Shown here: one piece after another, positions 1 to 59,270 of the stretch
Numbering within the stretch: the first letter of the stretch is position 1
How the letters are laid out: every line of letters starts with the position of its first letter
Source of the DNA: Candidatus Altimarinota bacterium
Lineage (GTDB): Bacteria; Patescibacteriota; Gracilibacteria; BD1-5; UBA6164
Assembly (NCBI GenBank): GCA_028697205.1
Contig: JAQVFO010000005.1
Location: 1 to 59,270 of the forward strand
DNA: 59,270 nt
Direction: 5' to 3'
The notes under the pieces: model-generated
What the model saw: the letters and a program-made list of their open reading frames with translations, nothing else
Told to the model about the DNA's origin: nothing
Database searches by the model: none
Translations under genes and position numbers: made by a program

Positions 1-859
1 TTTTGCAAATAGTGCTTTTTCAGTTTTTAAAAATGTTTATGATACTTCATGAGTAATTAAAGCAATCAAACTAGAAGGACAAACTATGAGTAGAAAAGAT
101 ATAGATGATTTAACTCAAGTTGCTATAAAAGCTTGAGCAAAATGACTTGCATATATTATATATGATGCTGTAGAGTGACCAAAATCACCAATTTTAAAAT
201 TCTTTTCTGAAGCAGAAATAAAAGAAATGGAAGCTAGATTAACACCAAAAACATGAGATATCATTTTCTTTTCAGCAAATGAGTTTAAAAGAGCTGTTTC
301 TGTTTTATCTGTTGTTAGACTTGCCCTAAGAGACAAATTTAATTTAGCAGATAAAAATAAATTAGCATTTTCATGGATAGTTGATTTTCCTATGTTTGAA
401 CAAGATGATGTAACAGGGAAACTTGATTTCTCACATAATCCGTTTTCTATGCCACATGGTTGAGTTGAAGCTTTTGAAAGACAAGACTTATTAAACATTA
501 AAGCAGTTCAATATGATTTAGCTTGTAATTGATTTGAAATACTTTCAGGGTCTATAAGAAATCATGATGTTGAAAGTTTAGTAAAAGCATTTTGAATTGT
601 TGGTAGAGATAAACAAGAAGTTATGGATAAATTTGGAGCAATGTACGAAGCTTTTCAATATTGAGTTCCTCCACATGGGTGATTTGCTATATGAATGGAT
701 AGATTTATGATGATTTTAAAAGATGAAGAAAATATTAGAGAAGTTTATGCTTTTCCTAAATCAGGTAGAGCTCAAGATATGATGATGAATGCTCCTGCAA
801 CAATAGATCAATCACAACTTGATGAACTAAATATTGAATTAAAACCTTTTGATTTATAA
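1..859 (+). CDS. aspS: Aspartyl-tRNA synthetase, C-terminal part (5' truncated by window)
   Basis: The reading frame starts at base 2 and gives 285 residues ending in TAA at 857-859. It matches the C-terminal half of bacterial-type AspRS, which charges tRNA-Asp. Visible landmarks are the end of the GAD insertion domain, then class II motifs such as SWIVDFPMFE, FSHNPFSMPH, the flipping-loop-like segment, SGSIRNHD and the motif 3 region HGGFAIGMDRFMM with its ATP-binding arginine. The tail FPKSGRAQDMMMNAPA is the usual AspRS ending. Several conserved glycines, including both in HGG-FAIGMDR, are TGA codons, which supports code 25. The start lies upstream of the window. The family assignment is secure. 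Confidence 0.95.
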
Positions 860-860
860 T

Positions 861-983
861 ATGGAAAGATTAACATACATAAAAATTGATTGAACCTGAA
901 CTTGATGAACAGGTGTAGATAAAAATATAGATAATCTAAAAGAAGAAATTAACGATAAGATAAATAATGGATTAAAAATCTAA
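861..983 (+). CDS. Possible 40-aa small protein
   Basis: An ATG one base after the aspS stop opens a 40-codon frame ending in TAA. The product begins MERLTYIKIDGTGTGG and continues into a charged, probably helical tail rich in Lys, Glu, Asn and Ile. Five of its glycines are TGA. The tight spacing suggests co-transcription with aspS and a real small gene, but no family is recognised and the length is short enough for chance. Comparison with related genomes would be needed to decide. Confidence 0.35.
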
Positions 984-1007
984 AATTTAGCATTTAACTT
1001 TTCTACT

Positions 1008-1922
1008 ATGCTAAGACAATTAAATATAAAGAATATCCTTTGGATAGATTGAGAAAATATATCAAAAGATGATTTGCAATCTGTTGTAAGACACTATAAT
1101 TTTCATGAATTGGATATAGAGGCATGTTTAGAAGAAAATCAAAGAGCTAGAATAGATTATTATGAGGATTATATGTTTATTACTCTTCATTTTCCAAAGT
1201 ATAATACAAGAACTCAAATATATGAATTAAATGAGTTTGATATATTTCTTTGAAAAGATTATTTGATAACTTTTAGAAATCACCACTGAAATCATATTGA
1301 TACAATATATGATCAATATGGTAAACTTGATATAAAAGATGGTAGTAAGTTCAAAATTTCATCAGGGTATATACTTTATGAAATTGTTCAAGCAATGTTA
1401 GTAAAAATGTTTAGAGTAATGGAGAAACTAAGAGCAGATATTAGAAAAATAGAAAGAGATGTTTTTTCAGCTTCATCTTCTTTAATAGTAAGAGATTTAA
1501 TGATAAAAAAGAGAAATATAATAATGCTGAAAAATATGTTTAAACCACAAATTCCTGTTTTAAATCAACTAGAATTTAATATGAATAAACTATTTGCTTG
1601 AAAAATGGAAGCATATTTTGAGGATTTGGAAGATAAATTATGAAAAATAGTTGATGAAATAAACCTATTAGATGAATATGTTAGTTCTATTGAAGTTTCA
1701 TATAAAACTATGATTGATATAAAGACAAATACAGTAATTAAGTTACTTACATTATTCTCAGCTTTTTTACTTCCTTTGACTTTAATTACAAGTTTTTATG
1801 GAATGAATGTAAAATTACCACTTCAAGAACATCCATACTTTGTATATATACTCCTTTTATTATGTGCATTAGTTACTGTAACTATAGGATATTTTTTCTT
1901 TAAAAATAATAATAAGATCTAA
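1008..1922 (+). CDS. corA: CorA-family divalent cation transporter
   Basis: The 304-residue protein has the CorA plan: a large charged N-terminal cytoplasmic domain, a long helical stalk around residues 130-240, then two C-terminal membrane helices. The selectivity signature YGMN is present at about residues 264-267, between TM1 (LLTLFSAFLLPLTLITSF) and TM2. The family forms pentameric Mg2+/Co2+ channels in the inner membrane. Length is typical (E. coli CorA is 316 aa). The ATG at 1008 is the first in frame and follows aspS and the tiny ORF on the same strand. Metal specificity cannot be read from the sequence. Confidence 0.93.
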
Positions 1923-2003
1923 GAAATGTTAAGTTTGAAATTTAAATTAAAAATTTAGAATCAAACACTTAACATTTAATATTTAATATTTAAAATTTTG
2001 ATA

Positions 2004-3380
2004 ATGCTTTGAAAAGTAACGATAATATGAAGACCAAATGTGTGAAAATCTAGTTTTTTTAATATGTTTACAGGTCATAAGATAGCTATTGTAGCAGATG
2101 AACCTGGAACTACTAGAGATATCTCAGAGTTTGAGTATAAAGATGAAGAAAACAAAATAACTTATATATTATCTGATTCTTGATGACTTGATTTTTCAAG
2201 TAAAGATGATGAAATAGCAAAAGATATAGTAGATAGAACTGCAAAAGCAATTGAAGATAGTGATTTATTGATATGGCTATTAGAATATGATAGATTAACT
2301 GAACTTGACGAAAAAATATTAAAATTATTAAAAGAGAGAAAAGTAAAAGATGTAGTAATAGTTGCTAATAAAGCAGATAATGAAGAAAAAATAATGGAAT
2401 CAATGAGTTTGGCTTGAACTTGATGATTTAAAGATTTCTTTTCAGTTTCTGTTTCACATAATAGATGAATTTATGAAGTTAAAAAATTTGTTGCAAATTA
2501 TTTAACTGAGAAATGACTTAATTATGAGGAAGAAGAAGTAGATGATAGTTTTATTAAATTAGCAGTTATAGGTAGACCAAATGTTGGTAAATCAAGTATA
2601 ATTAATGCTATATTGTGAAAAGATAGAGTAATGGTAAAAGATATGGCTTGAACTACAAGAGATAGTATAGATTCAAAGTTTAATTATAACTGACAAAATT
2701 TTGTTTTAATTGATACTGCAGGGATTAGAAGACTTAGCAAAATTTGAACAAGAAATATAGAAAATTGGTCAGTTATGAGAACAGAAAGAGCTATAAGTAG
2801 AGCTGATATTGTTGCTGTTGTAATTGATGCTGATGAAGCAGTAGTTCAACAAGATTTTTCTATTATAAATAGAGCAATTGAAGAAAATAAATGATTGATA
2901 CTTGTTTTGAATAAGTGGGATAAAGTTCTTGCAAAGCCATGAGTTGATAAAGAAACAATGATGGATAAATATCTAGGTTATTTAAAGAAAAAGATGGATT
3001 TCTTACCTTGGGTTTCAGTTATTTTTACAACTGCAACAGAGAAAAAGAGAGTTAATGAAATACTTGATAGTGCTATATGAATTAGAGAAGAAAGAAATAA
3101 AAGAGTAAAAACATCTATATTTAATGAATTTCTTGAACAAGTTGTATATAAACATGCACCAAGTTGAAATAAGACATCTCATAATCCAAAGATTTATTAT
3201 TGAAGTCAAGTTGATACTAACCCTCCAAAATTTGTAATAACTGTAAATAATCCTTCTCATTTTCATTTTTCATATAAGAGATATCTTGAAAATCGTATAA
3301 GAGATACTTTTTGATTTTTTTGAACTCCAATAATTCTAGAATTAAAGTGAAGAGGGAAGCATAAAGATGAAGTAAAGTAG
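2004..3380 (+). CDS. der: GTPase Der (EngA), ribosome biogenesis
   Basis: The 458-residue protein has two tandem GTPase domains and a C-terminal KH-like domain, the architecture unique to Der, which acts in 50S subunit assembly. Domain 1 has the P-loop GRPNVGKS at residues 9-16, with both glycines encoded by TGA. Domain 2 has a second GRPNVGKS near residue 190, followed by DTAGIRR (G3) and NKWD (G4). In domain 1 the G3 region reads SDSGGLD and G4 is NKAD. The C-terminal region ends [13 protein letters not shown], close to the usual RGKKK ending. The stop is TAG, which confirms that TAG remains a terminator here. Confidence 0.96.
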
Positions 3381-3399
3381 TAAATAGTGAAAAATAAAA

Positions 3400-3430
3400 A
3401 AAATAGAATGTATTTTACATTCTATTTTTA
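3400..3430 (+). terminator. Rho-independent terminator after der
   Basis: An 11-bp inverted repeat (AATAGAATGTA / TACATTCTATT) with a TTT loop lies 20 bases after the der stop and is followed by a short T-rich run. Confidence 0.75.
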
Positions 3431-3466
3431 TTTTAACAAGATTTTGACATAAAAATACAAAAATAC

Positions 3467-3495
3467 TTGACATAAATATGTTTTGATAATATAAA
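3467..3495 (+). promoter_or_regulatory. Sigma70-type promoter for the pyrF-pyrE fusion
   Basis: A perfect TTGACA (3467-3472) is separated by 17 bases from TATAAA (3490-3495), about 34 bases before the ATG of the next gene. A second TTGACA sits at 3444-3449. This is the clearest consensus promoter in the window. Confidence 0.7.
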
Positions 3496-3528
3496 ATAGA
3501 TGTTTTTTTATTTTTTAAAAACTTAATT

Positions 3529-5175
3529 ATGTGAGCAGTATTATGAAGAGATCCAGAGGAGTCAATAAATGAATCAAAATTAATTATTGCTGTTGATTGA
3601 AGAAAACCAGAAGAGGTTAACAGAATAGTAGATACTATTAAGGAATGATGTAAAGGACATATAGATAGAATATTAATAAAATTTAATGATCAACTTTTTA
3701 GACTTTGAGTTGATGGAGTCTTAGAATTAACAGATGAACAAGAATGATATATATTGATGCTAGATCCAAAATTGCATGATATTCCTCAAACAGTTGCACA
3801 TGCCATTGAACAACTTGCAGAATCATGATTAGCAGAAAAAACTGAATATATAACTATTCATGCAAGTTGATGAACAGATATGATAAAAGCAGCAGTTGAA
3901 TCAAGAAACAAAGCAGAAATAAAAACTAAAATACTAGCTGTAACAGTTTTAACTACACTTTGAGAAAAGTGAGCTCAAGCTTCATTTGATGAAACAGCAA
4001 AATATTGAGTTTTAAAACTTGCTAAAATAGCTTTAGAAGCATGAGCTGATTGAATTGTTTGTTCACCACTTGAGGCTCCTATATTGAGAGCTGTTTTCTG
4101 AGAAAAATATTCTGATTTCTTAATAGTTACTCCTTGAATTAGATTTGCTGATAGTAAGGTAGATCATCAAACTAGAAGAAAGACTCCATCATGAGCAATT
4201 CTATGAGGTTCATCAGATTTAGTTTGTTGAAGTGATATATTAGTAAAAAATCAAGATTGAACTATAAATACTGCAGCTATGATTGCTGCAATTGATAAAT
4301 TTTTTAATGAAATTGATGGAATTGTATATCAAGCCGAGAAGAAAAAGTATGAGTTTGAAAGATTACTTTACACAGGAGAATGGCTTGATTTATTAAAATA
4401 TATTTGAGCAATATATAGTAGACCTGAATGATGAGCTTATTGTAGACTTGCTTCAAAACTACTTAGCGATACATATATAAATATCTGAGCTTCAGAAAGA
4501 AATTATTTGGTTCTAGAAAAAGCAGCTAGAGAATTAGCAGAAAAATTAAACAAAACAGTTTGATTAGATAAAGTATGAGCAGATAAAATAGATGAAGTAA
4601 GATGAGATTATGTTATTATGTGAGCTCAAATGTGAAGTGTAAGATTGTCATGAGTTTTAGCTGAAAAAATGTGAATTGAAACAAGTATATATGCTGAGAA
4701 AAATAATCCAGAGAAAGAGGCTTTAGATGATATAAAAGCATTACTTGGTATGTTTACTTGAAAATTACAACCTACAACATTGTTACAATGAGTTGAAGAG
4801 TTAACTAAAAGAAAATATTCAGATACTATGCTTTTAAACAGACATGATATAGATTTAACTTGAAAGAAAGTTATATTAAGTGAAGATATAGTTACTGAGT
4901 GAACAACTTTAGATAGAATGATTGAATTAGTGAAACAAAAATGATGAGAAGTTATAGCTATAGCTTGCGTTTGAAATAGACATTGAAAAGATAATTTTAA
5001 ATGAATTCCAATGATTTCTTGTGTTGTTCCTCCTAAATTTGGTATGTTTTGGGATGAAAATACTCCAGTAGAAAAGAGAATATGAAAAGAAATGTTACCA
5101 GCTTGATCTAAAATTGCTGAGAAGCCAAAAAATGTTTGGAATGAATTAGTTCAAAGTATGAGGGACTCAATGTAA
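3529..5175 (+). CDS. pyrFE: Fused orotidine-5'-phosphate decarboxylase / orotate phosphoribosyltransferase
   Basis: This 548-residue protein joins the last two steps of UMP synthesis. Residues about 15-275 are an OMP decarboxylase TIM barrel with the catalytic array D79-P-K81-L-H-D84 and a closing segment LIVTPGIRF. Residues about 290-548 are a type I phosphoribosyltransferase with a PRPP-binding loop, SEDIVTEGTT, at 451-460; the first of the two acidic residues is Glu rather than Asp. The order is decarboxylase first, the reverse of human UMPS (OPRT first). It has its own consensus promoter and is bounded by terminators, so it is probably transcribed alone. No other pyr gene is present here. 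Confidence 0.9.
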
Positions 5176-5180
5176 AATTA

Positions 5181-5207
5181 AAAAGAAGCTTTTTAAAAGC
5201 TTCTTTT
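5181..5207. terminator. Bidirectional terminator between convergent pyrFE and folC
   Basis: The inverted repeat AAAGAAGCTTTT / AAAAGCTTCTTT lies between the stops of two convergent genes, with A/T runs on both sides. It touches the folC stop codon. Confidence 0.75.
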
Positions 5208-6348
5208 ATTTAAATTCTAAAAAATCTCAAATCATATATAAACTTCAAAAAATCATAAACAACTCATCTTCTTTTTTTGAAGCTAGTTCTAAAATATCAT
5301 CTTTATCTAAAATTTCTACTTTTTTTCATTTTTCTAAAAATTGTTTTTGTAATATTTTAGTATTTTCTAAATACATATTTTGAGAATCTATAATAATATA
5401 GTTATTTTTAATTCAAAAAATATCAGTTATTAAATTGATATTTTTTCATTTTTTTAGAGAAAAACAAAAATTTATTTTTTTGAAATTATCTTTTATAGAA
5501 TCAATATAAATCTTCAATTCTTTTAGTCATCATTCGTTATGAGCTCCGTCTACAAGTATATTTTTGTTTAAATATTGAAGTCTACCATTGTGTTTCACAC
5601 ATTGAAGTCATTTTAAAATTGTTTCTTCATTTATTCATAAATATTTACAAATTTCATAGGCAAGTCAGGCATTTCTTTCTTGAAAATCCCCAAGCATATT
5701 TGTTTTAACTTTTTTTGTGGTAAATATAAGTTTTGATTTTTTCTCTTTTGCTATGTCTTCTATAACTTTGTTTTGTTGATTAATTATAACAGGAATTCAT
5801 GATTTTATAATTCATGCTTTTTCAAAAGAAATCTTTTCTAAAGTATCTCAAAGTATATTTTGATGATCTAGAGAAATACTTGTTATACAAGTTATAGTTG
5901 GTTCTACAACATTAGTTGCATCAAGCCTTCATCATAATCCTACTTCTATTATTGCATATTCAACATTTCTCTCTTTAAAAAACTCAAAAGCTAATAAAGT
6001 TCATTTTTCAAATTGAGCAAGTTTTATAGGAATATAAGTAAGTCTATTTGTGAGTTCAATAAATTCTTTTTCATTAATATATCATTCGTCAGTTAAGAAC
6101 CGTTCTTTTACATCTATTAAATGAGGTTGAGTAAAAACTCATACTTTTTTTCATGCATTTTTTAAAATGGAAAATACCATTTTTGAAACACTTCACTTTC
6201 AATTTGTTCAAGCTATGTGAATTACTTTTATATTTTTTAAAGGATTTTCTAAAAAAATCATAGCATTTATCATTTTACCTAGCTCATAATCAGCTAAATC
6301 ATCATGTGTAAAGATTTTATTTTTTGCTTCTTCGTAAGTTTTAATCAT
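5206..6348 (-). CDS. folC: FolC-type Mur ligase family protein (folylpolyglutamate/dihydrofolate synthase)
   Basis: The 380-residue protein has the ATP-binding P-loop HIAGTNGKGS near residue 45, then EVGLGGRLDATN and SLDHQNILG, and the late motif DGAHNE. These are FolC-family signatures; the family adds glutamate to (dihydro)folate or dihydropteroate. Length is somewhat short (E. coli FolC is 422 aa) and the C-terminal domain looks reduced. Which activity it has cannot be decided, because no other folate biosynthesis gene is nearby. It lies 3 bases downstream of the mltG-like gene, whose stop is at 6352-6354, so the two are likely co-transcribed. Confidence 0.88.
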
Positions 6349-6351
6349 ATC

Positions 6352-7332
6352 TTATTTAATATATAACATTTTGTTGGCTATATGCTCTTCATTTGTTTTT
6401 GCATAATGAATTTGTCAATTTGAATCATGTAAATAATAATAATATGGACTGTCTTTGCTATTATAAACTGCTTCAATAGTATCTGCGCTAGGGTTAGAAA
6501 TTGGAGTTTTTGGAAGTCATAACTTTGTTCTTGTATTGTAGTCATTTATGTCACTTATGTGATTTCATATAAAATTTGGAGTACATTCATCAAAAGTCAA
6601 TTTATAAGGATAACAAACAGTTGCATCAGCTCATATAAACCAATTTTCATTAAGTCTTTTTTTAAGAATTCATGCAACAAGACTTTTTTCTTTTATTGAT
6701 TTCTCTTCTTTTTCAAGGATAGATGCAATATTTATATTATTTTGTAGTTCTTCATCATGAGGATTAATATCAAGTTCTTTGATTACTTTTTTATCAAAAT
6801 TTTGAAGCATAGAATTTATAAAAGTTTCAAGTTTGAAATTATTTGGATTTATAGCATAAGTATCTGGGTATAGAAATCATTCCAAAGTTTGAGCATTTTT
6901 TAGAAATATATATTCTTTTTTTAAATCATTCAAATTATTTTTATTTAAATTTATTAAGTCTCAACTTTTGATTAATCACTCATTTGATAATTTATTATCT
7001 ATATCATAAATATTCCGTCATTCTAGAATAGTTATTTGTAAATCATTAGTTATTGGATTTTTAAGAGAGTTTATTACTCATTCTAAATTTAATCATTTTT
7101 CAACCTTATAATTTCAAGCTTGTAAGTCATTTTTAGGAGGATTAAATTTTAAATATATTTTTAAATAATTTGAATTTATATTTAATTTATCTGCAAGACT
7201 TCTATATGTATCTCATTTTTTAATTTCAATTATATTCTCTGTACTAGTTACAATTGCACTTTTAAAACTTTGATAACTTATAAAGAAATATGTTGGAATT
7301 ATTAATATAATTAGTAAAAAGACTTTTTTCAT
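6352..7332 (-). CDS. mltG: MltG/YceG-family endolytic murein transglycosylase
   Basis: The 326-residue protein starts with a signal anchor (residues 1-20, KKVFLLIILIIPTYF), then a LysM-like segment (GDTYRSLADKLNINSNYLK) and the YceG domain. The catalytic stretch reads ASILEKEEKS, with the glutamate typical of MltG, and the late motifs LPKTPISNPSADT and YYYLHDSNGQIHYAKTNEEH match the family consensus. MltG cleaves nascent peptidoglycan strands at the membrane and limits glycan length. Together with the PBP and LCP genes further on it shows that this organism builds a wall. Confidence 0.9.
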
Positions 7333-7484
7333 ATTTTAGATTTATAGTTTTTATTTAATAGGTTAAAAATTTGTAAGATTTTATTTATTTTTTTGTTTTT
7401 TAGAAATTTTTATTTAAATTAATTTTATATTTTTAAGAAATCTTTTATACTATTTTATATAATTTATTTTACAAAAAAAAATTT

Positions 7485-9488
7485 ATGAAAAAAATCGTTT
7501 TATTTTTGATAGCTTTATTTTTATTTTTTATAAACTGTTGAGTATTTGCAGCAGATAAAAAAGTTACTTTTACTTCTTGATGGAATACATTTTCAACAAC
7601 AAATTTATTATCAAACATATCTTTTTCAAATACAACTTGATCTTGATTGTACTTTTTTACTTTAAATAATTGAAAATGGGAAAGAGTATTAGTTTCTACT
7701 TGAACGATTAAACCATTAGATTGATTTATGGTTTATAATAAAAATAAATCTAGTGTAGAAATGACTCTTGATTATAAAAAAAATCTATCACAAGAAGAAG
7801 CTTTATTCTCAAAAAAATTAACTGTTTGATGGAATTTAATATGACTTACAACTATATCTAATCCTTTTTCAGATTTAATTCAAAAAAAATCTATTTTAGT
7901 TGATTTTATATGATTTACTAATTGAATAAAATATTCTATTTATAAATGAGATTTAGATATTCCATTCCAATTATGAAAGTCATATTTGGTTTATATGCCA
8001 CAATCTTGAGTATATAATTGAACTCAAGATTTATTAATTGATACTAAAGATAACTCAAATACTAAAAATTTAGATAATATAATCAATTTAACATGAAGTT
8101 ATTCTTTAGGAGAACAAAGTATAGTTGCTTGAGCAAAAAATCAGAGATTAATAAGTTTTAATATAAAGGCAAATGAGGTTTCTTCTATAAATATAACTCG
8201 TATGAAGTTTACTCAGAGTTGAGATATTTTATCAAATAATATTATAAATATAAAGTTGGTAGTAAATAATATGATTGTTTCTACAAAAAATATGACAACT
8301 TGAAATCCAAACTATCTAGATTTTAATGATATTAATTTTACTATTCCAAAAAACTGAGATGCACAAATAGATGTTGTCGCTGATTTTTCAGCTAATTTAA
8401 CAGGGAATAGTTTTCAATTATTATTATCTTGAGAAAATATTGATGCAACAGATAGTAATTGATTAAAGTTATCATCTTCTAATATAAATTTAAATTCATC
8501 TTGACCTTTATTTACATTTAAAAATAATTGAAATTCTTCACTTAATTTTTCTTCTGATTCTCCAAGTTCTATGGCATTAACTCATTCTTCTACAGGACTT
8601 GTATTAGCTAAATATAATATTTCTGCTAGTTATGATGATTTAAAATTAACTGATTTGTATTTGTATAATAAATGAACTGCAGATTTATGATCAAGTATAA
8701 AATCAATTTCATTGTATGATGTTAATTGAAATAAATTATCATGATGATCTATTTTAGGATCTCAAACTATTTATTTTTCTTTATGAAGTAATTCAAATTT
8801 TGTAATTCCAAGAAACACATCTAATAGTACATTAATAGTTTCAGCAGTCTTTAATGATATAACTGATTCTAGTAAAACTAATAAGACAGTAGAATTAGCT
8901 ATATGAACTTGAAGTTATAATGGTTCTGTTGCTAATTGATATAGTAATTGAGCTGTTTTAGTATCTCAATCAAATTGAAATTATGTGACTAATATGAATT
9001 CATTTTCATCTACAGCAAAATTAAATTTACTTGTTAGGTCATATCCAATTGTTGTAAATGGTGATGCAACATATAGTACTAATACTTTTACGATAACTGC
9101 CGATTCAAATAATAGAATTCAAATAGTTTCTTTGACTTGAACATTGGTTAATCCTATTAATTGACCGACTAATTTTATTTTGTACAAAGATAGACAATTT
9201 AGTGATAATGTGATTGCTAGTGGAGTGCTTCTTCCTTGAACATATGGAGAATTTTATATGAATTTTGCTTATCCAATAGATATATCTGCTTGAACAACTA
9301 AAAAATTTGTTTTAGAATTTTCATGAGCCTCTGGTGTTTCTGTTGATTCTAAAAGAATATTTAGAATTATAGATTTATCATATAATGATATGATGGATAC
9401 AGGAACTCCAAATCAAGTTCTTATTCCTACTATAAATTCATACTATAATGTATGACTTCCAACTGTTGAATCTACTTATATTTATTAA
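7485..9488 (+). CDS. Secreted, beta-rich surface protein of unknown function
   Basis: This 667-residue protein begins with a Sec signal peptide (KKIVLFLIALFLFFINCGVFA, cleavage likely after ..VFAA at about residue 23). The mature part is rich in Ser, Thr, Asn and Gly with repeated beta-strand-like stretches. There is no cysteine-based lipobox after the hydrophobic core and no obvious C-terminal anchor. An early segment (KLTVGWNLIGL, LGKSYLVYMP) resembles the short beta-rich 'GWNLIG..YW' units common in CPR secreted proteins. No catalytic motif was seen. Its neighbours are membrane and pilin-like genes, so a role at the cell surface is a reasonable inference. Confidence 0.75.
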
Positions 9489-9499
9489 TACAATTTTCT

Positions 9500-10429
9500 A
9501 TGGATATATCATTACTTATAACAAATTTTTATGAGCTTTTTTCATTGGCTTGATTGTGAGCTTTAATAACTATCATACTTATAGATATAACAATGAGTTG
9601 AGATAATGCTATAATTATATGAATGGCAACAAAAAACTTACCAAAAGAACAGAGAAAAAAAGCTATATTAGTTGGTATTTTTCTTGCTACTATATTAAGA
9701 ATTATTTTTGCATTTTTAGTAACTTTACTTATGTGAATTGTAGGGATAAAAGTTGCTTGATGACTTCTTTTAATGTATGTTGTATGGAAGTTTTATAAAG
9801 AGGTTAGGATGTGAGAAACAAAAAATGAATCATGAAATAAAGCGTCAAAAACTACATTTTTATCAGCTATATCTCTTATAGTTATGGCAGATATATCAAT
9901 GAGTTTAGATAATGTATTAGCTGTTGCATGAGCTGCAAATGAAAATTTATTTGCACTTTGATTATGATTAATAGTTTCAATTGTTCTTATGGCTATAGCT
10001 TCAAATTATATAGCAGATAAACTTGAAAAATACCCACAAATTCAATGGGTCTGATTATTAGTTATACTTTATGTAGCTTTAGAAATGATTATGGATTGAT
10101 GAACAGATTTTACAAAGGAGTTTTTACCATGAAGTATAGAATTTAGTAAATCATTTATGCCACTTGTTATATTTTTAATATGAGTTTTTTGATTTGTATT
10201 ACATGATAAATATATTACACCAATTGAAAAAATTAAGATTCAAGAATTTATTTGAAAAAATTTTGTATGGGTAATTATTTTAAATTTACTACTTATATTT
10301 TTTATGTGATATTGGGGAGATATGATAAAGAACTTTTTGTTTAGCCATATTTCAATACTTTATACATTTACATTCATTATGTTCTTTATGATAATTGAAA
10401 TTTTAGCAATTTATAAGACAAAAAGATAA
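9500..10429 (+). CDS. TerC/YjbE-family integral membrane protein
   Basis: The 309-residue protein has about eight hydrophobic segments in two halves. Each half carries the TerC-type acidic motif in a helix: DITMSGDNAIII near residue 30 and ADISMSLDNVLAV near residue 130. These paired SxDN motifs are typical of TerC-like transporters, linked to manganese or other metal efflux and to protein metalation at the membrane. It starts 12 bases after the upstream surface-protein gene, so they may share a transcript. The substrate is inferred from the family only. Confidence 0.85.
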
Positions 10430-10432
10430 TAC

Positions 10433-10460
10433 ATAGTCAATTCAAATAATTTGCAAAAGC
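10433..10460 (+). promoter_or_regulatory. Conserved element upstream of pilin-LRR gene
   Basis: The stretch beginning ATAGTCAATT and containing TTTGCAAAA is nearly identical (allowing two inserted bases) to 56301-56330, which sits at a similar distance from the paralogous pilin-like gene. It may be a shared promoter or operator. It starts only a few bases after the upstream stop codon. Confidence 0.5.
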
Positions 10461-10509
10461 ATTAGAGGTTGAGTAAACTTTAAATATTCTTTAATATTTA
10501 AATATTTAT

Positions 10510-12756
10510 ATGAGTAAAGAAACTAAAAGGGAACATCAAAAAGATCAAAAAAAGAAGAAGAAACGTTGATTTACCTTAGTAGAATTAATTGTAGTAATAA
10601 CAATATTAGCAATACTGTGAAGTATAGCCTTCATATCTTTTCAATCATACACAAAAAATGCAAGAGATGGACAAAGACTGTCAGATATAAATAATATAAG
10701 AAAAAACCTAGAACTATTCCTAACAGAGAAATGATTCTACCCAACACCAGATAATTGAGTAAATATAATATATAGCTGAGCAACAGCATGGATCCAATGA
10801 ACAGTGTGAGACAATGTAATAAAGAACCTACAGAAACTAAATAAGAAACCAACAGACCCACTAACACAAAATGAATATACATATAGTATAACAAACCTAA
10901 AGACAGAATACCAAATCTGAGCAATACTAGAATGATGAAGTATACTATGATATAACAAACTAATAAACCAAGCCAATGCAGCTACACCACTAAAGAAAGC
11001 AACAGCTATGGTAGTATGAACATACAATGAAAAGATACTAAGAGTAAGTACATGATGATTAGATTATGTATTAGCAGTACCAAGTATAATCAATTGAGAT
11101 ATCCAAGATGTAGACTTAATGGATATAATAAACAAGAAACAACTAGTATACAACAACTATACAAACCTACCAGACTCATATAAAAACCTATGATATAGTA
11201 TGACTTGATGATTTGATTATACTCCAACTAATATAATAGTATATACAGGATCAATATTAGATATAACACAAGATACAAAAAAACTTGTATTTATAGATAA
11301 TTTAAAGAAATCATATAGTTGAACAATTTTATCAACAGATATAACATATAAAGAAATAATAAATTCAGATACGACAACTAATCAAACTTGAGCTGTTGAA
11401 CTAGTTAATAATTATTTAGCTAATTGAGTATGATGATTACCAAAAATTATTATTACTACTCAAGATACTCAGCAATCACAAGTTACCTCTCCACCACCTA
11501 CTTGATGTAGTTTATCTCAAACTGACTTAGATAATTTAAATAATAATTGAACTAATTGAAATATACAAGTTTATGATTTACTAACATATACTCCTTTTAC
11601 ATTTCCAATGACAACTGAGCAATGGTGTAATAATAATAACTATCTTATTTGGTATTGATGAAGTAATGTTTTACAAGAAATATTTAAACTATCTTATTTA
11701 AAATATTTAGATTTATCAAATAATTGAATAACAACATTACCAACTGGAATATCATGATTAACAGGTTTAGCTTATCTTTGATTATCAAGTAATCAATTAA
11801 CAATAATACCTTCAGAAATATGAAGTTTAGCAAGTTTGAATTTTCTTGATTTAAGTAATAATCAAATATCATCTCTTCCTCCAGAAATATGAAATTTATC
11901 AAATCTACAATTTATAACTTTAGATCATGATAATTTAACATCATTACCAACAGAAATCTGAAATTTAACAAGTCTAATTAATTTACGGGCTCCTTATAAT
12001 CAAATAACAACAATTCCAAGTAGTATTTGAAATTTAACTAATTTAGCGTGATTATTACTGAATGATAATCAAATATCAACAATCCCTACAGAAGTATTTA
12101 ATTTAGTTAATTTACAAAATATAACTTTAAATAATAATCAAATAACAACATTACCAAGTGGGGTTTGAAATTTAACTAATTTAGTTTCTTTATGATTATG
12201 AGGTAATCTAATATCTGCAATACCAAGCACTATTTGAAATCTAACTAATTTACAAGATTTGTCTATGAGTCAAAACAATTTAACATCATTACCAACAGAA
12301 ATTTGAAATTTAACAAGTTTAAAAACTGTATATTTGTCTAGTAATCAAATATCTGCATTACCAAACAGTATTTGAAATCTAACTAATTTGCAAGGTTTAT
12401 GGCTTCAAATTAACCAAATAACAACATTACCAACAGAAATATGAAATTTAATTAATTTAAAAAAATTATATATTTCTGGTAATAATTTAACAGTATTACC
12501 AAGTAGTATTTGAAATTTAACTAATCTTACTGAATTTATGATTTGATCAAACCAGTTTACAACATTACCAGGGGAATTAGTAAATTTATTAAGTTTAATT
12601 TATTTTGATATTGGTAATAATACATGATTATGAAATATTCAGGATAGTTATAATATTTCTAGTCCAAGTAAATCACAATCATGAATTCCTACATCATGAC
12701 AAACAATGACCATATGATGAGATTGAACTAGAGTAGTAATAACAGTTACTCCATAA
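10510..12756 (+). CDS. Type IV pilin-like protein with a leucine-rich-repeat C-terminus
   Basis: The 748-residue protein opens with a short basic leader (KKKKKRG) and a class III signal/methylation site G-FTLVELIVVITILAILG, with the conserved Glu at position +5. The helix is followed by a globular pilin region to about residue 300 (SYTKNARDGQRL, KKPTDPLTQNEY). A low-complexity linker with PPP follows. Residues about 394-705 hold 13 full 23-residue LRRs plus a partial one, of the LxxLxLxxNQITTLPxxIGNLTN type. LRRs of this class bind proteins. The family is exported by the type IV pilus or type II secretion machinery. The N-terminal 230 residues are closely related to the gene at 56375. A binding role on the surface is inferred. 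Confidence 0.88.
11692..12620 (+). repeat. 69-bp tandem repeats encoding 23-residue LRRs
   Basis: About 13 units of 69 bases lie in phase with the pilin-LRR gene. The DNA is similar between units, notably the segments encoding GNLTN and LPTEIG, which suggests expansion by unequal recombination. Confidence 0.85.
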
Positions 12757-12778
12757 TTTTAAATTTAATAAATAAAAA

Positions 12779-13204
12779 ATGAATAAAGTATATATAATTT
12801 TATTTACATGAATTTTTTTAATATCTTGTTCTAATATTAATAATAATAGTCAGGAAGTAAATAAAACACAAGATAACATAAATCAAAAAGTAGAAAAAAA
12901 TAATGAAAATACTACTTTAGATAATGGTAAATGAATAGAAAACATAAATGTTGTAAATAAAAAAATACAAGAAAATATTTTAAAGGATTCAGATAATAAA
13001 TATAAAGATTTATTTAAAAGATTAGATGATGCAAAAATAGCTAATGATCTTGAAGAACAAAATAAAGTTATGGATGAAATAAAGAAATTACAAGAAGAAA
13101 AAAGAAAAGAATTAGATATTGCAGTAAAAAATTGAGATGAAGAAACTGCAAAAAAAATAAGGAAAGAAATGGTAATATTTAATACATTAAATTTCCCTAA
13201 TTAA
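12779..13204 (+). CDS. Small putative lipoprotein with charged helical domain
   Basis: The 141-residue protein has a lipoprotein signal: MNKVYIILFTGIFLISC, with the lipobox LISC putting the lipidated Cys at residue 17. A Ser/Asn linker follows, then a Lys/Glu-rich region from about residue 60 to the end (KRLDDAKIANDLEEQNKVMDE..) that looks like a long helix or coiled coil. It follows the pilin-LRR gene by 22 bases and is closed by a strong terminator, so the two may form an operon. No known family was recognised. Confidence 0.7.
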
Positions 13205-13210
13205 TTAAAA

Positions 13211-13256
13211 AAATAAACAAAAAAATCAAATTTAAATTTGATTTTTTTGTTTATTT
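13211..13256. terminator. Strong palindromic terminator
   Basis: A near-perfect 46-base palindrome (AAATAAACAAAAAAATCAAA and its complement) follows the lipoprotein stop by 6 bases and ends in a T-rich arm. It separates the pilin-LRR unit from rpoBC. Confidence 0.85.
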
Positions 13257-13268
13257 TAATACAATTTC

Positions 13269-13321
13269 GCCAAGCACTACTTTCGAATGAGTTATTCCGG
13301 CAAAAAGTAGGGCAATTTTTT
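13269..13321 (+). promoter_or_regulatory. GC-richer structured leader upstream of rpoB
   Basis: GCC/GGC and CTACTTT/AAAGTAG arms enclose an 18-20 base loop (CGAATGAGTTATTCCGG) and are followed by TTTTTT. It is markedly richer in G and C than its surroundings and sits about 120 bases before the rpoB ATG. It could be an attenuator-type hairpin or the end of a short leader RNA. A purine-rich run (AAGGAGGATAAAGG) follows at about 13346. Confidence 0.45.
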
Positions 13322-13439
13322 GTGTAATATAAAGTTTAAGAGATAAGGAGGATAAAGGAACAAGACTGAGTTGTTAAAAAGTATTTTTTCTAAATCTTAA
13401 ATTCGTAATTTTTAATTTTCTAATTCTAAACTTAATTTT

Positions 13440-16925
<3,486 letters not shown>

Positions 16926-16980
16926 GAAGAATACAAGAGTTTTATAATTTTTAAAATTTAACATTTAACATTTCTTAATT

Positions 16981-20997
<4,017 letters not shown>

Positions 20998-20999
20998 TA

Positions 21000-21034
21000 A
21001 AAAAACCCAAAATCATATGATTTTGGGTTTTTTT
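21000..21034 (+). terminator. Terminator of the rpoBC operon
   Basis: The inverted repeat AAAACCCAAAATCA / TGATTTTGGGTTTT with a TT-rich tail starts 3 bases after the rpoC stop. Confidence 0.85.
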
Positions 21035-21124
21035 ATTATTTGATTTTTCCATTTACGAGTTTTAATTGCAAAAAAAATAAAAGTAATTAAACTTTTAATA
21101 ATTAATCTTAATAATTTATTTTAT

Positions 21125-22315
21125 ATGATTTCTTATAAAGTTAAAGCTTTTACTCTTGTGGAGTTAGTAGTATCACTTACAATAATAACTATTTTATGAA
21201 TTATTTGATTTGTTTCATATCAGTGATATATATATGGAGCTAGGGATACAAATAGATTAAGTCAATTAGCGGCAATATATGATTGACTTGAAACATATAA
21301 AACAAGAAATTATTTACCACTTCCAGAAAATAATATTTCAGTTTTAGCTAATTGATGAATTGTATGATATCAGTGATATATGTGAAAAAATAATTTAGAA
21401 ATTATATCTTATAATAAGTGATGAATAGATCCTAAAGATAAAAATTACTTTACATACTATGTTACGCAAGATAAAAAATATTTTCAGTTATTAGGATTTT
21501 TAGAAGACATATCAAATAAACAAGTTTTTAAAAGTCCTCTAAATAGAGCTACAGCATTTGACTATTCATCAAGGTTTCCAGTTGTAATTTGAAAAAAATT
21601 ATGAATACTTACTGAAAAGGATACAAATACTCCAATTCAAGATATAAATAGTATTAAATCAGCATGATTCTTAGATATTTGACTTACTACAAATGAATAT
21701 ACAGCTCATTATAGTGATACTTCTAGTATTACCTGAGATAGTAGTGTACTTATAAAAACTTTGTATAATTCAAGTTGTAAAAGATTAAAGGAAGCATGAT
21801 GTAGTGAATGAGACGGATTATATGTTATTGATCCTACTTGAAATAATCCTTTTCAAGTTTATTGTGATATGAGTATTGATTGATGAGGTTGGACTTTGGT
21901 TTGAAGAAGTGTAAAATCATGAACTTGATCTTTTTGATTTAGTTCTGAAGTTTGAACTGCTCAAAATGATTCTTTAGTATATTCTTTATGAAAACCTGAT
22001 TTGGATTTTAGTGAAATCTTATTTTGAGATTATGTATATTGAAAAACTTGGTGATCTCAAGTTTTTAAAAAGATTTGACAATTTACTGCAACAACTTCAT
22101 CAAGTATGCCAACAATAGAAGTAAAATGAACATGTATTACATGATTTACAAAATTAAAATATGCATGATATAAAAATAATAATTTAAATTTCTTTTTGTC
22201 TCCAAATTGAACTATAAATACATCAATTTGATTATTGGCATGATGATTTGTAACGTGAAATTGATGTTTATGATGAAATATAGATTGAAAACAATGAATG
22301 ATATTTATAAGGTAA
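21125..22315 (+). CDS. Type IV pilin-like protein with fibrinogen-like C-terminal domain
   Basis: The 396-residue protein starts MISYKVKAFTLVELVVSLT, a class III prepilin-type helix with FTLVEL, although the residue before F is Ala rather than Gly. Residues about 40-215 form a pilin-like head (YKTRNYLPLPENNI, GYQGYMGKN, DPKDKNYFTYYVTQ) that is paralogous to the gene at 37842. From residue about 218 the sequence reads CKRLKEAGCSEGDGLYVIDP, then QVYCDMSIDGGGWTLVGRSV: the YxIDP..xVYCDM..GGGWT pattern is that of fibrinogen-related (FReD/COLFI-like) domains. Such domains bind sugars or proteins. The residue content of the ligand site could not be checked. Confidence 0.8.
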
Positions 22316-22347
22316 AAAAATCTCCTAAGAATTAGGAGATTTTTTTA
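22313..22347. terminator. Bidirectional terminator between convergent genes
   Basis: The inverted repeat AAAAATCTCCTAA / TTAGGAGATTTTT lies between the stop of the fibrinogen-like pilin gene and the stop of the peroxiredoxin gene and can serve both. Confidence 0.85.
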
Positions 22348-22980
22348 TTATAATGTTTTTTCTTTATTTAAAGCTTCATAAACTTCTCAAGCTATTTTTA
22401 TTGATGGAGTAAGTGTAGTATTACCTTTTACCCATTTAGCAGGACAAGCTATTCAAGGATTTGCTCTCATATGTTGAAGAGCTTCTATCTTTCTTATTAA
22501 TTCCTCACTGTTTCTTCCAAGAGGTCCAGAAGTAACTTCTATAACTCTTACTATTCAGTCTGGATCAATTACAAATGTTCATCTTCATGCAATTCCACTA
22601 TCTTCATCAAGAATATTGTAAGCATCAGCAACTTCTAAATTATGATCAGCAAGCATCATATAAGGGAAATTTTGCATAAGTCTTTCATGTTTTACCCATG
22701 CTCTATGAGAGAAAACTGTATCAGTTGAGGCAGTAAGAACTGTAACTCATAAAGTTTCAAATACATCTCTAGCATCTGCCATATCTTTTAATTCAGTAGG
22801 ACAAACAAATGTAAAATCTGCAGGGTAGTAAAATAATACAACCCATTTTCCTTTCATACTATCTAAACTAACTTTTGTTTCATCATCAGTTAAAGGATTA
22901 TATGCTGGTAAATCAAATTTAGGAGCTTCACAATCTATTTTTACTTGGTGAAATAATATTTCTCATTCACAACAACTCAT
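22348..22980 (-). CDS. 2-Cys peroxiredoxin (AhpC/Prx1 family)
   Basis: The 210-residue protein reduces hydrogen peroxide and organic hydroperoxides. The peroxidatic site YYPADFTFVCPTE places the active Cys at residue 60, and the resolving Cys lies in ACPAKW at about residue 179, so it is a typical 2-Cys enzyme. Conserved Arg in GPLGRNSEE is present. The N-terminus carries an extra Cys pair (MSCCEGE), which is unusual. No dedicated AhpF or thioredoxin reductase is nearby. A Fur/PerR-like operator overlapping the probable -10 box lies about 92 bases upstream. Confidence 0.95.
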
Positions 22981-23004
22981 ATTTTTTAATATTAAATTAT
23001 AAAA

Positions 23005-23034
23005 TAGGAAATGTTAATTATTTAACATTTCCTA
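23005..23034 (-). other. 13-bp inverted repeat in the peroxiredoxin leader
   Basis: TAGGAAATGTTAA / TTAACATTTCCTA with a 4-base loop. It may be a leader hairpin of the peroxiredoxin mRNA or a terminator for pyk read-through, since it lies between pyk and the peroxiredoxin gene. The following T-run is weak. Confidence 0.55.
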
Positions 23035-23071
23035 AAATATATTCCAAAAAGATTTTAAGTCAAATTTATTT

Positions 23072-23091
23072 TGAGAATTATTCTCATTATA
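23072..23091 (-). promoter_or_regulatory. Fur/PerR-like operator fused to -10 box of the peroxiredoxin gene
   Basis: The perfect 7-1-7 palindrome TGAGAATTATTCTCA occupies 23072-23086. Read on the minus strand it begins at the last T of TATAAT (23086-23091), giving TATAATGAGAAT. The same arrangement occurs before sodB at 29384-29403. The TATAAT also contains the TAA stop codon of pyk. It resembles the TGATAATNATTATCA Fur consensus of the literature. Confidence 0.65.
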
Positions 23092-24520
23092 AAAATTCTC
23101 ATACATTTACTACTTCCATAATTGGGATTTCTTTACCATTTCTTTGGATATCATTTATTGCAATAATCTTACAATCTTTTTTTATTAGATTATTTTGAAC
23201 TAAGTAATTTATAGCTCAATCCATAGTTTCTATATAATTTTCACTTTTCCATTTTTCTAAGTAAATAGGGTTTATTCAGAATAGACTGTTCATAATTCTA
23301 ACAGATGACTCATATTTTGTAAAAGCAAATACTTTTATATCTGGTCTAAATGCTGATGCTAAGCGAGCAAGAAGTCATGATTTTGTAAGTATAACTAGAG
23401 CATTTGCATTAAGTTCTTCTCATGTGTATATCCCACTTTTTATTAGTAATTTTTTTTCAATATCTCTTTCACATAATCATTCATTGCTATAATCTCTATG
23501 TGAATGTTTTAAATAATTTTCGGCTTCACGAGCAACTTTTACCATCATTTTTACTGCTTCAATTGGATATTTTCAAATTGCTGTTTCTCACGATAACATT
23601 AAACAGTCAGGTTGTAATAATACACTATTAAATACATCAGATGTTTCAGCACGAGTAGGGAATGGGTTATCTATCATCGTTTCAAGTAGATGTGTAGCAA
23701 CTATTACAAATTTTCATAAATTTTTACTTTTTTCAAGTATTTCTCTTCAATAAACTGATAATTTTTCAATTGGTACTTCTACTCATAAATCTCATCTTGC
23801 TATCATTATTCAATCTGAATATTTTATTATATCATCAATATTTTCTATTGCTTCTTGGTTTTCTACTTTTGATATAAGTTTTATATGTGTATCATTTTTC
23901 TTTGCAAATAACTCTTTTATATCATCTATTCAAGTTTTGTTTCTTACAAATGATGCAGCAATATAATCAAACTCATTATCAAGTGCAAAGTTTATATCTA
24001 TCACATCTCTTTCAGTTACTCAAGGTAATTTAAGTTTTACTCAAGGTAAGTTTATATGTCTTCTAGATCAAATTATTGCTCAATTTTGAGCTTCTACTAC
24101 TACATAGTCTTGAGTTTTTGATAAAACAGTAGTATTTAGAAGTCATGAATCTATTATTATATCTTGTCAGACATTTACATCTTCAATTAAATTTTCATAG
24201 TCACAGAAAATACTTGTTTCTCATTCTAATTTTGATTCATTTACATATATTTTAAACTTATCTCATTCTTTTATAGTTATTTTATTTTCTACATTTCCAG
24301 ATCTTATTTCAGGTCATTTTGTATCAAGTAGTAAACTTAGGTTTGTAGTTCAATTTTTGTTTAATTTTTTAATCAAATCTGCAGTTTTTTTAGCTCATTC
24401 ATAATCAGCATGTGAGAAATTGAATCTAATTATATTTACTCAAGCTTTGTATAGTTCTATAAGTTTTTCTTCTGTATTTGTAGCAGGTCATACTGTAGCT
24501 ATTATTTTTGTTTTTTTCAT
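23087..24520 (-). CDS. pyk: Pyruvate kinase
   Basis: The 477-residue enzyme makes ATP and pyruvate from PEP. It begins [20 protein letters not shown], with RFNFSHAD near residue 38, LLDTKGPEIRSG in the A domain, the substrate-loop region KVENQEAI, and the family signature IMIARGDLGVEVPIE containing the catalytic region. MLSGETAIGKYP and a complete C-terminal domain ([17 protein letters not shown]) follow. In a reduced genome this is likely part of a partial glycolysis. Its last codons and stop double as the -10 region for the downstream peroxiredoxin gene. Confidence 0.96.
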
Positions 24521-24582
24521 AAAGTAGGTTATAAATTAAAAATAAATTTGCAAAATAGTATGAATAAAAGTTAAAAAGTAAA

Positions 24583-24612
24583 GAAAAAAGTGCAAATTTA
24601 ATTGCACTTTTT
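24583..24612 (-). terminator. Terminator after the class A PBP gene
   Basis: The inverted repeat AAAAAAGTGCAA / TTGCACTTTTTT lies immediately downstream of the PBP stop (minus strand) and upstream of pyk. Confidence 0.8.
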
Positions 24613-24614
24613 TC

Positions 24615-27600
24615 TTATTCAATTATTTCTAAATTTATATCTTCACTCGCTGTATTAAAAGAATTATCTACAGCTTCAACTTTTATTGTATGATTTCATA
24701 TTTCAAGATTATCTCAAGAAATAGGGTATACAAAGTCTCTATCAGTTAGTCAGATTTTTATTGGATTTCAATCTATATAAATATTTATTGATTTTAAATT
24801 ACTTGTTTCATTAATTTCTCATCTTAAGTTAAAAGTTTGTCATTTGTATAATTTTATACTTTTATCTATTGGGTTTTTAATTGTTATTTTTGGTGGAATT
24901 TTATCTTTGTTTACAACCTCTATTTCTTTTACCTCGTCAGCTGAGTAATAATTATTATCAACAGCTCTTAGAACTAAATTATATTTTCAACTATAATTTT
25001 CAGGAATTTCAAAACTTCATCTATAAGATCATTCATTCTTTCCTGGTAAAGTTATTTCATCAATTTTAATTTCATCTAATAAAATATCAATTTTAATTAT
25101 TGGAGTATCACTTCTATAGGCTAACTCTATATAATTAGGTCATGTTAATAGATTATCTCAAACATTTATTTTTGAAGCAATTTGAATATTTCAAATAGTT
25201 GGATTTTCCTCTCTATTACAAATTGTATCTTTAATTACATCTGAACTATCAACTAGTTCTCAAAGAGTATCTTTATATCATCAAGCTTTTACCCAATTTT
25301 GTACTGGAGTTTCCCAAGCTGGATTGTCAGGAATCAATGAATGAATATCAAGTACATATATATCTTTAATTCATGCAATTGGAGTAAGTTCAGAAACTTT
25401 TCAATTACATAATGCATCAACTTTTACTGTTTTTAATCATGTTCAAACTCAAGTTGGAAGATTTTTAAAAAGTGATGTAGTAGTTAAGTCAGCTCTAAAA
25501 GATCATTCTATGGGGAATCAAGATAATTTTGATATAGCTATTTCTTTTACTCAAGCAGGTCTTTTCCATACTAAGGCAGGTTTTCATTTATGTGCATAGG
25601 CCATAAAGTCTCTCCATATTGGTCATGCTGCATTTAATCAATCTCAACTCATATTTACTTCTTTTCAATCTGTATTTCATACCCGAACTACAGTTGTAAT
25701 TTGAGGTGTATATCATATAGTCCAAAGATTTCTTGGTAATTTTACTTTTTTTCCATTTTTTACATATTGTTTAGTTGAAGTTCAAGTTTTTGCAGCTACT
25801 TTTCTATCTGGTAATGATACAAAAGCATTCCATCATGCTGGTCTAGAAGATGTATCACTCAATATAGAATTTATTATATATGCAGTTGAACTATCAATTA
25901 CTTCTTCATCTTTTTGATCTTTTTTTTCTTCAATAACTACTCATTTTGAGTCAAGAATTTTTAAAATAGGAGTTATTTCTTTTTTCTTTCATAGATTTGC
26001 AAAGACTGTATATGCTTTTGCCATTTCAAGTGGAGTTACTTCAACAGTTCAAAGTCAAATTGAAGCTCCGTATCTTCAATCATCAGCAATATTTTCAAAT
26101 CAAAGTTTTTTAGCAAAATCTACAACATTTTTTTCTCATCATCACATATATACCATTTTGATTGCTGGAATATTTCTTGAATTATCTAATGCTGTTGAAA
26201 TATTCATTAGTCACATAAATTTTCAATCAAAATTAGAAGGAGTATATCATCAAGGAAAATTTGTTTGTAAATCAAATACTGGAGTTTTTGAACCAATTTC
26301 ACTTGTATCTATTGCTTGAGCATAAACAAAAGGTTTAAAACTAGATCAAGGTTGTAATTTTGAAGTTATCATATTTACATTTCATCAATTTTCTTCATCA
26401 AAATAGTCTCTTCATCAAACCATTGCAAGAATTTCTCAAGTTGTGTTATCTATACTTATTAATGCATCATTGTTTGCATCAAATCTTTTTGCATTTACAT
26501 CTCATTGTTTTTCTATTAATTCTTCAGCTTTAGCTTGAAGTTTAGAATCAATTGTAGTATAAATTTTTAATCAACCTGAATCAACAAAATCTTTTCAATA
26601 TTTTTTTTCTAAATATTCTTTAAGATAAAAGATAAAATGTGCTGCTTTTATTTTTTCAATATTTTTTTGAAATTTAAATCATATTGAAGAAATTATAGCA
26701 TTTTTATAATCATCAAATTGTATATATCAATCTTCAAGCATTCTTTGTAATATGAAATCTTTTCTTCATGTTTGGTATTCAATAACTTTTCAGTCATTTT
26801 TTATTTGAATGCTATTTAGAAATTCTAGTAATTTTGAGTAATCCATTAAACTACATCAATCTTTATCAATTGTTAGAGTATTTTTATGATTTTCTTTTTT
26901 TATTCAACAAATTACACTAGTAGAATCTGATATTTTTTTAGATTTTAGACTTTCTATATATTTCAAAAATAAATTTACATCATTTGCATAATTTAGTTTA
27001 TCTTTTTCTGTAATTATTTTTGTTTGATCTTTTTCATTATCTTCATCATATATGTATACATATCATAAAAGTCTATCTGGATAAGAGTATGGAGAATAAT
27101 ATGAAGGTCATTTTGGAAGTGATGCTAATATACTAGATTCTAGAACTCATAAGTCCTTAGCAGACTTTCAAAAAAATGTTTCAGATGCTTGTTCTATACC
27201 ATATGAATTACTTCAAAAATCTATTTTATTTAGATACAATTCAAGTATTTTTTCTTTTGATAATGATGTACTTAATTTATATGAAAGGTACATTTCTTTT
27301 ATTTTTCTTTCTATTTTTCTTTCACTTCAAATTAGTGTATTTCTTATAAGTTGTTGTGATATAGTTGAGGTTCATTCAACTTTATCTGTTTTTCAAAGTA
27401 TAAAATAAACAAAAGCTCAAATCATTCTTTTAAAATCTACTCATGAATTTTCAAAGAAAGTTTTATCTTCTCATGCAACTAATGCATTTACCATATTTTT
27501 TGAAATGTTTTCATAATTTACGTAAGTTCTATTTTCTTTATAAATTTTATAAAGTTCATTTCAGTCTCTGTCATAAATAATTGATGATTTTGCTAAGTTT

Positions 27601-27809
27601 AGTTTTTCTAAGTCTTTAACGTCTGGAAGTGGTACTATGTATTTTATATATATAACTATTGTTGCAAGAATAACAAGAGCTCAAAATGTGATTAATGTAT
27701 AAATAAGAATTGATTTAATATCTCTTTTTCCGAAAATTTTATCAAAAAAAGTGTTTGTTTTTCTTTTATAATGAATTAATCTTGTAGATGTTCTTTTAAA
27801 TCTGTTCAT
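24615..27809 (-). CDS. Class A penicillin-binding protein (PBP1A type)
   Basis: The 1064-residue protein makes and crosslinks peptidoglycan. After a short cytoplasmic stretch and one membrane anchor (residues about 43-65), the GT51 glycosyltransferase domain has its catalytic Glu in VAGEDKTFFENSG (E114) and the motifs GTSTISQQLIRN and ELYLNKIDFG. The transpeptidase has the SxxK motif at S489-SFK, an SxN-like STALDNSRN and the KTG triad in VAAKTGTST (around 674). Residues about 860-1064 are extra: two or three Ig-like/Big-type beta domains (PPKITIKNPIDKSIKLYKG). The gene follows the LCP gene by 33 bases, which suggests a cell-wall operon. Confidence 0.93.
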
Positions 27810-27842
27810 AAAAATTAGGTAAAAGGTAAAATTATAAAATTT

Positions 27843-29270
27843 TTAATTTGTTCAATTGAAATCAGAGATGTCTGTAAAGTCTTTTCATATGATTATCTCT
27901 ATTTTTGTATCAGGGTTTTTAGAATGTTGAGGTTTATCAGTTTCTACATATTTTCATTTAATAAATAGTTTTAAAGCATCTAAAGTTTTTGTATTTTTTC
28001 ATAAATTATTGTATAAAATTGTAGTTTGTTCATAGGTTCAAGATCAAATATTTCAGATTGAATTTTTTTCAGGAATATTAAATCAAAATTGTTGTAAATC
28101 ATTTGCTAGGTACATAGCTTTATTTGGAATTCATGATGAGTTAAATATATTAATTTCTTGTTTATCAATAAATACTTCTGGATATTCAAATACTATTTTT
28201 GAAAATCTTTGTATTTCTCCATATTTTTCTAAATTATAATAATCAGCATCTCTTGGTAAAAGAATAGAAGCTCATCAAAAATCTTCCATAGGAGGAGTAT
28301 ATAGTATACCTCAAACTTCACACACTGCAAATCAATATACGCAAGAATTATTTAAGTTAAGAGAGATTATATTATTACCTCATCATAGGTTCTTAAAGTC
28401 AGAAGCAATTTTTAGAATTCAATTTAATCATATATCAGTTGTAAAGTATGGGCTCATCGTTGAATACATTTTTTTTATTTTGAAAGGGTTTGAAAAATAT
28501 CAATCAGAAATCATTTTTTCTTTAATTGCTGTAAGTATTTTTTGTTGTCTAAGAGATCTATCAAAATCACTTGTACTATGTCTACTTCTAGCATATTTCA
28601 AAGCTGTTTCTCAATCTATATCCCAAGTTCAAGCTTTTAGAACAAAAGTTGTATATCATCATTTTCAGTCAGGGTAAGTGTAATCAACTAGTGTTTCTGG
28701 TACAGTAATAGTAATTCATCAAAGCATATCTACTATTTGTTTAAAACCTGAAAAATCTATATTTACATAATAATCTATTTTTTCTCATGTTATTTCACTT
28801 ACTTTATTCTTTAAGTAATCCATAGCTTTATTTTCATCATTTTCTAGATTTTTATAATGCATATAGATTTCGTTTATCTTTCATTTTCTTTTTCAGTCAT
28901 CATAGCTTACATATAAATCTCTAGGAATAGATAACATTGATACAATATTTTTATCTAGGTTTATATCTGCTAATATCATAGAATCAGTTAAATCAGGGGC
29001 ATCATGATTTCATCATCATCTTCAAACTAAAAGTATTTTTATCTGATTATCTTTGTTTTCAGTTTGGGAATCAAAATTTAAATTACTTATTATATTAGGT
29101 AATTTAAAGTTAAAATTAAAGTTAAAATTTCATATACTTTCAATAGTAAAAAATCATAGTATACTTATCACTGTTATAGAAAGTATTCATATTATATATG
29201 GAATACTTTTTTTAATCTTAGAAATTTTATTTACTTTAACTACTTTTATCTTTTTTGTCTTAAATCACAC
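27843..29270 (-). CDS. LytR-CpsA-Psr (LCP) family protein
   Basis: The 475-residue protein has one N-terminal membrane helix (IIGILSITVISILGFFTI) and an LCP catalytic domain: LLVGRGGGNHDAPDLTDSM, SIPRDLYV, the helix INEIY, and YARSRHSTSDFDRSLRQQ. The paired Asp/Arg residues of these motifs are the pyrophosphate-binding and catalytic set. LCP enzymes attach polyisoprenoid-linked glycopolymers to peptidoglycan. The C-terminal 130 residues include an LytR_C-like segment (INIFNSSGIPNKA). I chose the GTG at 29268-29270 because a TAA lies four codons upstream and no ATG precedes the membrane helix. Confidence 0.88.
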
Positions 29271-29383
29271 AAGTATAATTAATTAAGAATTAATAGGTAT
29301 TAGATACTAAAAAAATCGTTTTGTTAATTGTATGAAAAAAGTTTAATTTTTCAAAAAATAATTTGTAAAAATAATTAAATTAA

Positions 29384-29403
29384 TATAATGAGAATTGTTA
29401 TCA
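29384..29403 (+). promoter_or_regulatory. sodB -10 box fused to a Fur/PerR-like operator
   Basis: TATAAT at 29384-29389 shares its last T with TGAGAATTGTTATCA (29389-29403), a 7-1-7 dyad one half of which is identical to the peroxiredoxin operator. A weak -35 (TTTGTA, 29362-29367) lies 16 bases upstream. Binding there would block polymerase. Confidence 0.65.
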
Positions 29404-29418
29404 TTTAAATATATAATT

Positions 29419-30063
29419 ATGAAATTTGAATTACCAAAATTATCTTATGAACTAGATGCTTTAGAACCATACATATCAAAGGAAACAATGGAGTATCATT
29501 ATGGGAAACATCACCAAACTTATGTAACAAATTTAAATAATTTAATTGTTTGAACAGAGTTTGAAAATATGAGCTTGGAAGAAATTATAAAAAAAGCTCC
29601 AGCTTGACCTATTTTTAACAATGCAGCACAAGTTTGGAATCATACATTTTATTTCACAACTTTAAATTCACCTAAAATTATGATGGAAAAAGCTTGAGTT
29701 TGAAATTTATATACTCAAGAGAATAAGTGAAAAGATTGGACAGCTCCAAAATGATGAACTAAATTAGTTAATTTAATGGCAAAAAAATGGCCTCATCATG
29801 ATGATTTTAAAAAAGAATTTTCAGATATGGCTCTTAAAAATTTTGGTTCAGGTTGGACTTGGCTTGTTTTGAATACAGCTTGAGAATTAGAAATAATAAA
29901 TACTTCGAACGCTTGAACTCCTTTAACTACAGAAAATAAACCTTTATTAACTTGTGATATTTGGGAACATGCTTATTACATAGATTGTAGAAATGTAAGA
30001 GCAAAATATATAGAAAATTTTTGGAGTTTAGTAGATTGGAGATTGGTAGAGGAAAGAGTGTAA
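29419..30063 (+). CDS. sodB: Superoxide dismutase, Fe type
   Basis: The 214-residue enzyme has the four metal ligands of the Fe/Mn family: His27 in [10 protein letters not shown], His in [11 protein letters not shown], and Asp and His in [12 protein letters not shown]. The [10 protein letters not shown] glutamine and FGSGWTWLV are the residues that mark the iron form; the manganese form has GGHxNH and a different Gln. A short insertion ([15 protein letters not shown]) follows the second ligand. It stands alone between an operator/promoter and a terminator. An oxygen-defence role alongside the peroxiredoxin is expected, and the shared operator supports joint regulation. Confidence 0.95.
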
Positions 30064-30070
30064 ATGTTTT

Positions 30071-30104
30071 AAAAAATACTTTTTGAAAAAAGAGTATTTT
30101 TTTT
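30071..30104 (+). terminator. Terminator after sodB
   Basis: AAAAAATACT and AGTATTTTTT arms enclose an A/T loop and end in eight Ts, 8 bases after the sodB stop. Confidence 0.75.
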
Positions 30105-30173
30105 ATAATCGTTTAAACTAAATTTAAAGTTTTAAAATATTTTTTAATACAAATTATTTCTTAAAATAAAAAT

Positions 30174-31136
30174 ATGGAAAAAGAATTAGTAAAAGAGTAT
30201 AGTGAAAAGATAGATAATTTAAGACAAGAAATAAAAAAAATTGTTGTATGACAAGACTTACTTGTAAGAGACTTGCTTATAACTCTTTTTTGTAAATGAC
30301 ATATACTTATAGAGTGAGTTCCTGGTCTTGCAAAAACCCTTACTATTTCAAGTTTAGCAAAATCAATAGATTTAGACTTTTCACGTCTACAGTTTACCCC
30401 AGATTTATTACCAAGTGATTTGATATGAGCTAGAGTTTATACTCCTGAAACAAAAGAATTCTATGTGAAAACATGACCAGTTGTATCAAATTTTGTATTA
30501 GCTGATGAAATAAATCGTGCTCCATCAAAAGTACAATCTGCACTTTTAGAAGCAATGGCAGAAAGACAAATAACTATTGCAGATAAAACAATTAAATTAG
30601 ATGAACCTTTTATTGTATTAGCTACTCAAAATCCAATTGAACAAGATTGAACGTATAGTTTACCTGAAGCACAACTTGATAGATTTTTATTTAAAACAAT
30701 TGTAAATTATCCAAGTGAACAAGAGGAAATTGAAATAATGAAAAATAATACTTTAAATTTAGATTTATCTAGTGTAAAAAAAGTACTTTGAAAAAAAGAT
30801 ATCTTAAAAATTCAAGAAATAGTAGGAGAGATTTATGTAGATCAAAATATATTTGAGTACATAAAAGATATAGTTTTTTATACTAGAGATAATAAAAATG
30901 ATGTTTGAAAATATTTGTTTTACTGAGCTTCACCAAGAGCATCTATTTCTCTTTTAATAGCTGCAAAAGCACTTGCATTTTTATCATGAAGAGATTTTGT
31001 TATTCCTGAAGATGTAAAAGAAATATCTAAACAAGTACTTAGACATAGACTTATTATGAATTATGAAGCAATAGCAGAAAATATATGAGTAGATGATTTA
31101 ATTGATACTATATTAAATAAAGTAAAAGTAAAATAG
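30174..31136 (+). CDS. moxR: MoxR-family AAA+ ATPase
   Basis: The 320-residue ATPase has Walker A EGVPGLAKT near residue 45, the MoxR-typical [14 protein letters not shown], Walker [22 protein letters not shown], sensor 1 [22 protein letters not shown] and sensor 2 GASPRASI. MoxR proteins act as chaperone-like partners of vWA proteins. It heads a six-gene cluster in the order of the Bacteroides aerotolerance (Bat) operon. The stop is TAG. Confidence 0.93.
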
Positions 31137-31195
31137 TTACTCATTTTTTTAACTTAGATACTGCCAATATAAATTACTAAATACTAAGTATTAAT

Positions 31196-32173
31196 ATGGA
31201 TTATTTATCAAAATTTAAGAAACTTGATTTAAAAACAAAAAAAATGATTTCATGAAATTTAGCATGAAATTTTAAAAGTGTTTTTAGATGAAGATGACTT
31301 GAATTTGATGAATTCAAAGAATATGAAGAATGAGAAGATTCAAAATACATAGATTGGCTAGTATCTGCTCGTGAACAAAGACTTTTAACAAAAAAATTTG
31401 TTGTTGATAAAAGTATAAAAGTGTTTTTTGTTATTGATAAAACAAAAAGTATGGATTTCTGATTTGATAAAAAGAAAATAGATACATTAATTGAAGTTTT
31501 TTTCTTATTAGCTTTATCTTCTGAGGAAAATTCAGATGAAGTATGATCTTTGATTTTTGATGAAAATAGTATGAAATTTTTTGATACTAAAAAATGAAAA
31601 GCTCATATATTTGAAATTTATAAAAATATAGTTGAAAACTTATTTGAGAAAGAAAAAAATTGAAATATTAAAGTAACAAAGAAAGTAATTAAAGTAATTA
31701 AAAATGGTTTAATAATTAGTAAAAATAAAATTTCTTGATTTTATTGAAAATGAAAAAATTATAATGAATGAAAATGAAATATTTTAAACTCTACTTTTTC
31801 TTTTCTAAATAAAATAAAACTTAAAAATACTTTACTTTTTATTTTATCTGATAAGATGGAAACTCTTGATGATAAAAATTTAAAAATACTTGCTTTAAAA
31901 AATGATATTATATTTGTAAATATTTTTGATAATTTTGAAAATACTCTTGAGTCAAATGAAACTGAATGAGTATTATGATTTTTATCAAATTTATGAAATA
32001 AAATATTTATAGATAATACAACTGATGAAAAAAAAGATGAATATAAAAAATTAAGAGAGAAAAAAATTAAAGATTTTTCTATTTACTTAAACAGAATGTG
32101 AATTAGTTATCTAAAAATTGATAATTTAACAAATATTTATAAAGAATTTTTTAATTTTTTTAATAAAAAATAA
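31196..32173 (+). CDS. DUF58 protein (vWA-like, Bat cluster)
   Basis: The 325-residue protein has the DUF58 core: FRGRGLEFDEFKEYEEGEDSKYIDWLVSAR is the conserved G-x-E-F-x-x-x-R-x-Y-x-x-G-D-x-x-R-x-I-D-W segment with the Arg replaced by Lys/Glu. A vWA-like strand FFVIDKTKSMDFG follows. The MIDAS-type DxSxS is degraded here (DKTKS), so metal binding is doubtful. It sits between moxR and the BatD-like gene with 59 and 2 bases of spacing, the usual order. Confidence 0.85.
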
Positions 32174-32175
32174 AT

Positions 32176-33102
32176 ATGAAAAAAATACTACTATTATCTT
32201 TTTTATTTACTTTCTTATTTTCAAATGTAAATGCTGAGACTTGAAATTTAGATCAGGTAAAGTTAAGTACAGATGAAACAAATATAAGTATATGACAAAA
32301 TTTTAGTTTAAATTTAAGTATTCCTATAACAAACCAAGCTGATATTTGAGATATTAGTGTTGTATGACTAGAAAAATTTCAAAATTTTTGAACTAGTTCA
32401 TCATTTAAATATGAAAATATTAATTGAAGTCAGAAGTGATCTTATGATATGCATATAAACTTAAAACCAACTGATTTTTGAAAATTTATTATATGACCTG
32501 CAAGTATAAAAGTAGGGGATAAAATACTTAAAAGTAATACTGTAGAAATTGAAGTAACCTGAGTTAACTCAAATTGAAATCCAAAAATGGCTACTTGAGT
32601 TTTAACAAATACCTGAAATTTAGAAATGAAGGATATAAATGATATAAAATGACCAAAAAGTTTTTTTAATTTTAGTTTTTGGTTTATTCCTATTTTTTTA
32701 GTATTTTTATTTTTTATAGGATTTTATTATCTTCTTAAATATTATTTTATGTGAAAAGAAGAAAAAAATATGAATAAAGAAGTTGAGATTAAAAGAGAAA
32801 AGAGTAAAACAGATTATTTTAAAGATAAATTAAAACATATAGAAAAAAATATAGAAACATATGATAAGTCAGAATTTTTTGCTTTAATAAATGATTTTTT
32901 AAGAGAATTCTTGGAATATAAGTGATTGAATCATGCTAGAAATATGACATTTAAAGAGTTGGAAAGTCATAAAAATTTAATTGATTTAGATTTGTTTAGA
33001 ATTATAAAAGATACTTATTTTTATGAATTTATGGAAGAGGAAGATGAGTGAAAGATTGATAAAAAAGAGATTTTAAGTGAAATTAAAAAACTTATAAAAT
33101 AA
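32176..33102 (+). CDS. BatD-like membrane protein
   Basis: The 308-residue protein has a Sec signal peptide (KKILLLSFLFTFLFSNVNA, cleavage about residue 20), an extracytoplasmic beta domain of the oxygen-tolerance/BatD type (KLSTDETNISIGQNFSLNL.. is the classic start), one membrane helix near residues 170-195 (FWFIPIFLVFLFFIGFYYLL) and a charged cytoplasmic tail of about 110 residues. It starts 2 bases after the DUF58 gene. Its role is inferred from the cluster and topology. Confidence 0.8.
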
Positions 33103-33107
33103 AGTAA

Positions 33108-33127
33108 TAGCCGGGAAGTCCCGGCTA
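33108..33127. other. GC-rich 9-bp hairpin inside the Bat cluster
   Basis: TAGCCGGGA / TCCCGGCTA with a 2-base centre, 6 bases after the BatD-like stop. It is one of the most GC-rich 20 bases in the window. A T-rich run begins 20 bases later. It may partly terminate transcription, stabilise the upstream mRNA or be processed. Confidence 0.6.
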
Positions 33128-33291
33128 AGTCTAAGAAAACAATCTCCTTTTTTTCTTTGTACTTACTTTTCTTAACAGATATTTTAGAAATTTTATTAAT
33201 TTTTTTTCTTTTTTAATAAAGATTTCCCTTTTCATTTTCGTTCCTAAAAATTGTAGGTTTCGACATTTTATTTAAATTTATAAAAAATCAA

Positions 33292-34284
33292 ATGAATAAT
33301 TTAATTTTTTTGGATAAATATTATTTTTTGCTTCTCATTCCACTATTTTTGATTTTATTTTATCTTTTTTTTAGAAATAAAAATAAAATAGATTTTGCTT
33401 TTTTTGATGATTTAAAATTAGTTTATAAACAGAATAGTTTTTTTTACTATACTTTTTTTATACTTATTATTGTTATAAGTATTTTATATATAATTATTTT
33501 AGCAAATCCAAATAAAGAAAATTCAAGTGAAACAGTTAAAAAAAATGGTATAGATATAGTTTTGGTTTTTGATATAAGTTATAGTATGGAAGCTGAAGAT
33601 CTAAAACCAAATAGAATTCAAGTTGCTCGTGATGTTATATCAAATTTCTTATGAAGTTTAAAGACAGATAGAGTATGAGTTGTAGTATTTTCTTGAAAAC
33701 CTTTTATTTCTATTCCTTTAACTTTTGATTATGAGTTTTTAAAAGACTATGTTAAGTGAATTTCAACATCAACTATAGATCAAAATAATTGAAATTTACA
33801 ATGAACTGCTCTCTGAGATGCTATGCTTATGGGAAGCTATTTATTTGATGATAAAAGTAAAGATAGAGAGAAAGTTATGATTGTTGTTACAGACTGAGAA
33901 GCTAATAAAGGATTAACTCCTGAGGTTGCATTGAAATTATTAAAAGAAAAAAATATAAAAGCATATTCAATATGAATCTGATGAAATGATAAAACTTATG
34001 TTTATGTAAATGATGTATTTTGAAATAAATTAAAAGTTGAAATATGATGAGTTGATGAAGAAACTTTAAAAAAAATTGCATCAGAAACTAATTGAAAATA
34101 TTATAGAGCAACTTCAAGTGAAATTTTTAAAGAAATATTTGATAATATAAATAAACTTGAGAAAAAAGATATAGAGGTAGAGGTAAAAAAAATGTATATT
34201 TCAGAATATAGTATTTTCTATTATTTACTTTTATTTTTTGAATTTTTATTTGTAATTTTGCTTTTTAAAAGAGTGAGAGTTTAA
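33292..34284 (+). CDS. batA: vWA-domain membrane protein, BatA-like
   Basis: The 330-residue protein has two N-terminal membrane helices (residues about 8-27 and 50-70), a periplasmic vWA domain with an intact metal-ion-dependent adhesion site (VFDISYSMEAED, DxSxS; then NLQGTALGDAM and VVTDGEAN), and a C-terminal membrane helix. This topology matches BatA/BatB. MIDAS residues suggest divalent-metal-dependent protein binding. It precedes a second vWA gene by 18 bases. Confidence 0.9.
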
Positions 34285-34302
34285 TAAAATAATTATAAAT
34301 TT

Positions 34303-35274
34303 ATGATTTTTACAAATTTAAACATTTTTATATCTATAATTTTTATAATATTTTGTATAATTATTTTTTTAGTTGTATATAAAAATTATTTTGAATATAA
34401 AAAAACTTGAAGTACTTATAGATTTTTAAGTGTAATTTTTTTAATTCTTTCATTTTTTGTATTATCCATTGCAATTTTTTGAATTAAAGTTTTTAAGACT
34501 GAAAATAATTCTTATTTATGAACAAATGTAGTTTTTGTACTAGATGTTTCTAAAAGTATGAAAGCTTTAGATTTCTCTAATAATAATGAAACATATTCTA
34601 GGTTATCTGCAGCAAAAAAATTTATAAGTGATTTTGTAATAAAAAATCCTTGAAATAGATACGCTTTAACAGTTTTTGCATGAGATGCTGAAAGAGTTTT
34701 ACCTTTTACAAATGACGCTAATTTATTTCTAACAATACTTTCTTGAGTTGATGAAAACAATGTTACAATTCAATGAACAAATTTGAAAGAAGCTATAAAT
34801 TCATGACTTAGAAATTTTACAAAAGATGATACTTTTTGACTTATGGTAGTTCTTACTGATTGAGATGATGAAAATAAAATAAATATGACAGATTTTGAAA
34901 ATTTTAAAAATAAAAAAGATATAAAATCAGTTGTAGTTTGAGTTTGAACAACAAAATGAGCTTATATACCTATATGAAATGATCCTTTTTGAGATGTAAT
35001 ATATAAAACATATAATTGACAAAAAGTTATCACAAAGTTAAGTGATACATCGTTAAAAGAGCTTGCTAAAATATTAAATTGAGATTATTATAATCTAGAT
35101 GATATATGAAGAATTGATAAGATTTGATCTACTTTATCTAGTATTTCAAAAAAAATTTTTTATTCTAAATCTGAAAATTTTGTAGATATGACTAGATTGT
35201 TTGTTTATATTTCTTTTGTATTTTTTATTATTTATTTATTGTTTTTGATTAAATATGATAAAAGAAAAAAATAA
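34303..35274 (+). CDS. batB: vWA-domain membrane protein, BatB-like
   Basis: This 323-residue paralogue of the preceding gene has two N-terminal helices, MIDAS motifs VLDVSKSMKALD, TIQGTNLKEAI and VLTDGDDEN, and a C-terminal membrane helix (FVYISFVFFIIYLLFLI). Tandem batA-batB is characteristic of the Bat operon. Its last 20 bases overlap the next gene. Confidence 0.9.
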
Positions 35275-36229
35275 ATTAAAAATTTTTATAATTTCTATAT
35301 TTATTCTTACAGCAGTTATTTATAATTCTTTAAATTTTTTAGTATTTTTTTATAATACTATATGAAATTTGAGTTTTTTAAAGTGAAATTATTGGCTATC
35401 TGTTATTTATCACCAAAAATCACTTAATGAATTATGAAATGAAATTTTTAATTATAACCTATGATGAGATTATTATAAACTTTGAAAGTATGACAAAAGT
35501 TTAGAGTTATATTCTAAAGTAAATTTATTTACAGGGTCAAACTTATCTTTTGATACATATTATAACTTATGAAATAATCTTTATAGATTATGAGAGCAAG
35601 AACAAAATGATATTCAAAGAAAAGTTGATTTATGGAAGAAATCTTTACTTAGTTATAATCAAATTTTATTAAAAAAGGAAGATAAAAAGGCAAGAGAAAA
35701 TTATAATTTTGTTCTTAAAAAATTAAATGAAATTTTAAAGAAAACTAAAGAAGAGCAACAAAAACAAATGGAACAACAACAGAAACAACAAGAAGAGCAA
35801 GAGAAACAACAAGATACTAATAATTCTAAAGATAAAGAAACTGGTTCAGGATCACAATCTAAAACAGAGTGACAAGATAATAAAAATGAAAAACAAAATG
35901 AATCTAATTCTGAATCACAAAAAGATAAAAATAGTGAACAAAATAATCAACAACAAGTTCAAACTGTTCAATGATGAAGAGGTGAAGAATATAAAATATG
36001 AGATAATCAAAATATTCAACAATTAACAGAACAGGAAAAACAAGATTTAGAGAAGTACAATGAACAGCTTAAAAAAGATCAGCAACAAAACTCAATTTAT
36101 TTTGGGAAGAAAACTCAATGAAATAATAATTCTAATTCAATGATTGATATGTTTATGCAAGATCCATTTTTTAATGATTTAAAAAGTTTTGATGATTCAA
36201 TTTTAAATAAGAATGAAAAAGATTGGTAA
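35255..36229 (+). CDS. batC: TPR/coiled-coil membrane protein, BatC-like
   Basis: The 324-residue protein has one N-terminal helix (IFIISIFILTAVIYNSLNFLVFF), TPR-like helices (residues about 65-125: NYNLGGDYYKLGKYDKSLELY, YYNLGNNLYRLGEQE), then a long Gln/Lys/Glu-rich low-complexity region (QQQKQQEEQEKQQ) and a short C-terminal segment MIDMFMQDPFFNDLKSF. This fits BatC/BatE, the TPR partner of the vWA proteins. The start overlaps batB, pointing to translational coupling. A terminator follows. Confidence 0.8.
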
Positions 36230-36230
36230 T

Positions 36231-36264
36231 AAAAAAACTAGTTTCATTTGAAACTAGTTTTTTT
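36231..36264. terminator. Bidirectional terminator, Bat cluster / ybaB
   Basis: AAAAAACTAGTTTC / GAAACTAGTTTTTT with an ATTT loop between convergent genes. Confidence 0.85.
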
Positions 36265-36277
36265 ATTTTAAAATATT

Positions 36278-36607
36278 TTACATACCAGGTAGTCATCCTT
36301 GAGGTATATTTAATCACATTTGTCCCATTACTCATTGCATTTTTGAAGCGGCAACTTCTTGTGATTTTTTAATTCATTTATTTATTGAATCTTGAATAGC
36401 TTTTTGTAAAGCTTCTTTTTGTGATGTAGATAATCAAGGAATTAAATCAGTAGATTCAAAATCAACTTTTTCTACTTTCATTTCTCAATTTACTGTTATT
36501 ACAAGTCAAGAAACTTCAGATTCTATAAAAGTATTTTCTAATTCTTTTTTTATTTTCATTGCTTCTTGTTGAAGTTTAAGTAATTCTCATGCTTTTGAAA
36601 AATCCAT
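36278..36607 (-). CDS. ybaB: YbaB/EbfC-family nucleoid-associated protein
   Basis: The 109-residue protein matches YbaB in length and pattern: a first amphipathic helix (GELLKLQQEAMKIKKEL), a beta region with VSGLVITVNGEMKVEKVDF, and a C-terminal Met/Gly/Pro-rich tail (MQGVMGQMGLNIPQGGLPGM). Dimeric YbaB binds DNA. It is usually next to dnaX/recR, but here it stands alone. Confidence 0.88.
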
Positions 36608-36823
36608 ATTATGGTAAAAGGTTAAATTATAAAATTTAATGTTAAATTAATAATTTGTAGCCAAAGCTAACAATAATTCTAAAAATTTAGCTCTCAGATT
36701 TTATGTTTTTTTGTTTTTTTTGCAAATAAAAAATATATATGATAAAATAAAATAGTAAATGTTAAAAGTGATAAATGTTTTTTCTATATTAGCATTTAAA
36801 ATTTATAATTTAAAAACTCAAAA

Positions 36824-37750
36824 ATGACTCCAACAGCAACACAAGATGAAGATTTAATAATTTTATCTGATACTGTTACTCCAACTTTTGATGATGCTCC
36901 TATAATTTCTGAAGATTTAAATAGAGAGAAAAGTCCAGTTATATCTTTTGATTGAGATAATTTAAGTAGTAATAATGAAACTAGTGATAATGAAACTAGT
37001 CAAGTTTTACCATTAACTGAAACATCTACTCAATCAATTGAGTCAAATAAAACAGTTGAATCAAATGAATTAAATTTAGATTCAAGTGTGAATTATTTAT
37101 TTTGAGATAGTTCAAAAGAACAGGATGAAACTCCAAATATACCTGCAGATCAAATAGAAGAATCAAAAGTAGAAATATCTGATATAAATCAAAGTAATAT
37201 ATCTGCTGATGATTTATTTTGAAACTTAGATTTTTCAGATAATTCTTTAAATGTAAAAGAAGATACTGTTAATGAAGAGTTAGAAAAAAAAGAAAACATA
37301 GTAGATTTATGAGAATCAGTAGATCAATGAGTTCTCCTAGATCAGCCTAAAGAAATAGCTGATGAAGTATTACCAAATGAAATTGAGATAAATACAAATG
37401 AATTAATAGATAATGAAAATACAAATGAGTTAGTAAATGATGATAAAAATACTTGAGATATGAATTTTATATTAGATTCAACAATTTCAAAACTACAAAA
37501 AAGACAGACTTGAATCTGAGATAACAAATCTCAAAAAATATCAATGATTAATGAATTAGATGATAAAGTAAAAGAGTTAAAAGAAAAAATTTCTATATTA
37601 AAAAAAGAAGTAGAATCTTTGGATACAGAGAATTCAAAAATTGAAGAAAATGTTTCAATTTTAGAATCTATGAAATTATGAAAAGTACTAGATTCTATAC
37701 CAAAAACAACAAGGGCACATAATACAAAAAAATTAATTGTTAATGCATAA
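36824..37750 (+). CDS. Acidic protein with C-terminal coiled coil, unknown function
   Basis: The 308-residue protein is strongly acidic (Asp, Glu, Ser, Asn) and probably disordered to about residue 200, with loosely repeated phrases such as LFGDSS and LFGNLDFSDNS. Residues about 235-285 form a heptad-like coiled coil (ELDDKVKELKEKISILKKEVESL). There is no signal peptide or membrane helix, so it is probably cytoplasmic. No family was recognised. It is expressed alone, with its own terminator. Confidence 0.7.
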
Positions 37751-37760
37751 TAATAAATAA

Positions 37761-37797
37761 AAAAAATACAAGTGGATTTTCTACTTGTATTTTTTTG
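37761..37797 (+). terminator. Terminator after the acidic protein gene
   Basis: AAAAATACAAGT / ACTTGTATTTTT arms with a GGATTTTCT loop and a T-run. Confidence 0.8.
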
Positions 37798-37841
37798 TTA
37801 TTTATTATAATTACCTATATACTTTAATAATTATAATAATT

Positions 37842-40421
37842 ATGAAAAAGAAATTATTAGGATTTACATTTGTTGAGTTAATGATAGTTGTTACGATTAT
37901 TATTATTTTAACTTCTATTTGATTTGTATCTTATACTAGTCAATTATGATGAACTAGAAATACAAAAAGAATATCATATCTAACTAATGTTTATGATTTA
38001 TTTCAAGTAGAAAAAGATAAATGACAATTACCACTTCCGGATAAATATATCCAAATATCTTTTTCATGAGAAGTTTTATGATATCAATGATATTTATCTT
38101 GATGAATACTCAAAGGTTTAAATATAAAAGATTATTTATGAAAAGATCCAAAATACTGAGATTATTTTACTTATTATTTAACTAAGAATTGAAGGTTTTT
38201 TGAATTTATGTGATATCTTGAGGAGGAAACATCATGAGTATTTCCAGTATCAAAAGTTTATGCAAATATTACAAATTATTCTAGACCAGTACTTATATGA
38301 GATAATATTTGACTTATTACAGACAAAACTACAAATAAACCAATACAAGACTTATATTTATGAAACATTGATTTTAAAACATCATCTTGAGCATTTGTCT
38401 TGAATGTTAGTGACTCAATTAAATTAGAGTGAGATAATTTGACATTGTGAATAAAAATGAAATATATGTCTATTAATTGAACTTTATATTGAGTTTGAAA
38501 TTGTACTTTAGATTGAAAAAATATTATTGAATGAACATCTGTTACAGCATATACTTGATCATCAATTGCTTATAATGCTGCATATAATTGTATTGATATA
38601 AGCCAAGTAAGAACATGTAATAATTGAGTATTAAGTTGAAGTGATATCTATAAATATTCAACATGTAAGAAATGAGATTGAATTACATGTTTAGCTACTC
38701 CATCATATTTATATAACTCACATACTTATTCAATTCCATTGTTAAACCATTGACAAGTTGCATGAAATATTATATCAGCTAATGTATATGAAAATCATTG
38801 AGTTTTTAGATATACTTTATCAAATATTCAATGTAATGATTGAGTTTATATAAATCAGAGTGAGAATGTAACACCAACTGTTATTAGTTGTGATACTTGA
38901 TATCAAGAAATTTGAAACTCTTGTTTACCATATGTAAATTGAGCATGTACGAATTTACCAACATGATGATGGTTTTATAATTCATCAACAAGTTATAGTT
39001 TGGTAAATGCACCAAATTGAACAACTTTAGATGCTACTATTGCTTGATATAATGATGCTCCAACACAAAATACTTGTCAATATAAATGTGATAGTTTGCA
39101 TTATTGGAATTGAAACTCTTGTTTACCATATGTAAATTGAGCATGTACAAATTTACCAGTTTGAGCGTTGTTTTATAATTCAACAACAAGTTATAGTTTG
39201 GTAAATGCACCAAATTGAACAACTTTAAATGCACTTACTGCAGGGTACCAATCAATACCAACACAAAATACTTGTCAATATAAATGTGATCATTCTCAAT
39301 ATTATTGGAGTTGAAGTGCTTGTATTCCATATACAAATTGAGCATGTACGAATTTACCAACATGATGATGGTTTTATAATTCATCAACAAGTTATAGTTT
39401 GGTAAATGCACCGAATTGAACAACACTTGATGCTACTGTTGCTTGACATTATGAACCTCCTACTATAAATACTTGTAGATATAAATGTGATAATTTACAT
39501 TATTGGGATGGTAATAATACATGTATACCATATGTAAATTGACCATGTACAAATTTACCTGAAAATTCAAACTATTATAATTCAACAACAAGTTATAGTT
39601 TGGTAAATGCACCAAATTGAACAACACTTGATGCTACTGTTGCTTGATATAATTTAACTCCAACACAAAATACTTGTCAACGGAACTGTCAACCTTGATT
39701 TGTTCAATGATGATGAGTTTGTTGATATTTAATATCAGCTTGTCCTTCTGCAAATTCTGCGACAAATGGTACTATTGCAACAAAAACAATGATATTATCA
39801 AATATAAATAATTATATTTGATGTACTGTTTCATCTTTTTCTTGAATTGTTGCATGAATTACTTATAGTTGAAGTATTTCTAGTTGAAATAAAATGGTTT
39901 TACTTGCATATCCATCTGATGAATCAGTTACACATGATTGGTGAAGTAACTGAACTGATATTGCTACTATGACAAATTTTGTTTCATCATTAGATACTTA
40001 TGTTAATATAGAATGATGGGATTGATATAGTAATAATATGAAAATTACAACAAAATTAACAGAGTTGTGAGAAACTAATAAAGCTGCCCAAATATGTTGA
40101 TCAAAAACATTTTGATGACAAATATGGTATTTACCTTCTTTAGAAGATTTAAGACAATTATATTGTTATAGTAATCAAGCTTCAATTTTTGATACATATT
40201 ACTGAGCTTGAAATTCAAATTATTCTGATTGTGTAAATAAATGATACAGTTCTTCAAAGGTATGAACTTTAGGTTCATTTAGTGCAACTTGGTATTGGTC
40301 TAGTAACGAGTATTCTTCAATATATGCTTGGCCAATTAATATAACAAATTGAAGAATATTATATTCTTGATTAGCAGGTAAATGAACGGTTTGAAGAGTT
40401 CGTTGTACTAGTAGATTTTAA
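37842..40421 (+). CDS. Type IV pilin-like protein with Cys-rich repeats and DUF1566-like C-terminus
   Basis: The 859-residue protein begins KKKLLGFTFVELMIVVTI, a prepilin peptidase site (G-F, Glu at +5) and helix. The head to about residue 180 is paralogous to the gene at 21125 (LPLPDKYIQ, GYQGYLSGG, KYGDYFTYYLTKNG, TDKTTNKPIQDL). Residues about 358-622 contain four units of about 66 residues with conserved Cys positions (SCLPYVNGACTNLP .. YSLVNAPNGTT .. QNTCQYKCD). The last 200 residues end with WYLPSLEDLRQLYC, YWSSNEYSS and VRCTSRF, the pattern of DUF1566/Lcl-type domains. An adhesive surface role is inferred. It is flanked by terminators. Confidence 0.85.
38913..39690 (+). repeat. Four ~200-bp tandem repeats in the Cys-rich pilin gene
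   Basis: Units begin at 38913, 39111, 39312 and 39510 (198, 201 and 198 bases apart) and are highly similar at DNA level, e.g. the segments encoding SYSLVNAPNGTT. Recent unequal duplication is likely, so copy number may vary between strains. Confidence 0.85.
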
Positions 40422-40424
40422 TAA

Positions 40425-40460
40425 TAAAAAAACTTGGAAAATTTTCCAAGTTTTTTTATT
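40425..40460. terminator. Bidirectional terminator between pilin gene and ileS
   Basis: AAAAAACTTGGAAAA / TTTTCCAAGTTTTTT palindrome between convergent stops. Confidence 0.85.
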
Positions 40461-43400
40461 ATTTTTTTAGACTTAATTTTATTTTATATTCCTCTAATTC
40501 TATTTCTTTTTCAAAATCAGATTTTTCTAGATTTTCAACAATAGTTGATAAAGTCTCAGTTTGTATATATTCCTTAAAATTATTTGTAATACTTTTTATT
40601 TTATCTCATCAATTTATACTAATTTGAATTCTATCATCTACATTGAAGTTTGCTTCTTTTCTTGATTCTTGTATATGTCTTATTAAGTCACGAGCAAATC
40701 ATTCTTGTATAAGTGCTTCTGATAAATTAGTATCAAGTGATACTACCATACCAAACCCGCTTTCTAAATCTCATATTAATTCAGATTTTTCATAAGCTAT
40801 TTCATATTCTCATTCTTCAAGTACAAAATCTCATACTTTTACTTTTCATCATTCTAGTTCTTCAAAATTTCAGACTTTAGCTTCAGCTATGATAAACTTA
40901 ACATCTCATCAAAATTTTGGTCATATAAGTCTAGCATTTGGTTTACATATTTTTTTAGGCATTTCTGATTCACTAAAATACAAAACTTCTTTTATATTTA
41001 ATTCATCTTTTATAATATCCAAATAATAATCATCAAGTACTTCTGAAATTTTTATTGATTTCAGAGGTTGTCTAACTCTTAGACGATTTCTTTCTCTACA
41101 AGCAAGTCATAAATTGATTATTTTAGCAGTTTTATCAAAACTTGAATTTAGATTATCAAGTATAAAAGATTTGTTTGCAGTAGGGAATATATCAAGATGA
41201 ACTGATTCTTTTCAAGTTAAATTTTTGTAAATATATTCAGATACAAATGGCATAAATGGAGCAAGTATTTTTGACAGTTCAATCAAAACTTCATAAAGAG
41301 TTTCATAAGCTTCAGTTTTATCGTTGTCAAAATTTTCTTTCCAGAATCTTTTTCTTGATCTTCTTATATACCAGTTTGTTAGATTGTCCATAAATAAAAC
41401 AATTGGCCTTGCTGCTTCATTTATTTTATAACTGTCTAAATTTGTAGATACTTCAAGAATAAGTTTATTTAGTTCTGAAATAATCCATTTATCAAGTATA
41501 TTTTCTCTTGACGTAGGCATTTTAAAAATAGTTGCATTTGGGATGCTTGGTAAATTAAAATTAGCTTCCTCAAAATCTATATTATTTATGTATCTATTTA
41601 TTGGCCTATAAGTACCACTATGAGCTACAATTAATACATTTTTTCAATGAAATTTTTCTTTTATTTCTTTTACTAGACTAGTAACCCTTTCATCAAAGAG
41701 TTTTATATCTTCAGCTTTGTTGTATTTTACATCTTTAAAAAATTTTCTTGTTTGCTCTATTTCTACTAATTCTATATTTAATTCTTTTTTTGCATAATTT
41801 CTTATTTCTTCATGTGTCATTCATGAAAATATTCAAGCTTTTAACTCTATTAGTCTATCATCTTCTATTATGTCTCAGTTGAATCAATTTTCTTTTGCAA
41901 TAATTTCAGCAGTTTTTTTAGCTCTTTTAAGAGGTGAAGAGATTATTATATCAATTTTTTCTTTAGATAATTTAAAGTTCTTTCAAGCTTTTGTTGCTTG
42001 TTCTAGTCAGATTTCATTTAGTTGTGTATCTACTTCTCATCAACTCATTTTCAGCGTATTGTTGTCATTTGTTTTTCCATGTCTACAATAATAAATATTT
42101 CATTTTTTAGGTTCAAATTTGTCTATATTTGCATAAGTTGTGAAAAAACTATAAGTATTCCAAAGTGGTAAAATTACTTTTTTAACTACTTCTTCAACTC
42201 ATGTTTCACTAAATCTTAAGTCTTGTGCTTCTACTACTGGTGAATTCATTAAGTAAAATCTCATAGCATCAGCTCCATAATTGTCAAAAATCTTTTGTGG
42301 ATCTGGATAATTTTTTAAAGATTTACTCATTTTTTTACCATCTTCAGCAAGAACTATACCATTTACAATAGTATTTAATGTTGCTGGTGAATCAAAAAGA
42401 GCAGTAGAAAGTATGATAAGTGTATAAAACCAACCTCTAGTTTGATCTAGTCATTCTGCGATGAAATCAGCAGGGAAGCGGAAGTTTTCTTTATTTTCAA
42501 AAGGATAATGTCTACTTGCATAGGGCATAGCTCAACTTTCAAACCAACAATCTAGAACTTCAGGAATTCTTTTTAAAGGAGATCAATTTTTTACTATTGA
42601 CTCTATTAAATTACATTCATGTAAGTTAAAATGTCAGTATCAGTTAACATAAATTAAATTTGCATTTAAGATTTTTGCTAATTCTTCTGCTTCGTCATTT
42701 CTTACAACTGTATCATCTTTTGATGTTAAAACTATAATTTCTTTTACTAAATTTTTTATTTCACTAAATTCATGTGTCATTTCAGAGTAAAATTTAGTAA
42801 TTTCTGGTTTTCAACTTCATTTTATTGCTGGAGCAACTAAAACAAGTCTGTCTAGTTTTATTTTATGTTCTGCAATGTATTCAATACTAGCTCTACATCA
42901 CATAGAGTGAGCTAAAATAGTATCATAATTTTTTAAATTTATTTCATCAAATTTTTTTGCCCAGTTTTTATATGAAACATTTGCTCATTCTTCAAAAGTC
43001 GGAGCAAACATTTTTACTCATTCTTTTTCTAGATTTTTCTTTGTTCATTCAAAAAAGTCAACCAAAGTTTCAGGATTCCTTTTAAATCCATGAACTCAAA
43101 GTACATTTTTAGCTTTTAAATTCTTTTCATTTTTTATAAGTAATTCATCAACAAAATGTTTGTGTAGGTCTACTTCTTGTAAAGTATTAGAATAAACATA
43201 TGCTACATCAAAATTTTCTTTTGATGGATACATTTCTTTTCTAATATTTTTATTATCAAAATCAAAATCTTTTATTACTTTTTTTGCAAGCAATAAAGGG
43301 TCTCAATGTGAACAAATAAGTATTGTTTTTCATTTGTTTTCAGAAACAATTTGAGTCATAAAATCTTTTATTCTATCATAACACTCAACTTGTGATTCTC

Positions 43401-45663
43401 ATGTTTCTCAGATTTTTTCATTATTAAACTTATTTTCCCAATTAATTGCTTTTCAATCATATTTTCACACATTGATTTCCCTTAATCTCTCATCAATATT
43501 TATTTCTTTTCATGAATTTTTTGAGATTGTTTCTACAGTTTGTAAACATCTTTTAAAAGGAGATGAAAAAATAACATCAATTTTTTCATTTTTTAAAATT
43601 TCAGCTAGATTTAATGCTTCTTGTTTTCATTTTTCAGATAGAGAATATTTATTTGGATCTACACAATCTTCAATTCATAAAACGTTTTTTTCTGATTCTC
43701 TATGTCTTACTAAAAGTACTTTAGTGATTTGTCAAAAATCTTTATTTTTTTCATATAGTTCTTCAATTGAACCTACACAGATTTCTTCTTTTTTGTCTTC
43801 TGATTGCCAAATAGGAAGAGCAGATCACCAATATCTGTTCCTACTAATATTCCAATCACGAGCTTGTTCCAGCCATTTTCCAAATCTACCATCTTTTATT
43901 ACTTCTGGTACCCATGTTATTTTTTGGTTATTTGCAACCATTTTATCTCTTATCTTTTCAACAGCAACATACCAAGCTGAAATACCTCTATAAATAAGAG
44001 GAGTATCACATCTCCAACAATGAGGATAAGAATGAACTATTGTTCAGATATTTATTGATAATTTTTTTTCTTTTAATTCTCCAATTACCATTTCATTGAA
44101 ATCAAATACAAATTTTCAATTATTATCCAGTAAATTATATGTTTTACCAGAATTGTCTATATGTGCTACAAATCATAAGTCTTCTTTTTCTCAGATAATG
44201 AAATCGTCTTCTCAGTAAGCTGGGGCTATATGAACTATTCAAGTTCCGTCTGTAGTTGTTACATGATGTCATAAAACTATTGACCAAGCATTTTTTCCTA
44301 AGCAAATTCCAGGTCATAAATCTTTTCACATTTCATTTATTTGCAAGTCAAAATCATCAAATATTGGTTCATATTTTATTCAAACTAGACAAGCTCATTT
44401 GTATTCTCTGACTATATTATAATCTTCTTCTTTTTTGTAATAATCTTTTACTTTCTCTTTAGCTAAAATATAAGTGTCACCATTTGTTTTATCAAGTAGT
44501 TCTACATAATCTATATCAGATCAAACAGCGAGTCATAAGTTAGCATATAAAGTCCAAGGAGTAGTAGTCCAAGCAAGTATATATTTATTTCAATTTGTAT
44601 GAAATTTGTTAATTTCTTTTTCTCATTTTAATTGGGCAATTATTTGATGATCATATGATTCTACTTCTTCATTTTTTAATTCATTTAAATCATAAAATTT
44701 CCAATTTTCAAATTTATTTTTTTCAGGATTTCAGAAAGTTACATCATTTTTAACATCTAATATATAAACATATTCTTTCCAGTTTTCATTATTGTGTTTA
44801 CTATAGTTGCAAGTGTATAATTCTAGTTTATCTGATTTAATTCATGTTTCTTCTTCTAATTCTCTTTTTGCACAATTAATTGGAGTTTCTCATAACTCAA
44901 TTTTTCCTCATGCTAAAGTTAAAAGTCAGTTAGTTTTTCTTTTTCAAAAAAGTATTTTTCAGTCTTCATTTCTAACTATTATTCAAGTTGATTCTTTATA
45001 GCAAATATCTTGTTTATCTGATTTTACTTTAAATTTAACTGTAACAGTTTTTGATTGTTTATCCTTATATCATTGATTTACTTCGAAGTTTGAAAGGGGA
45101 GTAGTACAACGAGGACAATAAGGTACAACTCTATTTCCTTCATAGATTAATCATTTATCATATATATTTTTGAAAACCCGCCAAACTGATTCCATGAAAG
45201 AAGTATCCATAGTTTTATAATCATTTTCCATATCAACCCATCTTCACATTCTATCTACTGTTTTTTTCCATTCGTCGACATATCCAAATACATTTGCTCT
45301 ACATGTTTCGTTGAATTGGTAAACTCAGATTTTATTTTCTATGTCATCTTTTCCTGAGATTTCTAGTTTTTTTTCTACTATGTTTTCTATAGGTAATCAG
45401 TGACAATCCCAACCAAAATTTCTCTCAACTTTTTTTCATTTCATTGTTTGGTATCTTGGAATTACATCTTTGATAGTACCTGCTAATATGTGTCCATAAT
45501 GAGGAGTTCAAGTTGCAAATGGAGGACCATCATAGAAGTTGAATTCTTCAGCATTATCTCTAGTGTTTATAGATTTTTTAAATGTGTCATTTTCTTTCCA
45601 GTAATTTAGGATTTCTTCTTCAAGTTTTGGGAAAGATTGTTTTGGGTTTACTTTTTGGAACAT
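40459..45663 (-). CDS. ileS: Isoleucyl-tRNA synthetase with four inserted enzyme domains
   Basis: The 1734-residue protein has a complete IleRS: HYGH at residues 55-58, WTTTPWTL in the CP1 region, [16 protein letters not shown] after residue 1033, KMSKS at 1111-1115 and the anticodon-binding domain ([12 protein letters not shown] from about 1389). A normal enzyme is about 1030 aa; the excess is four insertions. (1) Nudix, about 205-355, with a perfect box G253..E..REL..EE..GI. (2) Histidine phosphatase, about 646-825: R653-H654-R-E-S and a second His786 in SHGD. (3) Alpha/beta hydrolase, about 852-1026: HGF, nucleophile Ser920 in HSMGC, His1011 in GYGHF. (4) Histidine phosphatase, about 1189-1382: R1194-H1195-G and His1348. 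The frame is unbroken across all joins. Domain 3 replaces a zinc-finger loop. Functions of the inserts are inferred. Confidence 0.93.
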
Positions 45664-45729
45664 GGTTTGAGGAAAATATTAAGTTGTAAATTCTATTTAT
45701 TTAAAAATTAAGAGATTAAGGATATTGTT

Positions 45730-45945
45730 TTAAATCAAAATATTAATCAATTCTAGAGCTCTTTCTTTGTATTCAGATTCTTTGAACTCAGCATATAGAG
45801 TTGCTTCGTTTAAGATTTCATCAAGTTCGTTAACTTCATCTTCTGTTAATTCTCATAATATTGCTTCTTCTAGTACCTGATCAAGTCAATCAAAATCATC
45901 TCTTTCAAGTACTGCTTTTAGTTTTTCTAGATATGTTTTTTTCAT
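45730..45945 (-). CDS. Small acidic protein in the ileS operon
   Basis: This 71-residue protein is very acidic and helical (KAVLERDDFDGLDQVLEEAILGELTEDEVNELDEIL) with no signal, membrane segment or cysteine. It sits between ridA (24 bases) and ileS (67 bases) on the same strand, so it is probably co-transcribed. It resembles no family I can name. Confidence 0.7.
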
Positions 45946-45968
45946 AAAATTTTAGTTAAAAATATAAT

Positions 45969-46412
45969 TTATTTAATCATTGCAACTGCTTCTATTTCTA
46001 TTAGAGCTCATTTTGGGAGAGATTTTACTTCTACTAGAGTTCTTGCAGGTTTTAATACAAAATAATCTTTATATAAAGTATTTATTACATCAATATTTTT
46101 AATATCAGATACAAAAATAGTTGTTTTTACAACATTTCTCAATCATAATAAATGTTCTGCTAACACAGCTCTTATATTTCTACAAGCTTGTCTTGTTTCT
46201 TCTTCAATTCATCATGTTACTAATTCTTCAGTATCAGGATCTATTCAAATTTGTCAGCTACAAAAAACAAAGTTTCAAGCAACTGTTGATTTAGAATAAT
46301 GTCATAAAACTTGAGGGGCTAAAGAAGTAGAAAATATAGTTATTTTTTTAGAATCTTCATCTATAATTTTTTTGATATTTTCATTATTAGCAGTACTAAA
46401 AATTTTTGTCAT
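45969..46412 (-). CDS. ridA: RidA-family enamine/imine deaminase
   Basis: The 147-residue protein carries the family pattern: VAGNFVFCSGQIGIDPDTEELV, the conserved Cys of RACRNIRAVL, and the tail PARTLVEVKSLPKGALIEIEAVAMIK, in which the Arg of PARxxV binds substrate carboxylates. RidA hydrolyses reactive 2-aminoacrylate-type enamines formed in amino-acid metabolism, classically from threonine dehydratase in the isoleucine pathway. Placement in an IleRS operon fits that link. It is slightly longer than usual (about 128 aa) because of an N-terminal extension. Confidence 0.92.
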
Positions 46413-46433
46413 ATTTTAATGTTATAAAATAAA

Positions 46434-46889
46434 TTATTTTATTTTTTTGAAATTTTTAATTTTTCAATTTTCAAAATTAAATTTATATTCTACTTCTTCT
46501 CAATTAATTATTCTTGGTAACCAGTATATGTCATCTTCCCACATTTCACTATATGGAATCTCATCTATATTGAACCATTTTGGAATCATTTCTTCAGTTT
46601 CAATTGGTTCTCATGAGAATTCATTAATCATAAAAATACTTACATCTTGGTTCCAGTCTTGCTTATCAATAAAATCAAAGTGTAAAACTCAAACTTTTTT
46701 TAAATCACTTTCTTTTGCATCAAGATTTGTTTCTTCTTTTAATTCTCTTACCATACATTGCTCAATTGTTTCACAAGAATCTAGTTTTCATCAGGCACTA
46801 TTCCATTTTCAAACTCAAAATCATCTTTTTTTCATACAAAGTAATATTTTATTGTCTTTTATTATTATTCATAAGTTAGATTGTAACAT
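46434..46889 (-). CDS. Nudix hydrolase, MTH1 (8-oxo-dGTPase)-like
   Basis: The 151-residue protein strongly resembles the MTH1 group: KKRGFGVGKWNSAGGKLDSCETIEQCMVRELKEETNL contains the Nudix box, in which the usual Gly after EExx is replaced by Asn, and PKWFNIDEIPYSEMWEDDIYWLP matches the MTH1 C-terminal signature with its Trp and Asp substrate residues. MTH1-type enzymes remove oxidised purine nucleotides. It is the first gene of the operon, starting 12 bases after the leader's terminator T-run. Confidence 0.9.
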
Positions 46890-46900
46890 ATAGTTTTATT

Positions 46901-47135
46901 AAAAATAAAAGCACATAAAATAGAGATTTTTATCTCAAAATTTATGTGCTTTCGGTTCAAGGTTTATCTTGAAAGTTACCACCTAAAGCTATACTTAATT
47001 TTAATTTTTTTACAGAGATTTTAAACTCTGGAAAGGTCTACTTGATAAGGAAACTTATAAATGATAAAGGATAATAACCATTTAATAATTTTCATAATCT
47101 TTCTTCTTTCAGCTTGTCTGTTGATTGCAGACTCA
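46901..47135 (-). promoter_or_regulatory. Candidate T-box leader of the Nudix-ridA-ileS operon
   Basis: On the minus strand the 235-base leader has an antiterminator-like element at 46954-46984: GG, a seven-base bulge UGGUAAC (46975-46981), a 6-bp helix (TTCAAG/CTTGAA), and closing CC. This matches the T-box plan AGGGUGGNACCGCG, with the UGGU able to pair with the ACCA end of tRNA. A competing terminator (GCACATAAA/TTTATGTGC around a GAGAT hairpin) plus T-run occupies 46901-46952. A stem III-like hairpin (CAGAG/CTCTG) lies at 47013-47030. An AUC triplet followed by A (complement of 47044-47046) is a candidate isoleucine specifier. Confidence 0.65.
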
Positions 47136-47154
47136 AATGCTTTTATTTACTTAT

Positions 47155-48843
47155 TTATTTTACGTAAATATTATTTTTTTCAAGTTTTTCTATGACTTCT
47201 TTTATTTTACTATATTTTTCACTATAAAATCTATTTCATGAAATTGTATGTTTGATAAAAAAATCTTCATAATATGTTGAATTTTTATTCCATAAATCTG
47301 GAAGTAAAGAAAGTCAATTTTTATAAAATATTAAACTTTCATTTTTATAATTTTCGTTTTCTAATTTTTCTCAGCACCAGATGTAGTTTTCAGCTATATT
47401 GTAAAATTTTATATATTCATAACAATTGTTTAATAAGTTTTTTTTATCTGTTAATATTAAAACTTTATAGTAGATATCAGGTTTGATTTTATAATATTTA
47501 AGTCATTTTGTATAATTTCAATTTTCTATAAAATAATTTGGGTAAGAAAAATCATTTATTGCTTTTAAAATATTTCAATTTTTGTGGTTTATTTCTGCAA
47601 TATAAAATTTAAAACAAGAGATAATACAAAAAGTTAAATATAAGATTAATGCTATTATAAATCATAAATTTATTCAAGATATATTATAACTTTTTATTTG
47701 TTTTTTTTCTAAACTTATTGCTAAAAATAAGATTAATAATAAATAATGAACTATTCATGCAAAGTTCAGAAAAGTAAATATAAAAAATATAATAAATACA
47801 GAAAAGTATTTAGTATTTTTTATCTCTTTTAAAGTTAAATAAAGTATATAAATACTTAATAACAATCAGAGAACTCAACTACTATATAATATATCTATCC
47901 ATATATTATGGCTTCTATCAGCTATAAAACCATAGTTTTCATAGATATATAGATAAGGATTTTTCTCTTTACTAAATACTAAATCAAGTGTTTCAAGTCA
48001 ATTTCATAATAATATAGTTTTTATATTTCATCATATTATTGAAAGTGTATTTTGCCATATATAGAATCTAGATAGAAATGAATGTAATTTTTCAGGAAAA
48101 TAAAAAAATATAGTTAAAAATCAAATAATAAGAAATAAAAAAGATAATCAAATTCATCTATTTTTTCAGGAAAATAGAAATATAAAATAAAATATAAAAA
48201 TACTAACAGATATAAATGATTTTGTTAGAATAAGTAATAAAAAATATAAAAAAAATAAAAGAATATAGTGAATTTTATTTTTGAAATTTGATTTAATTAA
48301 TGGTAAAAATAACAATAAATAAAGTCATAAAAATTGATTATTTCAAAATGTAGATATTGCATTGTTTATAGTTATTTGATAATCGAGAGTAGGGAAATAA
48401 TACTCTTTAATTCATATAATAATTACAATGAATAAAGAAATAAAAGAAATTTTTAATATTTTTTCTAAAAAATCTTTATTTTTATTTATTAAAACTATAA
48501 AAATTCATAATAAATTTAACAACATAATAAATCAATGAGATTTTATGTTATTTCAGAAAAATGAGATAAATGGAGAAATTGAAAAGAAAGTTGATGAAAG
48601 TAAGATTATTAAAATAATTAAAAATAATTTTTTGTATGGAAGTATTATTTTTTTTCAATTAATAAAATTTTCAATTAAAAATGATATAATAATTAATGAT
48701 GAAATCAAATCAAAAAAAAGAACTTTGGTGAATTCAAAATTTCAATTTACCAAAGCCTCAAAATTTAATCAAAAATAATTTAAAAAATTTGAATGAATTA
48801 GTGGAAGAAGAAAGAACAAAATGTATAAAAGTATATTTGACAT
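47155..48843 (-). CDS. O-antigen ligase/polymerase (Wzy/WaaL) family membrane protein
   Basis: The 562-residue protein has about 10-11 hydrophobic segments and then a soluble C-terminal region of about 150 residues. The periplasmic-loop motif RSHNIWIDILYSSGVLGLLLSIYI matches the HNxxL..xxxGxxGLxxxx signature of the O-antigen ligase family, and the loop SRFYIWQNTLSIIGGNI.. supports it. Members polymerise or ligate surface glycans carried on lipid, which fits the LCP and PBP genes here. The exact acceptor is unknown. It is followed by the T-box leader on the same strand. Confidence 0.8.
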
Positions 48844-48844
48844 C

Positions 48845-49276
48845 TTAAATTAATTTTACTAAGTCTTTGATTTGTTCATAAGTATTTTTAAGTTCTTCAA
48901 TTTCACATTTTTCAAACCACTTATATTCTTCAATTTCTTCAATCTGAGTTTTTATTATATCACTTTTAATTTTAGCTAAAAATATATACTCAAGTCTTTT
49001 TTCTTTTTTTCACTTTTTATTTATATAATCTATTTTGTAGATAGTTATTGGAAGGGGCATTTCTTTTACATTTTTTAATTCTAATCATAATTTTTTTCAC
49101 ATTATTTTTATACTTATTCAAAGTTCTTCTTTTATTTCTCTTTTAATTGCATCATAAATATTCTCTTTATTTTCAATATGTCATCATGGCATTACCCATA
49201 TATTTTTTCATTTATGTCTTACTAAAATTATTTTTCATTCTTTGTTTTGTAGTATGCATCTAGCTATTCTTTTCAT
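48845..49276 (-). CDS. Nudix hydrolase
   Basis: The 143-residue protein has an intact Nudix box (G-HIENK-E-NIYDAIK-REIKEELGI) near residues 37-59, preceded by ILVRHKGKNIWVMPGG. The C-terminus is helical and charged. Substrate cannot be told. It ends one base before the start of the O-antigen-ligase-type gene, so both may be co-transcribed. It is the third Nudix domain within 9 kb. Confidence 0.88.
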
Positions 49277-49349
49277 ATTTTTTCGTTTATAAAAATATTT
49301 ATTTTGATTTTGTGATTATATTAAAAATACATTTTAAGTCTAGTTTTTT

Positions 49350-49787
49350 TTAGTTAATTCATAAGCAATTTTTTATTACTTCTGGGTTTATTCAAAATTT
49401 TTGTATAGTTTTCTCTAGTTCTGGATTTTTAGCAACTTCTTCAGGTTTTATTATCTTTCATTCTTCATTTACAAATCTATCAATTCACTCAACAAAACAC
49501 CTAGTAAGTTCATTATTATCTTTATCTAACAGGATTGGTCATTGTATGTCAAAACTAGTTATATCTTGTTTTGTTCAATCTGGATCAATTCATCTTATTA
49601 CATATTTAGTATTTAATGCTTTTCAAATCTGATAACAATACTCTAACTTTACTCAAATAATTTCTTCAGAGTAACTACATTTTGTATTTACTTCTTGATT
49701 AATTTTTTCTTTAGGATTGTCACTTAAATTTGTTCATAATATACTTCAAGCTAGTATTCATACTCAGATATATCACAGAGATTTCAT
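49350..49787 (-). CDS. Hypothetical secreted or membrane-anchored protein
   Basis: The 145-residue protein begins with a short hydrophobic Gly-rich segment (MKSLGYIGVGILAGSILGTNL) that may be a signal anchor, followed by a soluble Asp/Glu/Lys-rich part with three or four Cys residues (TKCSYSEEI, LEYCYQIG, TRCFVEG, KNCLGIN). No family was recognised. It follows in the same direction as the Nudix gene, 73 bases upstream of it. Confidence 0.65.
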
Positions 49788-49905
49788 ATAATTTAAATAA
49801 AAAATAATAACTTAATTATATCTAATAATTAAAGATGTCAATGTATTGTTTTTGATTTTAATTAATAAAAGAATAAAATATATTTAATTATTATTAAATA
49901 TAAAT

Positions 49906-50547
49906 ATGAGCTTATATAAATTAGAATTAGATAAAGTTTTTTTTGATTGAAAGGAGCTTACAAAAATAGATTTTCAAACATTTCAAATTTTATGACAATT
50001 TTTAGCAAAAGATAAGTCTCATATTTACAAGTGATGAGAAATTTTGGATTATGTAGATTATGATACTTTTGAGTTTATAAATGAAAATTATGCCAAAGAT
50101 AAAAATAATATTTATTATTTAAACATATTAACTCATGATGAACTTTCTGATTACTATGCAGTATCAGTTATTGAATGAGTCGATAGTAAGACATTTAAAT
50201 TATTATGAGATCATTATTACATAGATAAAGATAGTGTGTATTATAAAGAAAGAAAAATAACATATGCATCAAGAGATAGCTTTGAATATATTTCTTATTC
50301 TTATGCCAAAGATGAAAAATATGTATATATGGATTGAGCAGCAATATTGTGAGCTAACCCTAAAAATATTCAAGTTTTATCAGATTCTTATATAAAAGAT
50401 AGTGAAAATGTATTTAATTGATACAAAAAAATAGAGTGAGTTGATGTTGGTTCTTTTGAAGTTATATGATGACAATATGCTAAGGATAAAAATAGTTGAT
50501 ATCATTTTTTTAAAAAAGTTTCTTTTGAGGAATTAACTAAAATATAA
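49906..50547 (+). CDS. DKNYY-family protein
   Basis: The 213-residue protein consists mainly of DKNYY-type repeats: YAKDKNNIYYLN, YIDKDSVYYKERKI, YAKDEKYVYMDGAA, YIKDSENVFNGYKKIEGVDVGSFEVIGGQYAKDKN. This matches the DKNYY domain family found in scattered bacteria, of unknown function. There is no signal peptide. It is in divergent orientation to the gene at 49350 and convergent with the next one. Confidence 0.8.
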
Positions 50548-50561
50548 AATTTTAATTAATA

Positions 50562-50933
50562 CTAATTATAACCTAAACACTCAGCAACCTTATTTTTTAT
50601 ATTAAAATTAAATACATTAAAAAATATTGAGAAGTCAGTTTTTTCTAAATCTCTTTGGTTTTCTATTAAACATTTTGTCATGATTTTTTTACTTGGAATT
50701 GCTAAAATAGTTCATTTAAATTTGAATTCATCTAGTTTATATGAGTTTCATTTAGTATCATAATATATTTGATATTGTCTTTTTAAATTTCAAACTACTT
50801 GTATTGAAATTCTTAATTTTGTATTATTTATTTCGTCAGATACAATATTGCCTGATTCAATGTTGTTTTTTGTTGTTAGAGATCAAGCAAATAGTCAGGC
50901 TAATAATAATCATGTTCCTTTAAAAAAATTCAT
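50562..50933 (-). CDS. Small putative secreted protein
   Basis: The 123-residue protein starts with a Gly-rich hydrophobic stretch (MNFFKGTGLLLAGLFAGSLTT) like that of the gene at 49350, then a soluble segment with two Cys (TKCLIEN, AECLGYN). The two genes may be distant relatives: both end in a Cys-Leu-Gly motif (NCLGIN / ECLGYN). The stop is TAG. No function can be proposed. Confidence 0.6.
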
Positions 50934-50950
50934 TAGTTTTAGCAAAACAA

Positions 50951-50987
50951 AAAATAATATACTTTAAGTTTAAGTATATTATTTTTT
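50951..50987 (-). terminator. Terminator of the small membrane protein gene
   Basis: AAAATAATATACTT / AAGTATATTATTTT around a short loop, just downstream (minus strand) of the gene ending at 51003. Confidence 0.75.
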
Positions 50988-51002
50988 GAAAATTTAAAAA
51001 AT

Positions 51003-51434
51003 TTATTTTTTACTTTCAACTAATTCTTTTCATTCTCAAAAATACTTAGTTGCAAAATAATCTACGATTAGTCAGAATAACATTCATTCAAATATTAAAC
51101 AAAAAGGAGAGTATCATTCAAATACAGTATTTTGCATAAGTGTTACTAAATTATTGTATATAAATAATGCTAGTATAAAGTTCATCCATCCTCATAGTGC
51201 AATTCATCTAACCCAGAATGGAAAATCCATTTTAAAGAAAGGATGATTATTCATAACTCAAAATATTCAAACAAAAGCTCATAAAGTTATATACCAAAGC
51301 CAAACTCAGAATCTTAAAAATAAATCAGAATTATTGAAAATATATGGAATTACAAAAAATGCAATTCATCAGAATACTAATCAGATAGCTTTTCATAAAG
51401 CTACTCTTTTTATTAACTTTGATTTAATTTTCAT
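51003..51434 (-). CDS. Four-helix integral membrane protein, unknown
   Basis: The 143-residue protein has four predicted membrane helices (about residues 12-32, 42-62, 78-98 and 112-128) and a charged C-terminal tail. No metal or catalytic motif was seen. Aromatic and Gly residues are frequent at the helix ends. It could be a small DoxX/DUF-type protein, but no family was matched. Confidence 0.7.
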
Positions 51435-51560
51435 ATTTTTGTATATTAAAAAATAAGGTATTTTCTATTATAATGATTTTTTTTAAAATAAAAGTTTAGT
51501 TTTTTGATTAAATAAATTAATTATGGTACAATTTTAATGAATATAATTTAATAGTAAATC

Positions 51561-54158
51561 TTGGAAAATTTTGAAAGACAAAATCAATTAGAAACTACAA
51601 AAAATAATGATTATAGACAAGAAACTTTTTCAAATCTAAATCAAATGTTAAATTCACTAAAAAAATGAAATGTTTCAAATGAAAAGTTGGAACATATTAT
51701 TGATTATGTATGGAAACTTGCTGAAATAGAAACAAAGTATTGAAAGATGAAAGATGAGATAAGAAAAGATGTAAGATTTTTTATAAAATCATCACTTTGA
51801 GATTTACTTTATTCACATTTATGAGAGTACAATATTAAAAAATTTGATATAGATTGAAAAATTTGAATTGATAAAGTAGAAGAGGATAACTATTGAAAGT
51901 CAATTTGAGAAGCTGTTAATCAAATGATAATTTTATGATGACTTAAAAATTTTTCAAAAGTTCATTATAATTCTACAAAAGAAGATACTGTAGAATGGAT
52001 TGCTAATAAAGTAAGTTTAGAAAAATATTTATTATGAGAAAAGTGAGAGAAACATTTTGCAGAATGACTTATTCAAAAAGTTTGAAGTATAAGTGAATCT
52101 GAATTAAAGACTATGCAAGATAATAAATTTAATATTACATCATCACAAAGTAGAAAAGAATTAAGTATATTACTTGCTAAGGAGTTTTGAGATTGAGTTG
52201 AAGATGTTTTAAGATTTATATGAAATATTCCATCATGAATTATACTTTTTCCTCGTTATGCAACTTATAGAACAGAAATAAACTCTGATGATCAAATTAC
52301 AAAAACAAAAGCTCAAATTAATTTAGATGAATTAGTTCAAAAAAATCCTTCTCTTTGAATTTTGGAAATACTTTGAGAAAAATGACTTGAAATTTTAAAA
52401 AATCTTTGAGAAATGCTTACAAGTTGAAAACAATGAGATATAGCAATGATGATGGTAACGATTGCATGAATGATTGCATGATGAGCATGACTTGCAAAAT
52501 TTGGATTAAATATTGCTAGAAAAAGTGCAATTAAAGAAGCTAGATTGGCATGAAGAGAGGCAAGAATTTCTTGACAAACTATTTCAAAAGAAACAAGAAA
52601 TGGAATAAAAGGTACTTCACAAAAGGCATGAAAAGTTGCTGAAGTGGCATGAAAAGTTGATGATATAGTTTGATGAGCTGGAGTATGACATATAACAGGA
52701 GCTTATTCTACTGGACTTACTGATAAATTAAAAGAGAAATGAAAAAATTTCTTAAATTCAATGTGAGAGACAATTGCAGATACTACAGAAAATTATCTTA
52801 AAAAACAATGACTTGTCATGTGAGTAACAGAGGATATGAAATGGTTTTGAGAAACTATTGAATTAAAATCATGACAAAAGATACAAATAACAAGAAGTGA
52901 TTTGAGTCAACAAGAAGTAACAGTTTGAATTATAAGAAATGATTGAAAAATACTAGTAACTTGGGAAGAAAATTGAAATGAAATGCAAAAATTAGTTAAT
53001 CAAAGTTCTGCTTTATATACATGAAAGAAGATACAAATAACAAGAAGTGACTTAAGTCAACAAGAAGTAACAGTTTGAGTTGTAAGAAATGATTGAAAAG
53101 TATTAGTAGTATGGGAGGAAAATTGAACTGAAATGCATAGAATAGTTGACATTAATGATACAGTTTGGATTTGAAAGAAAGTACAAATAATAAGAAAAGG
53201 TTGAAAAATTCAGAATGCAACTATATGAGTTTCAAGAAATGATTGAAGTTTAATGGTTACTTGGATGGAATGATGAGAGGAAAAAATAAAAATTGTATCA
53301 AAAGAAGATTTAGTAAAAAAGTGAGATCTTGTTCCAGAAAAAATAATTGATACAGCAAAAACAAAATTAGATATTCCTGAAGATGTACTTAAAAAATATC
53401 CGTTTATAGAAAACTATAGAGAAAATATAGAATATTATTTTAAAAATTGAGAATTTAAAGAAAATGACATAATTTGAGAATGAAATTATTGATTGGCAAT
53501 TAGAATTCCAAATTGAAAAGTATTAAAAATAGCAAAAACTGAAGAATGAGCTAAAGCTCTAAAGCAAGAAGTAAATAATCAAATATTATTTTATAGAGCA
53601 GTTGAAAAATTAAGAACACAATTATGAAATAGCCTTGTTCCAGATTGGTTTAAAATACCACTTGTAGTTGAGTGTCCAATAAAAAATAAGAATAGTTGAT
53701 ATTATTCATTTGAAATGGAAGAAATAGTTTGAAATAATTTATTATCATACTTAGTTAGGGATGAGATATGAAAAAAATGATTAGATTTACCTTTATTAAC
53801 TTCAGATCAAATACTAGAAAAACAATATGAATTATTAATTTGAGAAGATATTGATAAATTGAGAAATTGATATAATATTGATATTTGACTTGATTGAAAA
53901 AAATTTGAAAAAGCAGTTGCTAAATGACAAATTAAGTGAGTATGAGTTCCTTTTACTTCATATTTATTTAGTAAATATTTTCCAGAGAAGTATGAAATAG
54001 TAGCAAATATTTTATATACATTAAAGAAATGAGGGTATATTCATAATGATTTGCATAGTAAAAATATTATGATTTGAGAAAGTTGAGATATTTATGTAAT
54101 TGATTTTTGAATAGTTGATGTTCCAAAAATTGATATGCAAAAACTTTTAAATGAATAA
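51561..54158 (+). CDS. Multidomain protein with C-terminal protein kinase-like domain
   Basis: The frame encodes up to 865 residues. The start is a TTG at 51561, just after in-frame stops; the first ATG is near 51646. A helical N-terminal region (1-290) is followed by a Gly/Ala-rich hydrophobic segment (MMMVTIAGMIAGGAGLAKFGLNIARKS). Three repeated 43-58-residue SH3/KOW-like units follow at about 435-585 (KIQITRSDLSQQEVTVG, VRNDGKVLVVWEENG). The C-terminal 280 residues show kinase motifs: GEGNYG loop, VLKIA lysine, a QEV helix, catalytic loop HNDLHSKN, and IDFG metal-binding motif. Activity as a kinase is likely but untested, and the substrate is unknown. Confidence 0.75.
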
Positions 54159-54168
54159 CAAAATAATT

Positions 54169-54546
54169 ATGTGAAATAATTTATATAGAGAATATTTAAA
54201 TGTTATAGTTAAATGAGTTAATGTATTTAATACTACTTTAACTAAAGATTGAATAGAAGATTTTTTAGAGTATTTAAAAAAATCTAAATGATTAGCAATA
54301 AATACTAATTTAACTTATCATAATGTTAAAATGTGATATGGATTATTAGAATTTTCTTGATTAAATGAAAAAGATTTTTTAATTCAAAAAGAAAAAATAT
54401 TACAAGAAAATGAAAATTATCATTCACCTAGAGATTGTTGATATTTTAATTTAGATTGAAAATGGTATTTAATAGTGTCAATGGATAAAACATGAGAATA
54501 TTCAATAAGTATAAGTGATAGAGTTAGATTTATTTTACCTTCTTAA
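54169..54546 (+). CDS. Small hypothetical protein downstream of the kinase-like gene
   Basis: The 125-residue protein has mixed alpha/beta content with no signal peptide, membrane helix or known motif (e.g. HNVKMGYGLLEFSG, DGKWYLIVSMDKTGEYSI). It starts 10 bases after the kinase-like gene, so the pair may be co-transcribed and functionally linked. It overlaps the end of the convergent elp3 gene by 17 bases. Confidence 0.65.
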
Positions 54547-56206
54547 TCATATACTCTCACTCTAACTCATAACCTCTTTTTTTATAATACTCTCTTACTC
54601 ATACTCAAGCTATAACAGCCATCTTGTTATAGCCATTTTTTTTAGCTATATTTTCAGCTTCTGCAATAAGCTTTTTTCAAAATCATATATGTTGTCAAAA
54701 AGTACTTCAAGTTTCTCAAATAGATAATTGATCTCAAAAAGTATGTATTTCACGAATTAAAGCACATCATTTTAATTCTGGTAGTACTTTTATAATTTCG
54801 TTATTTTCTCATGGTAGTCTAAGTCTAAGTAGGCTAAAGATAGTTCTATCTTCCTTATCTTCAAATGTAAGAAAATATTCAGTTCAAGAGCTTGCTTCGT
54901 ATTTAATAGTATGTAAAACTGCATTTTCAGGATTGTTTAATTTTGCTTTTATTTCTCTATGTCTTATATCAAGAAGTTTTATTCATTTTTTTTCTAGTTT
55001 TTCTTCTACTATTTGTCTCAAATTACTTAGAGTTGAACCATGAAGTATTTCAGAGGCTGGTATGTCTCTATAAGTTCTATTTATTCTTACATATTCTGGA
55101 ATCATAGCTTCTAGATCTGACATTAAATCTATAAGAGTTTCATCATCATATGCTTTAAATCATCATTTTTTCCAAATTTCAGTTAGTTCAGCTTTATCAG
55201 TAACAACCATAGGGTAGATTTTTAATTCATCAGGTCTAAAATCTGAATTATCAAATACTTCTTTCATAGCTTTTCTATCTAGATCTGGTGTACTTCAAAG
55301 CAAATTAGGCATCATATGAGCAACTACTTTAAATCAAGCATCTTTAAGAAGGCGAGTTGCTTCTATACTTTCTTTATTTGTATGTCATCTTTTGTTTAAT
55401 ATATTTATCTCATCAATAGTTGTTTGATATCAAATTTCTACTCTTGTTATTCAGTATTTTCTAAGTCTTGCAATTTCTTCAGGATTTATCCAATCTGGAC
55501 GAGTTTCAATTGCAATTCATATAACTCTACATCTTGCAGTTTCATTTATCTTTTTTGCTTCTTCTAGATTTTCAGATAGTTTTAACTTGTATCACATTTT
55601 CATCTTGAAACTTGCAAATTTATCATTTGAAGTGTTTGTTTCTTCTATGTGTTCTTTCATTTCATCATATGTATTGAAAGCATCATAAATTCATTTTATA
55701 AAATTTTCTTGGTAGGTTTTTGGATAAAAACTCCAAGTTCAACCTATAATTCTTACATCATTTTTTTCTATTTTATGACCTGTAATTTCTAGTGCTCTAA
55801 GTCTATTGTGAATTTGTTTAATTGGATCAAATAAATTTAATTTTGCTCTTTGAACTGCAGGTTCATTTGGTATATATGATTTTGGTAATCATTCAAAAGT
55901 TGGACAATAAATACATTTTCAAGGACATCAAAAAAACTCTGTAAGTAGGGAAATTACAGTTACTCATGATAAGCTTCTTACTCATCTTTTTCTAAGTACT
56001 TTTCTAAAATTATTTACATCTTCTACAATTCATTCTTTTACAAGTTCATTATATCTTTCAAGTATTTCTACAGATTGAATAGCCTCAGGAAGTTTATAGC
56101 GTTTATAAACCTCATTTTGAGTTTTATGAAAGTCTTCTTTGTTTTCAATTTCTCTTTCTAAAGATAACTTTATTATTTCGTCTATTATTTGAATTTTTTC
56201 GTTCAT
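54530..56206 (-). CDS. Elp3-family radical SAM/acetyltransferase (tRNA wobble uridine modification)
   Basis: The 558-residue protein has the Elp3 arrangement. A radical SAM domain carries the cluster ligands FFGCPGKCIYCP (C94, C98, C101), followed by GGTWS-type and IGIAIETRPDW motifs, and VEIGYQTTIDEIN. A C-terminal GNAT domain contains HTFGDQLSIGETGSTFGQHIGFGK and VIAGVGVREYYKKRGYELEGEYM, very close to the Elp3 consensus. The family builds the cm5U group at U34 of tRNA from acetyl-CoA. Alone, without Elp1/2/4-6, bacterial and archaeal Elp3 can work. In a code-25 organism a link to decoding at position 34 is of interest. Confidence 0.94.
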
Positions 56207-56300
56207 TTTGTTTACTTAAAAATATTTTTTCTATACTAATTATTTTTTTTATATATGCAAGTATGTCTTACTTTGAATTTATTAAGAATATTTAAGTAAT

Positions 56301-56330
56301 ATAGTCAATTTAAAAAGTTTGCAAAAAAGC
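56301..56330 (+). promoter_or_regulatory. Conserved element upstream of the second pilin paralogue
   Basis: Almost identical to 10433-10460 (ATAGTCAATT then TTTGCAAAA and GC). It lies 45 bases before the ATG at 56375, versus 50 bases for the first copy. Confidence 0.5.
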
Positions 56331-56374
56331 TAGTTTTAAAGATAATTTAAACTAATATTTTAAAAAAATAAATT

Positions 56375-59270
56375 ATGACAAAAAATATTCATGCAAAATT
56401 AGAAAATGTAGTAAAAAAGAAGAAAAAAAGATGACTTACATTAGTAGAATTAATAGTAGTAATAACTATATTATCAATTTTATGATTAATAGCATTTATA
56501 AGTTTTGAGTCATATACTAAAAATGCTAGAAATTGAGTAAGAATGGCAGATTTAAATAATATAAAGAAAAATTTAGAATTATTTATTATTGAGAAATGAT
56601 TTTATCCAAAGCCAGATAATTTAGTAAATATAACATATAGCTGAGCGGTAGCATGGACTCAATGAACAGTATGAGATAATTTAATAACAAATTTACAAAA
56701 AATAAGTAAGAAACCAACAGATCCATTAACACAAAATTAATATACATATAGTATAACAAATACAAAAACAGAATATGAGTTATGAGCAATATATGAATGA
56801 GGAGTATCATTATTATGATATGAAACTCCATTGTTAAAGAAAGCAAATGCAGCAACAAAAACTGCATTAGCTATGATAACTTGAAATTATAATTGAAAAT
56901 TTTTAAAAGTAAGTACATGATGATTAGATTATATATTGGCTATTCCTAGTATAATAAATTGAGATATTCAAGATGTAGATTTAATGAGTTTAATTAATAA
57001 AAAACAATTAGTATACAACTTACCAGATTCATACAAAAATTTATGATATACTATGACATGATGATTTGATTTTATACCATGAAGAGATATAGTAATTTTT
57101 AGTTGAAGTATGCTTGACTTGTCTAGTAGTTGATTTATTCAACAGCAATTTATAACAAATCTTCAAACAGTATATAGTGGAAGTATTTTATCAAATGATT
57201 CTGAAATAAAACAAATAACATAAGCAATTACTCCAGAATTACAACAAACTTTATTGGTAAATTATATGAATAACAATGTTTGAGGTCTTTTTTGAGTTCC
57301 AAATATTTCTTTATTAGCTCAAAATAATACTCAAATACCAGAAGCTCAATGTTGATTATCAAATTGAAGTATTTTTGATGTTACTCCGACTGATAATTTA
57401 TGTTCTTTATGAAATCCAAGTTCTGTAACGTATGATTGATCTAAGTATAATTGGAATTGTGATTGATGATGAGTCATTGCTTTTTGTAGCGCATATAAAA
57501 ATACTTGTCCAAATGAAAATAAATCATGACTAATATGATGAGTATATTATATAAGTACTAGTGATGATTTAGTAAAATTATCAAATTGAACTTATCCAGC
57601 AAATTGAACTTATGTTCAAACAAAAAGTATAGATATGAATTGAATAAGTTTTAATCCTATACTAAATTTTGCATGAACATATGATGGAGAACATTGTTCA
57701 ATATCAAATTTAGTTTTAAATAAATCTTGAGTTAGTAGAGTTTGATTTTTTTGAAGTACCGTAGCATGAGTTACATTGAAAAATATATACTTAAAAAATT
57801 TAAATGTAACTTGATTAAGTGCAGTTTGATGATTGTTATGATATGCATATACTGGGAATAATATTTTGAATAATATAATAGAAAATGTGACTGTAAGTTG
57901 ATGATGATCATATATATGATGATTAGTATGAGAAATGGATTGAACAGTAAATACATCAATAGTAAAAAATAGTTATTTAAAATGATGAACTGTTTCATGA
58001 GTTGCAACTGTATGATGATTAGTGTGACGGGAAAGATATGGTTGAGAGGTATCATATAATTTAGTAATGATAGATTCAATAATAAGAACATCATGAACAA
58101 ATACACAATTTTGAAGAGTTATGTGACAACTTTCATCATGATGACCTTTGAATTATAACTATGCAAATACTAATATGACATCATCTGTAGCAGTGGTTCC
58201 ATGAATAACAATAAAAGATTGAGCAAGTACAGATTGAAGTACAGATATGCAAAGATGTCTATGAGTAAATACATATATAGCAATACCAACATGGAGTTGA
58301 GATTGAACTCAATGAAATCCATACTTAGTATCATCATTAGAACATTTATGTTATATAACAAGATTTAATAAAAGTGCATATTATAAACAAACACAAGATA
58401 TATCACTATCTTGAATAAGTAATTTTATGCCAATATGAATGAGTGCAACAGATGCTTTTGCATGAAAATATAACTGAGATAATAAACAAATATTATGATT
58501 AAATATGAACTATCCAGTAGATGATAATATATGATTATTTTGATATATATCTAATAATGTAATATTAGAAAATATAAAGATAAATAATGCAAATATAGTA
58601 TGAAATAATGATACGGCTGCACTGGTATGACTATGATGAGATTCAAATACAATACAAAACTTAAGTTTTACAAATATATATTCAACATGAGCTAGTAATG
58701 TATGATGATGAGTATGAAAAATTTGATTAAGTTCATTAATAAAATGAGTACATATTCAAACTTGAGATATAAAATGAGTTTATGATAACATATGATGATT
58801 GGTATGATACACAAATACTTGAAATAATGTGTCAAATAATATAATAGAAAGTGTAAATGTAACATGAAGAGCAGATATATGATGATTAATTTGAGAAACA
58901 GATTGATCTCCAGTTACAGCAATAATAAAAAATAATTATATAAAGTGATGAGATATTTCATGAATATCAGTTGTATGATGATTAGTGTGACGGGAAAGGT
59001 ATGGTTGAGATACATCATATAATTTAGTAATGGTAGATTCAGTAGTTAGATTATCATGAACAAATACACAAATTTGAAGGATAACATGACAGGTATCATT
59101 TTGATGAACATTGAATTATAACTATGCAAATGCTAATATGACGTCATCTGTAGCAGTGGTTCCATGAATAACAATAAAAGATTGAGCAAGTACAGATTGA
59201 AGTACAGATATGCAAAGATGTCTATGAGTAAATACATATATAGCAATACCAACATGGAGTTGAGATTGAA
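56375..59270 (+). pseudogene. Type IV pilin-like GLUG-repeat protein with two in-frame TAA codons, 3' end outside window
   Basis: The first 121 codons give a pilin N-terminus (KKKKKRG-LTLVELIVVITILSILG, SYTKNARNG, KKPTDPLTQN) that is paralogous to the gene at 10510. TAA at 56738-56740 replaces the GAA of that paralogue, and a second TAA is at 57221-57223. The same frame is otherwise open for about 2.9 kb to the window end. The downstream part contains GLUG-type repeats (VGGLLGYAYTGNN, IGGLVGEMDGTVN, VGGLVGRERYGG), typical of beta-helical surface proteins. Possible readings are a recent pseudogene, a truncated 121-aa pilin plus a separate ORF, or sequencing error. I favour a decaying or phase-variable surface gene. 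Confidence 0.7.
58181..59270 (+). repeat. Direct repeat with 963-bp period (GLUG module)
   Basis: 58181-58307 appears identical, base for base, to 59144-59270 (offset 963 = 321 codons). Flanking stretches from about 57930 and 58890 are similar but diverged. Gene conversion or recent duplication is likely, and the repeat continues past the window. Confidence 0.8.

What the first reader, a model, noticed from the sequence alone, without database searches (positions are those of the whole stretch)
10510..12756. Pilin N-terminus fused to 13-14 leucine-rich repeats
A class III prepilin site and helix are joined to an LRR solenoid. LRRs on bacterial surfaces bind eukaryotic or bacterial proteins. 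Displaying one on a pilus-like anchor would be a direct host-recognition device for an epibiotic or predatory CPR cell.
Basis: partly seen in the sequence, partly recalled or inferred. Interest (0 to 1): 0.75.

Follow-up and report, generated by a model that had tools for sequence, protein, structure and literature searches.

The report
Pilin carriers with interchangeable binding domains
The gene joins a type IV pilin to 13 leucine-rich repeats, and it is one of at least 17 genes in this Gracilibacteria genome that attach the same pilin "handle" to different binding domains, which looks like an exchangeable set of adhesins for gripping other cells.

Summary
Window 10510-12756 encodes 748 aa (UGA = Gly) with a type IV prepilin N-terminus, a ~310-aa pilin head and 13 gapless 23-residue LRRs. 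Pilus machinery is present: PilB/PilT-type ATPases, PilC-type proteins and one prepilin-peptidase candidate.

It is not a one-off. At least 17 genes in this genome carry the same head ("head A"). Their C-terminal passengers include LRR, LamG, Fib_succ_major-like, Fibrinogen_C, beta-helix and propeller domains. Parts of the head DNA are 90-100% identical between copies with unrelated passengers, and 18 of 38 contig ends break inside these genes. In a single-contig relative, two heads are 94% identical in DNA but carry unrelated passengers, so the modularity is not an assembly artefact. Most head-A genes share a private upstream box, usually followed by a covarying hairpin. The head is confined to one Gracilibacteria family plus part of its sister family. 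Pilin-LRR fusions recur in five relatives.

Modular pilins are already known (PMC8179133), so I call this a new variant of a known kind. Host adhesion fits but is inferred: a Saccharibacteria pilin with a beta-propeller is needed for normal host binding (PMC12206443). No ligand, expression or surface display has been tested here.

The parts
10435..10458 (+). Upstream box AGTCAATTCAAATAATTTGCAAAA shared by head-A genes; in this copy the hairpin that follows it elsewhere is degenerate
   Evidence: Weight-matrix scan of 561 kb of this genome: the 13 best hits (24-34 bits) include 12 directly upstream of head-A heads and one at a contig end (C5) where a head-A gene would start; next-best background hit 17 bits
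10510..12756 (+). 748-aa modular type IV pilin with LRR passenger (code 25)
10567..10572 (+). Prepilin peptidase site G20|F21 (Gly codon is TGA), Glu at +5
   Evidence: sequence; Pfam N_methyl
10570..10929 (+). Pilin module: long helix aa 23-74 and four beta strands
   Evidence: T2SSG weak match; AlphaFold model helices 23-45 and 49-74, strands 81-137
10930..11439 (+). Second half of head A (about aa 141-310), conserved in the family, fold not predicted with confidence
   Evidence: alignment A1; pLDDT mostly below 50 for aa 143-242
10607..11165 (+). Stretch of the head sharing exact matches of 31-255 nt with up to about ten other copies in the genome (255 nt, 10783-11037, identical to the C8 copy)
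   Evidence: runs test P=0.0001
11440..11691 (+). Flexible linker and pre-LRR cap
   Evidence: pLDDT below 50 at aa 305-334; pre-LRR region about 38% identical to the second LRR passenger on contig C17
11692..12588 (+). LRR solenoid: 13 x 23 residues, variability concentrated at concave-face positions 4, 5, 7, 9, 10
12589..12753 (+). Decayed 14th repeat and C-terminal tail
21125..22315 (+). Second pilin fusion: head-B pilin + Fibrinogen_C
   Evidence: alignment A2
37842..40421 (+). Third pilin fusion: head-B pilin + Cys-rich repeats + Lcl_C-like domain
56375..59270 (+). Fourth: head-A pilin interrupted by in-frame TAA at 56738-56740 and 57221-57223; large passenger open to about 60140 of the contig

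Best explanation
The protein is a modular type IV pilin. The prepilin peptidase cleaves after Gly20, the N-terminal helix enters a type IV filament (as tip, minor or interspersed subunit), and a flexible linker holds a 13-repeat LRR solenoid outside the cell, whose variable concave face binds a partner, most likely a protein on a cell the Gracilibacterium attaches to. The gene is one of at least 17 in the genome that put one ~310-aa carrier (head A) on different binding domains. Near-identical head DNA lets homologous recombination or gene conversion homogenise heads and join them to different passengers, and most genes share an upstream element, so the family works as a renewable adhesin repertoire. 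Shown: the domain architecture, machinery, multigene family, mosaic heads, passenger switching and shared leader. Inferred: filament assembly, LRR ligand, host adhesion, and recombination as the active mechanism.
For: Architecture. Machinery. Family: 36 N_methyl places in the genome; 8 loci with both head and passenger (one interrupted by two stops), plus 9 heads running off contig ends and 9 passengers entering at contig ends. Mosaic: window head 255 nt identical to the C8 copy with lower identity on both sides, other segments exact to C16, C1, C4. Switching: in the single-contig genome G021, heads 206653 and 227604 are 94% identical in DNA and identity drops from 86% to 46% at the head end; in G000 a 54-aa Cys-rich spacer is carried with either LamG or Fib_succ_major-like domains. 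LRR fusions in G002 (two), G020, G026, G032, G033. Leader box and covarying hairpin. Adhesion precedent: PMC8179133 (vWA pilin binds host proteins), PMC12206443 (PilX2 with RCC1 propeller; host binding 10.6% to 4.6% in the mutant).
Against: No expression, surface or binding data. Only one weak A24 peptidase hit (27.4 bits; cut-off 26.5). Head second half is not modelled confidently. Head conservation could partly reflect duplication plus purifying selection; in G021 and G002 pairs with similar heads also tend to have related passengers. The runs test ignores rate variation along the gene. The LRR ligand could equally be a self, matrix or glycan ligand.
Confidence: 0.62

Rival explanations
1. 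Same modular pilins, but the family grew by plain duplication and divergence. Heads stay alike by purifying selection and passengers changed by ordinary mutation or one-off fusions; there is no ongoing exchange.
For: In G021 and G002 head identity is higher where passengers are homologous (59 vs 40%, 64 vs 49%), as plain duplication predicts.
Against: 255-nt exact identity including silent sites flanked by lower identity; 94% DNA identity with unrelated passengers in a single-contig genome; spacer shared by two different terminal domains.
Confidence: 0.2
2. The prepilin-like N-terminus is only a membrane anchor or a pseudopilin of a secretion system; the LRR sits on the cell surface without forming or decorating a retractable pilus.
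For: The head matches the GspG family (T2SSG) weakly; the passenger is larger than the pilin module; the closed Gracilibacteria genome's large GspG-like proteins were annotated as pseudopilins (PMC6851277).
Against: PilB/PilT-type ATPases and PilC-type proteins are present; modular pilins elsewhere are assembled into T4P (PMC8179133).
Confidence: 0.2
3. Assembly or binning artefact: the LRR tail was wrongly joined to a repeated pilin head.
For: Heads are exact repeats up to 255 nt and 18 of 38 contig ends lie in these genes.
Against: The junction (aa 235-330) is a diverged, unique head-A sequence already attached to the LRR; a second LRR passenger lies behind a head-A end on contig C17; pilin-LRR fusions occur in five other genomes.
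Confidence: 0.03
4. DGR- or silent-cassette-type variation (as in Neisseria pilE/pilS) generates the passengers.
For: Fib_succ_major-like passengers resemble domains known as DGR targets (own knowledge).
Against: The only RT hit in the genome is a Drt4 defence RT; the LRR, LamG and Fib_succ_major hits in this genome all lie on head-A genes, so no headless cassettes of these types.
Confidence: 0.04

Closest known systems
Modular type IV pilins (S. sanguinis PilB/PilC; InterPro survey, PMC8179133)
   Same: Class III prepilin N-terminus + small pilin module + bulky binding module; survey lists 264 architectures including IPR026906 (a BspA-type LRR by own knowledge), FISUMP and FecR, with a Gracilibacteria example
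   Different: Here one ~310-aa head is shared by at least 17 loci of one genome with different passengers, with near-identical mosaic head DNA, shuffled spacers and a private leader
Saccharibacteria (TM7x) PilX2, pilin with C-terminal RCC1 beta-propeller (PMC12206443)
   Same: CPR epibiont; minor pilin with extra binding domain; needed for normal host binding; RCC1 passengers also occur on head A in relative G021
   Different: TM7x has 12 putative pilins, two with added domains; not a homogenised multigene family and not an LRR
15 'large GspG' proteins (average 528 aa) in a closed 1.34-Mb Gracilibacteria genome (PMC6851277)
   Same: Probably the same family seen before; G021 is a single contig of 1,343,103 bp
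   Different: Reported only as an intriguing count; passengers, modularity and exchange not described
Shufflon PilV of IncI plasmids (PMC9045228)
   Same: Constant pilin N-terminus with variable C-terminal adhesin that selects the partner cell
   Different: PilV uses site-specific inversion at one locus; here genes are dispersed
Neisseria pilE/pilS gene conversion (PMC4023411)
   Same: Recombination among pilin copies creates mosaics
   Different: There the variable part is copied from silent partial genes; here the constant head is the recombining part and no silent cassettes were found for the domains tested
Leptospira LRR proteins, e.g. LIC10831 (PDB 4u06)
   Same: Nearest solved fold to the LRR part (TM 0.78 by target, 40% identity)
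   Different: Stand-alone LRR proteins, not on a pilin
Rhs C-terminal displacement (PMC2935791)
   Same: Constant N-terminal core, C-terminal part replaced
   Different: Unrelated proteins

Membership tests
Type IV pilin (class III signal) | Short hydrophilic leader ending in Gly/Ala, hydrophobic helix, Glu at +5 | tested here: met
   KKKKKRG|FTLVELIVVITILAILG; Pfam N_methyl 3.2e-9
Type IV pilin | Long N-terminal helix followed by a beta-rich globular domain | tested here: met
   AlphaFold helices 23-45 and 49-74, then strands; weak Foldseek matches to PilE, PilA1 and PulG for the head-only model, none significant
Type IV pilus system | Assembly ATPase, platform protein, prepilin peptidase in the genome | tested here: met
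   PF00437 x7, PF00482 x8, PF01478 x1 at 27.4 bits
Type IV pilin | Incorporated in a filament | not testable with these tools
   needs pilus preparation or cryo-EM
Modular pilin (PMC8179133) | Pilin module plus a C-terminal domain not specific to pili | tested here: met
   LRR_14 3.9e-51 after the head
LRR protein | Tandem LxxLxLxxN repeats forming a solenoid | tested here: met
   13 repeats; model pLDDT about 72-89 over most of the solenoid; matches LRR structures at 4e-20
Pilin antigenic variation of the pilE/pilS type | Silent headless cassettes donating variable parts | tested here: not met
   LRR, LamG and Fib_succ_major hits in the genome all lie on head-A genes
Diversity-generating retroelement target | DGR reverse transcriptase with TR/VR repeats | tested here: not met
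   Only RT hit is Drt4; TR/VR not searched
PilV shufflon | Invertible C-terminal segments and an Rci-type recombinase at one locus | tested here: inconclusive
   Genes are dispersed over many contigs; a recombinase was not searched for

The most novel reading that the evidence does not exclude
A family of Gracilibacteria runs a pilus-borne, combinatorial adhesin system: one carrier pilin in 10-40 copies per genome, kept near-identical by recombination so that its 3' end can capture and swap binding domains (LRR, lectin-like, fibrinogen-like, propellers). Expression is coordinated through a shared leader element, so that host or prey range can change by passenger exchange.
Probability: 0.35. 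Interest if true: 0.82.

Novelty: new variant of a known kind. Interest (0 to 1): 0.64.

Why it matters
How ultrasmall epibiotic or predatory CPR bacteria recognise their hosts is an open question. This finding names a concrete, testable candidate set: at least 17 pilins in one genome with one carrier and different binding modules, present in nearly all sampled relatives of the family. It also explains why genome assemblies of this lineage can break at these genes (about half of the contig ends here) and why a closed relative showed 15 oddly large GspG proteins. If passenger swapping is active, it would be a route to host-range change that uses the pilin itself as the recombination handle.

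Tried and rejected
DGR origin of passengers: only a Drt4 RT found. Silent passenger cassettes: none for LRR, LamG or Fib_succ_major. Head-only AlphaFold with 15 sequences gave a poor model of the second head half (pLDDT 52) and Foldseek gave nothing significant. No Rfam family at 10300-10600. One DNA pattern search was pointless. First translation was out of frame. Synteny: the pilin-LRR gene sits in a 6.1-kb stretch between mltG and rpoB; none of the relatives read has it there, and in same-genus G001 the two genes are about 280 bp apart, so the locus gives no ortholog with another passenger, only evidence of recent gain here.

Full report
WHAT IS THERE. The window is the first 59,270 bases of an 87.6-kb contig (C14) of a 1.27-Mb, 19-contig, 99.1% complete genome. 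It reads UGA as glycine (code 25). Relatives of the protein family in named records are Candidatus Gracilibacteria MAGs. At 10510-12756(+) lies one ORF of 748 codons, 52 of them TGA. Pfam finds a prepilin N-terminus (N_methyl 3.2e-9), a weak GspG match and LRRs (LRR_14 3.9e-51). The cleavage-site glycine is itself a TGA codon. The repeats are 13 consecutive units of exactly 23 residues (aa 395-693) plus one decayed unit. Within a repeat, variability is highest at positions 4, 5, 7, 9 and 10 (2.2-3.1 bits), the concave beta-strand face; all other positions are at 2.0 bits or less. AlphaFold gives a pilin-like helix and strands, a poorly predicted second head half, a disordered linker (aa 305-334) and an LRR solenoid with block pLDDT mostly 72-89. 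The nearest solved folds are Leptospira LRR proteins (TM 0.78, 40% identity), then SHOC2 and internalins.

IT IS ONE OF A FAMILY. N_methyl occurs at 36 places in the genome, many at contig ends. I separated a ~310-aa 'head A' (alignment A1) from a second, ~200-aa 'head B' (A2). Head-A genes: eight loci with head and passenger (one of them, C14:56375, interrupted by two stops), nine heads that run off contig ends and nine passengers that enter at contig ends. So 18 of 38 contig ends lie inside these genes. The upstream element found at the end of contig C5 suggests one more head. Passengers in this genome: LRR (C14 and C17), LamG (three), Fib_succ_major (Pfam-level in two, with four more tails similar by BLAST), Fibrinogen_C (one), right-handed beta-helix (one), Reg_prop propeller (one), others unassigned. 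A 54-aa Cys-rich spacer, 77-87% identical between copies, is joined either to LamG or to Fib_succ_major-like ends; LamG and Fib_succ_major-like ends also occur without it. The LRR, LamG and Fib_succ_major hits in the genome all lie on head-A genes.

MOSAIC HEADS. In the window gene, the DNA of about aa 20-235 is mostly 90-100% identical to up to ten other copies, then identity falls to 60-75% for the end of the head and vanishes in the LRR. The longest exact match is 255 nt (10783-11037) to the C8 copy; other segments match best elsewhere (183 nt C16, 138 nt C1, 127 nt C4). In a runs test on 528 polymorphic sites the window/C8 pair shares 116 consecutive sites (P 0.0001), while most comparisons with the diverged copies give P above 0.05. 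The test does not correct for rate variation along the gene. Because short-read assemblies can misjoin exact repeats, I checked a relative whose genome is one contig (G021, 1,343,103 bp): 32 head-A matches. Its genes at 206653 and 227604 have heads 95% (aa) and 94% (nt) identical, with identity dropping from 86% to 46% at the head end and unrelated passengers. As plain duplication would also predict, pairs with similar heads more often have related passengers in G021 and G002. So exchange is supported but its rate is unknown.

DISTRIBUTION. Head A is found in 55 of 60 relatives, often 10-40 copies per genome. At a strict threshold it occurs in 33 of 242 genomes of the class: all 28 listed from the window's family, and one genus of the sister family. 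Pilin-LRR fusions occur in five other genomes (G002 twice, G020, G026, G032, G033). The window's own pilin-LRR gene lies in a 6.1-kb stretch between mltG and rpoB. None of the eight relatives whose interval was read has the gene there, and in same-genus G001 the two neighbours are about 280 bp apart.

PRIVATE LEADER. A 24-nt box (consensus GTCAAYYTAAAAT-TTTGCAAAA) lies 72-94 nt before the start codon of 12 head-A genes and at the end of contig C5; a variant with one extra base precedes the C6 copy. The best unrelated hit in the 561 kb scanned scores 17 bits against 24-34. In eight leaders it is followed by a perfect or nearly perfect 12-bp hairpin and a T-run. On twelve leaders, nine of twelve pairs show changes on both sides (covariation score 0.545; 0.06-0.19 when slid). 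The window's copy keeps the box but its hairpin is weak. Attenuator, promoter-operator or recombination site cannot be told apart here.

MECHANISM. Shown: architecture, machinery, family, mosaic heads, passenger switching, leader. Inferred: that PilD cleaves the protein, that it enters a filament, that the LRR concave face binds a partner cell, and that recombination in the head drives exchange. Precedents: a vWA-bearing pilin is an adhesin (PMC8179133); deletion of the RCC1-propeller pilin PilX2 reduces host binding of a Saccharibacterium from 10.6% to 4.6% of host cells (PMC12206443), and RCC1 passengers also occur on head A in G021.

COMPARISON AND NOVELTY. Modular pilins are known: more than 1,200 proteins, 264 architectures, among the 15 commonest an entry (IPR026906) that I know as the BspA-type LRR, as well as FISUMP and FecR (PMC8179133, read). 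A pilin with LRRs is thus a new member of that kind. A closed Gracilibacteria genome was reported to encode 15 GspG proteins averaging 528 aa, without further analysis (PMC6851277); this is probably the same family. I found no report of a single homogenised carrier with exchanged passengers, shuffled spacers and a shared leader, within a library that lacks most subscription journals. I therefore rate it a new variant of a known kind.

LIMITS. No experiment, no expression data, no named host. The peptidase hit is weak. Only part of the genome was read. The Fib_succ_major-like label for four tails rests on BLAST similarity to a Pfam-positive tail.

Noticed in passing
window 40459-45663 (-): Isoleucyl-tRNA synthetase of 1734 aa with four extra domains inserted: NUDIX, two histidine phosphatases and a serine hydrolase (Pfam). 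Very unusual for an aminoacyl-tRNA synthetase.
   Followed up: partly
window 56375-59270 (continues to about 60140 of contig C14): Head-A pilin with two in-frame TAA codons in the head but 972 further codons open; a recent pseudogene or a silent donor of its passenger. No Pfam match in the passenger.
   Followed up: partly
window 10435-10458 and 56303-56326; also upstream of head-A genes on C1, C3, C4, C7, C8, C11, C12, C13, C16, C17 and at the end of C5: Shared leader box, in most copies followed by a covarying hairpin and T-run; function unknown.
   Followed up: partly
window 20987-22315 and 37785-40421: Two pilins with a different, ~200-aa head (head B), carrying Fibrinogen_C and Cys-rich repeats plus an Lcl_C-like end; at least six head-B genes in the genome, so there are two carrier families.
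   Followed up: partly
window 7333-13439: 6.1-kb insertion between mltG and rpoB (secreted protein without Pfam match, TerC, pilin-LRR, small lipoprotein) absent at this place in the relatives read.
   Followed up: partly
L307 (contig C11, about 14 kb): Drt4-type defence reverse transcriptase (PADLOC 5.5e-124), next to a DnaK fragment.
   Followed up: partly
contigs C6 end and C18 start (L040, L078): Both break inside a tandem repeat encoding KAPTTAPTIPQQTPSA-like 15-mers in a large intracellular-looking protein; another assembly-breaking repeat gene.
   Followed up: no
window 51561-54158: 865-aa protein with a C-terminal kinase-like domain and repeated short beta segments, followed by a small ORF; function unclear.
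   Followed up: no

Follow-up and report, generated by a model that had tools for sequence, protein, structure and literature searches.

A putative Fur-family operator overlapping the sod promoter and a probable compact oxidative-stress regulon in a Gracilibacteria genome

In a Gracilibacteria genome of 1.27 Mb (G000), a dyad at 29389-29403 in front of the superoxide dismutase gene sod is, with high probability to judge from sequence, the operator of the only Fur-family protein encoded in the genome. This protein, referred to here as short Fur, would be a metal-bound repressor released by peroxide or by loss of the metal. Very likely it is this operator that controls a compact oxidative-stress regulon of about eight mostly antioxidant genes. 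The window, that is, the whole stretch of DNA that was analysed, comprises bases 1 to 59,270 of contig C14; ORFs of at least 100 aa cover 93% of it, and TGA is a glycine codon in this genome. The genome-wide search consisted of pattern searches and of the stretches around the matches. Sites were scored with a 23-bp matrix (consensus AAAATGAGAATAATTCTCATTTT) derived from 50 training sites, all of them in other genomes and located upstream of short fur and of genes of P4, an unannotated protein family. The features of the sod locus are as follows (window coordinates):

29363..29368, + strand: candidate -35 element TTGTAA of sod (15-bp spacer, weak, predicted only)
29384..29389, + strand: -10 element TATAAT of the sod promoter (same hexamer and position in relatives)
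29389..29403, no strand: 7-1-7 operator TGAGAATTGTTATCA, overlapping the sod -10 box and the predicted start site (19.9 bits)
29419..30063, + strand: sod, Fe/Mn superoxide dismutase, 214 aa, TGA read as Gly (PF02777 1.1e-36, PF00081 3.7e-33)

The preliminary description of this DNA had proposed that the -10 box of sod is fused to an operator of the Fur family, and this is borne out: TATAAT and the dyad TGAGAATTGTTATCA have the T at 29389 in common, and relatives keep the geometry. The full composite from 29384 reads TATAATGAGAATTGTTATCA, and the dyad centre lies 23 bp before the sod ATG (29419). The dyad is imperfect, with half-sites matching at 5/7 positions (TGAGAAT vs TGATAAC). In G000 and six relatives (genera g1, g10 and g20) the sod box is located 22-24 bp before the ATG, and the first base of the -10 element lies 12 bp before the box centre, the element being TATAAT in five of these relatives and TATATT in the sixth. 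TTGAAA is found at a place similar to that of the candidate -35 in G001, G029 and G035. The sod box is decayed or absent in two relatives of the same genus, G002 and G004, and in some relatives with a decayed box a TATAAT-like hexamer is still nearby. On the 3' side of sod, past a likely terminator, there is a MoxR ATPase - DUF58 - BatD - VWA - VWA cluster (30174-35271, +) that resembles the Bacteroides aerotolerance (bat) operon; no box was found upstream of it.

The window has exactly two copies of TATAATGAGAAT, one at sod and the other at 23080-23091, in front of prx, a gene for an AhpC-type peroxiredoxin. The prx locus contains the following features:

23086..23091, - strand: TATAAT abutting the prx box and containing the pyruvate kinase stop codon (not conserved in G001 and most relatives)
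23072..23086, read on the - strand: perfect palindromic prx operator TGAGAATAATTCTCA (27.6 bits, the best in the window)
23058..23063, - strand: prx -35 element TTGACT, 8 bp past the box (TTGA spacing kept in relatives)
23036..23041, - strand: prx -10 element TATATT, 16-bp spacer (from sequence; kept in G001, L234)
23005..23034, - strand: 13-bp perfect stem-loop in the prx leader (-14.4 kcal/mol, z -4.8; near-identical stem in G001)
22348..22980, - strand: prx, AhpC-type peroxiredoxin, 210 aa (PF00578 1.3e-36; TIGR03137 1.7e-60, below its cut-off)

The same composite as at sod had been claimed for prx, and here the claim has to be corrected. The TATAAT at 23091-23086 is probably not the prx -10 element, since it includes the stop codon of pyk and is missing from the close relative G001, which keeps a promoter downstream of the box. 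The predicted prx promoter is this downstream one, consisting of the box, 8 bp, TTGACT, 16 bp and TATATT, which places the box centre near -50. The stem-loop at 23005-23034 stands at the 5' end of the predicted prx transcript and is either the terminator of pyruvate kinase or a stabilising prx leader.

Strong boxes were found in the genome 20-110 bp before several genes or gene pairs. Besides prx and sod, these are the P4 gene, which has two boxes 58 bp apart (30.2 and 29.7 bits), the glutamate dehydrogenase gene gdh (28.9 bits), gnd-zwf, coding for 6-phosphogluconate dehydrogenase and then glucose-6-phosphate dehydrogenase (27.6 bits), trxB, coding for a thioredoxin reductase-like protein (25.7 bits), and the triosephosphate isomerase gene tpi with a divergent DedA-type gene (19.9 bits). 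The box of fur itself is weak (14.9 bits). The boxed genes form a coherent theme, peroxide and superoxide removal and NADPH supply, into which gdh and tpi/dedA, not being obvious redox genes, fit less well. Of the small redox or iron regulon proposed before, the redox part is retained, the targets being mostly antioxidant or NADPH-making, and no support was obtained for a regulon of iron uptake: FeoB (FeoB_C) was not found in the genome, and none of the boxed genes is an iron-uptake gene. A LysR-substrate (OxyR-type) domain was not found in the genome either. Many sites at unrelated places, which would speak against a regulon, were not encountered; the strong sites all lie just before genes, and the weaker matches examined are mostly within reading frames. 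Pattern matches at C12:120578, C12:172142, C3:16021, C3:25388 and other places were not accepted as operators because they are inside reading frames, and C12:64593, near ATP synthase genes, because it reaches only 1.0 bits on the matrix.

Two promoter geometries recur among this genome and its relatives. Class I boxes either overlap the -10 element or come after it, as in sod, gnd, P4 and trxB of G000. In class II the box stands 7-8 bp before a TTGA or TTGC -35 element, with its centre near -50; members are prx (TTGA in 13 of the 15 sites at least 60 bp from the ATG), fur (21/33 sites) and gdh of G000. The prx box of relatives is mostly 74-153 bp before the gene, usually 90-107. In relatives, prx is the gene boxed most often; trxB is boxed there too, as are genes for thioredoxin, glutamate dehydrogenase, a canonical Dps and a ZIP transporter. 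In the order-level relatives L213, L217, L219 and L229 a protein of about 390 aa (start like MNQLEQAC.DI..KNM) is also boxed; one copy was scanned and had no Pfam match.

From these data we infer binding, its repressive sign, the metal and peroxide as the signal. A dimer of metal-bound short Fur would occupy boxes of the TGAGAATNATTCTCA type and block RNA polymerase, at sod from a box that extends over the start site and the final base of the -10 element, and at prx and fur from one near -50, just before the -35. Peroxide or metal loss would then release short Fur, and sod, prx, trxB, the NADPH-making gnd-zwf, the possibly Dps-like P4 and fur itself would be switched on. Counting against this reading are the asymmetric and weaker sod box, its absence in G002 and G004, the poor fit of tpi/dedA and gdh to a redox theme, the weak fur box and a glutamate, Glu66, at the position of PerR Asp85. 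A box near -50 could also serve activation, and a dual regulator, repressing over -10/+1 (sod, gnd, P4) and activating from near -50 before the -35 (prx, fur), would account for the tight 7-8 bp between box and -35 in prx and fur. Fur proteins acting as activators occur in Campylobacter, Helicobacter and Neisseria (PMC5940780). We nevertheless regard dual control as unlikely, because sod and prx are found in either geometry depending on the lineage, which favours the same sign, repression, for both.

Short Fur is the product of the one gene in the genome that matches PF01475 (C4:12090-12323, outside the window; full frame 115 residues; 60.4 bits against a cut-off of 23.1), so that, as the preliminary description had suggested looking for, there is exactly one Fur-family gene. 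Structures were modelled from the copies of relatives; a Fur fold is predicted, and the model of a relative matches Fur/PerR chains (61 matches at E <= 0.001). The best solved relatives of a short-Fur profile (19 members) are C. jejuni PerR, Leptospira PerRA and B. subtilis PerR. CxxC zinc motifs are absent in the G000 protein and in the short-Fur rows of the alignment. The ligands of a His3/acid2 regulatory metal site in the hinge are present: residues H37-D85-H91-H93-D104 of B. subtilis PerR correspond to H18-E66-H72-H74-D85 of short Fur, which are invariant in the 19 members. The DNA-reading position is held by an invariant Arg42, equivalent to Arg61 of Fur vs Asn61 of PerR, and the sensor position by an invariant Asp85, aligned to the Asp of GKIVDF and equivalent to PerR Asp104. 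According to published work, Asn61 or Arg decides between PerR and Fur boxes and Asp104 or Glu decides peroxide sensitivity (PMC8638851). In B. licheniformis PerR3, too, Glu takes the place of Asp85, and this protein nonetheless senses H2O2 (PMC4866751), so Glu66 does not exclude sensing.

The operator agrees with this pair of residues. It is a Fur-like box of the TGA type without the PerR form: TGATAATTATTATCA scores 8.2 bits on the matrix and the PerR-box sequence TTATAATTATTATAA -9.1. The PerR box is TTATAATNATTATAA. As read from the alignment, short Fur combines a Fur-type reader, Arg42, with a PerR-type sensor, Asp85, and the pair fits the Fur-like operator. The protein would be PerR-like without being a canonical PerR, because Asn61 is replaced by the invariant Arg42; the box is unlike the PerR box, and Glu66 stands for Asp85. 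We read it as a PerR-like redox repressor. The same reader residue and the likeness of the box to Fur boxes more than to PerR boxes would also suit a classical iron-sensing Fur, with the box reporting the iron level and sod and prx belonging to an iron-sparing response. This is distinctly improbable, given the PerR-type Asp85 at the sensor position, the failure to find FeoB in the genome and a set of boxed genes without iron uptake.

Less probable still is a manganese or zinc sensor of the Mur or Zur kind with indirect redox targets. Its attractions are that SOD is of the Fe/Mn type and that a ZIP-family metal transporter is boxed in genus g4, but transporters are not among the core targets, which across genera are prx, trxB and fur, and the sensor position carries the Asp of PerR. 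In g4 (L243 and L255, box at 1601) the box lies between the ZIP metal transporter and a divergent gene of about 490 aa, which may point to a branch of the regulon devoted to metal supply.

In favour of short Fur as the protein that acts on the box, the two occur together across genomes. The exact palindrome was present in 39/49 genomes with short Fur vs 2/50 without it (99 genomes; Fisher 9e-16), and at the genus level in 19/26 vs 1/30 (p 2.5e-8); the box is almost never found in genomes with the longer Fur type only or with no Fur. At 12 or more of 14 matches, a box precedes short fur in 26/29 oriented upstream regions and P4 in 18/22, the frequency in shuffles being about 0.001. G083, which has no Fur match, contains one exact palindrome, probably by chance or through a missing gene. 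Exact palindromes inside reading frames were noted in L207, L211, L212, L230, L231, L233 and L235 (position 1601), where ORF calling was crude; they may be due to mis-called ORFs or be real intragenic boxes.

Within G000, TGAGAATNNTTNTCA at one mismatch or less gave 69 matches, whereas its reversed control gave 17; for TGAGAATNATTCTCA, the palindrome without mismatches, the numbers were 4 and 0. The generic box TGATAATNATTATCA had no exact site in the genome and was hardly enriched (102 matches vs 67 for the control), which shows that the G at position 4 is important. Within the window, counts that allowed mismatches showed no excess over shuffles (36 found and 45.7 expected; 15 found and 11.4 expected), and the local dyad alone therefore proves little. 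The matrix ranked prx first in the 59-kb window (27.6 bits) and sod second (19.9), the third site reaching 6.4; 19.9 bits was attained by 1/100 Markov sequences of window length. A chance palindrome in AT-rich DNA, for which the window counts at chance level would speak, is ruled out, as far as sequence can do this, by the co-occurrence with short Fur, by an independent matrix that places prx and sod first and second, and by conservation in three genera.

The operator also leads to P4, whose feature is:

L130 1501-1848 (G000:C13:35357-35704): P4, unannotated 116-aa family, with two operators

P4 was found only in Gracilibacteria/Patescibacteria records, and no relatives were found in viral contigs. 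In six of the relatives with names, P4 and fur stand next to each other in divergent orientation, with one or two boxes in common; in G000 they lie on different contigs, and P4 retains both boxes. The model of P4 has four helices (pLDDT 94). The best profile matches of the family are Dps proteins (HP-NAP 1JI4 and CAIP 5LBH, E 0.011-0.031, below significance), the top Foldseek rows are again Dps (best E 0.32, not significant), and Pfam Ferritin matches weakly in 7/19 members (best 0.0082). Alignment to one Dps with hhalign gave no support, and VIA-align gave middling Z values (below 8) with no family outstanding. The invariant residues H30, H45 and E49 have a Dps-like spacing; from the second His of P4 to positions +4, +15 and +19 the distances are those of Dps mini-ferritins. 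Unlike Dps, P4 has only 116 aa and His45 in place of an Asp, and the helical hairpins of its model cannot be superposed as a single bundle (rmsd about 17). P4 may well be a minimal Dps-like ferritin.

Fur/PerR regulons are well known, and the parts described here are of that kind. The new elements are the hybrid residue pair and the operator that matches it, a short form that lacks the zinc site, the use of two geometries and P4 as a partner. On balance, we lean towards an oxidative-stress response of Gracilibacteria run by a minimal zinc-free hybrid of Fur-type reader and PerR-type peroxide sensor, with its own TGAGAATNATTCTCA box, a lineage-specific and, in at least six relatives, divergent 116-aa mini-Dps and two conserved promoter geometries. 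Sequence alone here reveals an operator, its regulator and the targets, and whether they are present or absent together, in a group, the CPR, whose transcription control is almost undescribed; in the open-access literature searched, no paper on a Fur/PerR regulon of Gracilibacteria, Patescibacteria or CPR was found. The Arg/Asp pair, taken together with the Fur-like box, conforms to the published one-residue Fur/PerR code in a phylum distant from that of its discovery and makes a directly testable prediction, and the box points to an unannotated protein family, maybe a minimal ferritin.

Among known systems, Borrelia burgdorferi has in its reduced genome a single Fur/PerR homologue, BosR, which is linked to the Dps protein NapA and to a single SOD, SodA, and in this arrangement it resembles the short Fur system. 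Fur of proteobacteria and Bacillus shares with short Fur an Arg at the reader position and an inverted repeat of the TGA(G/T)AAT type, but it has Glu at the Asp104 position, where short Fur has Asp85, and typically iron-uptake targets, of which none was found here. Leptospira interrogans PerRA and PerRB are peroxide regulators without a structural zinc site (PDB 5NL9; PMC8638851, citing Kebouchi 2018), and in this they are, as Fur-family proteins, like short Fur. PerRA has a similar metal loop of the HxH...DxxTGEIxD type, and 5NL9 is the second-best PDB match of the profile. The Leptospira proteins, however, have Asn at the DNA-reading position, where short Fur has Arg42, with Glu66 as first acidic ligand, and the 5NL9 chain has 151 residues vs 115 aa. 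In B. subtilis PerR (2FE3) the profile covers residues 34-134, His37, His91, His93 and Asp104 are conserved, and the peroxidase-type targets are alike. The two proteins differ in that Asn61 is replaced by Arg42, Asp85 by Glu66 and the CxxC zinc site is absent in short Fur, and in their operators, TTATAATNATTATAA for B. subtilis PerR and TGAGAATNATTCTCA for short Fur.
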